Below are positions 1-64,000 of a DNA stretch of 64,000 bases, in pieces (position 1 is the first letter of the stretch; each line of letters begins with the position of its first letter). The position numbers and the translations under genes are program-made. The notes beneath the pieces were generated by a model. That model made no database searches, was not told the DNA's origin, and was given only the letters and a program-made list of their open reading frames with translations. The DNA is taken from the NCBI GenBank assembly GCA_029781595.1, contig JAKOWJ010000161.1:1-64000 (forward strand). The letters run 5' to 3'. This DNA is from Pseudomonadota bacterium. Its GTDB lineage: Bacteria > Pseudomonadota > Gammaproteobacteria > Burkholderiales > Usitatibacteraceae.

Positions 1-108
1 GACCCCCCTGAAGGGTCGTCCGAGACCAGGACGTTGATAGGCCGGGTGTGCAAGGGCGGTAACGCCTTGAGCTAACCGGTACTAATTGCCCGTGCGGCTT
101 GACTCTAT
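1..108 (+). rRNA. rrl: 23S ribosomal RNA, 3' end (partial)
   Basis: Typical 23S 3' terminal sequence ...GAGCTAACCGGTACTAATTGCCCGTGCGGCTTGA; 5' part outside the window. Confidence 0.95.
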
Positions 109-225
109 AACTCTGCATCGAACGCCTGTGCGCCACCCGCGCGCGAGGCAACGCATCACCCAACCACCTTCCCCATCCCCGAACCAGCGCGTGGATGCCC
201 CCTAGAGGCACCCACGACACCGAAT

Positions 226-341
226 TCCTGGCGACCATAGCGCGTTGGCCCCACCCCTTCCCATCCCGAACAGGACCGTGAAACGACGTCGCGCCGATGA
301 TATTGCGGACTACCCGTGAGAAAGTAGGTCATCGCCAGGGC
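226..341 (+). rRNA. rrf: 5S ribosomal RNA
   Basis: ~115 nt with complementary ends (CCTGGCGACC...GTCATCGCCAGGG), CCCATCCCGAACAGG loop and GAAAC core. Confidence 0.93.
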
Positions 342-352
342 CTTACCCCCAG

Positions 353-386
353 AAAGCCCGATCCCAAAAAGGATCGGGCTTTTTGC
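353..386 (+). terminator. rRNA operon intrinsic terminator
   Basis: AAAGCCCGATCC-CAAAAA-GGATCGGGCTTT followed by T-rich tract. Confidence 0.92.
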
Positions 387-463
387 TTTGCAGGACCGCC
401 TTGCGCGGCCCGGGGGCGGGCGATACCCTCCGATCGAGCGATCCTCCGCGAGATCGCGACCCG

Positions 464-2350
464 ATGGCGACGACCCGCGCACCCCAACCCGGAACGGCCA
501 CGCCCGCCGCGGCCCTGGCAGCCTTCGCCAGGCGCGCGTGGGGACGTCCCCGTTCCCGAAGCATCGCCCTGTACCTGCTCGTCGTGCTCGCCGTCGCGAT
601 CGCGAGCAGCGTGCCCGGCCCCGAAGAGGCACCGCTGGCGAAGATGCAGCGAGCCGCCTTCGACTGGCAGATGCAGCTCCTGCGCCGCCACTGGCCGCTG
701 CCGATCGCCAACGACGTCGTCCTCGTGGGCATCGACGAGGGCAGCGAGGAGGCGTTCACGGAGCCGCTGGCACTGTGGCACCGCCACTTCGCCCGGTTGC
801 TCGACGCCCTGGGAGAAGCCGGCCCGCGCGCGATCGGCGTGGACGTCGTGCCTCCCGAGCGCTCCTACGACGACATCCTGCCCGGCAGCGACCTCGCCCT
901 CTTCCGCGCGATCCGCGATGCGAGCCGGCGCTGCCCGGTCGTGTTCGCCCTCACGGTCGACAAGGAGGGCAGAGCCGCCCGGATGCATCCCACGTTCGTG
1001 CGCGTGGTGGGCGAGGCCGGGCTGGGATTCGACCAGCAGCTGCGCGACCCCGACTCCGTCTTCCGGCGCTTCAGCGAGGACGAGCTGGGGCAGGACCGGC
1101 CGGCGCCCACGCTCTCGGGCCAGATCCTGCGCGCCATCGGGCGCCCCGTCGGCTCCGGGTACGTCGACTACAGCGTCGGCGGCCCCGTCACCTACGTCCC
1201 GATGCAGGACGTGATCGCGTGGAAGGAGGCCGGTCTCGCCTCGCGCCTGCGGGACGCCTTCGCCGGCCGGATCGTGCTCGTCGGCTATGTCCAGAAGCGC
1301 GCCGACCGGTGGCAGCTTCCCGTGCAACTCATCGCCGTCGAGGCGGCGGAGGGCCAGGCGAGGCTCAACCAGCCCGGGGTCATCACGCACCTTCAGACCC
1401 TGCGCAGCCACCTCGCGCACGGTCTCCTGCAGCCCCTGCCCGCGGGGCTGCGCTGGGCGCTCTGCCTGCTGGCGGCGGGCCTCGTGTTCCTGCGCCTGAG
1501 GCTCGCCGTCTCGCTCGCCGTCGTCGTGGTCCTCACGGTCGCGATGGTCGCCATCGGCCTCTACGCCATTCGCGCCCACCAGGTGCTCATGCCCGTGGCC
1601 CCGCTCGCCTTCACGCTCTGGGCCGGATTCGTCACGCGGGCGATCGCCGACGGGATCGACAATACGGTCGAAAGGGGACGGCTGCGGCGCACCTTCGCCG
1701 GCCAGGTGAGCCCGGCCGTGATGAGCGAGATGCTCGCGGGCAGCCTCTCGCCCGGCGTGAGCGGGCAGCTGGCGGAGGTGTGCATCCTCTTCAGCGACGT
1801 GCGCGACTTCACCACGCTCTCCGAGCGCATGTCGCCGGTCGTGGTGACGACCGTGCTGCAGCGCTACTTCGACCGCATGGTGCGGGCCGTCCATCGCCAC
1901 GAGGGCACGGTGGACAAGTTCATCGGCGACGGGATGATGGTCCTCTTCGGCGCGCCGCAGACCTCTCCCGACTCGTGCGGCAACGCGGTGCGCTGCGCGC
2001 TCGACATGATGCGCGAGCTCGACAGCCTGAACGCGGACTTCGAGGCCGAGGACCTGCCCACCCTCACCATCGGCATCGGCATCAACTTCGGCGTGGTCAC
2101 GGTGGGCAACATCGGCTCGTCGGAGCGTCACAACTACTCGGCCATCGGGGACGCGGTGAACGTCGCCGCGCGCCTGGAGGGCCTCACCAAGGAACTCGGG
2201 CGTAAGATACTCATCACCGAGGCCGTCGTGGCGCGGATCGGGTCGGGCTTCCAGTTCGACCCGCTCGGCAGCCACCAGGTCAAGGGGCACAGCCCCGTGA
2301 GCATCTGGGGCATCCGCACCGCAAGGCCCACGCCCGAACCGACAGGCTGA
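464..2350 (+). CDS. CHASE2 domain-containing class III adenylate/guanylate cyclase
   Basis: CHASE2-like N-terminus (VVLVGIDEGSEEAF), hydrophobic segments, catalytic domain ILFSDVRDFTTLSE / VDKFIGDGMMVLFG / NYSAIGDAVNVAARLE. Confidence 0.9.
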   Translation: MATTRAPQPGTATPAAALAAFARRAWGRPRSRSIALYLLVVLAVAIASSVPGPEEAPLAKMQRAAFDWQMQLLRRHWPLPIANDVVLVGIDEGSEEAFTEPLALWHRHFARLLDALGEAGPRAIGVDVVPPERSYDDILPGSDLALFRAIRDASRRCPVVFALTVDKEGRAARMHPTFVRVVGEAGLGFDQQLRDPDSVFRRFSEDELGQDRPAPTLSGQILRAIGRPVGSGYVDYSVGGPVTYVPMQDVIAWKEAGLASRLRDAFAGRIVLVGYVQKRADRWQLPVQLIAVEAAEGQARLNQPGVITHLQTLRSHLAHGLLQPLPAGLRWALCLLAAGLVFLRLRLAVSLAVVVVLTVAMVAIGLYAIRAHQVLMPVAPLAFTLWAGFVTRAIADGIDNTVERGRLRRTFAGQVSPAVMSEMLAGSLSPGVSGQLAEVCILFSDVRDFTTLSERMSPVVVTTVLQRYFDRMVRAVHRHEGTVDKFIGDGMMVLFGAPQTSPDSCGNAVRCALDMMRELDSLNADFEAEDLPTLTIGIGINFGVVTVGNIGSSERHNYSAIGDAVNVAARLEGLTKELGRKILITEAVVARIGSGFQFDPLGSHQVKGHSPVSIWGIRTARPTPEPTG

Positions 2351-2361
2351 AAGAGGTCGAC

Positions 2362-3201
2362 ATGGAAAAGCTCATTCGCGCACTCGCCATCGCCGCCGCC
2401 TTCGCGGCCCTTCCGGGGCAGGCGGCCGACGGCATCGCCTTCATCACCAACCTCAAGGGCGAGGTGTCCGTGGACGGCGCGCCGCGGCCGCTGCTCATGA
2501 GCGAGCTCGCCAAGGGCCAGAAGGTCGTCGTGGGCAAGGACGGGCTCGTCTCGGTCATGTTCATCCAGTCCGGCAAGGAATACGCCCTTCGCGGGCCGGG
2601 GGACTACACGCTCGGCGAGCGCGACATCACCTCGGGCAGCGGCATGCCGCCCGCCGCGCGCGAGACCCCGTGGCGCGCCAGCGGGGAGGTTCTCGTGAAG
2701 GTGGCCCGGACGTCCTCGGCCTCCATCCGCATGCGCTCGATCGCGCCGCCGAGGGCGGCGACGAAGCCGGTGCTCGAGTACCCCGCCGACGGCTCGGTCG
2801 CCTCGCTCCAGCCGGTGTTCCGGTGGCACGGCGCGGACCCGAACGCGGCCGTCGAGGTCGGCGTGTGGCTCGTGGGACAGGATGGCCAGCCGTTCCCGTC
2901 GGCGAAGGTGAAGGGGGACACCCACCGCTTCTCCGCCAGGCTCAAGCCCGATACGGAGTACGCCTGGACGGTTTCTGCCGGCGGCCGGGAGCTCGGCTCG
3001 GCGAAGTTCCGGACGCTCCCCGCGGCGGCCATCGCCGAGGCGGAGCGGCGGCGCCCCACCGAGCGGGCGGAGTTCTCCGACAGGCTGATGTACGCCCTGC
3101 TGCTGCACGAGCTGGGCGCGGAACAGGACGCCAGGGAGGCCTGGGGCCGGCTCGCGCGCGAGCGCGCCGACCTGCCCGAGCTCGCGAGCCTCGCGCGCTA
3201 G
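2362..3201 (+). CDS. FecR-like domain exported protein
   Basis: Signal peptide; FecR-like segment GEVSVDG...GLVSVMFIQSGKEYALRGPGDYTL; FnIII-like C-terminal part; 11 bp after the cyclase. Confidence 0.7.
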   Translation: MEKLIRALAIAAAFAALPGQAADGIAFITNLKGEVSVDGAPRPLLMSELAKGQKVVVGKDGLVSVMFIQSGKEYALRGPGDYTLGERDITSGSGMPPAARETPWRASGEVLVKVARTSSASIRMRSIAPPRAATKPVLEYPADGSVASLQPVFRWHGADPNAAVEVGVWLVGQDGQPFPSAKVKGDTHRFSARLKPDTEYAWTVSAGGRELGSAKFRTLPAAAIAEAERRRPTERAEFSDRLMYALLLHELGAEQDAREAWGRLARERADLPELASLAR

Positions 3202-3215
3202 GCCGGGGCCGGACC

Positions 3216-4037
3216 ATGGGTGCGCTCGTCCGGGCCCTCGCGTTCGCCGTCGCGTTCGCCGGCGCCCACGCGCAGGCGGCCGACCCGGTCGCGTTCCTCG
3301 CCGACCTGAAGGGCGACGTGGTCATGGACGGCGTCGGGCGCCCGCCGGTCTTCGCCGAGCTGCTGCCCGGCACCCGGCTCGCGCTGGGCCCGGGCGCGAC
3401 CGGCGCCGTGATGTTCGTCACGAGCGGAGAGGAATTCGCGATCAAGGGCCCCGGCGAGTTCGTCGTCACGCGAGGCGGCGTCAAGGCCGATCGGGGCGAG
3501 GAGCCGAAGCGGCGCTCGCCCCCGGTGCGCGCGGGCGGCCCCACGGTCGTTCGGGTGTCGCGGGCCGCAACGGCGAGCCTTCGCATGCGGAGCCTGGCCG
3601 TGCCGGCTGCCGCGCAGGATGGCCCCCAGTATCCCGTGAATGCCCGGATCGCGACCCTGAACCCCGTGCTGCGCTGGAAGGCCGACGACGGGACTCCCCA
3701 ATCGGTCACGGTATCCACCGTGGCGGGCCGGGAGGTCTTCCGCGCCACCGCGCGCGGAACCTCGCTGCAGGTGACCACGCGCCTCGCACCCTCCCAGGCC
3801 TACCTGTGGAGCGTGTCCACGGGCGGCAAGTCGCAGGAGAGCCGCTTCGAGACGCTGGCGGCCGAGGCCATCGCCGCCGCGGAAAAGGCCCGGGCCGCGG
3901 CCAGGAGCTTCGCGGACCGCGCGGCCCTGGCCATGCGCCTGGAGGAGCTCGGCGCCGAGCAGGACGCCCGGGAAGTGTGGGCGCAGCTCGCGACGGAGCG
4001 CCCCGACCTGCCCGAGCTCGCGGGCCTCGCGCGCTAG
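3216..4037 (+). CDS. FecR-like domain exported protein (paralogue of preceding gene)
   Basis: Collinear with the previous protein (GDVVMDG...GAVMFVTSGEEFAIKGPGEFVV; shared EQDARE.W..LA.ER.DLPEL..LAR tail). Confidence 0.7.
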   Translation: MGALVRALAFAVAFAGAHAQAADPVAFLADLKGDVVMDGVGRPPVFAELLPGTRLALGPGATGAVMFVTSGEEFAIKGPGEFVVTRGGVKADRGEEPKRRSPPVRAGGPTVVRVSRAATASLRMRSLAVPAAAQDGPQYPVNARIATLNPVLRWKADDGTPQSVTVSTVAGREVFRATARGTSLQVTTRLAPSQAYLWSVSTGGKSQESRFETLAAEAIAAAEKARAAARSFADRAALAMRLEELGAEQDAREVWAQLATERPDLPELAGLAR

Positions 4038-4125
4038 CGGGGCGGATCCGGCGGCGCGCGCCGCCCGTGATTTGCGATAATCCCGGCACGGGCCGGTGCA
4101 CGAGTACCCTCGGCCCGCCAGGACG

Positions 4126-6159
4126 ATGAACCCGAACCCCCTCTTCACCAGGCTGGCGGCGCGTGCCGCGGCCGCCGCAATCGCGTTCCTCACGGTCGCC
4201 GCAGCGCCCGCGCAGGCCGACGGTCGCGTGGCGCTGCTGATCGGCAACAACGCGTACCCCACCGCGCCGCTGCGCAACGCGGTCAACGACTCGCGCGACC
4301 TGGGCGCCGCCCTCCGGGAACTGGGCTTCAGGACCATCGTCCGGGAGAACACGACGCGGGCGCAGATGATCGCGGCGATCCAGGAGTTCGGAAAGGCGCT
4401 GGACGGCGCCGACGCGGCGCTGTTCTTCTACGCCGGCCACGCCATGCAGTTCAAGGACCGCAACTACCTCATCCCGATCGACGCGGTGATGGCCTCGGAG
4501 GACGACGTCACCTTCTTCTCCGTGGAGGTCTCGCAGGTTTTCGACCGCATGGAGCGCGCCCGCACGAAGTTCAACTTCGTGATCCTCGACGCCTGCCGCG
4601 ACAACCCCTTCCGCGACACCTTCAAGGTCACGGCCTCGGGCCTTGCGCAGATGAGCGGCCCTTCCGGCACGCTCATCGCGTACTCCACCGCCCCGGGCGC
4701 CACCGCGGCCGACGGTTTCGGCCGCAACGGCATCTACACTGGCCAGCTCCTGCAGAACATCAAGATCCCCGACATGCCCGTCGAGGTGCTGTTCCGCAAG
4801 GTGCGGGAGGGCGTGGAGCGCGACACCAAGCGGCTGCAGACGCCGTGGGAGCTCTCCTCCATCAAGGGCGACTTCGTGTTCAATGCCACGGGCCGGCTCG
4901 CGGGGGCGGCGCCCTCCGGCGCGGGCCCCTCGGCCGACGTCGCGGCGCAGCTGGAGCTGCAGTTCTGGAAGAGCGTGCAGGAGTCGTCGAGCCCGGCGGA
5001 CATCCAGGCCTACCTCGACAAGTACCCCAATGGCGTGTTCGCGCCGCTCGCGCGCAACCGCATCGATGCCCTCGTTGGACGCGGGCGAGCCTCGCCGGCC
5101 CCTGCCGTCGTCGCGTCCGCGCCCGCGACGGCGAAGTCGACACCCCCGATCCAGCGGAACGCCGCCGTCGGCCAGGCCGCCGTTCCGGCGCCGACGGAAC
5201 CGAAGGCGGCGACCGCCCCGCCGCCGGCGGAGCCGACCGCCAAGGCCGCGCCTCCCGTCGAAAAGGCGGCCAAGCTGGCGTCGCCGGCGCCCGCGAAGCC
5301 CTCGCCCGCGGATGCGGCCCCGGTGACCGTGCCCGCGCCGCCGCCCAAGCCCAAGGAGAAGGACGACCTCCCCGGCCGCGAGATCGCGCCGGGCGTGCGC
5401 GAGGTCACCTACGCGGACGGGTCCGTCTACGTGGGCGCCATGCGCGGCATCCTGCTGCACGGCAAGGGCCAGTACACGTCGAAGGCTTTCAAGTACGACG
5501 GCGAGTTCCAGAACGGGCTGAAGCAGGGCCACGGAAAGTACGAGTGGGAGAACGGCGACCGCTACGAGGGCGACTTCGCGGACGACCGGCCCAGCGGGCA
5601 CGGCAAGTACCTCTTCGCCAACGGCGACACCTACGAGGGCGACGTGAAGGCGGGCGTGATCTCCGGCCGGGGCACCTACGTCACGCGCTCGGGCGACCGC
5701 ATCGAGGGCACCTTTGCCGACGGCCGCGCGAACGGCGTGGGGATCTACCGCTTCTCCAGCGGCGACCGCTACGAGGGCGAGATGGCCGACGGCAAGCCCC
5801 AGGGCAAGGGCCGCTACTTCGCGAAGAACGGCGACCGCATCGAGGCCGTCTTCGTCGGCGGGCGGGCGCAGGGCCGCGGCGTGTACCGCTTCGCCAACGG
5901 CGACCGCTACGAGGGCGAGCTGACGGATGGCGCCATCACGGGCACGGGCGCCTACTTCTACGCCTCGGGGCCGAAGTACGAGGGCCAGATCGCCAACGGC
6001 ACGCCCCAGGGCCAGGGCGTCTTCTGGTTCGCGGACGGGTCGCGCTTCGACGGCGTCTTCGAGAAGGGTCTCGCGAAGGCCAAGGGCGTACTCATCCGCC
6101 CCGATGGCGGGCGCACCGACGCCGAGATCGTCGACGGGGCGGTGCGCCTGCTCAACTAG
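4126..6159 (+). CDS. Exported caspase-like (peptidase C14) protein with C-terminal MORN repeats
   Basis: Signal peptide, ALLIGNNAY, FFYAGHAMQ (His), ILDACRDNPF (Cys), Ala/Pro linker, then ~10 MORN repeats. Confidence 0.9.
   Translation: MNPNPLFTRLAARAAAAAIAFLTVAAAPAQADGRVALLIGNNAYPTAPLRNAVNDSRDLGAALRELGFRTIVRENTTRAQMIAAIQEFGKALDGADAALFFYAGHAMQFKDRNYLIPIDAVMASEDDVTFFSVEVSQVFDRMERARTKFNFVILDACRDNPFRDTFKVTASGLAQMSGPSGTLIAYSTAPGATAADGFGRNGIYTGQLLQNIKIPDMPVEVLFRKVREGVERDTKRLQTPWELSSIKGDFVFNATGRLAGAAPSGAGPSADVAAQLELQFWKSVQESSSPADIQAYLDKYPNGVFAPLARNRIDALVGRGRASPAPAVVASAPATAKSTPPIQRNAAVGQAAVPAPTEPKAATAPPPAEPTAKAAPPVEKAAKLASPAPAKPSPADAAPVTVPAPPPKPKEKDDLPGREIAPGVREVTYADGSVYVGAMRGILLHGKGQYTSKAFKYDGEFQNGLKQGHGKYEWENGDRYEGDFADDRPSGHGKYLFANGDTYEGDVKAGVISGRGTYVTRSGDRIEGTFADGRANGVGIYRFSSGDRYEGEMADGKPQGKGRYFAKNGDRIEAVFVGGRAQGRGVYRFANGDRYEGELTDGAITGTGAYFYASGPKYEGQIANGTPQGQGVFWFADGSRFDGVFEKGLAKAKGVLIRPDGGRTDAEIVDGAVRLLN
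5428..6114 (+). repeat. MORN repeat tract, ~10 units of 23 aa (69 bp)
   Basis: Repeated YEGxxxxGxxxGxGxYxxxxGDR in the translation. Confidence 0.9.
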
Positions 6160-6192
6160 CCGGGCGAGGTGCGGGGCGGCCCCCGCCTGCGG

Positions 6193-6198
6193 TATAAT
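6193..6198 (+). promoter_or_regulatory. -10 element TATAAT
   Basis: Perfect TATAAT 27 bp upstream of the 42-aa ORF; -35 not clear. Confidence 0.55.
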
Positions 6199-6225
6199 TC
6201 GCGGTTTCGCAAACCCGGAGCTCCC

Positions 6226-6354
6226 ATGGCCGAACGCAAACGTACCCGACGCAACACCCTCGAGCGCCGGTGCCTCCCGAAGGCCTTCAAGCGCCTCTTC
6301 CTGGGCGCCCCGAAGTCCACCTTCAAGGTGCTCGAGCTGATCAAGAAGAACTGA
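6226..6354 (+). CDS. Small basic protein (42 aa), unknown function
   Basis: ATG ORF MAERKRTRRNTLERRCLPKAFKRLFLGAPKSTFKVLELIKKN flanked by a -10 and a strong terminator. Confidence 0.6.
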   Translation: MAERKRTRRNTLERRCLPKAFKRLFLGAPKSTFKVLELIKKN

Positions 6355-6373
6355 CCGGGAACCCCCGCTCGAG

Positions 6374-6404
6374 AAAAGGGCCGCGCGAGCGGCCCTTCTT
6401 CTTT
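6374..6404. terminator. Intrinsic terminator, probably bidirectional
   Basis: AAGGGCCGC-GCGA-GCGGCCCTT with T-rich/A-rich flanks between convergent genes. Confidence 0.85.
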
Positions 6405-6422
6405 CCGGCGTCCGGGGCGGGG

Positions 6423-9083
6423 CTAGTCGAGCGCGCGCTGGACGATCTCGGTCACGTCGGCGGAGATCCCGCCCGCGGCCAGGACCGACTCGAGCGCGGC
6501 CCGCGCGTGCGCCTGGCGGCCCTCGTCGAACTTGCGCCACCGGTCGAACGCCCGGGCCAGGCGCGAGGCGATCTGCGGATTGAGGCGATCCAGGGCCACG
6601 ACGTTCTGCGCGACGAGCCGGTAGCCGGAGCCGTCGGCCGCGTGGAAGTGCACAGGGTTGTCGGTGGCGAACGCGTGCAGCACGGAGCGCGCGCGGTTCG
6701 GGTTTCGCAGGTCGAACGCCGGGTGGGCGAGCAGGGCGGCCACGCGGCCGGCCGCGCCGGGCAGGTCGGAGGTCGCCTGCACGCGGAACCACTTGTCGAC
6801 CACCAGCGCCTCGTCCTTCCACTTGTCGTAGAACATGGCCAGTGCCCGGTCGCGCTCGGCGCCCGCCGAGCCGGCGAGGCACTCGAGCGCCGCCATCGCG
6901 TCCGTCATGTTCTCCGCGCGGCGGAACTCGAGGAAGGTGAGCGCGCGCGCCGTCGAGTCGTCGATCGCCATGATGTAGCCGAGCGCGGCGTTGCGCAGCG
7001 CGCGCCGGCCCGCGGCCTGGGCGTCCGGGGAATACGTGCCTGGCACGGTGAAGTGCCGGAAGGCGCCCTCGAACCTCGTCCGGTAGCGGCGCGCCACCTC
7101 CACGACCAGGCGCTTGCGGGCGGCGTGGATCGCGTCGGGATCGGCCACGGCCATCTGCTCGGCGAGCGTGGCCTCGCCCGGCAGCCGCAGGCACTCGGCC
7201 GCGAAGGCGGGGTCGCGCGGCCCGTCCGTGAGGATGCGGCCCATGGCCTCGACGAACGCCGGGGGAACCTCCATCTCCCGCCCGGCGCGGATCGCCGCCA
7301 CGCCCGCGAGGACGATGCGCGTGGCGAGCACCTGCCCCGCCTCCCAGCGGTTGAACGGGTCCGCGTCGCGCGCCATGAGGTGGGTGAGCTCGGCGTCGGC
7401 GTAGTCGTGCCGCAGGACCACGGGGGCGGAATACCCGCGCAGCAGCGACGGCACGGGGGGCTCCTCGACGTCCGCGAACACGAGGCGCGTCTCGGCCTGC
7501 GTGAGGGCGAACACGCGCGTGATGGCGCCCGTCTTGGGGTCCTGCGCCGCGAACGCCTCGTCCTCGCCCTCCAGCCGCAGCGGGATGTCGTAGCCCTGCG
7601 GGTCGACGAGCCCGAGGGCCACGGGAACCAGGAACGGGGACTTGTCGGGCTGCCCGGGCGTCGCCGGGCAGGACTGGCGCAGCGTGAGCGTGTAGGTGCG
7701 GGCGCCGGCGTCGTGCTCGCCGCGCGACTCGAGCACGGGCGTGCCGGCCTGCGAGTACCAGAGGCCGAACTGCGAGAGGTCCGCGTCGTTGGCGTCGGCC
7801 ATCGCCGCGCGGAAGTCGTCGCAGGTCACCGCCTGGCCGTCGTGCCGCTCGAAGTAGAGGTCCATGCCGCGGCGGAAGCCGGCGCGGCCCAGCAGCGCCT
7901 CGTACATGCGCACGACCTCGGCGCCCTTGTCGTAGACCGTGGCCGTGTAGAAGTTGTTGATCTCCACGTACGAGTCGGGCCGCACCGGGTGGGCCATGGG
8001 GCCCGCGTCCTCCGGGAACTGCCGCTCGCGCAGGTCGCGCACGTCCTGGATGCGCGAGACGGCCCGCGAGTACTCGTCGCCGCCGTACTCCTGGTCGCGG
8101 TACACGGTGAGCCCTTCCTTGAGGGAGAGCTGGAACCAGTCGCGGCAGGTGACGCGGTTGCCCGTCCAGTTGTGGAAGTACTCGTGCGCGACGACGCGGT
8201 CGATCATCATGAAGTCCGTGTCGGTCGCGGTGTCGGGGCGCGCCAGCACGTACTTCGTGTTGAAGATGTTGAGGCCCTTGTTCTCCATGGCCCCCATGTT
8301 GAAGTCGCCCACCGCGACGATCATGAAGCGGTCCAGGTCGAGCTCGAGCCCGAACCGCTCCTCGTCCCAGCGCATGGCGCGCTTCAGGCACTGCAGCGCG
8401 AAGCCCGCCTGGTCGAGCTTGCCCGGCTCCACGTAGACCTGCAGGAGCGCCTGCCGGCCCGAGCGTGTGGTGCAGCGCTCCTCGACGAGGTCCAGCCGCG
8501 CGGCCACCATCGCGAAGAGGTAGCAGGGCTTGGGGAAGGGATCCTCCCACGTGGCGCGGTGGCGGCCGCCTTCCTCGTCGGCCTCCTCCACGAGGTTGCC
8601 GTTGGCGAGCAGGCGCGGGAACTCCTCCTTCGCCGCGTGCAGCGTCACCCGGTAGGTGGCCATCACGTCCGGCCGGTCCGGGAAGTAGGTGATCGTGCGG
8701 AAGCCCTCGGCCTCGCACTGCGAGAACAGGCCGTCCTTCGAGGCGTAGAAGCCCTCCAGGCGGGTGTTCTTCCAGGGGTCGAAGCGCGCGACCGTCTCCA
8801 GCACGAAGGCCTCGGGCGCCTGCGCGATCCGCAGCCCGCGCTCGCCGGCCTCGTAGCGCGACGGGTCGAGCGGCTGGCCGTCCAGGCTCACCGAGAGCAG
8901 CTCGAGGTGCTCGCCGTCCAGCGCCACGGGGCCGCCCGGGCCGGCGGGGTTCCTGCGCATCGCGAGCCGCGAGCGGACCGTCGCCCAGGGGCGGGCGATG
9001 TCCACGTCGAGCTCGACCGTGTCGACCAGCCAGGCCGGCGGCTTGTAGTCCTGGAGCCGGATCGCCTGGGCCGGGTCGCGCAT
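6423..9083 (-). CDS. pepN: Aminopeptidase N (M1)
   Basis: GAMENKGLNIFN and VAHEYFHNWTGNR zinc motif; 886 aa. Confidence 0.96.
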   Translation of the reverse strand: MRDPAQAIRLQDYKPPAWLVDTVELDVDIARPWATVRSRLAMRRNPAGPGGPVALDGEHLELLSVSLDGQPLDPSRYEAGERGLRIAQAPEAFVLETVARFDPWKNTRLEGFYASKDGLFSQCEAEGFRTITYFPDRPDVMATYRVTLHAAKEEFPRLLANGNLVEEADEEGGRHRATWEDPFPKPCYLFAMVAARLDLVEERCTTRSGRQALLQVYVEPGKLDQAGFALQCLKRAMRWDEERFGLELDLDRFMIVAVGDFNMGAMENKGLNIFNTKYVLARPDTATDTDFMMIDRVVAHEYFHNWTGNRVTCRDWFQLSLKEGLTVYRDQEYGGDEYSRAVSRIQDVRDLRERQFPEDAGPMAHPVRPDSYVEINNFYTATVYDKGAEVVRMYEALLGRAGFRRGMDLYFERHDGQAVTCDDFRAAMADANDADLSQFGLWYSQAGTPVLESRGEHDAGARTYTLTLRQSCPATPGQPDKSPFLVPVALGLVDPQGYDIPLRLEGEDEAFAAQDPKTGAITRVFALTQAETRLVFADVEEPPVPSLLRGYSAPVVLRHDYADAELTHLMARDADPFNRWEAGQVLATRIVLAGVAAIRAGREMEVPPAFVEAMGRILTDGPRDPAFAAECLRLPGEATLAEQMAVADPDAIHAARKRLVVEVARRYRTRFEGAFRHFTVPGTYSPDAQAAGRRALRNAALGYIMAIDDSTARALTFLEFRRAENMTDAMAALECLAGSAGAERDRALAMFYDKWKDEALVVDKWFRVQATSDLPGAAGRVAALLAHPAFDLRNPNRARSVLHAFATDNPVHFHAADGSGYRLVAQNVVALDRLNPQIASRLARAFDRWRKFDEGRQAHARAALESVLAAGGISADVTEIVQRALD

Positions 9084-9097
9084 GGTCGGCCGGTCCC

Positions 9098-10564
9098 TCA
9101 GGCGGCCTTGCGGCGGAAGAGGGCCGGGATGGCCTGCGCGGGCCGCTTGCGGATGGGAGCCTCGTCCGGCTGCTCGATGGGCTTGGCGTCGGCGGGCGGC
9201 TCGTAGGGCTTCGAGAAGTCCATGTCGCCGGCGGCCGGCGGCGCGGCCGGCTTCTGCGCGGGCGCAGACGGCGCCCGTTCGGCGCGGGGCGCCCGGTCTT
9301 CGCGGGGCGGGCGATCCTCGCGGGGGGGCCGGGAGCGCTCGCCACCCCTGCCGCCGCGGCCGCGGCCACGCTCGCCGCGAGGCGCCTCGGCCTCGTCCGG
9401 ATGCGCCGCGGCCCGCGTCCCGTCGAAGCCCTGCACGGGACGCACCTCGATCTTGCGCTTGATGAGCGCCTCGATGGCGCCCAGCAGCGGCCGGTCCTCC
9501 GCGCACACCAGCGAGATGGCCTCGCCCTCCATGCCCGCGCGGCCCGTGCGGCCGATGCGGTGCACGTAGTCCTCGGGAACCGTGGGCATGTCGAAGTTCA
9601 CGACGTGCGGCAGGGCCTCGATGTCGAGGCCGCGCGCCGCGATGTCCGTCGCCACGAGCACGCGCACCTTGTTGGCCTTGAAGCTCTCCAGGGCCTCGAT
9701 GCGCGCGTTCTGGCTCTTGTTGCCGTGGATGGCGGCGGCGTTGATGCCGTCGCGCTCGAGCTGGTAGGCGAGCCGGTTGGCGCCGTGCTTGGTCTTGCAG
9801 AAGACGAGCGCCTGCTCCCAGTTGCTGGACTTCACCAGGTGCGCGAGGAGCTCGCGCTTCCTCTTCGAATCCACGAAGTGCGCCCACTGGGTCACGGATT
9901 CGGCCGGCGTGTTGCGGCGCGCCACCTCCACGGTGAGCGGGTCGTGCAGGAACTGGGCGGCGAGCTTGCGGATCTCGTCCGAGAAAGTGGCCGAGAAGAG
10001 CAGCGTCTGCCGCGAGCCGGGCAGCATGTTGATGATGCGCTTGATGTCCGGGATGAAGCCCATGTCCAGCATGCGGTCCGCCTCGTCCAGGACGAGGATG
10101 GAGACCTGCCGCAGGTCCACGGCCTTCTGGCCCGTGAGGTCGAGCAGGCGTCCCGGGGTGGCCACGAGGATCTCCACGCCCTTGCGCAGCTCCTGGATCT
10201 GCGGGTTGATGTTCACGCCCCCGTAGACCACGAACGGCTTGAGCGGGACGTGCTTGCCGTAGGTCTTCACGCTCTCGTAGACCTGGATCGCCAGCTCTCG
10301 CGTGGGCGTGAGGATGAGGCAGCGCACGGGGTGCAGGGCCGGCGAGAAGCTCTTGCTGGCCGTGGGCGCCAGGCGCTGCAGCAGGGGCAGCGTGAAGCCG
10401 GCCGTCTTGCCGGTGCCCGTCTGGGCGGCGCCGAGGAGGTCCCGCCCGGAAAGCACAACGGGGATGGCCTGCGACTGGATGGGGGTGGGTTCGGTGTAGC
10501 CTTGCTCGGCGATGGCGCGGAGCAGCTCGGGCAGGAGCCCGAGACTTTCGAAAGCCTGGCTGAT
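9098..10564 (-). CDS. rhlE: DEAD-box RNA helicase RhlE-type; proposed non-canonical ATC start
   Basis: Q-motif region, [31 protein letters not shown]; basic RG/PPREDR-rich tail; AGGAG 6 nt before in-frame ATC. Confidence 0.85.
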
Positions 10565-10781
10565 GACTGTCTCCTGAATGATCGGCCTGGCAAGGCGTTG
10601 CGCCCTCGACCGGTTCAGGCTGAAAAATCGTGCTGCGTTGGGAATCCGCGCCTCGTGGGCTGCGGTGGGGCGGGAAGCGCTAACCGGTTGAAGCGCCTCG
10701 GAAACCTTGGACCGGCATTGTACGCGAATTCCGGGTCCGGCATCCCGCGAATTGCGGGGGAAATGACGGCCTCCGTTACAG

Positions 10782-11468
10782 TCAGTAGGCCCTCACACCG
10801 AAGAGCCACGGGTGCGCCGCCAGCACGATCGCGTAGAGCGCCAGGCCGACCCCGATGCGCTTCGCCCCGAGCTCGGCCAGCGAGAGGCGGTTGCGCCCCT
10901 CGACGATGGCGGTGAACGGCACGTTGGAGGTCACTGCCGCGAACCGTTTCCAGTCCTCGCCCAGGGCGTCGGCCTTGCGGGCGTCCATGAGCGCCGTGCC
11001 CGCCAGGGCCAGGACGAGGAAGCCGCCGAAGAAGACGAGCGAGGCGGCATCGCCCCGCGCCAGCAGGTGCACGCCGGCCCACAGCGCGATGCCCCACATC
11101 ACCGGGTGGCGCGTCACCCGCAGGATTCCCCGCGCCGGCTCGTCGGCCCGGAGCGCGGTCGCCTGCCCGACGGCCGACGGATTGCGCGTCATCACCCCCG
11201 CCGACACCAGGACGAGCGCGAAGGGCATCACGACGAGGGGCCAGAGCTTCACGCCCGGCACCTGCCAGAGGGGCTGGAAGGGCACGCGCAGGTACGCCCA
11301 GGCCATCCAGCCGATCGTGAGGAAGGACACGAGCGAGTAGGCGCCCAGGTAGGCCTTCTCGCCGATGGCCTCCACCAGCGGGCGGCGCAGCGGCGTGCTG
11401 GACACGAAGTGCGTGGCCAGGAAGACGAGCGTGGCGAGGGCCAGGTGGGCGAGCGGGTCGAGGCTCAC
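10782..11468 (-). CDS. NnrU family membrane protein
   Basis: Multi-[34 protein letters not shown] and RHPVMWG; GTG start overlaps the upstream stop. Confidence 0.75.
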
Positions 11469-13291
11469 GGGCGCCTCCCGGGGGCGGTGGGCGGGTTCTT
11501 CGAGAGGTCGATGTCGATGTACTTCCAGAAGGAGTTGCTCTGCACCGCGGGCCGCCGGTAGCCCACGACCCACGGGTACCACATGTCCGTGAGGATGCGG
11601 TGCGTGTTCACCTTCCAGGGCGCGTAGGCCACCATCAGCTTGGCCATCTCCTGGTAGAGCTTCGTGCGCTCGGGGCCGTCGGGCGTGACGCGGGCCTTCT
11701 CGTAGAGGCGGTCGTAGGCATCCAGCCGGAAGCGCGCGCGGTTGCCCTTGTACCCGGCGTTGGGACCGTACATGGACGAGAGCCAGGTGTCCGCGTCCGG
11801 CGCCGAGGCCGCCCCGCCCAGCTGCCAGATCATGAGCTTGCCGGCGTTGGACTCCTTGAGCAGGTCCGGCCACTTGGCCTTCCGGAACACGATCTTGAGG
11901 CCCACGTCGTCCATGCTGCGCTTCCAGAGCTCGTCGATCTGCTGGTCGCGCGCCGTGGGCGTCGAGGCGAACTCCAGCACCAGGGGCTTGCCGTCGGGCA
12001 TCTCGCGGTAGCCGTCGCCGTTGCGGTCGAGGTAGCCGTACATGTCCAGCAGCGCCCGCGCCTTCGGGACGCTGTACTCGTTGGCGCTGGTCCGGAAATC
12101 CGGGTCGTAGCCCGCCACGCCCGGGCTGTAGGGCGTGTTGGCGACGATGGCCTGGCCCTTGCGCACGATGGCGATCTCGTCGCGCGTGTTGTAGGCGAGC
12201 GAGATGGCGCGGCGCAGCGCCACCTTCTCCGGCGTGTAGCCGCCCACGATGGGGTCCTCCATGTTGAAGTACGCGAAGGTGAGGTCGAGGCCCGGCACCT
12301 GCGCCATCCGGATGCCGCGCTTGCGCAGGTTGGGCGCGAGGTGGTTGTTGGGGAAGGCCATGTTGGCGAACTCCGCCGACACCTCGAAGATGAGGTCGTG
12401 CTCCTCGTTGAGGAAGGCGAGCCAGCGCGGCTGGGCCTCCTCGATGATGTAGACCTCCACCTTGCCCACCATCGGCAGGCGCTTGCCCTTCTGCTCGGCG
12501 AGGATGGCCTGGCCGGCGGCGTCGTCCGGCCCCGGCTCGCCGTCGAAGTACTCCTCGCGGAAGTTGGGGTTCGCCTCGAACACGAGCTTCGAGGAGCGCT
12601 TCCAGAAGGTGAGGCGGTAGGCGCCCGTGCCCACGGGGTGGGAGCCGATGTCGTCCCCGTAGTGCTCGACGACCTCGCGTGCCACGGCGCACGAGACGCG
12701 GCAGTCGGCCAGGTTGTAGATGAAGACGTAGAACGGCTGCGTGAGCCTGATCTGGAAGGTGTAGCGGTCCAGCGCCCGCAGCCCCTCGATGGGCGCGTCG
12801 TAGTCGAAGCGGTTCTCCTTGCGCGCCTTCGCCAGTGCCTCGTCGCTGCCGGCGATGATGCCCTCGATCTCCGCGAGGAGCGGCGCGGCCAGCTTCGGGT
12901 CCATGAGCCGCTTGATGGTGTAGACGTAGTCCTCGGCCACCAGCTCGCGCTTCTTCCCCCCGAAGACCGGGTCGTCGGCGAAGTAGATCCCGGGCTTCAC
13001 GTGCATCGTGTAGGTGAGCCCGTCGGCGCTGATCTCGGGCATCGCGGTGAGCGTGTTGGGCTTGAGCTTGAGCGGCCGCGCGAGGTAGTCGTACTTGAGC
13101 GGCGCGTCGAACATCGAGGAATTGAGGATGTTCGAATACAGGTCGCTGATCTTCTGGGGGTCGAGCGAGGTCTCGGCCACGGGAAAGGCGTAGCGGAACA
13201 CCTTGTCCGGGTCCGCGGCCCTCGCGGCGGCGGCCGGCAGGAGGAGGGCGGCGACGAGGGCGAGGGCGGGGAGGGGGCGCAGGGTCGTCAT
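11465..13291 (-). CDS. ABC transporter substrate-binding protein, family 5
   Basis: Signal peptide; PxxETSLDPQKISDLYS, long SBP_bac_5-like protein. Confidence 0.88.
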   Translation of the reverse strand: MTTLRPLPALALVAALLLPAAAARAADPDKVFRYAFPVAETSLDPQKISDLYSNILNSSMFDAPLKYDYLARPLKLKPNTLTAMPEISADGLTYTMHVKPGIYFADDPVFGGKKRELVAEDYVYTIKRLMDPKLAAPLLAEIEGIIAGSDEALAKARKENRFDYDAPIEGLRALDRYTFQIRLTQPFYVFIYNLADCRVSCAVAREVVEHYGDDIGSHPVGTGAYRLTFWKRSSKLVFEANPNFREEYFDGEPGPDDAAGQAILAEQKGKRLPMVGKVEVYIIEEAQPRWLAFLNEEHDLIFEVSAEFANMAFPNNHLAPNLRKRGIRMAQVPGLDLTFAYFNMEDPIVGGYTPEKVALRRAISLAYNTRDEIAIVRKGQAIVANTPYSPGVAGYDPDFRTSANEYSVPKARALLDMYGYLDRNGDGYREMPDGKPLVLEFASTPTARDQQIDELWKRSMDDVGLKIVFRKAKWPDLLKESNAGKLMIWQLGGAASAPDADTWLSSMYGPNAGYKGNRARFRLDAYDRLYEKARVTPDGPERTKLYQEMAKLMVAYAPWKVNTHRILTDMWYPWVVGYRRPAVQSNSFWKYIDIDLSKNPPTAPGRRP

Positions 13292-13361
13292 CCGCGCATT
13301 ATCGCGCGGGCGCGCCGATCCGGCGGCGGGGTCCGGGTGCCCTGCATTCGGCACCGTCCCG

Positions 13362-19085
<5,724 letters not shown>

Positions 19086-19316
19086 GGGGATCGCGACGGG
19101 CGCCGGATCGGGCGCAATCGGACATTGTAGGCACGCCAGGGGGGCCGCGTGGCGCCCGTGGGACCATATTCCGACGCGTGGGGAAAAGCCGTCCGCGCGT
19201 CGCCTCTCGGCGGAGACTTGTCCCCAATGCGGTGGGGAGACGGGGCCGCCCCGGCCGCGCCGCGGGGCAAACTCGGGTACATTGGAACCCGGCGTCCCCC
19301 CCGGCACCGAATTCCC

Positions 19317-20059
<743 letters not shown>

Positions 20060-20063
<4 letters not shown>

Positions 20064-22429
20064 GGGTCGGCGCCCTCGACCGCAAGATCCTGCGCGATGC
20101 CTGGCACATCCGCGGGCAGATCCTCGCGTGCGCGCTGGTGGTGGCGGGCGGCATCAACTCCTTCGTCTCGCTCTCGTCCGTCAACCGCACGCTCGCCGCC
20201 TCGCAGGCCGCGTTCTACGAGTCGAACCGCTTCGCCGACGTGTTCGCCGGCGCCGTGCGCGCGCCGGAGCCGGTGGCGCGCGCCCTGGCGGACCTGCCCG
20301 GCGTGGCGGCGCTCGAGACCCGCATCAACGTGCGCGTGAACCTCGACGTGCCGGGGCTCGCCGAGCCGGCGCGCGGGCGGCTGGTGTCCCTGCCGCGCGA
20401 GCGCGCGGGCGGCCTCAACGCGCTGCACCTGAGCCGCGGCCGGATGCCGGCGCCGCTCAGCCAGGACGAGGTGCTCGCCTCGGAGGCCTTCGCCCTGGCC
20501 AACCGCCTGGAGCCGGGCGACGCCATCCGCGCGGTGATGAACGGTCACTACCAGCGGCTCGTGGTGGTGGGCGTGGCCATCTCGCCGGAGTTCATCTACG
20601 CGCTGGGCCCGGGGCAGCTCGTGCCCGACAACCGCCGCTACGGCGTGCTGTGGATGGACCGCAAGGGCCTGGAGAAGGCCTACGACATGGAGGGCGCCTT
20701 CAACGACGTCGTGGCGCGCGTGGGGCCGGGAGCGTCCATCCCGGCGGTGCTCGACGGGATGGACCGCGTGCTCGCGCCCTGGGGCGGCGTGGGCGCCTAC
20801 GACCGCGAGGACCAGCTCTCGCACCGTTTCCTGTCGGACGAGATCGCGCAGAACGCCACCATGGCGCGCGTGACGCCGACCATCTTCCTCGCCGTGGGAG
20901 CCTTCCTGCTCTACACCATCCTCACGCGGCTGGTGCAGATGCAGCGCGCGCAGGTGGGCCTGCTCAAGGCCTTCGGCTACTCGGGGGCGGAGCTGGCCCT
21001 GCACTACCTCAAGCTCGCGCTCATCATCTCGCTCGCGGGCGCGGCGCTGGGAGTCGCCTCGGGCCTGCCCTTCGCGCACCACATGCTGGCGCTCTACGCC
21101 GAGTACTACTTCTTCCCGATGTCCCCGGGCGGGGAGACGGCGCGCGTGTCGCTCGCGGGCGTGGCGCTCGCCGTGGCGTCGGCCGCGCTGGGCGCCGTGC
21201 CCGCGGCGCTGCGCGCGGCGCGCCTGCCGCCGGCCGAGTCCATGCGTCCCGAGGCGCCGCCGCGCTTCCACGCCGGCGCGCTCGAGCGCTGGGGCCTCAG
21301 GCGCGCCCTGGGGCCGGCCGGGCGCATGCTGGTGCGCCACCTCGTGCGCCGGCCGCTGCGCTTCGCGGCCAACGTGGGCGGCATCGCCGTCGCCGTCTCG
21401 CTGCTGGTCATGATGACGGCGATGCTCGACGGCGTGCGCTACCTCATGGACTGGCAGTTCAACGTCGTGCAGCGAGACGACCTGCAGGTGGTGCTCGCCG
21501 AGCCGCGCTCGCGCGCGGCGCTCGACGAGTTCCGCGCGCTGCGCGGCGTCCTGGAGGCCGAGCCCGTGCGGCTGGTGCCGGCGCGCCTGCGCCACGGCCA
21601 CCACATGAAGCGCGGCGTGCTCTACGGCCTGGACGCGGACCCGAACCTGCGCCGCGTGGTGGGCGAGAACGGGCGCGCGTGGCCGTTGCCCGAGGAGGGC
21701 GTGCTGCTCACGGCCATCTTCGCGCGGCGCCTGGGCGTCGAGGCGGGCGACACCCTCGACGTGGAGGTGATGGAGGGGCGCCGGCCGCGGGCGGGGCTGC
21801 TCGTGACCGGCATCGTCGACGAGCCCATCGGCTACGCGGCCTACGCCTCGCGCGCCACGGTGAACCGGCTCATGGGCGAGGGGGACGTGCTCACCGGGGC
21901 GTGGCTGCGCGTGGACGCCGCAGAGCGCGAGCGGCTGTTCGCGACCCTGAAGGCGATGCCGCAGGTGGCCGGCGCCAACCTGCGCGACGCCTCGTGGGAG
22001 CAGTTCCGCGCCATGATCGACCGCAGCGTCGGCATCATGATCACCGTGAACCTGCTCTTCGCCTGGATCATCGCCTTCGGGCTGGTCTACAACGGCGCGC
22101 GCATCGCCCTGTCCGAGCGCGGCTACGAGCTCGCCACGCTGCGGGTGCTGGGCTTCACGCAGCGCGAGGCGGCCGGGCTCCTGCTCGGCGAGCAGGCCGT
22201 GGTGACCGCGGCGGGGCTGCCCGCGGGGCTTGCGCTGGGGCTCGCCCTCACGCTCTACTTCGTCTGGATGCTCACGACCCAGCTGTGGCGCATGCCGCTC
22301 GTCCTCACCGGCGCGAACCTCGTGGGCGCGATGGCGGCCGTCGCGTTCGCCGCGGCCGCCTCGGGCGGCGCGGTGGCCTGGCGGCTGCGCCACCTGGACC
22401 TGGTGGGCGCCCTGAAGGCGCGCGAATGA
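20060..22429 (+). CDS. FtsX-like ABC transporter permease
   Basis: 790 aa with two TM/periplasmic blocks; GTGA overlap with the ATPase gene. Confidence 0.9.
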
Positions 22430-23610
22430 GGCAATCGGGCGCGATGCGGATCACGCGCCGGCAGGCCGGCTACGGCGCGCTGGCCGCCGTCGTCGTGGCG
22501 CTGCTCGCCTGGTGGGCCTGGCCCTCGCCGCGCCTGGTGGAGACCGCGCGCGCAGCCCGCGGCCCGGTGCAGGTGACCGTCGAGGACGACGGCGAGACGC
22601 GCGCCATCGACCGCTACGGCGTGGCGGCGCCCGTGGCCGGGCGGCTGCTGCGCGTGGACCTTCGCGAGGGCGATCCCGTGCGCGCCGGGCAGGTCGTGGC
22701 CACGATCGCGCCGCTGCCGCTCTCCGCCGCCGACCGCGACATGCTGGAGGCCAAGCTCGCCTCGGCGCAGGCGCTGGGCCGGGAGGCGGACGAGCGCGTG
22801 CGCCGCGCCGAGGCCGACGCCGCGCAGGCGACGCGCGAGCGCGAGCGCGCGGCCGACCTCGTCGCGCGCAGGTTCGTCTCCGAGCAGTCCCTGGAGCAGG
22901 CGGTCGTCACGGAGAAGACGCGCCTGGCGGACCTGCGGGCGGCCCGCTCGCGCGCGCTGTCCGCGGCGGCGGACGCGGAGGCGGCCCGGGCGGCCCTCGC
23001 GGCGGTGCGCGCCCGCGCGCCCACGGTCGGCGTGGTCTCGCCGGTGACGGGCCGCGTGCTGCAGGTGCTGGAGAAGAGCGAGCGCGTCGTCGCGCCGGGC
23101 GCCGTCATCGTCAACGTGGGCGACCCGCGGGCCCTCGAGATCGTCGTGGACCTGCTCTCGAGCGACGCCGTGCGCGTGCGGCCGGGCATGCGCATGCTCG
23201 TCACGGGCTGGGGCGGGGCCGAGGCCGTCGAGGCCGTCGTGCGCAAGGTCGAGCCCGCCGCCTTCCGCAAGGTCTCCGCGCTCGGCGTCGAGGAGCAGCG
23301 CGTGAACGTCGTCGCCGACTTCAGGGCCGTGCCGCCCGGCCTGGGGGACGCCTACCGCATCGACGCGCGCATCGTTCTGGCGGAGAAGGCGGACGCGCTT
23401 CGCGTGCCCGTGGGCGCGCTCTTCCGGCGCGACGGGCGCTGGACGGTGTTCGTCGTGGACGGCGGGCGCCTGGCCGCGCGCGGGGTGGAGGTGGGCCTGC
23501 TCGGCGCGCGCCACGCCGAGGTGGTGGCCGGGCTCTCGGAGAACGAGGAAGTGGTGCTCTACCCCGGCAACGACCTGGCCGAGGGCGAGCGCGTGCGCAC
23601 GCGCCGCTAG
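22426..23610 (+). CDS. HlyD-type periplasmic adaptor (efflux RND/MacA-like)
   Basis: N-terminal TM, lipoyl-like halves around a coiled coil; ATGA overlap with the permease. Confidence 0.88.
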   Translation: MRQSGAMRITRRQAGYGALAAVVVALLAWWAWPSPRLVETARAARGPVQVTVEDDGETRAIDRYGVAAPVAGRLLRVDLREGDPVRAGQVVATIAPLPLSAADRDMLEAKLASAQALGREADERVRRAEADAAQATRERERAADLVARRFVSEQSLEQAVVTEKTRLADLRAARSRALSAAADAEAARAALAAVRARAPTVGVVSPVTGRVLQVLEKSERVVAPGAVIVNVGDPRALEIVVDLLSSDAVRVRPGMRMLVTGWGGAEAVEAVVRKVEPAAFRKVSALGVEEQRVNVVADFRAVPPGLGDAYRIDARIVLAEKADALRVPVGALFRRDGRWTVFVVDGGRLAARGVEVGLLGARHAEVVAGLSENEEVVLYPGNDLAEGERVRTRR

Positions 23611-23623
23611 CCCGGGCGCCCGT

Positions 23624-25453
23624 TCACGACAGGAAGCGCCGCGGCGAGATCGCGCCCGCCAGCTCGCGCGGCAGCGGCAGCGGCTCGCCCGCGAGCCGCG
23701 AGGCGAGGAGCTCGGCGCCCAGCGGCGCCCACAGCAGCCCGCGCGAGCCCAGGCCGGTGGCCACCCACAGGCCCGGCTGCGCCGTGTCGCCGAAGATGGG
23801 CAGGCGGTCCGGCACCGTGGCGCGGAAGCCGGCCAGCCCCTCGAGGTCCATCGGGTGCAGGTCCCCGGCGAAGCCGGGCAGCATCGACTCGACGCGCGCG
23901 AGGTTCTCGCGGTGGTCGGCCGCGCGCACGTCCTCGCCCGCGTCGTCGTGCTGGTAGGTCGCGCCGGCCACGTGGCCGCCGTCGGGCAGGGGCGCCACGT
24001 AGCCGCTGCCGCTCACGACGATGTCGAGCTGGCGCCCCGGCGCCTGCGGCAGGAAGGTCACCTGGCCGCGCACGCTCGCGAGCGGCAGCCGCGCCTCGGG
24101 AACGAGGCGCTTCGCGTCGGCGGCGTTCGCGAGGACGAGCGTGGGCGCCTCCGCGATCACCGAGCCCGCGGCGTCGAGCGCGCGCCAGTCGGCCCCTTCC
24201 CGTTCCAGGCGCGCCACCGTGCGCCCGGTGAGGCGACGGACGCGCTCGCCCGCCCGCGCGAGCAATGCCACGGCGAGGCTGCCGGGCGACACCCAGGCCC
24301 CGCCGGCCATCCACCAGCCGCCGCCGCGCACGGGCCGGCCCGCGAGGCGCGCGGCCTCGTCCGCGTCGACGGTGCGCAGGAATTCCGGCGGGTGCTCCTG
24401 CGCCTGGACGATGGCGGCGAAGCGCGCCGCCTCGTCGTCGCCGTCGGCGAGCTGGAGCACGCCGCAGCGGCGCCACAGCAGGTGGTAGCCGTCGTGCTGC
24501 AGCGCCCGGAAGTGCTGCAGGGCGTAGAGGAAGGCCGGCCGCGAGAGCTGCGCGTTGACCGCGTCCCGGATGTTGGCGATGGGGCGCACCACGCCGGCCA
24601 GTGCGCCGCCGCGGTGCTCGCGCGCGTCGAGGAGGTCCACCTCCCAGCCGCGCGAGGCGAGGCGCTCGGCGCAGAGCGTGCCGGCCAGGCCCGCCCCCAC
24701 CACCACGGCGCGGCGGCGCGGCGTGGCCGGCGTGGCCGGCTCGCCCTCGCGCACGCCCGCGAGCATCTCGCGCTTGGCGCCGAACCCCTCGCGCTTCTCG
24801 ACGCGGAATCCGGCGTCCGCCAGCGCGGCCCTCACGCCGCCCGCGACGGTCCAGGTGGCCAGCGTCGCGCCGGGCGCGGCGAGCCTCGCCAGCTCGCGCA
24901 CCACCTCGGGCGACCACATCCCGGGGTTGCGCGCCGGCGCGAAGCCGTCGAGGAAGAGCGCGTCGGCCCGCGCCACGAGCCGCGGCAGGAGCTCGGCCGC
25001 CTCGCCCGCCATCAGCGTGAGCGTCACCCGGCCGCCGTCGAACTGCAGGCGGTGGAATCCCGCGAGCGGCGGCGGCCAGTTCGCGACGAGCGCGCCGGCC
25101 AGCGCGCGCAGCTCCTCGTACGGCGCGAGGGCCGCGGCGAGGTCCCCGGCGCCGAAGGGGTGCTTCTCCACCGAGACGAAGTGCAGGCGCGCGGGGCCGC
25201 CCGGCTCGGCACGCAGCGCGTCCCAGGCGGCCAGGAAGTTCAGGCCCATCCCGAAGCCCGTCTCGAGGATGGTGAACGACTCTCGCCCGCGCCAGCGCGC
25301 GGGCAGGCCGTTGCCGGCGAGAAAGACGTGTCGCGCCTGCGCGAGGCCGCCGTCGGCGGAGTGGTAGACGTCCCCGAACCCGGGGGCGAAGGGCACGCCC
25401 TCGGGGCTTCGCGCCAGCCGGGCGGGCGTGACGCAGACGCTGCGGACGGTCAT
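23624..25453 (-). CDS. mnmC: Bifunctional tRNA mnm5s2U34 methyltransferase/FAD-dependent cmnm5s2U34 oxidoreductase
   Basis: ETGFGMGLNFL, LFLDGFAPARNPGMW, then FAD motif VVVGAGLAGTLCAERLA. Confidence 0.95.
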   Translation of the reverse strand: MTVRSVCVTPARLARSPEGVPFAPGFGDVYHSADGGLAQARHVFLAGNGLPARWRGRESFTILETGFGMGLNFLAAWDALRAEPGGPARLHFVSVEKHPFGAGDLAAALAPYEELRALAGALVANWPPPLAGFHRLQFDGGRVTLTLMAGEAAELLPRLVARADALFLDGFAPARNPGMWSPEVVRELARLAAPGATLATWTVAGGVRAALADAGFRVEKREGFGAKREMLAGVREGEPATPATPRRRAVVVGAGLAGTLCAERLASRGWEVDLLDAREHRGGALAGVVRPIANIRDAVNAQLSRPAFLYALQHFRALQHDGYHLLWRRCGVLQLADGDDEAARFAAIVQAQEHPPEFLRTVDADEAARLAGRPVRGGGWWMAGGAWVSPGSLAVALLARAGERVRRLTGRTVARLEREGADWRALDAAGSVIAEAPTLVLANAADAKRLVPEARLPLASVRGQVTFLPQAPGRQLDIVVSGSGYVAPLPDGGHVAGATYQHDDAGEDVRAADHRENLARVESMLPGFAGDLHPMDLEGLAGFRATVPDRLPIFGDTAQPGLWVATGLGSRGLLWAPLGAELLASRLAGEPLPLPRELAGAISPRRFLS

Positions 25454-25553
25454 GGGCGAATCATACCGCTCCCGTCCGCGGGGCCCGGCGCGGGTTCCCA
25501 TCGGCACGGCCCAAAGGAGTGAAAAGCCGTGCCTCCCGCGCCGGTTGCGGAAC

Positions 25554-26399
25554 CTAGTAGAGCGTGGACGACAGGCGCCGGCGGTAGTCCGCGACGAGCG
25601 CCGGGTCCGCGGCGGCCATCTCGAACACGGCGAGCATCTTGCGCCGGCCCGCGTCGTCCTCGAAGGCCCGGTCGCGCCTCACGATCTCCAGCAGCTGCTC
25701 GAGCGCGCTCGCGAAGTCGCGCCCGGCGATGTGCACCTCCGCGAGATCCAGGCGCGCGCGCAGGTCCGCGGGGTCCGCGGCGATCCGGCGCGCGAGTTCG
25801 CCGGCCGGGGGCAGGCTCCCGGCGCGCTCGGCCGCCTCCAGGCGCGCCTGCACCGTCGCGTGCGAGGAGGCCTGGGGCGCGCGTGGCGAGAGCTGGCCCC
25901 ACTGCTCGCGGGCTGCCGCGAGTTCGCCGCGGTCCGCGAGGATCGCGACGAGATCGAGCCGCGCGGCGTCGTTGGACGGGTCGAGCGCGAGGGCGTTGCG
26001 CAGGTGCCCTTCGGCGAGCGAAGCCTGGCCCGAGGCCAGGGCGTTGCGTGCCGCGCGCAGCTCGAGCTTGCTCGGGTCGGGCACGAGCTTGTCGAGGAAG
26101 GCGCGCAGCGCCCCCTCGGGCTGGGCGCCGAGGAACTGCGAGACGGGCTTGCCGTCGACGAAGGCCACGACGAAGGGGATGGAGCGCACGCCGAACTGCG
26201 CGGAGAGCTCGGGGTTCTCGTCGGAGTTCACCTTCACGAGCTTCCAGCGCCCGGCGGACTCGCGCTCGAGCTTCTCGAGCAGCGGGCCCAGCGCGCGGCA
26301 CGGCCCGCACCAGGGCGCCCAGAAGTCCACGAGCACGGGTACCTCGCGCGAGGCCTCGAGCACGTCGCGCTCGAAGGAAGCCAGGGTGGCGTCGATCAT
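25554..26399 (-). CDS. Thioredoxin/TPR co-chaperone (YbbN/CnoX-like)
   Basis: DFWAPWCGPCRAL followed by TPR-like helices. Confidence 0.92.
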   Translation of the reverse strand: MIDATLASFERDVLEASREVPVLVDFWAPWCGPCRALGPLLEKLERESAGRWKLVKVNSDENPELSAQFGVRSIPFVVAFVDGKPVSQFLGAQPEGALRAFLDKLVPDPSKLELRAARNALASGQASLAEGHLRNALALDPSNDAARLDLVAILADRGELAAAREQWGQLSPRAPQASSHATVQARLEAAERAGSLPPAGELARRIAADPADLRARLDLAEVHIAGRDFASALEQLLEIVRRDRAFEDDAGRRKMLAVFEMAAADPALVADYRRRLSSTLY

Positions 26400-26545
26400 G
26401 GGACTCTCCCGTATCCGGTCAGGAAGTTAGATGGAGCCGCCTTCCCCGAGTTCAAGGCGCCTGGCCCGCGCCGGCATGGCCGGCCGCGCGCCGCTGCCCG
26501 ATAATGGCGCGAGGCCCCGCCTTCGCCGGGGCGGGGAGTGGCGCG

Positions 26546-26965
26546 ATGGCGCTCAGGCTGGAGCTACCGGCGGGACTCGCCGGCACGGCGGAACTGGTGG
26601 TCGGCGAGCAGCACACCGCGCCGCGGGTGGGCAGCGGACGCATCCACGTGCTCGCCACGCCGGTGATGATCAACCTCATCGAGGCGGCGGCGCTGGCGGC
26701 GGTGGAGCAGTCGCTCCCCGAGCAGCACCAGAGCCTGGGCACCCGCCTGGACGTCTCGCACGTGGCCGCCACGCCCGTGGGCATGCGCGTGCGCGCCACC
26801 GCCGAGGTGGTCCGCGTCGAAGGGCGCACGATCCACTTCCGCGTGCGCGCGGAGGACGAGCGCGAGCTGATCGGCGAGGGCACGCACGAGCGCGTGGTCG
26901 TGAACGTGGAGCGCTTCGACCAGCGCGTGCGGGACAAGGCGGCCGGCGGCGGCCGCGCCGGCTAG
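26546..26965 (+). CDS. Hot-dog thioesterase (fluoroacetyl-CoA thioesterase-like)
   Basis: HVLATPVMINLIEAAALAAVEQ...SLGTRLDVSHVAATPVGMRVRA...IGEGTHERVVV. Confidence 0.88.
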   Translation: MALRLELPAGLAGTAELVVGEQHTAPRVGSGRIHVLATPVMINLIEAAALAAVEQSLPEQHQSLGTRLDVSHVAATPVGMRVRATAEVVRVEGRTIHFRVRAEDERELIGEGTHERVVVNVERFDQRVRDKAAGGGRAG

Positions 26966-26968
26966 CGG

Positions 26969-27115
26969 CTACTGGCGGTCGGCGGCCTCGTCCTCGGCCA
27001 TCTTCGCGGTCACGAACCGGTACAGGAAGCCGGCGATCACGAAGATGATGACGATGACGGCGAGGCTCATGAGGCCCACGTCGCTCGAAAAGAGCTCCTT
27101 GGTCACGGAGTTCAT
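26969..27115 (-). CDS. DUF3149-like single-TM small protein (48 aa)
   Basis: MNSVTKELFSSDVGLMSLAVIVIIFVIAGFLYRFVTAKMAEDEAADRQ. Confidence 0.8.
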   Translation of the reverse strand: MNSVTKELFSSDVGLMSLAVIVIIFVIAGFLYRFVTAKMAEDEAADRQ

Positions 27116-27180
27116 GGTCTTGTCCCCTGGTCCTGGTGGTGGCGTCGGCCCCAACCTAGCCCGCCGTCGCGGGGTTTTTC

Positions 27181-27194
27181 CTGATGCCGATCAA
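27181..27194 (-). promoter_or_regulatory. FNR/Crp-family-like palindrome TTGAT-CGGC-ATCAG
   Basis: 9 of 10 FNR-consensus (TTGATnnnnATCAA) positions; centred ~40 bp upstream of the TSS implied by TAGGTT (27154-27159). Confidence 0.5.
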
Positions 27195-27201
27195 ACCCCG
27201 C

Positions 27202-28476
27202 TCAGGCCGGGCGGCCGGCCCGGGGCGGCGGCAGGCGCCCCTCCAGGAGCTTGAGCGCCTGGTAGAGGATGGGGTCGCCCGGCCCGCCGCTGGGCGCGAT
27301 GATGTCCACCGGCAGCGTCGGGCGCACCGCCTCGCGCGGCGTGCCGTCGGGGTGGAAGATGCGCGAGGCCGGGAATCGCGCCTCGATCCCCGAGCCGGGG
27401 AGCCGAATCTCGTGGGCGTCGCCCCGCACCCCGGCCATGCGCGTGCCCACGAGCGTCGCCTTCGCCACGGCCTCCAGGCCCACCGCGAGGGACTCGCCCT
27501 CGCCCGCCGTCCAGGCGTCCACCAGCACGACGACGGGCGCCGTGTACGTGAACGGGCCGCGCGGCACCACGCGGTCCGCGGGCTGGGCGGAGAGGTGCCG
27601 GCCGTGCGGCACGCGCACGATCCACGGCGTCTCGCGCACGGCGAAGCGGCCCAGCAGCGCCTCGGCCACGGCGGGCGACCCGCCCGACTGCGTCTCGCGC
27701 AGGTCCAGGATGAGGGCGCGCGTGTCGCGGAAGAGGAGCATCGCCGCGTCGAAGTGGCGCACCAGGCTCGCCTCGGCGAGGTTGTTCTTGGGGCGCAGGT
27801 ACCCGAGGTCGCGGCTCTCGCCGATCCGGCGGGCGACGACCGGCGGGGTGCCGGCCGGCGGCAGGTCCTGGCGCTCGATCTCGAGCCTCCGCACGCGGCC
27901 ACCGGCGCGCACCTCGATCGCCACCTGGCCGGCCCACGGCCCGGCGAGCAGCCGGCGCAGGGCCCAGTTGCGCGCGTGCGGATCCGACTGGCGAGCGCCG
28001 CGCAGCAGGGCGCGCACCGCCGCCTCCACGGGCTGGCCCCGCACGGCGGCGACGCGCATGCCGGGAACGGCGCCCGCCACGTCCGCCACGCTGCCGGCCC
28101 GCACGGCGGAGATCACGGCGTCGCCGCCGGTCCACTCGGCCCAGAGGTCGGTCGCCGACGGCAGCGGCCGCGGCGAGCCGGGCGCGTGGGCGTCGAGCCA
28201 CACGCTCTCGTCCGCCAGCTCCGCGAGCAGGCCGTCGAGCGCGGCGATCAGGGCGTCGCGCCCTTGCGCGCCCGCGGCACGCGGCCGCCACCGCGCGCGC
28301 GCCGCCCGCCAGTCCACGCCGCGATCGAAGTATGCGTACCGCGCCTCCACCGCCTTCCACAGCGTGTCGAAGTCCGCCGCCGGCCCCGGGGCCGCGGGCG
28401 CGGGCGCGGCGCGCGCGAGCGACGGTGCCGCCGCCAGGGCGAGGGCATCGCGCAGGAACCGCCGGCGGCTCGCCAT
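27202..28476 (-). CDS. S41 family peptidase-like exported protein
   Basis: Tat-like leader MASRRRFLRDALALAAAP; S41-like order RDTRALILDLRETQSGGSPAVAE, VVVLVDAWTAGEGESLA, GTRMAG. Confidence 0.72.
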   Translation of the reverse strand: MASRRRFLRDALALAAAPSLARAAPAPAAPGPAADFDTLWKAVEARYAYFDRGVDWRAARARWRPRAAGAQGRDALIAALDGLLAELADESVWLDAHAPGSPRPLPSATDLWAEWTGGDAVISAVRAGSVADVAGAVPGMRVAAVRGQPVEAAVRALLRGARQSDPHARNWALRRLLAGPWAGQVAIEVRAGGRVRRLEIERQDLPPAGTPPVVARRIGESRDLGYLRPKNNLAEASLVRHFDAAMLLFRDTRALILDLRETQSGGSPAVAEALLGRFAVRETPWIVRVPHGRHLSAQPADRVVPRGPFTYTAPVVVLVDAWTAGEGESLAVGLEAVAKATLVGTRMAGVRGDAHEIRLPGSGIEARFPASRIFHPDGTPREAVRPTLPVDIIAPSGGPGDPILYQALKLLEGRLPPPRAGRPA

Positions 28477-28490
28477 GCGCGGCGCGCGCC

Positions 28491-29054
28491 CTAGGGCGCG
28501 AGGGGCGGCGCCACGCCCTCGGGCAGGGGCGTGCGCGCGACGTTCATGACCATCGCGAGGAGCGTGTAGTACCCGCACAGCCCGCACAGGTCCACCACGC
28601 CGCGCTCGCCGAAGTGCTCGAGCACGCGCGCATAGGTCTCGTCGCTCACGCCGCGGTTCGCCTGCAGCTCCTGCAGGAAGTCGTGCACCGCCGCCTCGTC
28701 GGGCGCCATCGCGTCGGGGCGGCGACCCTCGGCCACCGCGCGGATGTGCCCGCGGGGCACGCCGGCGCGCTCGGCGATGGGCTCGTGGATGTGCCACTCG
28801 TACTGCTGCGACCAGCGGCGCGCGACCACGAGGATGGCGAACTCCGACAGGCGCGGGGGCAGGGCGCTGCGGTAGCGCAGGTACTCGCCCGTCTTCTGCA
28901 GGGGCGAGAGCAGGCCGGGGCTGCGCAGCAGCGGCACGAAGGGGCCGAACACGGCGCCGCGCGGCCCGGAGGCCAGCTCGGCGGCCGCCTCGCGCTGCGC
29001 CGGCGTGAGGCTCTCCGGGGGCTGCGCGGGCATGCGGTCGGATGGCGGGTTCAT
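28491..29054 (-). CDS. Carboxymuconolactone decarboxylase-like protein
   Basis: LSEFAILVVARRWSQQYEWHIHEPIA plus FGERGVVDLCGLCGYYTLLAMVMN. Confidence 0.85.
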   Translation of the reverse strand: MNPPSDRMPAQPPESLTPAQREAAAELASGPRGAVFGPFVPLLRSPGLLSPLQKTGEYLRYRSALPPRLSEFAILVVARRWSQQYEWHIHEPIAERAGVPRGHIRAVAEGRRPDAMAPDEAAVHDFLQELQANRGVSDETYARVLEHFGERGVVDLCGLCGYYTLLAMVMNVARTPLPEGVAPPLAP

Positions 29055-29232
29055 CGGCGTCCCTGGCTGGTGCGGCGCCGGCGGCGTCGCGGGTGACGGA
29101 AGACGCCCGCGATGATGTCACCGCGGGCCGGGGGACGGTCTTCGGGTATTCCCGCATCCGGGTCCCGGGGCCCATGCTGGTCGCGCGCGGCGCGCGCGTC
29201 GATGACCGGGGTCAAACGGGCCGCGGCGCCGC

Positions 29233-30399
29233 TCAGGCCGCGCGCGAGCGCCCCATGGAGACGGCCGCGACGCGGTTGCGGCCGCGGTGCTTGGCCACGT
29301 AGAGCGCCTCGTCGGCGCGCGCGATGAGCGCGTCGAGCGACTCGGGCCCCTCGTCGATGCGCGAGGCGACCCCGGCGCTGACCGTGAGCGACAGGTCGGC
29401 GCCGTCGATGCCGAACGAGGCGCGCTCGACGGCCTTGCGGATGCGCCCGGCGAGGGCCACGGCGCCGGGGCCGGGCACGTCCGGAAGCAGCAGGCAGAAC
29501 TCCTCGCCGCCGTAGCGCACGAGGATGTCCTCCTGGCGCAGCTGTTCGCCCACCACCTCCGCGAAGCGCCGCAGCACGCGGTCGCCGGCGAGGTGGCCGT
29601 GCGTGTCGTTCACGCGCTTGAAGTGGTCCACGTCCAGCAGCACCAGGGAGAGCGGCGTCTCCAGGCGGCGGGCGCGGGCGAGCTGGCGGCCGGCCAGCTC
29701 GAGGAAGGTGCGGCGGTTGAACACGCCGGTGAGCGGGTCCACGGAAGCGAGCTCGCGCGAGAGGTGCTCGGCGCGCTCGCGCTGCATCAGCAGGAACGAG
29801 ACCGTGGAGAGCAGGATCGCGCCCCAGGTCGCGAGCAGCGCCAACGCCTGCACGGGGGCCGGGGCGAGGAGGCCGCCGGCGGCCGACGGATCGAGCAGCG
29901 GCGCGGCGCCGCGCACCGCGAAGCTCGCCGCGCCGGTGGCGAAGCTGGCGAGGAAGAGCCCGTGGGGGCCCGCGCTCACGCCCGGCTCGCGCTTCCAGGC
30001 GACGGCGCCCACCGCGGCCGCGAACGCCGCGTGCAGCACGTTGGCGAGCGCGAAGCGCAGGGTCGGGTCGTCCAGGGGGATGCCCACGGCCAGCACGGCC
30101 ACGCCGGCCGCGGCGGCGGGCGCGATGCGCGGCAGGCGCTTGCCGCGGAACTCGAGGATGGCCGCGGCCGCGAGCGCGAAGGAAACCCCCAGCAGCCCGT
30201 TGGGCACCACCACCGAGGCCCAGTCCGGGATCTGCCCGCGCCCCGAGAAGAGGACGAACGCGCCCGCCTGCGCGAGGAGCGAGAGCGTCCAGGGCGCGAG
30301 GCCGGCGCCCAGGCGCCGCCCGGTGCCGATCCAGAGCGAGACGGCGAGGACCAGGTTGGTCGTCACCATCACGGCGAAGAGGGAGCGGACGTCGATCAT
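29233..30399 (-). CDS. Membrane diguanylate cyclase (GGDEF)
   Basis: DPLTGVFNRRTF, RQED inhibitory site, RYGGEEF; N-terminal TM region. Confidence 0.94.
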   Translation of the reverse strand: MIDVRSLFAVMVTTNLVLAVSLWIGTGRRLGAGLAPWTLSLLAQAGAFVLFSGRGQIPDWASVVVPNGLLGVSFALAAAAILEFRGKRLPRIAPAAAAGVAVLAVGIPLDDPTLRFALANVLHAAFAAAVGAVAWKREPGVSAGPHGLFLASFATGAASFAVRGAAPLLDPSAAGGLLAPAPVQALALLATWGAILLSTVSFLLMQRERAEHLSRELASVDPLTGVFNRRTFLELAGRQLARARRLETPLSLVLLDVDHFKRVNDTHGHLAGDRVLRRFAEVVGEQLRQEDILVRYGGEEFCLLLPDVPGPGAVALAGRIRKAVERASFGIDGADLSLTVSAGVASRIDEGPESLDALIARADEALYVAKHRGRNRVAAVSMGRSRAA

Positions 30400-30506
30400 G
30401 GCCGCAAGGCTAGGGGACCGCCCCCCGGCCCGCCGTGCGCCGCGTCACATCCTGCCCCTCGCGCGGGTGACAGGCGTAACGCCGCGCGTGAGGATCGAAA
30501 CGCAAG

Positions 30507-31475
30507 TCAGTCCACCCGGCCGATGCGCTGCACGACGGCCGAGAGCTTTCGCGCGTCGGCGTCCCAGAAGGCGCGGAACGCGGGCTGGTCGAGGTACTGC
30601 ACGGGCGTCTCCACCCTGGCCAGGGCCGAGCGGAACGCGGGATCCGCGGCGGCGGCGCGGGCGGCCTCGCGAAGGCGCTCGACGACCGGCGCGGGCGTGC
30701 CGGCGGGCACGAAGAGCCCCGTCCACTGCGAGAACCCGGCGTCGTAGCCCAGTTCCTTCAGGGTGGGAACGTCCGGCAGCGCCGGGTGGCGCGTCTCGCC
30801 CCAGGAAGCGAGGACGCGGACCTTGCCTGCCTTGAGGTGGCCCATGATCGACGACGGCCCGGTGGACAGGGCGTCGACGTTGCCGCCGAGCAGCGCCACC
30901 ACGGCGGGGCCGGCGCCGGTGAAGGGCACGTGCAGCATGCGCGTGCCGGCCGAGCCCATGAGCATCTCCATGGGCACGTGCATCGTGCCGTAGTTGCCCG
31001 AGGAGCCGTACGGGATCGCCCCCGGCGCGCGCCGCGCGGCCTCGAGCATGTCCTTCGCGCTCCGCCACGGGCTGTCGGCGCGCACCGCGAGCACGGTGGG
31101 ATCGGCCGTGAAGCGCGCGATGGGCTCGAGCTGCGCGAGCTGGTACATCGGCGCGCGCCCGAGCAGGCGGTCGGCTTCCGGGATGATCGAGATCGAGGAG
31201 AGCGCGAGGAGCACGGTGTAGCCGTCGGCCTTCGCCCGCGCCACGTACTGCATGCCCACGCCGCCGCCCGCGCCCGCCTTGTTCTCCACCACCACCGACT
31301 GGCGCAGGTGCCGGCCCATCGCCTCCGCCAGGGGCCGGGCCGTGATGTCCGCCACGCCGCCCGGCGGGAAGGGCACGATCATGGTGACCGTGCGCGTCGG
31401 GTAGTCGGGCTGGGCGGCGGCGGGCAGGGCGAGGGCGAGCGCGGCGCAGGCGGCGCCGGCGTAGCGGGCGAGCAT
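30507..31475 (-). CDS. Bug/TctC-family tripartite tricarboxylate transporter substrate-binding protein
   Basis: Signal peptide; VPFPPGGVADITARPLAEAMGRHL..VVVENKAGAGG. Confidence 0.92.
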   Translation of the reverse strand: MLARYAGAACAALALALPAAAQPDYPTRTVTMIVPFPPGGVADITARPLAEAMGRHLRQSVVVENKAGAGGGVGMQYVARAKADGYTVLLALSSISIIPEADRLLGRAPMYQLAQLEPIARFTADPTVLAVRADSPWRSAKDMLEAARRAPGAIPYGSSGNYGTMHVPMEMLMGSAGTRMLHVPFTGAGPAVVALLGGNVDALSTGPSSIMGHLKAGKVRVLASWGETRHPALPDVPTLKELGYDAGFSQWTGLFVPAGTPAPVVERLREAARAAAADPAFRSALARVETPVQYLDQPAFRAFWDADARKLSAVVQRIGRVD

Positions 31476-31560
31476 GGAGTTCCTCCTCTGGCCGGGGTCG
31501 GGGTCCCCGTTTTCGCCCATCCTAGCGCCAATCGGCCTGGCGGGTGGCGGCGGCCGGCGC

Positions 31561-32403
31561 CTAGATCGCGGGGACGGTGCGCGCCGCCCGGGGCGGGGCG
31601 AGGTCGAGCTCCTCGGCGATGGGCCGCGCGGGGAAGTGGAAGGGCACGGGACCGTCGGGCTGGGCGTGCAGGAACTGGCGCACGAAGGGGTCCGCGGAAT
31701 CGAGCATCTCCTGCGTGGGGCCGTGGCCCACGACGCGCCCCTCGCCCATGACGTAGAGGTAGTCGGCGAGCTTCACGGCCTCCGGCACGTCGTAGGTCAC
31801 CACCACGGAGGTGCTGCCCAGCGCGTCGTTGAGGGTGCGGATGAGGTTGCAGATCACGTTGAGCGTGATCGGGTCCAGGCCGGCGAAGGGCTCGTCGTAG
31901 ATCACGAGGTCCGGGTCGAGGGCGATGGCCCGCGCCAGGGCCACGCGCCGGGCCATGCCGCCCGAGAGCTCCGAGGGAAAGAGCCGGTGCGCGCCGCGCA
32001 GGCCCACCGCGTGCAGCTTCATCTTCACGAGGTCGGAGATGACGGGCTCGGGCAGCGTCGTGTGCTCGCGGATGGGGAAGGCCACGTTCTCGAACACGGT
32101 GAGGTCGCTGAACAGGCCGCCCTTCTGGAACATCATGCCGATCTGCCGGCGCAGCCGGTACAGGCCCTCGCGGTCCAGCGCGTGCACGTCGCGCCCGCAC
32201 ACCGTCACGCGGCCGCGCGCGGGCCGCAGGGCGCCGCCCATGATCTGCAGGAGAGTGCTCTTGCCGCAGCCGCTCGCCCCGAGGATCGCCACCACCTTGC
32301 CGCGGGGGATGTCCAGCTCCAGGCCGTCGATCACCGTGCGCCGCCCGTAGGCGAACGCGAGGTCGCGGATCTCGATGAGGCTGTCGCAGCCGGCGAAGGA
32401 CAT
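31561..32403 (-). CDS. MlaF-like ABC transporter ATP-binding protein
   Basis: GASGCGKST, LSGGMARRVALARAIALDPDLVIYDEPFAGLDPI. Confidence 0.88.
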   Translation of the reverse strand: MSFAGCDSLIEIRDLAFAYGRRTVIDGLELDIPRGKVVAILGASGCGKSTLLQIMGGALRPARGRVTVCGRDVHALDREGLYRLRRQIGMMFQKGGLFSDLTVFENVAFPIREHTTLPEPVISDLVKMKLHAVGLRGAHRLFPSELSGGMARRVALARAIALDPDLVIYDEPFAGLDPITLNVICNLIRTLNDALGSTSVVVTYDVPEAVKLADYLYVMGEGRVVGHGPTQEMLDSADPFVRQFLHAQPDGPVPFHFPARPIAEELDLAPPRAARTVPAI

Positions 32404-32444
32404 GGCGGCATTGTAAGCTAGCGCCAAACCACCCGGAGAGAGCC

Positions 32445-33284
32445 ATGGCCGAGATCCGCAACCTCGCCGTCTTCTGCGACTTCGAGAACGTCGCCTTGGG
32501 CGTTCGCGAGGCGAAATACGAGCGCTTCGACATCAGCAAGGTGCTCGAGCGCCTGCTGGTGAAGGGCAGCATCGTCGTGAAGAAGGCCTACTGCGACTGG
32601 GAGCGCTACAAGGAGTTCAAGGCGCCCATGCACCAGGCCTCCTTCGAGCTCATCGAGATCCCGCACGTGCGCATGTCCGGCAAGAACTCCGCCGACATCC
32701 GCATGGTCGTCGACGCCCTGGACCTGTGCTACACCAAGAGCCACGTGGACACGTTCGTCATCGTGAGCGGCGACTCGGACTTCTCGCCCCTGGTCTCCAA
32801 GCTGCGCGAGAACGCGAAGACGGTGATCGGGGTGGGCGTGAAGAAGAGCACGTCGGACCTGCTCATCGCCAACTGCGACGAGTTCATCTACTACGACGAC
32901 CTCGTGCGCGAGCTCCCGAAGCGCCAGCCCGCGCGCAAGGTGGAGGGCAAGGCCGAGGGCAAGGCCGCGGCCCCCGCGAAGGAGAAGGACAAGGAAAAGG
33001 AGCGCGACAACGGCGGCGGCTCGGGCAAGCGCCAGGAGGCCTTCGACCTGGTGCTCGAGACCGTCGACGACCTCATCGACGAGCGCGGCCTCGAGGAGAC
33101 GCTGTGGGGCTCGATGGTCAAGCAGGCCATCAAGCGCCGCAAGCCCGGCTTCAGCGAGAGCTACTACGGCTACCGCTCGTTCAACCAGCTCCTGGAGGAC
33201 CTCGAGGAGCGCGGCCTCGTCGAGCTCGAGCGCGACGACAAGAGCGGCGGCTACACCATCCGGTCCATCGCCCCCGCCGAGTAG
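32445..33284 (+). CDS. NYN (LabA/PIN-like) domain protein with C-terminal OST-HTH/LOTUS-like domain
   Basis: VFCDFENVALG, NSADIRMVVDAL, VIVSGDSDFSPLV; K/E-rich linker; VKQAIKRRKPGFSESYYGYRSFNQLLEDLEERGLVEL. Confidence 0.87.
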   Translation: MAEIRNLAVFCDFENVALGVREAKYERFDISKVLERLLVKGSIVVKKAYCDWERYKEFKAPMHQASFELIEIPHVRMSGKNSADIRMVVDALDLCYTKSHVDTFVIVSGDSDFSPLVSKLRENAKTVIGVGVKKSTSDLLIANCDEFIYYDDLVRELPKRQPARKVEGKAEGKAAAPAKEKDKEKERDNGGGSGKRQEAFDLVLETVDDLIDERGLEETLWGSMVKQAIKRRKPGFSESYYGYRSFNQLLEDLEERGLVELERDDKSGGYTIRSIAPAE

Positions 33285-33286
33285 CG

Positions 33287-34867
33287 CTAGCGCGGCGCCG
33301 GCCGGCCGCGGGCGGCGAGCGCGCGGCGGATGGCCCCGTCGGTGCGCGAGGCCCACGCGGCGTCGACGGCGAACGGTGCCGCCGCCGGCGCCACGCGCGG
33401 GGCGGACTTGGCGGCGGCCGCCGTCGCGCGCACGAAGAACGCGTCGGTGCGGTTCGCGAGGTCGCCCGTGGTGCGCACGTGCAGCGACTGGAAGGTGCCG
33501 CCCCCCGCGAGCCCCTGGTAGTCGCCCAGGAAGAGCCCGCCCGCGTTGGGGGCCGTCGAGAGGTCGAAGGGACCCGCCAGGCGCGCGTCGGACCAGGTCG
33601 TGCCGTCGGTGGAGCGGGCCAGGAAGTAGCCGGTGGGCAGCGTCGCGCGGTCGGGCGTGTTGTCGCGGAAGTCGTAGTAGGTCACGCCCACCGTGCCGTC
33701 GGCCAGCACGCGCACGGCGGGCGTGAAGGCGGGCACCGCCGGGTCCGCGTTCACTCGGACGGGCGCGGTCCAGGTGCGGCCGCCGTCGGGCGAGCGCGCG
33801 TAGGCGATCGCGTCGCGCGCGCCCCCGGAGAAGCGCGAATCCTGCCAGGCCACGTGCAGCGTGCCGCCCGGGCCCGCCGCCGCGGCCGGAAGGATGGCGC
33901 CGTCGCGCACGCCCTGGCCCGTGTCCGGGTCGCGCGTGCCGGTGCCGAGGTGGCTCGCCACGGTGACCGGCGCCGACCAGGTGAGGCCCCGGTCCGTCGA
34001 GCGCACGGCCACGACGGAGGCCGAGAGCACCGCGTTCTCGTCGCCGGCGATGACGGTGGCGACGTCGACGAGGGCGCCGTCGCTCGCCACCAGCAGGAGG
34101 TTTCCGATCGTCTGCGCGTCGGAGCCCGGGTCGAGGATCACGCGCGGCGGCTCCCAGGTGGCGCCGCCGTCGGTCGTGCGCGCGAAGAGGGCGGGCCCGC
34201 CGCCCGTCTGCGCGAGCCGGTCCCACACGGCGTAGGCGAAGCGCGCGTCGAAGGGATCGGCGGTGATCGCGTTCTTGTCGTTGAAGTAGGGCACGGTATC
34301 GGCGATGAGGGTCGCCGGCGGGCCCCAGGTGCGCCCGCCGTCCGCGGAGCGCGAGACCAGCATGGCGTTGGCCGAGCCGGCGGCGAACGAGGCGCCCGTG
34401 GTCGCGAGCGCCATGGCCCACGCCGTGCCGTCCGGGCCGAAGTCCACCCACGGGTCGGTGGCGCGGTCGAAGCCGCCGCCGTTTCCCGCCGTTCCGCCGC
34501 CGCAGCGCGAGAACGGCAGCGGCTGCCGCGCCCACGTGCGCCCGCCGTCGAAGGAGACGGCCGCGACGACGCCGCGCGCCGAGCCGTCGGACCAGCGGTC
34601 CTGCTGCCATGCGCCCAGCAGGTGGTCGGGGTTGGCGGGATTCGCCGCGAGGCTGGGCTCGACCTCCGCGTCGAGGAAGACGGTGCCGGTGCCCGGGCTG
34701 CAGCCCGCCGCGAAGGGCGTGGGCCCGGAGACCGCGGCGGTGGTCGCCGGCGGCGTCGCCGGCGTGCCGGTTCCGCTTCCGCCGCCGCCTCCGCCTCCGC
34801 CGCCGGAGCAGCCAGCGAGACCGCCGGCCAGGATCGCCAGGAGTGCCGCCGTCGCCCGCCTCGCCAT
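33287..34867 (-). CDS. BNR/Asp-box (sialidase-like fold) lipoprotein
   Basis: Lipobox LAGC then polyglycine; Asp boxes SFDGGRTW, SADGGRTW, TTDGGATW, STDRGLTW, SPDGGRTW, STDGTTW. Confidence 0.85.
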   Translation of the reverse strand: MARRATAALLAILAGGLAGCSGGGGGGGGGSGTGTPATPPATTAAVSGPTPFAAGCSPGTGTVFLDAEVEPSLAANPANPDHLLGAWQQDRWSDGSARGVVAAVSFDGGRTWARQPLPFSRCGGGTAGNGGGFDRATDPWVDFGPDGTAWAMALATTGASFAAGSANAMLVSRSADGGRTWGPPATLIADTVPYFNDKNAITADPFDARFAYAVWDRLAQTGGGPALFARTTDGGATWEPPRVILDPGSDAQTIGNLLLVASDGALVDVATVIAGDENAVLSASVVAVRSTDRGLTWSAPVTVASHLGTGTRDPDTGQGVRDGAILPAAAAGPGGTLHVAWQDSRFSGGARDAIAYARSPDGGRTWTAPVRVNADPAVPAFTPAVRVLADGTVGVTYYDFRDNTPDRATLPTGYFLARSTDGTTWSDARLAGPFDLSTAPNAGGLFLGDYQGLAGGGTFQSLHVRTTGDLANRTDAFFVRATAAAAKSAPRVAPAAAPFAVDAAWASRTDGAIRRALAARGRPAPR

Positions 34868-35009
34868 GCCGCCTCCCGTCCGGGAATGGGACCCGGCCGC
34901 ATTCTCGCCCTGCGCGCGCGCGCGCCGTGTCGCAGAGTGTTACGGCCGTCGCGCCGGGAGGGCCGGGCGTAGAATCGCCGGCACAGGATTCCAAAGAGGG
35001 AGGCACTCC

Positions 35010-36263
35010 ATGGGCATCGTCGAACGCATCAAGAACATCCTTCTCACCCCGAAGACGGAATGGCCGGTGATCGCGGGCGAGGCGAGCACCACGGGCGAGC
35101 TGCTCGGGGGCTACGTCGCGCCGCTCGCGGGCCTGTCGGTGCTGTGCGGGTTCGTGGGCAAGACGCTCATCGGCGTGAGCGTGCCCTTCATGGGCACGAT
35201 GCGCACGCCTTTCCTCGCGGGCATCGGCATCGCCGTGTTCGCGTTCGTGATGGCCTTCGTGGGCATCCTCATCCTGTCGACCGTGATCAACGTCCTGGCG
35301 CCCACCTTCGGCGGCGAGAAGAACTCCACGCAGGCGCTCAAGGTCGCGGTGTACGCCTACACGCCGGCGTGGATCGCCGGGTTCCTGGGCATCATCCCGG
35401 CGCTGGGCCTCATCGGCGTGGTGATCTCGCTGTACGGCCTGTACCTGCTCTACCTCGGCCTGCCGCGCCTCATGAAGAACCCGGAGGAGAAGTCCATCGG
35501 CTACACGGCGGTCGTGGTCATCGTCGCGATCGTGGTGAGCATCCTCATCTCGATCATGGCCACGGGCGTGGCCATGCTGTTCGGCGGCGGGGCGATGATG
35601 GGCATGGGCGCGCTCGGCGGGCACGAGGCCTCGCCGCAGGTCACCTTCGACAAGGACTCCCCGATGGGCAAGCTCGAGGAGTTCGGCAAGCGCATGGAGC
35701 AGGCGGGCAAGAAGATGGAGGCGGCCGAGAAGAGCGGGGACCCGAAGGCGCAGATGCAGGCGGCCATGGAGGGCCTGGGCGCCGCGCTGGGCGGCGGCAA
35801 GCGCTACGAGCCCGTCGACCCGGCGCAGCTCAAGGCGATGGTGCCGGAGTCGCTGGCGGGCCTGCGTCGCAACAGCGTGGCCTCCGAGAAGGGCGGGATG
35901 GCCGGGCTGCAGATGTCGCAGGCCGACGCCTCGTTCACGGACGGCGCCGGCAAGCACGTCGACCTTCGCATCCAGGACACGGGCGGGGCCGCGGGCCTCA
36001 TGGGGCTGGCGGCCTGGGCGAACGTCCAGGGCGAGAAGGAGACGGACTCGCGCATCGAGCGCACGACCCGCGAGGGCGGGCGCATGGTGCACGAGGAGAT
36101 CTCGAAGAAGGGCGGCCCCAACGAGCTCACCGTGGTCGTGGGCGAGCGCTTCATCGTCACCGCGCGCGGCGACGGCGTGCCCATCGAGACGCTGCGCTCG
36201 GCCGTCGGGTCGCTGGACCTGGCCGGCCTCGAGGCGAAGAAGGAAGCCGGGGCGGTCAAGTAG
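35010..36263 (+). CDS. Yip1-domain membrane protein
   Basis: MGIVERIKNILLTPKTEWPVIAGE start, five or so TM helices, soluble C-terminal part. Confidence 0.85.
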   Translation: MGIVERIKNILLTPKTEWPVIAGEASTTGELLGGYVAPLAGLSVLCGFVGKTLIGVSVPFMGTMRTPFLAGIGIAVFAFVMAFVGILILSTVINVLAPTFGGEKNSTQALKVAVYAYTPAWIAGFLGIIPALGLIGVVISLYGLYLLYLGLPRLMKNPEEKSIGYTAVVVIVAIVVSILISIMATGVAMLFGGGAMMGMGALGGHEASPQVTFDKDSPMGKLEEFGKRMEQAGKKMEAAEKSGDPKAQMQAAMEGLGAALGGGKRYEPVDPAQLKAMVPESLAGLRRNSVASEKGGMAGLQMSQADASFTDGAGKHVDLRIQDTGGAAGLMGLAAWANVQGEKETDSRIERTTREGGRMVHEEISKKGGPNELTVVVGERFIVTARGDGVPIETLRSAVGSLDLAGLEAKKEAGAVK

Positions 36264-36273
36264 CCGGCCGCGC

Positions 36274-37143
36274 TCAGGCGGCGACGACCCTCACCGGGTC
36301 GTCGTAGAGCTCGCGGCGCTTGTCGAGGAGCGGGATCGTGGTGCCGTTCAGGCGGTTGTGGCCCAGCAGCGCGAGGTCGACGTCCGCCACCACGATCTGC
36401 TCGGCGTTGGCGATGCCCTCGGCGGCGATGCCGTCGCGCGCGAAGGGGAAATCCGACGGGGCGATGATCGCGGCCTGCCCGTAGTGCATGCGCAGGCCGC
36501 TCACGCGCAGGTTGCCCACGGTCGAGGTCATCGCCACGTAGACCTGGTTCTCGATGGCGCGCGCGTGGCAGCAGTAGCGCACGCGCAGGAACCCCTGCCG
36601 GTCGTCGGTGCAGCTGGGCACGAAGAGGATGTCCGCGCCGGCCTCCGACACCTGCCGCGCCAGCTCCGGGAACTCCACGTCGTAGCACACCAGGATCGCG
36701 ATCCTGCCGTGCGCCGTCTCGAAGAGCGAGAGCGACTCGCCGGGCGTGGTGTCCCAGTGGTCCTTCTCCCAGCGCGTGCGGTGCAGCTTGTCCTGCTCGA
36801 AGACCTCGCCCGCCGGGTTGAAGAGGTAGGCCGTGTTGTACAGGCGCTCGCCGCGCAGGGTGGGGTGGCTGCCGGCCACGAGATGGTAGCCGTGTTTCCG
36901 CGCGTGCCGGCGCATGAGCTCGACGTAGCGGGGCGTGAAGCCCGAGAGCTCGCGGACGGCCCGCCGAACGTCGCCCGCGTCCAGCAGGGACATGAGCTGC
37001 GTGGTGAAGATCTCCGGCAGCACGACGAACTGCGGCCGGTACTCGGCCGCCGCGTCGAGCACGAAGTCCACCTGGCTCTCGAAGTCCGCCCAGTCCGCCA
37101 CGTGCCGCAGGTGGTACTGCACCGCGGCGATGCGCACCCTCAC
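36274..37143 (-). CDS. Carbon-nitrogen hydrolase (nitrilase superfamily)
   Basis: Catalytic triad: VVLPEIFT (Glu), DKLHRT (Lys), VCYDVEFPEL (Cys); GTG start overlapping the GNAT stop. Confidence 0.92.
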   Translation of the reverse strand: MRVRIAAVQYHLRHVADWADFESQVDFVLDAAAEYRPQFVVLPEIFTTQLMSLLDAGDVRRAVRELSGFTPRYVELMRRHARKHGYHLVAGSHPTLRGERLYNTAYLFNPAGEVFEQDKLHRTRWEKDHWDTTPGESLSLFETAHGRIAILVCYDVEFPELARQVSEAGADILFVPSCTDDRQGFLRVRYCCHARAIENQVYVAMTSTVGNLRVSGLRMHYGQAAIIAPSDFPFARDGIAAEGIANAEQIVVADVDLALLGHNRLNGTTIPLLDKRRELYDDPVRVVAA

Positions 37144-37877
37144 GCCGCCCTCCGGGCGAGCGCCGGCGGCCGCGGCGCGGCGTACTTCTCGTTGAGCCAC
37201 ACGATGAGCGCGGCGTGGCCGCACGAGGGCGCGTCCTCGGGCAGGTAGTTGTGGATGACGCCGCAGTACTGGAAGCCCTGCGAGAGCTGGAAGCGCAGCA
37301 CCGGGTCGGCGATGTCGCCCCAGACCACGCGCATCGCGTAGAGCTCCGGCGACATCACGTCCTTCGCGTTGCGGTACCCCGGCAGGCGCCCGGCGGCGAT
37401 GATGCGCTTGAGGTTCAGGCTGCGGCACAGCTGGCGGCGGGCCTTGTAGAGCGCGCGGCCGATGCCGTTGCCGCGACGCCTGGCGTCGACGACCACCTCC
37501 GCGCCGTAGAGCGTGCGCCCGGCCGGGTCGTGGGTGGCGAACGTCCCGTCGCCGGTGATCGCCTTCCACGTGTGGTCCACCGCGTATTCGTCCCACGACA
37601 CGACGAGCGAGGCCGAGGCGCCGACCACGAGCCCGTCCTGCTCGGCGACGAGCTGGCCCGCGGGGAAGGCCGCGCGCTGCGCGGCGAGCTGCTCCGGCGT
37701 CCACGGGGCGATCTCGGGGTAGGCGAGGCGCTGCAGCTTGGCGATGGCCTCGAAGTCCCCGGGCCGCGACTCGCGCACGGCGAGCGGGCCGCGCGCGTGG
37801 CGGCCGGCCCGCCAGACGTCGGCGAGCGTGGCGTTGGGGGGCAGGGCGCGCTTCAGGGTCTCCTCGATGGTGCTCAT
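37140..37877 (-). CDS. GNAT family N-acetyltransferase
   Basis: LYGAEVVVDARRRGNGIGRALYKARRQL acetyl-CoA binding motif. Confidence 0.88.
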   Translation of the reverse strand: MSTIEETLKRALPPNATLADVWRAGRHARGPLAVRESRPGDFEAIAKLQRLAYPEIAPWTPEQLAAQRAAFPAGQLVAEQDGLVVGASASLVVSWDEYAVDHTWKAITGDGTFATHDPAGRTLYGAEVVVDARRRGNGIGRALYKARRQLCRSLNLKRIIAAGRLPGYRNAKDVMSPELYAMRVVWGDIADPVLRFQLSQGFQYCGVIHNYLPEDAPSCGHAALIVWLNEKYAAPRPPALARRAA

Positions 37878-37891
37878 GGCGTTCTCCTCGT

Positions 37892-38341
37892 TCAGTGGAC
37901 GACGAGCACGGGCAGCCCGCCGCCGCGGACCACCTGCGCGGCGAGGCTGCCGGTGAGCGCCGAGAGCAGGCTGCCGTAGCCGTCGGTGGCCATGACGATC
38001 AGGTCGCAGCCCTGCTCCTCGGCCACGTCCAGGATGGCGCTCGCGGGCTGCGGGGAGCGGACCTGGATCGCCGCGACGTCCACGCCGGCCTCGCGCGCGA
38101 TGCTCGCGGCCTGCAGGAGGGCGCGGTCCTCCTCGGGAGGCACCGGGTCGGCGGCCGGGTCCAGGGGCACGGGCGCGCCCACCACGCCCAGGCCCATGAA
38201 GGCGACGTCGGGCACCGCGGGGGGCACGACGTGCACGGCGATCACTTCGGCGCCGATCGAGCCGGCGAGGTCCGACGCGGCGCGCACCGCGTGCTCGGAC
38301 CCGCGCGTGCCGTCGGCGGGCACGAGGATTCTCCGGAACAT
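37892..38341 (-). CDS. Universal stress protein (UspA family)
   Basis: RRILVPADGTRGSEHAVRAA...GCDLIVMATDGYGSLLSALTGSLAAQVV. Confidence 0.9.
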   Translation of the reverse strand: MFRRILVPADGTRGSEHAVRAASDLAGSIGAEVIAVHVVPPAVPDVAFMGLGVVGAPVPLDPAADPVPPEEDRALLQAASIAREAGVDVAAIQVRSPQPASAILDVAEEQGCDLIVMATDGYGSLLSALTGSLAAQVVRGGGLPVLVVH

Positions 38342-38352
38342 GGCGGCCTCCC

Positions 38353-38952
38353 TCAGTAGCCCTTGCGGAACTCGGTGTTCCGGCAGGAGGGGCACGGCGG
38401 GACGGTGCCCGTCTCGCGGAAGCGCAGCACGCCGCCGCAGCCGGCGCAGGTGAGCGTGCCGGCGCTGGTCACCTCGCCCGTGCGGTAGGCGAGCGCCTCG
38501 TCGGCGCGGTGCGCGAAGTCGTGCAGGCCGTCGCCGGCGGCTTCGAGCGCCTTCGCGAGCGAGGCGAGGGCGCCCGCGCCCAGGCGCGCGGGGTCCAGGC
38601 GCTCGCGCGCTCGCTCGCCGGCCGTGCGCAGCTCCGCGGCGGTGCGGTCGAGGTCGCGCAGCAGGAGCACTTTCAGGCGCTCGCTCTGGTCGCGGGTGAC
38701 GGCGCCTGCGGCGGCCATCTGCTCGCGTGCCTTTTCCGCGGCCACCTCCATCGCGGCACGGCTGCGGTCCGTGCCCTGCTCGTAGGCGAGGCGGAAGCGC
38801 TCGGCCAGGCGGTCGTAGAGCGACTCCTGGCGGTGGCGCACGACGGCGGCGGCGGCGCGGATGCGCGCGATGGCGCGCGCCTCGGCCTCGGTGCGCGCTC
38901 GGGTGCGCGAGTTGCCGCGCGCGGCGGTGTGGCGGTTCTCGAGAGATTTCAT
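38353..38952 (-). CDS. Zinc-ribbon helical protein, unknown function
   Basis: Long charged helical region; C-terminal CAGCGGVLRF...CPSCRNTEF; SD AAAGGAG. Confidence 0.8.
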   Translation of the reverse strand: MKSLENRHTAARGNSRTRARTEAEARAIARIRAAAAVVRHRQESLYDRLAERFRLAYEQGTDRSRAAMEVAAEKAREQMAAAGAVTRDQSERLKVLLLRDLDRTAAELRTAGERARERLDPARLGAGALASLAKALEAAGDGLHDFAHRADEALAYRTGEVTSAGTLTCAGCGGVLRFRETGTVPPCPSCRNTEFRKGY

Positions 38953-39154
38953 GGTCGATCTCCTTTCGCGGGTTTCGATGGGCGCCGGGCGCGCGCGAGC
39001 GCTCGCCTGGCGTTGTTCGCCCGGAATCTCCGGGCCCGGAAAGGCGCCGCGCGCAATCGGGGCGCGGAGCCGTGGGACGGTCCGCGCGGGGGCGGACCGG
39101 CGTGCCTTCGAGTGGGGCCGTAGGCCCGTGATGGCACGTGCTTGCTGAGTGAGA

Positions 39155-39160
39155 ATTATA
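39155..39160 (-). promoter_or_regulatory. -10 element TATAAT for the stress-type operon
   Basis: GGTATAATTCTC on the minus strand ~200 bp upstream of the 38952 start. Confidence 0.5.
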
Positions 39161-39279
39161 CCACGGGCAACCCTCCCGGTCACCCGCGGCGCGCACGCGC
39201 GACGGCGGGGTTGACGCGGCGCGATGCTGCATGGCAGCATCGAACCCGTACGAATTGCCGGGCGTTTTTTCCGAGAGAC

Positions 39280-39399
39280 ATGACCAAGACCTTCATTTCC
39301 AGACCGTTCGCCGCGCAGCCGCGCGTGTCCGGCCATTGGCTGGATCGCGTTGCGTCCTGCGTCATGGACGGCACCGTCTCCGGGAGAGCGATCGGGTAG
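39280..39399 (+). CDS. Possible 39-aa small ORF
   Basis: MTKTFISRPFAAQPRVSGHWLDRVASCVMDGTVSGRAIG; GAGAGAC before ATG; hairpin downstream. Confidence 0.35.
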   Translation: MTKTFISRPFAAQPRVSGHWLDRVASCVMDGTVSGRAIG

Positions 39400-39430
39400 C
39401 ACGCCGCATTCGCCGCGAAGAATCCCTCGC

Positions 39431-39463
39431 GAAGCCCGGAGACCCGAAAGGACTCCGGGCTTC
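39431..39463 (+). terminator. Strong hairpin (possible terminator)
   Basis: GAAGCCCGGAG-ACCCGAAAGGA-CTCCGGGCTTC, 11-bp perfect stem; weak U tract. Confidence 0.5.
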
Positions 39464-39497
39464 GTGCTTCTGGCATCGAGAAAACGACGACAAGGGG

Positions 39498-39701
39498 ATG
39501 GCGATGGATGCGGCAGGCGTCTTGAAGGAAGCCTGGCGGGCGTGGAAGCCCGCGCGGGCGGTGCGGTTGAAGCGCCCCGAGGCGGGCTACGCGCGGTACG
39601 AGGCCGAGCGCCGCGCGGGACTGCCGGGGCGCGTGGCCAACGCGCACGCGCGCTTCGAGCTCGATGCGCGGGCGGCGATGCGCGAGTGGCTGATGGTGTA
39701 G
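39498..39701 (+). CDS. Small hypothetical protein (67 aa)
   Basis: AAGGGG SD-like then MAMDAAGVLKEAWRAWKPARAVRLKRPEAGYARYEAERRAG... Confidence 0.5.
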   Translation: MAMDAAGVLKEAWRAWKPARAVRLKRPEAGYARYEAERRAGLPGRVANAHARFELDARAAMREWLMV

Positions 39702-39960
39702 TGGCAGGAACCGGCAACTTCGCGGGCTGTGCGCGGCCCGCCTAGCGAGGATTTCGGGTTGCCGCCCGGGGGGTCCCCACGTCGGTGGGACGGCCCCGCG
39801 CCGGGGAGGGACGCCTCCCGGCCCCGACCGGGTTCGACGACGCACGCGGCCGGTCCCGAGGGGCCGGCCGCGGTCGGAAACGGGCTCGGGACCCCCGCGT
39901 CGGGTAAAATGGAGGGCTTTTCCGTCCCGGAAATCTCTCGCCTCGAAGGTAGGTCACGCC

Positions 39961-41617
<1,657 letters not shown>

Positions 41618-41625
<8 letters not shown>

Positions 41626-42526
41626 CCGCGCGCGGGCGCGCGAGGCGCGCCTGCAGGAGCAGCGCGGCGATGACCAGCGAGGCGCCGGCGATCTCGCCCG
41701 CGCCCGGCACGGCGCCCCTCGCGGCCCCGATCACGAGGGCGGAGACGGGCACGAAGTTGATGAAGACGATGCCCTGGGCGGCCCCGAGCGCGCGCACGCC
41801 CCGGTTGAACGCCAGCGCGGCGAGCACCGTGGGGATGAGCACCACGTAGAGGAGCGAGGGCCCCAGCGCGCGCAGCGTGCCCGCGTCGGGCTCGTGCGCC
41901 CAGCCCAGCGCGGTGGCGGCCACGGCCAGCGCCACCAGGCCCGGCGCGGCGAGGGCCGCCGTGAAGGCGGTGTACTCGGCGACCGTGAGGGCCGGCAGCG
42001 CCGCCTGCCCCCGCGTGTAGAGCACCCAGCCCAGCGTGCCGGCGAGGACCACCAGGTCGCCCCGCCAGGCGCCGGCGGGCGCCCCGCGCGTTCCCAGGCC
42101 CGCGACGAGGACGACCCCGGCGATGGCCAGCGCGACCACGCCCCAGGCCCACGCCGGCGGGCGGCTGCGCTCGAGCAGCGCGCGCAGCATCAGCGTGGTG
42201 ACGGGCATCGTGGCCATGATCACCGCGCCGTGCGAGGGCGCGGTGTGCTCGAGGCCGGCGAAGACGAGCAGGCTGAAGAATCCGTAGCCGAGCATGCCGT
42301 AGGCGAAGAGGGCGCGCAGGTGCCGGCGCGCGAGGCACCAGCGCACCGGCCCCTGCCAGGCCAGGAAGGCGAGCAGCAGCACCGTCGCGCCGGCATAGCG
42401 AAGCGCGGTGAACCACCAGGGGTCCAGGCTCGCCACGACGAGCTTGCCGACGTGGAAGAGGCTGCCCCAGGCGAAGGTGGCGAGCAGGAGCGCGGCGAAG
42501 GCGCCGGCGCGGCCGGTCGGGTTCAT
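41618..42526 (-). CDS. EamA/DMT family transporter
   Basis: ~10 TM helices, two EamA halves. Confidence 0.9.
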
Positions 42527-42662
42527 GAGGGTCTCCGGTGAAGGGTTGCGAGGCCGGCGATCCTAGGCGCGGGGAAGGCGCGCATCCATTCGCGAATGCG
42601 GAAGGGGGCCTTCGCCGCGCGCGAATTCACGCCGCCGCCCCGGTCGTGGAAAATGGGCGCCC

Positions 42663-43538
42663 ATGGAGCTCTACCAGCTGCGCACCTTCGTCACCGTGGC
42701 CCGCGAGGCCAACCTCACGCGTGCCGCCGAGCGCCTGTTCACGAGCCTGCCGGCGGTGAGCGCGCAGGTGAAGGCGCTGGAGGAGGAGTTCGGCGTGCGG
42801 CTGTTCAACCGCACCTCGCGCGGGATGGCGCTCACCGAGGCGGGCGAGCGCCTGCGCGCGGAGGCCGAGCGCGCCCTCGAGGCGGCCGAGCGCGTGAAGG
42901 CCGCGGCGGCGAGCGCGCGCGGCGAGGTCTCCGGCACGGTGCGCATGGGCACCGTCACCGACCCCCTGTCGCTGCGCCTGGGCGAGGTCCTGGTGCGGCT
43001 CGCCGAGCGCCACCCGGGCGTGGCGATGCACCTCTCGCAGGCCGTCTCGGGGGCGGTGCTCGACCTGGTGCGCCGCGGCGAGCTCGACTGCGGCTACCTG
43101 CTCACGGAGGAGACGCCCGCGGACCTCGCGCTGGAGCGCCTCTCGCCGGTCGCGCTCGTCGTCGCGCTGCCGGCGCGGCTCGCCCCGCGGGCGGCCGCGC
43201 TCGGCCTGGAGGAGGTGGCGGCCATGCCGTGGATCTGCATGCCGCCGCGCTGCTCGACGCGCTCGCACCTGGAGCGCCTGTTCCGCGAGGCCGGGCGCGA
43301 GCCGCGCTTCGCCCTGGCCGCCGACACCGAGTCGAGCGTGCGCAGCCTCGTGGCGAGCGGCATGGGCGCGGGGATCCTGCGCCGCGACCAGGCGGAGGCG
43401 GCCGAGCGCGCCGGCGAGGCCGCGGTCTGGCCGGCGTGGCAGGGCGACACCTGGCTCTGCTGGGCCTCCCGGCCCCTGGAGCCGCCGGGCGGCGCCGTGG
43501 CCACGGTGCGCGAGGCGGTGCTCGAAGCCTGGCGGTGA
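42663..43538 (+). CDS. LysR-family transcriptional regulator
   Basis: MELYQLRTFVTVAREANLTRAAERLFTSLPAVSAQVKALEEEFGVRLFNR. Confidence 0.95.
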   Translation: MELYQLRTFVTVAREANLTRAAERLFTSLPAVSAQVKALEEEFGVRLFNRTSRGMALTEAGERLRAEAERALEAAERVKAAAASARGEVSGTVRMGTVTDPLSLRLGEVLVRLAERHPGVAMHLSQAVSGAVLDLVRRGELDCGYLLTEETPADLALERLSPVALVVALPARLAPRAAALGLEEVAAMPWICMPPRCSTRSHLERLFREAGREPRFALAADTESSVRSLVASGMGAGILRRDQAEAAERAGEAAVWPAWQGDTWLCWASRPLEPPGGAVATVREAVLEAWR

Positions 43539-43587
43539 GGGCTGGCGCCGGCGGATACAATCGCGCTTCCGCCCCCCGCCCGCCCGC

Positions 43588-44475
43588 ATGCGACCCGCGC
43601 CCGTCTTCGCCAGCATCGCGTTCCTGAGGATCGCGGGCTTCGGCGCGCGCTCCGTGACCGAGCAGGCCGGCCTGAAGTCGCGCCTGGAGGCGAGCGTGCG
43701 CGAGGCGCTCGCGGGCGTGCCGGCCGCGGACCGCATCGTGCTCGACGCCGAGGACGGCCTCGCGCTCGTCCTCTTCGGCGACCCGGCGCGCGCCCTCGAC
43801 CTCGCGCAATCGCTGCGCGCCGCGGAAGGCGGGGCGCCGCTGCAGGCGGGCGTGAACCACGGCCCCATCGCCGTCACGGCGCGCGACGCGGGAGCGAGGG
43901 TCTTCGGCGACGGGCTCGCGGCGGCGGCCGCGGCGGCGGGCTTCGCCACGGGCGAGCGGGTGCTCGTCACCGCGCCCTTCGCCCGGATGCTGGAGGCGAC
44001 GCGGCCGGACCGCGCCGCGGAGCTCGCGCCGGCCGGGGAGTTCACCGACGCGCGCGTGCGCCTGCACGCCTTCTACACGCCGGATCCGCGCCGGCGCGTG
44101 GCGCGGCGCAACCGCTTCGCCGCCTACGCGCTGGCCGGCATCCTCGGGATCCTGCTGCTGGGCGTGGCCGGGCGCGAGGTGAACCGCCGCTTCTTCCCGC
44201 CGCGCCCGGCGGTCGTCGTCTTCGAGGTGCGCCCCCGCGGCGACGTCGTGATCGACGGCTACTCGTACGGGCGCACGCCGCCGCTCAAGGAGGCGGAGGT
44301 GCCCCCGGGGCGCCACCGCGTGCAGGTGCTCAACGGGCGCCTGCCGCCGCTGGACATCCAGGTGAGCCTGGAGCCGGGCGAGCGCATGACGATCACCCAC
44401 ACCTTCGCCGGCGAGCGCCCCGCGCCCCGTCCCGGCGGGTTCTGGCGCGACCTGCGCCGCAGCCTGGGGTTCTAG
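43588..44475 (+). CDS. Degenerate class III cyclase-like domain, TM helix and PEGA domain protein
   Basis: [33 protein letters not shown]...[52 protein letters not shown]. Confidence 0.7.
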
Positions 44476-44477
44476 CC

Positions 44478-45636
<1,159 letters not shown>

Positions 45637-45653
<17 letters not shown>

Positions 45654-46578
45654 CGGAGGCGGCGCCGGTCGCGAAGCTCGCGAGCAGGCAGGCGGTGAAC
45701 ACGAGGAAGGCGAGGGAGAAGGCCCCCATGTTCGGGCCCTTGGCGGCGTGCGACCAGCCGCGCCGGCGCATCGCCGGCAGCGTGCGCGCCGACACCGCCG
45801 CCGAGACGAGCATGGGCGCCCAGGCCCACGCGGGCCACGGGACGGCGAGCGCGAGCGGCAGCACCGCCGCGTGCCCTGCCGCCGCGAGCGCGTAGACCGG
45901 CCAGTGCGCCCGCTCCGGGCCCAGCGCGATCGCGAGCGTGCGCCGCCCCGCGAGGGCGTCTCCCACGCGGTCGCAGGCGTTGTTGGTCGAGAGGATCCCG
46001 GCGATCACGAACGAGGAGGGCAGGCCCGCGAGGACCGTCGCGACGTCGAGCCGGCGGGTGTGCACGTACGCGGCCGTCCACACGAGGACGCCCCCGAGCA
46101 GGCCGCCCGCGAAGAACTCGCCCACGGGCGTGCGCGAGATCGGTCGCGGGCCGCCGGAGTAGAAGTACGCGAAGACCATGCACGCGGCCCCCGCGGCCGT
46201 CACCCCCCAGCCGGCGCGCGCGCCGAGGGCGAGCCCCAGGGGCACCGCGGCCGCGTAGAGCGCGAGCGACAGGTGCAGCGCGAGCCGCGGGTCGATGCGC
46301 CGCTGCACGAGCGCCTTGAAGCGCTCCTGGTCCGAGTCTGGCGTGTCCACGCCGCCGAGGAAGTCGAAGTAGCTGTTGAAGCCCGTGGTGCCCATGTCCA
46401 CGAGCAGGGTCGCCGCGGCCATGAGCCCGAAGGCCGCCCAGGAGAAGGACGCCGGCGCCGTCGCGAGCGCCCAGCCGCTGCCCACGAGGAGCGAGGAGAC
46501 GCTCACGATCTTGGTGCGGATGTCGACGAGCTTGAGCAGGTCGACGGCGGAGGGCGCCACGCCCTGGTAGGCGAGCAT
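45637..46578 (-). CDS. UbiA/MenA-family prenyltransferase
   Basis: [15 protein letters not shown] and [19 protein letters not shown] within a polytopic protein. Confidence 0.85.
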
Positions 46579-46671
46579 TCGTCGCGACGCGCCCGTCGGG
46601 GGCGCGGGGCGGTTCCAGTATCGCGCGGCGGCCGTCGCGCGCCTTGCCGCAGATCAGGGAGCGTGCGCGGG

Positions 46672-47028
46672 CTAGAGGCGCCGGTCCATGCTGCGCAGGC
46701 GGGCGGCCATCACGCGCATGATCTCCAGGGCGAAGTCCGGGTCCTCGCGCACCAGCGCCTTGAAGCGCTGCGCCGTCACCGGCACCAGCGCGCACTCGGT
46801 GAGCGCCGTGGCCGTGGCGCTGCGCGGCGCCGCGTCGATGAGCGCCATCTCGCCGAAGACCCCGCCCTTGCCCACCTTCTCGAGCGTGCGGCCCGTGACC
46901 GACAGCCGCACCGAGCCGCTCATCACCACGTAGAGGTGCTTGCCGTCGTCGCCTTCGACGAAGATGGTCTCGCCGGCCGCGAAGGTCTTCGTCTCGGCGG
47001 CGTCGCGGAATAGCGTGAGCGTGGACAT
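46672..47028 (-). CDS. Stand-alone cyclic nucleotide-binding domain protein
   Basis: AGETIFVEGDDGKHLYVVMSGSVRLS...GVFGEMALIDAAPRSATATA; no HTH. Confidence 0.9.
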   Translation of the reverse strand: MSTLTLFRDAAETKTFAAGETIFVEGDDGKHLYVVMSGSVRLSVTGRTLEKVGKGGVFGEMALIDAAPRSATATALTECALVPVTAQRFKALVREDPDFALEIMRVMAARLRSMDRRL

Positions 47029-47037
47029 GGCGGGGCC

Positions 47038-48375
47038 TCAGTCGATGGTCTGCAGGACGGCGCGCAGCGTGTCCGCCATCTCGGCGATCTGCGCCTCCTC
47101 GACGATGAGCGCGGGCGCGAGGCAGACGATGTCGCCCGCCTGGCGCACCAGCACGCCCTTCTCCCAGCAGCCGAGGTAGGCGTCGAAGGTGCGCGCGCCG
47201 GGCGCGCCGGGCCGCGGCTCGAGCTCGACGGCGCCGACCAGCCCGCAGTTGCGGATGTCGATCACGTGCCGCGTGCCCTTCAGGGCGTGCAGCGCGTCCT
47301 CGAGCACCGGCGCCATGCGCGCGGCGCGCTCGAAGAGGCCCTCGTCCTCGTAGAGCTGCAGCGTGGCCACGCCGGCCGCGCAGGCGAGCACGTGCGCCGA
47401 GTAGGTGTAGCCGTGGAAGAGCTCGATGGCGCCGGGCGGGCCCACCATGAAGGCGTCGTGGATGGCGTTCGAGGCGACCACCCCGCCCATGGGCACGGCG
47501 CCCGAGGTGACGCCCTTGGCGAAGGTGATGAGGTCGGGCACCACGCCGTAGCGCTCGGCGGCGAAGCCCGTGCCCAGCCGGCCGAAGGCGGTGATCACCT
47601 CGTCGAAGATGAGCAGGATGCCGTGCTTGCGCGTGATCTCGCGCAGCCGCTGCAGGTAGCCCCTGGGCGGCACGATCACGCCCGTGGAGCCCGCCATGGG
47701 CTCGACGATGACGGCGGCGATGGTGGAGGCGTCGTGCAGCTGCACCAGGCGCTCGAGCTCGTCGGCCAGGTGCGCGCCCCAGTCCGGCTCGCCGCGCGAG
47801 TAGGCCATGTGCCGCAGGTCCAGGGTGTGCGGCAGGTGGTCGACGCCCGCGATCATGGCGCCGAACATCTTGCGGTTGGCGACCATGCCGCCCACCGAGA
47901 TGCCGCCGAAGCCCACGCCGTGGTAGCCGCGCTCGCGGCCGATGAGGCGCGTGCGGCTCGCTTCGCCCCGCAGCCTCTGGTACGCGAGTGCGATCTTGAG
48001 CGCGGTGTCGACCGCCTCCGAGCCGGAGTTGCAGAAGAAGACGTGGTCCATGCCCTCCGGCGCCAGGCGCGCGATGCGGTTGGCGAGCTCGAAGGCGAGC
48101 GGGTGGCCCATCTGGAAGGCCGGCGCGTAGTCCATGGTCGCCGCCTGTCTCTGGATCGCCTCGACCACGGGCTTGCGGTTGTGGCCGGCGTTGCAGCACC
48201 AAAGGCCCGCGAAGCCGTCGAGGATGCGCCGGCCCTCGGGCGTCCAGTAGTGCATGCCCTCGGCGCGCGCGACCATGCGCGGCGCCGCCTTGAACTGGCG
48301 GTTGGCCGTGAAGGGCATCCAGTAGCTGCCGAGCTGGTCGGGGTGCAGGTGGAGCGAATCAGACAGGACGGTCAT
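47038..48375 (-). CDS. Class III (omega) aminotransferase
   Basis: FCNSGSEAVDTALKIA, LIFDEVITAFGR, ITFAKGVTSGAVPMGGV (PLP Lys). Confidence 0.94.
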   Translation of the reverse strand: MTVLSDSLHLHPDQLGSYWMPFTANRQFKAAPRMVARAEGMHYWTPEGRRILDGFAGLWCCNAGHNRKPVVEAIQRQAATMDYAPAFQMGHPLAFELANRIARLAPEGMDHVFFCNSGSEAVDTALKIALAYQRLRGEASRTRLIGRERGYHGVGFGGISVGGMVANRKMFGAMIAGVDHLPHTLDLRHMAYSRGEPDWGAHLADELERLVQLHDASTIAAVIVEPMAGSTGVIVPPRGYLQRLREITRKHGILLIFDEVITAFGRLGTGFAAERYGVVPDLITFAKGVTSGAVPMGGVVASNAIHDAFMVGPPGAIELFHGYTYSAHVLACAAGVATLQLYEDEGLFERAARMAPVLEDALHALKGTRHVIDIRNCGLVGAVELEPRPGAPGARTFDAYLGCWEKGVLVRQAGDIVCLAPALIVEEAQIAEMADTLRAVLQTID

Positions 48376-48400
48376 GGGCCTCTCCGGGGAGGCGCCCATT

Positions 48401-49279
48401 CTACTTCGCCGGGTGCGACATCGCCTCGCGCAGTCCCGCGGCGAGGGCGCGCAGGCGGTCGAGGTCCGCCCCGCGCAGCGCATCGCGGCGCGCGAGGCCC
48501 GCCGTGCAGTAGCGCTCGCCGCAGACGAAGTGCAGCGTCGCCCGGTGCCCGCCCCCCGCGCGCACGCGCAGCGCCTCGCCCAGCGCCGGCTCGGGCGTGG
48601 CCTCGTCGCCCGCCGGCACGGCACGGCGCACCCCGTCGACGGCGCGCCCCGGGTCGGGCATCGGCGTCGCGCTCGCGGCCAGGCGCGCGCGGGCGTCGGC
48701 GCTGAAGACCACGCAGAGCCCGTGCTCGGGCGGCGGCGCCTCGCCCGCCGGGGCCCCGAAGCCCTCGGCCGCGTGGGCGGCGAGCCACGCGCACGTGTCG
48801 GGCCACTTCGGCGCTCCGGCCACGAGCGCGGCGGCCAGGGCGCGGGCCCGCGCGACGTCTTCCTCGCGCAGCCGCTCGCCGGCGCGCATGAGCGAGACCG
48901 ACGAGAGCCGGTCGCCGGCCACGAAGCGCCAGGTGACGATGTGGCCGTCGGCGGAAGCCGCGCGCACCGCCGTGCCGAGCGAAGGCTCGTCGGCGACCAC
49001 CTGGCCCGCGGGAGGCTTCTGCCTGTACCAGCCGACGGACTCGGCCGCGAAGGCGTTCGGGCTGCCCTCCGCGAAGAGCATCAGGCGCCCGTCCGCGCTC
49101 TTGATCTGGCAGCGCCGGTCGGGCTGGCCGTGGGCGCGGCCGGCGGGCGCGCCGAACACCTGCGGGGCGCGCTCGGCGAGGAAGGCGCAGTAGTCCTCGG
49201 CGGCCGCGGGCAGGGCCGCGGCGCCCGCGCACAGCGCGAGCGAGATTGCGGGAAGGGGCAGGCGGCGGGCAGTGCGCAT
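48401..49279 (-). CDS. Exported hypothetical protein with internal duplication
   Basis: Signal peptide; DYCAFLAERAPQVFGAPAG and DTCAWLAAHAAEGFGAPAG units. Confidence 0.7.
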   Translation of the reverse strand: MRTARRLPLPAISLALCAGAAALPAAAEDYCAFLAERAPQVFGAPAGRAHGQPDRRCQIKSADGRLMLFAEGSPNAFAAESVGWYRQKPPAGQVVADEPSLGTAVRAASADGHIVTWRFVAGDRLSSVSLMRAGERLREEDVARARALAAALVAGAPKWPDTCAWLAAHAAEGFGAPAGEAPPPEHGLCVVFSADARARLAASATPMPDPGRAVDGVRRAVPAGDEATPEPALGEALRVRAGGGHRATLHFVCGERYCTAGLARRDALRGADLDRLRALAAGLREAMSHPAK

Positions 49280-49340
49280 GGTCGCGGTCCTCCTGCGGGC
49301 GGCGGACACGGGGGCCGCCGAAAGTCCGTATTCTGGGCGC

Positions 49341-50285
49341 ATGCAGACGATCCTGGCCATCACCCTGCCTTTCTTCGCGTTGATCCTCGCCGGCTACGTG
49401 GCCGCCAGCCGGCGCTGGGTCCCGCCCGAGGCCGTGCCGGCCTTCAACGGATTCCTCGTCTACTTCGCCGTGCCGGCGATGCTGTTCCGCTTCGCCTCCA
49501 CGCTGCCGTTCGCCGACATCGCCAACGGGCCGCTCTTCCTCGCCTGGACCGTCGCGGGGCTTGCGGTGCTGCTCGCCACCACCTGGGCGGGCCGCCGGGC
49601 GGGCCTGCGCCTGCGCGACGCGGCCTTCTTCGGGCTCGCGGGCGGCGTGGGAAACCTGGGCTTCCTCGGCGTGCCGCTGCTCGTGGCGCTGCTGGGCGAG
49701 CGCGCCGCGGCGCCCACCATCGTCGCGATCGTCGCCGACCTCGCCGTGATCGCCACCGTGGGCCTCGCGCTCGCGCACCTGGACCCGGCCGACGAGGAGG
49801 AGCGCCTGCACGGCGTGCGCGACATCCTGCTGCGCGTGCTCCTCAACCCGATGCTCGTGGCGATGGCGATCGGGGCGGTGTTCTCCAACTTCGCGTGGCG
49901 GCCCTGGACGCCGATCGCCGAGATGGTGCGGCTGCTCGCGAACGCGGCCGGCCCCTGCGCGCTCTTCGCCATCGGCGTCACGCTCGTGCGGCCGGACGCG
50001 CCGCTGCGCTCGCCGGTGGTGTCGCTGCCCGTGGGCGCCAAGCTCGTGGTCCACCCGCTCGTCGCCGCGGTCGCGCTGTGGGCCACGGGCGTGGAGCGCT
50101 TCGCCGCGCTGGTGGCGCTGCTGGCCGCGGCGCTGCCGTCGGCGGGCTGGGTGGTGATCTTCGCGCAGCGCCACCGCGCGGACGCCGGCCGCGTGGCCGC
50201 GGCCATCCTCGCGAGCACGGCGGCCGCTTTCGCGACCTTCTCGGCGCTGGTGTGGGCGTTGGGGGTGGCCGCGCCGGGCCGCTAG
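49341..50285 (+). CDS. AEC (auxin efflux carrier) family transporter
   Basis: MQTILAITLPFFALILAGYVAASRRWVPPEAVPAFNGFLVYFAVPAMLFR. Confidence 0.9.
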   Translation: MQTILAITLPFFALILAGYVAASRRWVPPEAVPAFNGFLVYFAVPAMLFRFASTLPFADIANGPLFLAWTVAGLAVLLATTWAGRRAGLRLRDAAFFGLAGGVGNLGFLGVPLLVALLGERAAAPTIVAIVADLAVIATVGLALAHLDPADEEERLHGVRDILLRVLLNPMLVAMAIGAVFSNFAWRPWTPIAEMVRLLANAAGPCALFAIGVTLVRPDAPLRSPVVSLPVGAKLVVHPLVAAVALWATGVERFAALVALLAAALPSAGWVVIFAQRHRADAGRVAAAILASTAAAFATFSALVWALGVAAPGR

Positions 50286-51043
50286 CGGTGGAGCTCGCGC
50301 ACGCGGGCGAGTTCTCTCACCAGCGCCTGCGTGTCCTGCACCACCGCCGTGAAGGTGGTGCCCCACTCGATGTATCGGCGCGCGGCCGCCTCGTCCGCGG
50401 CGAGGATGCCCGCGGCCTTGCCGCAGGCGCGGATGCGGCCCACGGCGTCGCGGATGGCGGACTGCACCTCGGGGTGGCCGATCTCGCCCAGGTGGCCGAG
50501 GGCGGCCGCGAGGTCCGCCGGCCCCACGAAGACGCCGTGCACGCCGTCGGTGCCGGCGATGGCCTCGAGCGACTCCAGCGCCTCGCGCGTCTCCACCTGC
50601 ACCAGCAGGCACAGCTCGTCCTCCGCGCGCTTCGCGTAGTCGCGCACGCGCCCGAAGCCCGCGGCGCGCGTGGTGCCCGCCACGCCGCGCACGCCGCGCG
50701 GGGGATAGCGCATCGACTCGACGGCCGCGCGCGCCTCGGCGGCGCCGGAGACGTAGGGCACGAGGATGGTCTGCGCGCCCTGGTCCAGGTGGCGCTTCAT
50801 GAGCACCTTGTCGTTCCACGCGATGCGCACGACGGGCGCCATGGCGTAGGGCCGCACGGCCTGCAGGTGCGCGAGCACGTCGGCGACCTCGTTGGGCGAG
50901 TGCTCGGTGTCGATGAGGCCCCAGTCGAAGCCCGCGCCGGCCACCGCCTCGGCCGCGTAGGGGCTCGCGAGCGACATCCACACGCCGATCTGCTGCTCGC
51001 CGGCGAGCAGCCGGCGCTTGAACGCGTTGGCGGGCAGGTCCAT
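50282..51043 (-). CDS. HpcH/HpaI family aldolase
   Basis: [43 protein letters not shown]. Confidence 0.93.
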
Positions 51044-51052
51044 GGCGCGATT

Positions 51053-51835
51053 CTACGAGAAGTGCAGGGAGAGGCGTCCCAGCGGGCCGAAGTCGGCGTC
51101 GAAGGCGTCGCCGGCGCGCGCGGCGACCGTGCGCGTGAACGAGCCCGCCAGCAGCAGGTGCCCGGCCTCCAGGCGCACGCCGAAGGGCGCGAGCTTGTTG
51201 GCGAGCCAGGCGATGCCGAGCGCCGGGTGGCCCAGCACGCCCGCGGAGACGCCCGTCTCCTCGACCTCGCCGTTGCGCGAGAGGATGGCGGCCACCCAGC
51301 GCAGGTCCACGTCCGCCGGCCGCACGGCGCGCCCGCCCGTCACGACGCCGGCGGCCGCGGCGTTGTCGGCGATGTTGTCCACGATCGTGCGCGGGTACTG
51401 CGTGCGCCCGTCGATGAGCTCGAGCGCCGGCATCACGGACTCGGTGGCGCGCAGCACGTCCTCCAGCGTCACGCCCGGGCCCTGGAGGGGGCTCGCGAGC
51501 ACGAAGGCGAGCTCGACCTCCACGCGCGGCACGATGAAGCGCGAGGCCGGGAGCGTGGCGCCGTCCGGCACGAACATCGTGTCCAGCAGGTGCCCGTAGT
51601 CGGGCTCGCCGATGCCGGCCGTGGCCTGCATTGCCTTGGAGGTGAGGCCGATCTTGTGGCCGCGCAGCCGCGCCCCGGCGGCGATCTTCGCCTGCGCGGC
51701 GAGGGCCTGGATGGCGTAGGAATCGGCGATCTCCAGGCCGGGAAAGGTCTTCGCCAGCTGCGGCGCGGGCCTGGCGTCCCGCTCGGCCGTGAGGAGGATG
51801 TCGGCGGCCTTCCGGCGGTCGGCGTCGCTGATCAT
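51053..51835 (-). CDS. 2-oxo-hept-4-ene-1,7-dioate hydratase-like (HpaH/MhpD family)
   Basis: [40 protein letters not shown]. Confidence 0.92.
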
Positions 51836-51836
51836 G

Positions 51837-52694
51837 TCAGGGCCTCTCGTCGGCCACGGGGTTGGAGAGCGTGCCCACGCCCGAGACCTCGACCTCGACG
51901 CGGTCGCCGGCGGCGAGGAAGCGCGGCGGGTCGAAGCGCACGCCGGCGCCCACGGGCGTGCCGGTGGCGATGATGTCGCCGGGCACGAGCGTGGTCCAGG
52001 TCGACAGGTAGTGCACCAGGTAGCGGAAGGGGAAGAGCAGGTTGGCGGTGGTGTCGTCCTGGCGCGTCTCGCCGTTCACGCGCGTGCGCACGCGCAGCGC
52101 GTCGAAGGGCGGGCACTCGTCGGGCGTGGCGAGCCAGGGGCCGATGGCGCCGGAGGCGTCCCAGTTCTTGCCCTGCGTCACGTTGAACTTGCCGTGCTTC
52201 GTCCAGTCGCGGACCGTGCCCTCGTTCAGGCACGCGAGCCCCGCGATGTGCGAGTCGGCCTCGGCCTCGGGGATGCGCCGCCCGCCGCGGCCGATCACGA
52301 TGGCGATCTCGCCCTCGTAGTCGAGCTGCGCGGACTCGGGCGGCCGGCGCAGCGCCTCGCCGTGGCCCACGAAGGAGCGCGCGAAGCGCGGGAAGACGCT
52401 GGGCCACTTCGGCGTGTCGCTGCCGTCCCTGTACTCGGCGTTGCGGTTGCCGTAGTTCACGCCGATGCACAGGATCTTCTCGCAGTCGGGCACCGGGATG
52501 AGGAAGGTCACCTCGGCCAGCGCGAGGTCGGGCGGGGCGTGCGCGGCCACCTCGCGGGCGGCGGCGAGCGCGCCCGTCTCCAGCGCGCGGCGCAGCGTCG
52601 GGATGTGCAGGCGGGCGCCCAGGTCCACCAGGCACTCGCCCGAGACGGCGCCCCAGCTCTCGCGGCCGCGGTGGCGGAAGGAGACGAGCCTCAT
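51837..52694 (-). CDS. Fumarylacetoacetate hydrolase family protein
   Basis: KILCIGVNYGNRN, LDYEGEIAIVIGRGGRRI, GDIIATGTPVGAG. Confidence 0.93.
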   Translation of the reverse strand: MRLVSFRHRGRESWGAVSGECLVDLGARLHIPTLRRALETGALAAAREVAAHAPPDLALAEVTFLIPVPDCEKILCIGVNYGNRNAEYRDGSDTPKWPSVFPRFARSFVGHGEALRRPPESAQLDYEGEIAIVIGRGGRRIPEAEADSHIAGLACLNEGTVRDWTKHGKFNVTQGKNWDASGAIGPWLATPDECPPFDALRVRTRVNGETRQDDTTANLLFPFRYLVHYLSTWTTLVPGDIIATGTPVGAGVRFDPPRFLAAGDRVEVEVSGVGTLSNPVADERP

Positions 52695-53563
52695 GGCGCG
52701 AACCCGAAGAGGCGGGCGGGGTTGTCGACGAGCACGCGCCGGCGAAGCGCCTCGTCGGGCGCGAAGCGCGCGAGCAGTTCCGCGAGGTCGCCCTCGTTGG
52801 GCGGCTGCTTCACGCTCACCGGGTGCGGCCAGTCGCTGCCCCAGATGCAGCGGTCGGGCGCGGCCTCCAGGCAGGCGCGCGCCACGGGCAGCACGTCGTC
52901 CCATGGGTAGCCCTGCCTCGAGATCTTCTCGGAGAGCGAGAGCATCACCCAGAAGTTCGCGTTGCGCAGCAGCGAGAGCAGCTTCGCGAGCGACGGGTCG
53001 GCGAGCCCGCCGTCGAGCCCCGGCCGGCCCATGTGGTCGACCACCACCGGCAGGCCCAGCTTCTCGAACTTCTCGACCTGGCCGACGATGCCGGCGGCCT
53101 CCGGCTGCACCTTCACGTACCAGCCCAGCTCGCGCACGCGCCGGATCGAGCGGTCGAAGTCGGCCTCCGAGAGCGTGATGCCCAGGCCCTGGCGCGAGAA
53201 GCGCGCGCCGCGCACGCCGGCCTCGTGGAGCTTCGCGAGGTAGGCGTCGCCCTGCTCCACGAGCACCGCCGCGTTGGCGCAGCCGCGGTAGCCCGGCCCC
53301 AGCGCGGCCAGGGCGTCGAGCACCACGGCGTGGTCGGCGCCGTAGGTGGTGGCCTGCACGACCACGCCGCGGGAGATCCCGAGCGCCTCGTGCATGCGCC
53401 TGGCCGCGCGCCAGGTGGCCGTGGGCATCTCGTAGGCGGCGCCCGGCCGCACGGGATAGGTCTCGCGCGGGCCGAAGACGTGGAACTGGCTGTCGCAGCT
53501 GCCGGGCGGCAGGGGCGTGGCGGGGGCGCGCGGGTCCGGGTCGAAGGGGAGGTAGTCCGGCAT
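52691..53563 (-). CDS. Amidohydrolase, LigI/PDC-hydrolase-like
   Basis: CDSQFHVFGPRETYPV, PVVVDHMGRP, CIWGSDWPHP. Confidence 0.88.
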   Translation of the reverse strand: MPDYLPFDPDPRAPATPLPPGSCDSQFHVFGPRETYPVRPGAAYEMPTATWRAARRMHEALGISRGVVVQATTYGADHAVVLDALAALGPGYRGCANAAVLVEQGDAYLAKLHEAGVRGARFSRQGLGITLSEADFDRSIRRVRELGWYVKVQPEAAGIVGQVEKFEKLGLPVVVDHMGRPGLDGGLADPSLAKLLSLLRNANFWVMLSLSEKISRQGYPWDDVLPVARACLEAAPDRCIWGSDWPHPVSVKQPPNEGDLAELLARFAPDEALRRRVLVDNPARLFGFAP

Positions 53564-53569
53564 GGTCGG

Positions 53570-53953
53570 TCAGTCCAGCACGGCGACGAAGGAACACTCC
53601 AGGAGCTTCTCGCCGTCGAGGTCGGCCTGGATGGCGTGGCGCGCGGGGCGCGAGGCCGGGTCCGGGAAGAGGCGCAGCCACTCCGGGTTGATGGCCTGGC
53701 GGGCGTTGCGCTCGCGCAGCCACACGGTGACCTTGATCACGTCCTCCAGGCTCCCGCCCGCGGCTTCCACGATGCGCTTCACGTGCGCGAACATGAGCAC
53801 GGCCTGCTCCTCGAGCGTGGCGCCGTAGCGGCCGGTGGCCGGGTCGGTGCCCTGGATGCTGCCGGACTCGAGGAGGTTGCCGATGCGGCAGGCCGCGGGG
53901 ATCGGGTTCTTGTGGCCGAAGCCCTCGACGTAGATGCTTCGCCGCCTCGCCAT
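53570..53953 (-). CDS. RidA family protein
   Basis: Rid-family fold pattern; LEDVIKVTVWLRERN; FPDPASRPARHAIQADLDGEKLLE. Confidence 0.88.
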   Translation of the reverse strand: MARRRSIYVEGFGHKNPIPAACRIGNLLESGSIQGTDPATGRYGATLEEQAVLMFAHVKRIVEAAGGSLEDVIKVTVWLRERNARQAINPEWLRLFPDPASRPARHAIQADLDGEKLLECSFVAVLD

Positions 53954-53955
53954 GC

Positions 53956-54918
53956 TCAGTTGGCCTTGATCTTCGAGCGCCGGATGATGGGCGCCCAGGT
54001 GTCGTACTCCTTGCGCAGGTACGCGCCGAAGGCCTGCGGCGTGGAGCCGCGCGCCTCCGCGCCCAGCGCCTCGAACTTGTCGGAGACGGCCTTCTGCTCG
54101 AGCACCGCGCTCACCTCCTTCGACAGGCGCGCGACGATGTCCGCGGGCGTGCCGGCCGGGGCGAGGATGCCGGTGAAGGTGGCCGCTTCCAGCCCCTTCA
54201 CGCCCGCCTCCTCGAAGGTGGGCACCTCGGGCAGCAGCGGGAAGCGCTTCGCGGTGGTGATGGCCAGCGCCCGCACCTTGCCCTGCCGGATGAAGGGCAG
54301 CGACACCGACACCTGGTCGAAGTTGAACTGCACCTGGCCGCCCAGCAGGTCCGTCGTGGCCGGGGCGTTGCCCTTGTAGTGCACGGTCGTCCACTTCGTG
54401 CCCGTCTTCTCCTGGAGCAGCTCGCTCACCAGGTGGTTGGTCGTGCCCGCGCCGGGCGAGGCCATCGTGAGCGCGCCGGGGTCGGCCTTGGCGAGCGCGA
54501 GGAACTCGGCGAGCGTCCTCGCCTTCACCGACGGGTTCACCTGCAGCACGAGCGGCGTGAACGAGATCGAGGTGACGGGCAGGAAGTCGCGGTCCCACTG
54601 GTACGGCGAGCGCCCGAAGATGATGGGGCTGAAGAGGATGGGCCCGTTGGCGCCCACGAAGAAGGTGTAGCCGTCCGGCGCGCTCTTCGCGACGTACTCG
54701 CCGGCGATCATCCCGCCGGCGCCGGCCTTGTTCTCGACGACGAAGGGCTGGCCCAGCGCCTTCTGCAGGCCGTCGGCGACGATGCGCGCGGCGGTGTCCA
54801 CGTTGCCGCCGGGCGGGTAGGGCACGACGAGCTTGACGGCCTTCTCGGGCCAGGACTGGGCTTGGGCGGCGAGGGCGGCGGCGAGGCAGGCGGCCGCGGC
54901 GAGCGAGGCGGGCTTCAT
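53956..54918 (-). CDS. Bug/TctC-family substrate-binding protein
   Basis: Signal peptide; VVPYPPGGNVDTAARIVADGLQKALGQPFVVENKAGAGG. Confidence 0.93.
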   Translation of the reverse strand: MKPASLAAAACLAAALAAQAQSWPEKAVKLVVPYPPGGNVDTAARIVADGLQKALGQPFVVENKAGAGGMIAGEYVAKSAPDGYTFFVGANGPILFSPIIFGRSPYQWDRDFLPVTSISFTPLVLQVNPSVKARTLAEFLALAKADPGALTMASPGAGTTNHLVSELLQEKTGTKWTTVHYKGNAPATTDLLGGQVQFNFDQVSVSLPFIRQGKVRALAITTAKRFPLLPEVPTFEEAGVKGLEAATFTGILAPAGTPADIVARLSKEVSAVLEQKAVSDKFEALGAEARGSTPQAFGAYLRKEYDTWAPIIRRSKIKAN

Positions 54919-55010
54919 GGCGTTGTCCTCCGGTATCGGGCCCGTCGGTCGCGGGCATCGGCCACTGTAGGAGCGCGCCCGCGCGCCGGGCAACCGGGCG
55001 CGTGGCGATT

Positions 55011-55037
55011 TGTTCCGCTATGTGGACATCGGTGTCC
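55011..55037. promoter_or_regulatory. Candidate IclR-type operator (three half-sites)
   Basis: TGTTCCgctatgtGGACATCGGTGTCC in a divergent promoter next to an iclR-like gene. Confidence 0.4.
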
Positions 55038-55102
55038 GCGTCGGCTTGACCGGGCCCGGCGGCGTCCTTACGCTCGGGGGACTTCTCCCGCGCCCCGACC
55101 CG

Positions 55103-55732
55103 ATGCAGATCGCCGCCGACGAACTCGACACCGAGGCCACCTACAAGCTCCTCACCGGGCTCGTGGTGCCCCGGCCCATCGCCTGGGTGACCACCTGCTC
55201 GCCGGAGGGCGTGACGAACCTCGCGCCCTTCAGCGCCTTCACCTTCGTCTCCAACCGCCCGCCCATGGTGGGCATCAGCGTCGGGCGCAAGGCCGGCGTG
55301 CTCAAGGACACCGCGCGCAACATCCTCGCCACGGGCGAGTTCGTGGTGAACGTGCCCGACGAGACGCTGGTCGAGGCCGTGCACCTGAGCGCCATCGAAT
55401 ACGGGCCCGAGGAGAGCGAGGTGGAGCGGCTGGGCCTCGCCACGCTCCCGGGCGAGGCCGTGCGCGTGCCGCGCCTGGCGGGCGTGCCCGCGAGCCTGGA
55501 GTGCCGCCTCGCGCACGCCATCACCTTCGGCCAGGGCGGCTCGCAGTTCCTCGTCGGCGAGGTGCTGCACTACCACGTGCGCGACGGGCTCCTCGTCGAC
55601 GGCAAGATCGACACGCGCCGGCTCGCGCCGCTATGCCGGCTGGGCGGGCCGAACTACGCGCGGCTGGGCGAGGTCGTCACGATGCGGCCCATCGCCCAGG
55701 CCTCCAAGAACGACGGGGCGCCCATCCCGTGA
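55103..55732 (+). CDS. Flavin reductase-like protein
   Basis: PRPIAWVTTCSPEGVTNLAPFSAFTFVSNRPPMVGISV. Confidence 0.9.
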   Translation: MQIAADELDTEATYKLLTGLVVPRPIAWVTTCSPEGVTNLAPFSAFTFVSNRPPMVGISVGRKAGVLKDTARNILATGEFVVNVPDETLVEAVHLSAIEYGPEESEVERLGLATLPGEAVRVPRLAGVPASLECRLAHAITFGQGGSQFLVGEVLHYHVRDGLLVDGKIDTRRLAPLCRLGGPNYARLGEVVTMRPIAQASKNDGAPIP

Positions 55733-56511
55733 GCGCGGCCGGCGGCGGGGCGCAGTCGGTGCGCCGCGCCGTGGCGATCCTGCGCGTGCTCGCCTCCGGG
55801 CAGGAGCGCGGCGCGCGCCTCACGGACATCGTCGAGGAGACGGGCCTGAACCGGCCCACGGTGCACCGGCTGCTGCGCGCGCTGGCCGCCGAGGGCGCCG
55901 TGGAGCAGGACCCGGCCACGCGCCGCTACATGGTGGGCCAGGAGATCTCCCTGCTGGGCTTGGCGCGCAGCGCCCGCTTCCCGGTGCGCACCATCGCGGA
56001 TCCGTACCTGCGCCACCTCGCCGACGAGGTGGGCGACACCGTCTTCCTCACCATCCGCAGCGGCGTGGACTCGATCTGCATCGACCGCAAGACCGGCGAC
56101 TACCCGGTGAAGGTGCTCTCCCTCGAGGTGGGCGCCCGCCGCCCGCTCGGCGTGGGCGTGGCGGGCGTGGCGCTGCTCGCGAGCCTGCCGCCGGCCGAGG
56201 CCGCGGCCATCGCCGAGGCCAACGGCCAGCGTTTCGCCGCGCACGGCCTGACCGCCGCGAAGGTGCTCGATCGCGTGCGCGCGGCGCGCGCCCGGGGGCA
56301 CGCCTACGCCGAGAGCGGCATCGTCAAGGGCACGAGCGCGGCGGCGGTGGCCATCCGCGGCCCCGACGACGAGGCCGTGGCGGCCATCGCGGTGGCCGCG
56401 CTCTCCGACCGCCTCGCGGGCCGGCGCCTGCGGCCGGTGCTGGAGGCCATGCGCGAGCAGGCGGGCCGGGTCTCGCGGCGCCTGGCGGCGCTGGCCCGCC
56501 CGCGAAAGTAG
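55729..56511 (+). CDS. IclR-family transcriptional regulator
   Basis: SVRRAVAILRVLASG..LTDIVEETGLNRPTVHRLLRALAAEGAVEQD; GTG start overlapping the upstream stop. Confidence 0.94.
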   Translation: MSAAGGGAQSVRRAVAILRVLASGQERGARLTDIVEETGLNRPTVHRLLRALAAEGAVEQDPATRRYMVGQEISLLGLARSARFPVRTIADPYLRHLADEVGDTVFLTIRSGVDSICIDRKTGDYPVKVLSLEVGARRPLGVGVAGVALLASLPPAEAAAIAEANGQRFAAHGLTAAKVLDRVRAARARGHAYAESGIVKGTSAAAVAIRGPDDEAVAAIAVAALSDRLAGRRLRPVLEAMREQAGRVSRRLAALARPRK

Positions 56512-56521
56512 CGCGGCCCGC

Positions 56522-57271
56522 CTAGCCGCGCCCGACGAAGGGCATCTTCGTCGCCATGATGGTCATGAACTGCACGTTGGAGTCGAGCGAGAGCCCGGCC
56601 ATGAAGACGATGGCGCGCGCCACGTCCTGCACGTCCATGCGCGGCTCGACGGCCATCTGGCCGTTGGCCTGCACGATGCCGTTGGCCATGCGCTCGGTCA
56701 TCTCCGTGGCCGCGTTGCCGATGTCGATCTGGCCGCAGGCGATGTCGAAGGCCCGCCCGTCGAGCGAGATCGACTTGGTCAGGCCCGTGACGGCGTGCTT
56801 GGTGGCGGTGTAGGGCGCGGTGTTGGGCCGCGGCGCGTGCGCCGAGATCGAGCCGTTGTTGATGATGCGCCCGCCGCGCGGGCTCTGGCGCTTCATGAGG
56901 GCCATCGCGGCCTGGGCGCACAGGAACGAGCCGTTGAGGTTCGCGTCGACGACGGCCTTCCACTTCTCCCACGGCAGCTCGTCCAGGGGCACGGCGGGCG
57001 CGCCGCCGCCGGCGTTGTTGAAGAGCACGTCCACGCGCCCCCACTTCGCCTCCACGGCGGCGAAGAGCGCCTTCACGCTGGCGGGGTCGGTGACGTCGGT
57101 GGCCACGGCGATGCCGCGGCCGCCGGCCTCCCGCAGGGCCTGGTCGAGGATCTCCTGGCGGCGGCCGGCGAAGGCCACCTGGAAGCCGGCGCCGGCCAGC
57201 GCGAGCGCCGAGGCCTTGCCGATGCCGGTGCCGGCGCCGGTGACGACGGCGACGCGGACGGGTGCGTTCAT
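56522..57271 (-). CDS. SDR family oxidoreductase
   Basis: [36 protein letters not shown]. Confidence 0.94.
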
Positions 57272-57294
57272 TGCGTTCTCCTTCGGGTGGGGTG

Positions 57295-57543
57295 TCAGTC
57301 TTCGTCCTCGTCGTCGCCCGGCGCGATGCGGATGACGCGCGTGCGCTTGGGGCCGGCGGCGTAGCGCTCCAGCCCGACGAGGACGGGGTAGAGCTGCTCC
57401 AGGCGCGCGCGGGCCTCGCCCTCGTCGTCGAAGACGAGCGGCGCGCCGTCGGCGCCGCGCACGTCGTGCCAGAGGCGGGCGTCGCGCTCGTCCTCCTGCA
57501 CCTGCAGCTTGAAGCGCGGCGGCCCGGGCTTCGGGTAGGGCAT
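57295..57543 (-). CDS. Hypothetical acidic-tailed small protein
   Basis: ATG ORF of 82 aa ending APGDDEDED, directly downstream of the aldo/keto reductase. Confidence 0.6.
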
Positions 57544-57548
57544 GGCGC

Positions 57549-58493
57549 TCAGGCGCTCGCGCGATCGAGCGCCGCGAGGGCGCCCGGGCCGAGCTCCAGG
57601 CGCGCCGCGGCGAGCAGGGTCGAGAGCTGCTCCGGCGTGCGCGCGCTGGCGATGGGCGCCGTGATGCCCGGCCGCGACTTCACCCAGGCCACGGCGACCT
57701 GGCCGGGCGTGGCGCCCAGGCCCGCGGCCACCTCCGAAAGCGCGCCGACGATGCGAAGCCCGCGCTCGTTGAGGTAGTTCCTCGCGCGCGCCCCGCGCGC
57801 GCTCTGGCCGAGGTCGGCTTCGCTGCGGTACTTGCCCGTGAGGAAGCCCGCGGCGAGCGCGTAGAACGGGATCACGCCCAGGCCCTGCTCGCGGCACAGG
57901 GGCCCGAGCTCGGCCTCGAAGCCCTCGCGGTCGTACAGGTTGTAGAGCGGCTGCAGCGTCTCGTAGCGCGGCAGCCCCAGGCGCGCGCTCGTCTCCAGCG
58001 CCGCGCGAAGGCTCGCCGGCGAGAAGTTCGAGGCGCCGATGGCGCGCACCTTGCCGGCGCGGATGAGCCCGTCGTAGGCCGAGAGCGTCTCCTCGTGGGG
58101 GACCGCCGGGTCCTCCTTGTGCGACTGGTAGAGATCGATGCGGTCGGTGCGCAGGCGCCTGAGCGACTCGTCCACGCTGCGCAGGATGTGCTCGCGCGAC
58201 AGTCCCTTGCCCCGCTTGGTCTCCCAGCCGACCTTGGTGGCGATGAGCACGCGCTCGCGCTTGCCCGAGCGCTCCAGCCACTTGCCGATGAGCGTCTCGG
58301 ATTCGCCCCCCTCGTTGCCGGGCACCCACGACGAGTAGGCGTCGGCGGTGTCCACGAGGTTGAAGCCGGCGTCGACGAAGGCGTCCAGGAGCCGGAAGGT
58401 GGTGGCCTCGTCGGCCGTCCAGCCGAAGACGTTGCCGCCGAAGGCGAGCGGCACGGCGTGCAGGCCGGAGCGGCCGAGGGGGCGCGGGGTCAT
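57549..58493 (-). CDS. Aldo/keto reductase
   Basis: [46 protein letters not shown]. Confidence 0.94.
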
Positions 58494-58616
58494 GGTCGGC
58501 GGGGCGGGGGAATACCGCGATTCTAGCGCCCGTTTACCCGGTGGCGCGGCCGGGGCAGAATGGCCCGCCGCGCCACGCAGCCGGACGAACCGCAACCACC
58601 ACGAGGAGGGAAGCCC

Positions 58617-59441
58617 GTGAAACCGTTGCTCCGCATCGCCGCCGTCGCCGTCGCCTGCCTCGCCGCCGCCACCGCCGCGGCCGTCGAGGCCGGCAAGACC
58701 GAGCTGCTCTGGCTGGGCCAGGCCGCCTTCCGCCTGACCACGCCGGGCGGCAAGGTCATCATGATCGACCCCTGGCTCACCACCAACCCGAAGACGCCCG
58801 CGAAGTGGAAGAACCTCGACGAGCTGGGCAAGGTGGACCTCATCCTCGTCACGCACGCCCACGGCGACCACTTCGGCGATTCGCCCGCCATCGCCACGAA
58901 GAACCACGCGCCCATCTGGGGGCCGGCGGGCCTGGACGCGACCATCGCCGCGCTGGGCATCGTGCCGAACGAGCTCGCGCCGCGCATGAACAAGAGCGGC
59001 ACCATCGAGCCCTTCGGCAAGGGCGGCGTGAAGATCACGATGACGCGCGCCGAGCACTCCTCGGAGTTCGCCTGGAAGAACCCCGCCACCGGCAAGACCG
59101 AGATCCACGTGGGCGGCGAGCCCGTGGGCTTCGTGATCGAGCTGGAGAACGGCAAGCGCATCTGGCACCTGGGGGACACGGGCCTGTTCGGCGACATGAA
59201 GCTCGTGGGCGAGTACTACAAGCCCGACATCGCGCTGGTGCCCATCGGCGGGCACTTCACCATGGGCCCGAAGGATGCGGCCTTCGCGGTGAGCCACTGG
59301 ATCAAGCCGAAGGACGTGGTGCCCATGCACTACGGCACCATCCCGCAGCTCGCCGGCACGCCCGAGGAGTTCGTGCAGGCGCTGGGCCACGCGCCCGTGA
59401 AGGTGCACGTGCTCAAGCCCGGCGAGGCGATGACCTTCTGA
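58617..59441 (+). CDS. Exported metallo-beta-lactamase-fold hydrolase (UlaG/YtkL-like)
   Basis: THAHGDHFGD, HLGDTGLFGD, PMHYGT; signal peptide; GTG start after AGGAGG. Confidence 0.9.
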   Translation: MKPLLRIAAVAVACLAAATAAAVEAGKTELLWLGQAAFRLTTPGGKVIMIDPWLTTNPKTPAKWKNLDELGKVDLILVTHAHGDHFGDSPAIATKNHAPIWGPAGLDATIAALGIVPNELAPRMNKSGTIEPFGKGGVKITMTRAEHSSEFAWKNPATGKTEIHVGGEPVGFVIELENGKRIWHLGDTGLFGDMKLVGEYYKPDIALVPIGGHFTMGPKDAAFAVSHWIKPKDVVPMHYGTIPQLAGTPEEFVQALGHAPVKVHVLKPGEAMTF

Positions 59442-59447
59442 GGCGCT

Positions 59448-60035
59448 TCAGCGGATGTGGGCGGGCAGCGCCTCGCCCCATCCCTGCAGGGGGCCGAGCG
59501 GCTGGCGGTTGACTTCCTGCTCGCGGATGGCGGGCTGGCCGCCGTGGATCACGTAGACCACGCGCCCGCCCGTCACCAGCACCAGGGCGTTGAAGGACCA
59601 GCCCGTCACGTCCGTCACGCGGCGGAAGTCCAGGGCGTCCAGCCAGAAGTTGCCCACGCGGTCGCGATGCGTCTCGCGCACGGCCACCGAGTAGCCCACG
59701 CAGGCCTTGCCCGAGTCCAGGCACTCGCGCAGCCCGCGGTCGAGCCGCTCCGGCGGCACGCTGCCGCCCAGCGGGAAGCGCAGCAGGATGTCGGAGTAGG
59801 TGAGGATCTGGACGTTGGGGGTCTCCACCGGGTCCAGGCCCAGCGCGCGGAGGTCCGCGACCGTGGTGCGGTACGGCTCGATGCGCTCGATGGCCGCGCG
59901 CGCCTCGTCGTAGCTGTGCCAGGCGCTGCGCACTTCGCTGCGCGCCGTGGGCAGGAGGTCCGCGCAGCCGGCGGCCAGGAGCAGCGCCGCCCCCGCGGCC
60001 ACCCGCCTCGCAGCCTCGCGCGCAGCAGCACCCAT
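59448..60035 (-). CDS. Putative lipoprotein, unknown function
   Basis: Lipobox-like LLLAAGC; 195 aa. Confidence 0.72.
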   Translation of the reverse strand: MGAAAREAARRVAAGAALLLAAGCADLLPTARSEVRSAWHSYDEARAAIERIEPYRTTVADLRALGLDPVETPNVQILTYSDILLRFPLGGSVPPERLDRGLRECLDSGKACVGYSVAVRETHRDRVGNFWLDALDFRRVTDVTGWSFNALVLVTGGRVVYVIHGGQPAIREQEVNRQPLGPLQGWGEALPAHIR

Positions 60036-60095
60036 GGAACTTCCTTTCCGGCGTGACCGCTTCCCCTCAGGCTAGACCCGCGTGCCGCCCCGGCG

Positions 60096-60109
60096 TTGAC
60101 CCCCGTCAA
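60096..60109. promoter_or_regulatory. FNR/Dnr/Nnr-like palindrome TTGAC-CCCC-GTCAA
   Basis: Perfect 5+5 inverted repeat; with minus-strand -10 TAGCCT (60069-60074) centre is ~-41. Confidence 0.5.
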
Positions 60110-60258
60110 GGGGCGCGCCGCGCGTCGCGCTCGAGGTAGGAAATGCCGCGTGGGCGGAAGTTCCCGCGGCCGGCCGCGCGCGGGCGCCCGGGGGCGACCC
60201 CGTTCGAGCCGAACCGGGCTTTCCCGTACAATTGCGCCTTTTTTCCGGTCCTCCCGAG

Positions 60259-60651
60259 ATGAGCCAGCGCAAGCCCTTCCCCGTCCGGGTCCGCGTGCAG
60301 TACGCGTGCTCGAAGTGTCCCGCCTGGTGCTGCACCTACGCGCACATCGAGATCGGCAAGCGCGACATCCAGCGCCTGGCGCGCCACTTCGGCGTGGACT
60401 ACGCGACGGCCGAGTCGCGCTTCACGCGGCCGCTGCCGGGCAAGCCGGCGCGCATGCTGCGCCACCGCGACGACACGATCTTCGACACCGCCTGCGTCTT
60501 CCTGGACCGCGAGGCGCGCCGCTGCACCGTCTACGCCGCGCGTCCCGGCACCTGCCGCGCCTATCCGGACAGCCGTCGCTGCGGCTACTACGACTTCCTG
60601 CGCTTCGAGCGCGAGCAGCAGGGCGACCCCGACTGGGTCGCGCGCACGTGA
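60259..60651 (+). CDS. YkgJ-family cysteine cluster protein
   Basis: CSKCPAWCC...CVFLDREARRCTVYAARPGTCRAYP. Confidence 0.92.
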   Translation: MSQRKPFPVRVRVQYACSKCPAWCCTYAHIEIGKRDIQRLARHFGVDYATAESRFTRPLPGKPARMLRHRDDTIFDTACVFLDREARRCTVYAARPGTCRAYPDSRRCGYYDFLRFEREQQGDPDWVART

Positions 60652-61589
60652 GCGGGCCCGTGACCCGCCTGCTGCTGCGCGCCGTGGCGCTGGCCGCCGC
60701 CCTCGCCGCGCTGCCGCTGGCCGCGGCGCCCTTTCCCTCGCGCCCCTTCACGGTCGTCGTGCCCACCGCGCCGGGGAGCGACGCCGACCGCCTCGCGCGC
60801 CTGCTCGCCCCCGAGCTGGGCAAGGTGTGGGGCCAGCCCGTGACGGTCGCCGACGACCCGTCGGACGGCGGCCTGGCGGCCGCCTGGCGCGCGGCGCGGG
60901 CGCCGTGGGACGCGTACACCGTGTTCCTGTCGGCCAGCGCCACCATCGACGACCCGCGCAAGCACTACTTCGCGGCCGTGACCACCGTCGCCACCGAGCC
61001 GCTGGCGATCGTCGCGCGCCGCGCCTCGCGCCTGAAGGACGTGGCGGGCCTGGTGAAGGCGGCCAAGGCGAAGCCGGGACGCCTCGCGTACGGGGCGCTC
61101 GAAGGCGGCCGCGCTCGCGCGCTCGCGGGCGAGCTCTTCCGCCGGGCCACGGGAACGGACCTGCGCCGCGTGAGCTTCGCGAGCGCGCAGGAGGCGCTGG
61201 CCGCGGCCGCCGCCGGCAAGGTGGACGTGGCCTTCGTGCCCGCGCGCGAGGCGGCCGCGGACCTCGCGGCCGGCCGCGTGAAGGCGCTCGCCGTCACCGG
61301 GGCGAAGCGCGCGCACGCGCTGCCCGCGGTGCCCACGGTCGCCGAGTCCGGCCACCCGGGCTTCGAGGCGGTGTCGTGGTACGGCCTGATGCTGCCCATC
61401 GCCACGCCCCGCCCGCTCGTGGCGCTGCACAACGCGGACGCCAACAGGGTCCTCGAGCTGCCCGCGGTGCGCGAGGCCATCCTCGCGATGGGCCTGGAGC
61501 CCGAGGGCGGCCCCATCGCGCGCCTCTTCGACCTGATCCGCCTGGACCGCGAGCAGTGGCCGAAGCTCGCGCCGCCGGGCGGGAAATAG
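60648..61589 (+). CDS. Divergent Bug/TctC-family substrate-binding protein
   Basis: FTVVVPTAPGSDADRLARLLAPELGKVWGQPV; PAVPTVAESGHPGFEAVSWYGL. Confidence 0.82.
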   Translation: MSGPVTRLLLRAVALAAALAALPLAAAPFPSRPFTVVVPTAPGSDADRLARLLAPELGKVWGQPVTVADDPSDGGLAAAWRAARAPWDAYTVFLSASATIDDPRKHYFAAVTTVATEPLAIVARRASRLKDVAGLVKAAKAKPGRLAYGALEGGRARALAGELFRRATGTDLRRVSFASAQEALAAAAAGKVDVAFVPAREAAADLAAGRVKALAVTGAKRAHALPAVPTVAESGHPGFEAVSWYGLMLPIATPRPLVALHNADANRVLELPAVREAILAMGLEPEGGPIARLFDLIRLDREQWPKLAPPGGK

Positions 61590-61615
61590 GCGCGCGCGGC
61601 GCCCGGAGGAACCCG

Positions 61616-63193
61616 ATGGCCGAGCCCGGCGCGTTCAAGCTCACCTACTCGACGATGTTCGACCCGCCCGAGGCGCTGCACGAGCGCTTCGAGGCGGCGC
61701 TCGCCGCCGTGCGCGGCCGGCTGGGCGCCCCGCACGCGATGCGCATCGGCGCCGAGGACCGCGCCGGGGCGGCGACGTTCGAGACGCGCTCGCCCATCGA
61801 CCGCGACTGGGTCCTCGGGCGCTTCCCGCTGGGCACGGCGCGCGACGTGAACGACGCGGTGGCCGCCGCGCGCGCCGCCTTCCGGCCGTGGGCCTCGCGC
61901 CCCTGGCCCGAGCGCGTGGCGCTGCTGCGCGAGGCCGCGCGCGTGATCGAGTCGCGCGTCTACGAGCTGGCCGCCGCCATGTCGCTGGAGGTGGGCAAGA
62001 ACCGCATGGAATCCCTGGGCGAGGTGCAGGAGACCGCCGACCTCTTCTCGTGGTACTGCGACGAGATGGAGGAGAACGGCGGGTTCGTGCGCTTCCTGCC
62101 CGACGACCCGGTGCCGGGCCACGCGAGCCGCAACCGGTCGGTGCTCCGGCCCCACGGCGTGTGGGCCGTGGTCGCGCCGTTCAACTTCCCCATGGCGCTC
62201 GCCGGCGGGCCGCTCGCCGCCGCGCTCGTGGCGGGCAACACCGTGGTCTTCAAGGTCGCGAGCGACACCGCCTGGTGCGGCGCGCTGCTCATGGAGTGCC
62301 TGCGCGAGGCGGGCCTGCCCGACGGCGTGGCCAACCACGTGACGGGCCCGGGAGGCGAGGTGGGCGAGGCGCTCGCCGGCCACCCGGACGTGGCCGGCAT
62401 CACCTTCACCGGCTCGGGCGAGGTGGGCCTCGCCATCGTGCGCCGCTTCGCCGCCGGCCGCTGGCCGAGGCCCTGCATCGCCGAGATGGGCGGCAAGAAC
62501 CCGGTCGTCGTCACGCGCCACGCGGACCTCGACCGCGCCGCCACCGGCATCTTCCGCTCCGCCTTCGGCCTGCAGGGGCAGAAGTGCTCGGCGGCCTCGC
62601 GCGTGCTGGTCGAGCGGCCGGTCCGGGACGAACTGGCCGCGCGCCTCTCGCAGCTCGCCGCGGGCGCGAGCGTGGGCGACCCCACGCGCCGCGAGAACTG
62701 GATGGGCCCGGTGATCAGCGCCGCGGCGCTGGCGCGCTACGAGCGCGTCGTGGCGCAGGCGGCGGGCGAGGGCTCGGTGCTCGCGGGCGGGCGGCGCCTC
62801 ACGGACGCCGGCCGCGAGCGCGGCTGGTTCGTCGCCCCCACCGTCGCCACCGCGCCGTGGGCCTCGTCCCTGTGGCGCGACGAGCACTTCCTGCCCTTCG
62901 TGCTGGTGGGCGCGGTGGATTCGCTGGACGAGGCGATCGCCCGCGCCAACGACACGGGCTACGGCCTCACGGCGGGCTTCTACGGCGCGCCGGGCGAGGT
63001 CGACGCCTTCCTCGGCGCCATCGAGGCGGGCGTGGTCTACGTGAACCGGCCGCAGGGCGCCACCACCGGCGCCTGGCCCGGCTACCAGCCCTTCGGCGGC
63101 TGGAAGGGCTCGGGCTCCACCGGCAAGAACATCGGCTCGTTCTACTACCTGCCGCAGTACCTGCGCGAGCAGTCGCAGACTGTCGTGGAGTGA
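61616..63193 (+). CDS. NAD(P)-dependent aldehyde dehydrogenase
   Basis: VAPFNFPMALAGGPLAAALVAGNTVVFK, FTGSGEVG, GLQGQKCSAASR. Confidence 0.95.
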   Translation: MAEPGAFKLTYSTMFDPPEALHERFEAALAAVRGRLGAPHAMRIGAEDRAGAATFETRSPIDRDWVLGRFPLGTARDVNDAVAAARAAFRPWASRPWPERVALLREAARVIESRVYELAAAMSLEVGKNRMESLGEVQETADLFSWYCDEMEENGGFVRFLPDDPVPGHASRNRSVLRPHGVWAVVAPFNFPMALAGGPLAAALVAGNTVVFKVASDTAWCGALLMECLREAGLPDGVANHVTGPGGEVGEALAGHPDVAGITFTGSGEVGLAIVRRFAAGRWPRPCIAEMGGKNPVVVTRHADLDRAATGIFRSAFGLQGQKCSAASRVLVERPVRDELAARLSQLAAGASVGDPTRRENWMGPVISAAALARYERVVAQAAGEGSVLAGGRRLTDAGRERGWFVAPTVATAPWASSLWRDEHFLPFVLVGAVDSLDEAIARANDTGYGLTAGFYGAPGEVDAFLGAIEAGVVYVNRPQGATTGAWPGYQPFGGWKGSGSTGKNIGSFYYLPQYLREQSQTVVE

Positions 63194-63217
63194 GCGCGAC
63201 GGCGACCGCGCGCTCGG

Positions 63218-63223
63218 TATAAT
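63218..63223 (+). promoter_or_regulatory. -10 element TATAAT
   Basis: GGTATAATCGCC upstream of the DUF4178-like gene. Confidence 0.5.
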
Positions 63224-63278
63224 CGCCGCACGGCCGCGCGCGGCGCGCGCGGCGGGCACCGGCGCCAGGGAGGAGCGG

Positions 63279-64000
63279 GTGGCGATCGAGAACAGACCGG
63301 GAACGCGCATGGCCACCTGCCCCTCGTGCGGCGGGCCGCTGCGCTTCCGCGGCGCCTCCTCGATCGTGGCGGTCTGCGCGTACTGCAAGTCCACGCTCGT
63401 GCGCGACGGCGCGAGGCTGGAGGACATCGGCAAGCAGGCCGACCTCCTCGAGGACGACTCCCCGATCCAGCTGGGCACCGGCGGGCGCTACCGCGGCGAG
63501 CGCTTCGCCGTGGTGGGCCGCATCCAGTACCGCTACCCGGCGGGCCTGTGGAGCGAGTGGCACGCGCTCTTCGACAACGGGCGCAGCGGCTGGCTCTCCG
63601 ACGCGAGCCGCGAGTACACGATGACCTTCCTCGCGCCGCCGGCGCCGGTGCCTCCCCACGAGTCGCTGCGGCCCGGCCAGGCGCTCTCCCTGGCCGGCGA
63701 CCGCTACAGCGTCGCGGACCTGGAGAGCGCCGAGGTGATCGCGGGCGAGGGCGAGCTGCCGTTCCGCTGGCAGTCGGGCTGGAAGGCGCCGGTGGCGGAC
63801 CTGCGCGGTGCCGGCACGCGCTTCGCCACCATCGACTACTCCGAGGACCCGCCGCACGTCTACCTGGGCGAGAAGCTGCCCTTCGAGGCCTTCGGCTTCG
63901 ACAACCTGCGCGACCCGGACCGGCCCGTCGAGCCGGGCGGCCGCGCCCTCGCCTTCAAGTGCGCCGGCTGCGGCGCGCCCATCGAGAAGAGCCTCGCCAC
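63279..64000 (+). CDS. Zinc-ribbon DUF4178-like protein (partial, runs off the window)
   Basis: GTG after AGGGAGGAG (alternative ATG 63309); CPSCGGPLRF...CAYCKSTLV; second ribbon CAGCGAPIEK. Confidence 0.75.
   Translation, partial: MAIENRPGTRMATCPSCGGPLRFRGASSIVAVCAYCKSTLVRDGARLEDIGKQADLLEDDSPIQLGTGGRYRGERFAVVGRIQYRYPAGLWSEWHALFDNGRSGWLSDASREYTMTFLAPPAPVPPHESLRPGQALSLAGDRYSVADLESAEVIAGEGELPFRWQSGWKAPVADLRGAGTRFATIDYSEDPPHVYLGEKLPFEAFGFDNLRDPDRPVEPGGRALAFKCAGCGAPIEKSLA

Follow-up and report, generated by a model that had tools for sequence, protein, structure and literature searches.

Organization of the locus

The window, that is, the whole 64,000-nucleotide stretch of DNA analysed here, carries near its start a locus of four genes. 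Their open reading frames, all on the + strand, were confirmed at the positions given in a preliminary description of this DNA, with the intergenic gaps of 11, 14 and 88 bp reported there. The features of the locus, preceded by two rRNA landmarks that lie outside the module, are as follows.

1–106: 3′ end of 23S rRNA (landmark outside the module)
227–340, + strand: 5S rRNA upstream of the locus (landmark outside the module)
464–2350, + strand: gene 1, CHASE2 class III adenylate/guanylate cyclase, 628 aa (Pfam, orthologue alignment)
2362–3201, + strand: gene 2, MtxA-like exported protein 1, 279 aa (AF2, Foldseek, profile match)
3216–4037, + strand: gene 3, MtxA-like exported protein 2, 273 aa (paralogue, ~45% identity to protein 1)
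4076–4081, + strand: GATAAT, a candidate −10 element of the caspase gene, within GCGATAAT (alignment)
4126–6159, + strand: gene 4, exported caspase (C14)-MORN protein, 677 aa (Pfam, AF2/Foldseek)
4126–4218, + strand: Sec signal peptide predicted for the caspase, roughly residues 1–31, ending in APAQA (sequence)
4225–4875, + strand: C14 domain, with the His105 codon at 4438–4440, the Cys157 codon at 4594–4596, and D55 and D155
5416–6096, + strand: MORN repeat region of the caspase gene, about residues 431–657

An rRNA operon precedes the locus in two genera, the window's own (g1) and g4, in both of which a PepN-like gene lies downstream. An assembly error at the rRNA junction of the window start was considered and rejected because the loci of relatives also follow an rRNA operon. 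In genus g2, the flanks are a GMC-oxidoreductase-like gene (labelled by inspection) and an FlK-type thioesterase gene. DEAD-helicase-like and PepN-like genes (labels by sequence inspection) are found, with the rRNA operon, among the surroundings of the window's locus.

The cyclase and the caspase-MORN protein

The product of gene 1 combines, as originally described, a CHASE2 domain (Pfam, E=3.7e-26, residues 44–340) with a cyclase domain (Guanylate_cyc, 3.4e-26, residues 435–615). Residues D445, D489, N566 and R570, which we take to be the catalytic residues of class III cyclases, are invariant in 16 aligned orthologues, and the protein thus has the domains and catalytic residues of a class III CHASE2 cyclase. 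Its topology, also by inspection, presumably comprises one N-terminal membrane segment, a periplasmic CHASE2 domain, three membrane segments and a cytoplasmic cyclase domain. The positions that we assume to select the purine are a conserved Lys and a conserved Ser, a combination taken to favour cAMP over cGMP, which suggests that the enzyme should make cAMP.

The fusion of a caspase-like domain to MORN repeats in gene 4 is well supported, with Pfam matches to Peptidase_C14 (2.2e-37) and to MORN (9.7e-44, in seven stretches), and the two catalytic residues, His105 (YAGHAMQ) and Cys157 (LDACRDN), are retained and invariant across 15 aligned orthologues. A caspase fold with a His/Cys dyad places the product in family C14 of clan CD; against NF047832 (EACC1-associated caspase) it scores 54.1 bits, below the curated cut-off of 140. 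By AF2 and Foldseek, the caspase half resembles the MALT1 paracaspase, its nearest solved structure, and the MORN half, preceded by a proline/alanine-rich disordered linker (about residues 320–412), resembles Morn1. Metacaspases and paracaspases have acidic S1 residues and are specific for Arg/Lys. The acidic S1-type residues of the C14 domain (D55 and D155) and its likeness to MALT1 suggest that the caspase cuts after Arg or Lys.

The N-termini encoded by genes 2–4 are signal-peptide-like and relatives share such segments (crude hydrophobicity rule), in keeping with the export initially proposed for genes 2 and 3; in the caspase, the export-type N-terminus is common to the orthologues and argues against a cytosolic enzyme. 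The statement that all sensing and effector domains face the periplasm has to be abandoned, because the cyclase domain comes after the final membrane segment, on the cytoplasmic side. Production of cAMP and proteolysis are located in different compartments, and with a cytoplasmic cyclase domain and a periplasmic caspase, direct switching of the caspase by cAMP is impossible.

Two MtxA-like proteins

Genes 2 and 3 had been labelled as FecR-like paralogues, a label that fails. PF04773 has no match at E<=0.1 in either gene or in 27 aligned relatives, a whole-genome search with the same model yields six FecR-domain matches elsewhere in the genome and none at genes 2 and 3, and hhalign finds no profile–profile relation between the MtxA-like profile and real FecR domains (probability 0.2%). 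The FecR identity was rejected on these grounds. Behind its signal peptide, protein 1 has in its AF2 model (pLDDT 86.5) an N-terminal beta domain, an FN3/Big-like domain and TPR-like C-terminal helices, and the top Foldseek match of the model is MtxA (4z29, E=1.9e-5, TM-score 0.51 by target length). The same structure is the top PDB sequence match of a wider profile (A5), over residues 30–281, nearly its full length (E=9.8e-4). Genes 2 and 3 have both the Big/FN3 plus TPR fold and the end-to-end sequence relation expected of MtxA, whose gene in magnetotactic bacteria lies next to that of a CHASE2 adenylate cyclase (PMC4439547), and this neighbourhood recurs in 18 of 18 family loci and in most others. 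With predicted fold, profile and CHASE2-cyclase neighbour in agreement, the products of genes 2 and 3 are MtxA homologues.

FecR-type cell-surface signalling, the analogy implied by the earlier label, with genes 2 and 3 as FecR-like regulators, would agree with two small exported proteins having an N-terminal beta domain, and FecR/CHASE2 clusters do exist in the literature (PMC5192318, PMC9239204). It is largely refuted and extremely improbable, given the PF04773 and hhalign results (0 of 27 members matched), and neither a sigma factor nor a TonB receptor was seen adjoining the locus. The linker of the MtxA-like proteins has an RMR motif that was considered as a caspase cut site and rejected: its MR core occurs family-wide, also where there is no C14 neighbour, and the extra Arg tracks taxonomy, not caspase presence.

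Conservation and transcription

Among 28 genomes of the family, 18 carry the CHASE2 cyclase, one or two partner genes and the caspase-MORN gene together, in the same order and on one strand (in G003, G024, G025 and G026 a gene is cut by a contig end or break). The block spans four genera and three different surroundings, and every family genome with at least one of the three genes in full keeps it (18 of 18). The full cyclase, partner and caspase-MORN genes are all absent from the other 10 genomes, in three genera, including the complete or near-complete genomes G006, G008, G013 and G015; in G018 and G020, the MORN protein alone is retained, near the same downstream gene. The co-occurrence for which a gene-neighbourhood search had been proposed is therefore found, and the four genes, as judged from gene order, form a conserved unit beyond what chance would give.

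Transcription of the caspase gene may differ between genera. In three of the four g4 genomes, 3–21 bp separate its start from the MtxA-like gene; in the fourth, the distance is ~54 bp. In the window's genus, the corresponding gap measures 78–99 bp and contains GCGATAAT, which is conserved in six of six aligned genomes while the gap otherwise varies, and whose GATAAT is a likely −10 element for the caspase gene. From gap lengths and the conserved block, it is likely that the g4 caspase is co-transcribed with the MtxA-like gene and that the g1 caspase has an additional promoter of its own, so that in the window's genus the gene is probably not only co-transcribed.

Caspase-fold proteases near other MtxA-like loci

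The association extends beyond the family. Across 399 genomes sampled from the order, an MtxA-like gene outside the family almost always has a CHASE2-cyclase gene as its neighbour. Genome-wide positions of C14 and CHAT genes served to find such proteases at a distance of up to 5 kb from MtxA-like loci in 29 genomes whose loci lie outside the window's own arrangement, G010, G012 and G014 being included through a second MtxA-like locus. A caspase-fold protease lies in range in 23 of the 29, against 0.33 expected under uniform placement (Poisson 3e-34, relatedness ignored), and in 13 of 19 when counted by family; the samples are even draws uncorrected for relatedness, many of the genomes are fragmented, and subfamilies may be mixed among the weak MtxA-like matches (E near 1e-8). 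The remaining six have no C14 or CHAT in range, some of these loci lying at contig ends. In G010, G012 and G014, which are complete, a hand count from the match tables gives a protease within 5 kb of six of six MtxA-linked cyclases versus none of the 19 other listed cyclase matches.

The proteases are of several kinds. In the order sample, MtxA-like genes have TPR-CHAT (L114–L117, L159–L161, L166, L169), WD40-C14 (L167) or tandem C14 with twin-arginine-type signals (L163, L164) nearby. In the class and phylum samples, partners are Sel1/TPR-CHAT (L206, L207, L209) and TPR-CHAT (L197, L198), and in L200–L203, a WD40-C14 gene directly adjoins the MtxA gene with no cyclase nearby. L196 is a WD40-C14/MtxA case on opposite strands. 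Nearly all C14 partners retain the His/Cys pair, most CHAT partners show the motifs expected of them, and most partner proteases have export signals (crude rule). The converse is rare: among the 80 C14 loci closest to gene 4 in named genomes, two have an MtxA-like neighbour, and the C14 family therefore does many other jobs. The view of caspase-MORN as the novel element is too narrow, as C14-MORN is one form beside tandem Tat-type C14, WD40-C14 and TPR-CHAT, which take its place in other families.

Proteins that bind cyclic nucleotides adjoin the cyclase in L117, L115, L161, L165 and L166; the kinds found near the cyclase in other loci are CRP-like regulators, a cNMP-GGDEF-EAL protein and a kinase-cNMP protein. 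The window's own locus has no cNMP receptor. Two-partner secretion genes adjoin L117, L158 and L159.

Relation to known systems

That a CHASE2 cyclase and an envelope partner go together is already known (PMC4439547, PMC9239204). One close counterpart is the MtxA/CHASE2 adenylate cyclase pair (MGR_0208; PDB 4z29; PMC4439547), in which an exported Big/FN3 and TPR protein, homologous in fold and profile, lies beside a CHASE2 adenylate cyclase; the paper describes no caspase there, whereas the window locus has one. The Campylobacterota cluster of CHASE2 adenylate cyclase, FecR-domain protein, phosphodiesterase and TPR protein (PMC9239204) likewise unites a CHASE2 cyclase with an envelope partner, but this partner is called a FecR-domain protein and no protease is reported. 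In the Burkholderia BiofilmReg operon (PMC5192318), a CHASE2 sensor also lies beside an exported partner, but the sensor is a histidine kinase, the partner is LysM-FecR and there is no protease. In Sinorhizobium meliloti, the CyaD1/CyaD2/CyaK-Clr pathway leads from CHASE2 cyclases through cAMP to a CRP-family regulator, with input from outer-membrane NsrA and, in the excerpts of the sources considered, no mention of a caspase (PMC13001267, PMC5498481). Prokaryotic metacaspases and orthocaspases share a C14 domain with intact His/Cys, and in a Trichodesmium fusion CHASE2 is linked to a caspase, which is, however, placed in the cytoplasm; the text of this survey mentions neither MORN nor FecR (PMC3501461). 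Among open-licence papers, none was found that has CHAT and CHASE2 together or that describes this caspase-MORN locus. Sensor and partner are a known pair; the protease that recurs beside them was not found described in these papers and is probably new.

Proposed mechanism and significance

The best explanation of the whole, to which we lean without great confidence, is a module that signals across the membrane and has a protease as its periplasmic arm. An inner-membrane CHASE2 receptor-cyclase would have one or two MtxA-like proteins as periplasmic partners, which may bind or gate the CHASE2 ectodomain. An exported caspase-fold protease, here C14-MORN, would reside in the same compartment and would most likely cut the MtxA-like protein or the ectodomain, or be retained by one of them. 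An envelope signal would in this way raise or lower cytoplasmic cAMP, with a CRP-like regulator or another cNMP-binding protein as the receptor. Physical contact, substrate, direction of signalling and stimulus are what we infer. A periplasmic caspase cannot be directly activated by cAMP, and contact would most naturally be made with MtxA or the CHASE2 ectodomain; a link between MtxA and protease is favoured by L200–L203, which pair the two with no nearby cyclase; and the cNMP-binding proteins that adjoin the cyclase in other loci suggest that the signal goes on to a cNMP receptor. The explanation draws on the conserved and jointly lost block, the short g4 gaps, the MtxA identity and the recurrent proteases with their retained catalytic residues and export signals. 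Against it stand the failed RMR cut site, the six MtxA-like loci with no protease in range, the promoter-like block of the g1 caspase gene, the few MtxA neighbours of related C14 loci and the lack of a cNMP receptor in the window's own locus. Of the proposed coupling of an envelope signal to cNMP production and proteolysis, the single, conserved, envelope-facing locus stands, but the cyclase domain belongs on the cytoplasmic side.

The caspase might instead be output and not control, a somewhat unlikely arrangement in which the cyclase-CRP branch governs its expression and the caspase, held at the membrane by its MORN repeats, is an effector in the periplasm and processes proteins of the surface or cell wall, with the sensor left uncut. 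The promoter-like block directly upstream of the caspase gene in six g1 genomes, the CRP-like genes that relatives have next to the cyclase and the two-partner secretion genes at L117, L158 and L159 all agree with this, but the gap in g4 is mostly 3–21 bp, and the cyclase-less MtxA-C14 pairs of L200–L203 tie the protease to MtxA, not to cAMP output. It is very improbable that the caspase is a neighbour retained through vertical descent and functionally unconnected: its own promoter candidate in g1, and C14 genes elsewhere that mostly lack an MtxA neighbour, would suit such linkage, but adjacency persists in three different surroundings, the genes are jointly absent from 10 genomes in three genera, and different caspase-fold families occupy the same place in 13 families.

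An anti-phage or suicide system, in which infection would trigger cNMP synthesis and the cNMP would then activate the caspase, comparable to Pycsar or to abortive infection by caspases, is very improbable. The cyclase domain does match PADLOC PycC models (best 2.4e-27) and gene 4 a PADLOC caspase model (6.9e-14), but these matches are at domain level only, the PycTM and PycTIR models match none of the other three genes, and no cNMP-sensing effector adjoins the PycC-like gene, as it would in Pycsar. Defence is unlikely because this effector is missing, and the assignment was rejected as resting on cyclase-domain similarity. The exported caspase and cytoplasmic cyclase domain, the rRNA operon, PepN-like and DEAD-helicase-like surroundings and the stable inheritance across genera also stand against it.

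The signalling module with a periplasmic protease arm may have a wider meaning, which we put forward more tentatively still: a widespread, so far undescribed class of periplasmic signalling systems whose exported caspase-fold protease is either C14 or CHAT, joined to MORN, WD40 or TPR parts that can replace one another. The protease would act with an MtxA-like protein and in most cases also with a CHASE2 adenylate cyclase, limited periplasmic proteolysis being converted into a cytoplasmic second messenger. The roles of bacterial caspase homologues, above all of exported ones, are mostly unknown, and fixed MtxA and CHASE2-cyclase partners would supply them with a list of substrates and a cAMP readout. 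MtxA, a solved protein without known function, would gain a likely role as a sensor partner.

Genomic surroundings of the four-gene locus

An rRNA operon lies upstream of the locus in the window's genus, g1, and in g4, another genus of the family (window 1-340; extracted loci L091, L095, L096 and L098-L100). An alcohol dehydrogenase-like gene lies between the 5S rRNA and the cyclase gene in other g1 genomes, unlike in the window, where this gene is absent from that interval. Two features of the window concern the linker of gene 2, which encodes an MtxA-like exported protein, and the region downstream of the caspase gene:

2731-2736, M-R motif in the gene 2 linker (Met124-Arg125)
6226-6354, small, very basic ORF of ~42 aa (MAERKRTRRNTLERR...)

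The linker M-R motif is nearly invariant among MtxA-like proteins, with or without a C14 caspase-fold neighbour. The small ORF is preceded by a TATAAT-like element and followed by a terminator-like hairpin at 6376.

MORN-only genes and a split caspase gene

Genomes G018 and G020 retain a MORN-only protein (L109:2720-3580 and L110:330-1271) near the same PepN-like gene that flanks the four-gene locus downstream in g1 and g4, and both genomes lack the caspase, cyclase and MtxA-like genes. The MORN-only gene of G018 is preceded by a pair encoding a histidine kinase and a sigma-54 regulator. The caspase gene of G026 (L107:8509-10743) is split by an in-frame TAA, which may reflect either gene decay or a sequencing error.

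Related loci

A second CHASE2-cyclase/MtxA-like locus, accompanied by TPR-CHAT, occurs in three complete genomes of the family (L114, L115 and L116), with an additional CRP-like regulator in L115. In the stretch G010:C1:1119808-1124681, a genuine FecR-domain match (PF04773) is located ~3 kb from another CHASE2-type cyclase match, and none of the C14/CHAT positions of genome G010 is near this cyclase. In L117, L158 and L159, the CHASE2-cyclase/MtxA-like pair is adjoined by two-partner secretion genes, namely a TPS exoprotein and a ShlB/FhaC-type transporter (Pfam check on L159), and a regulated surface protein is a possible interpretation of this arrangement.
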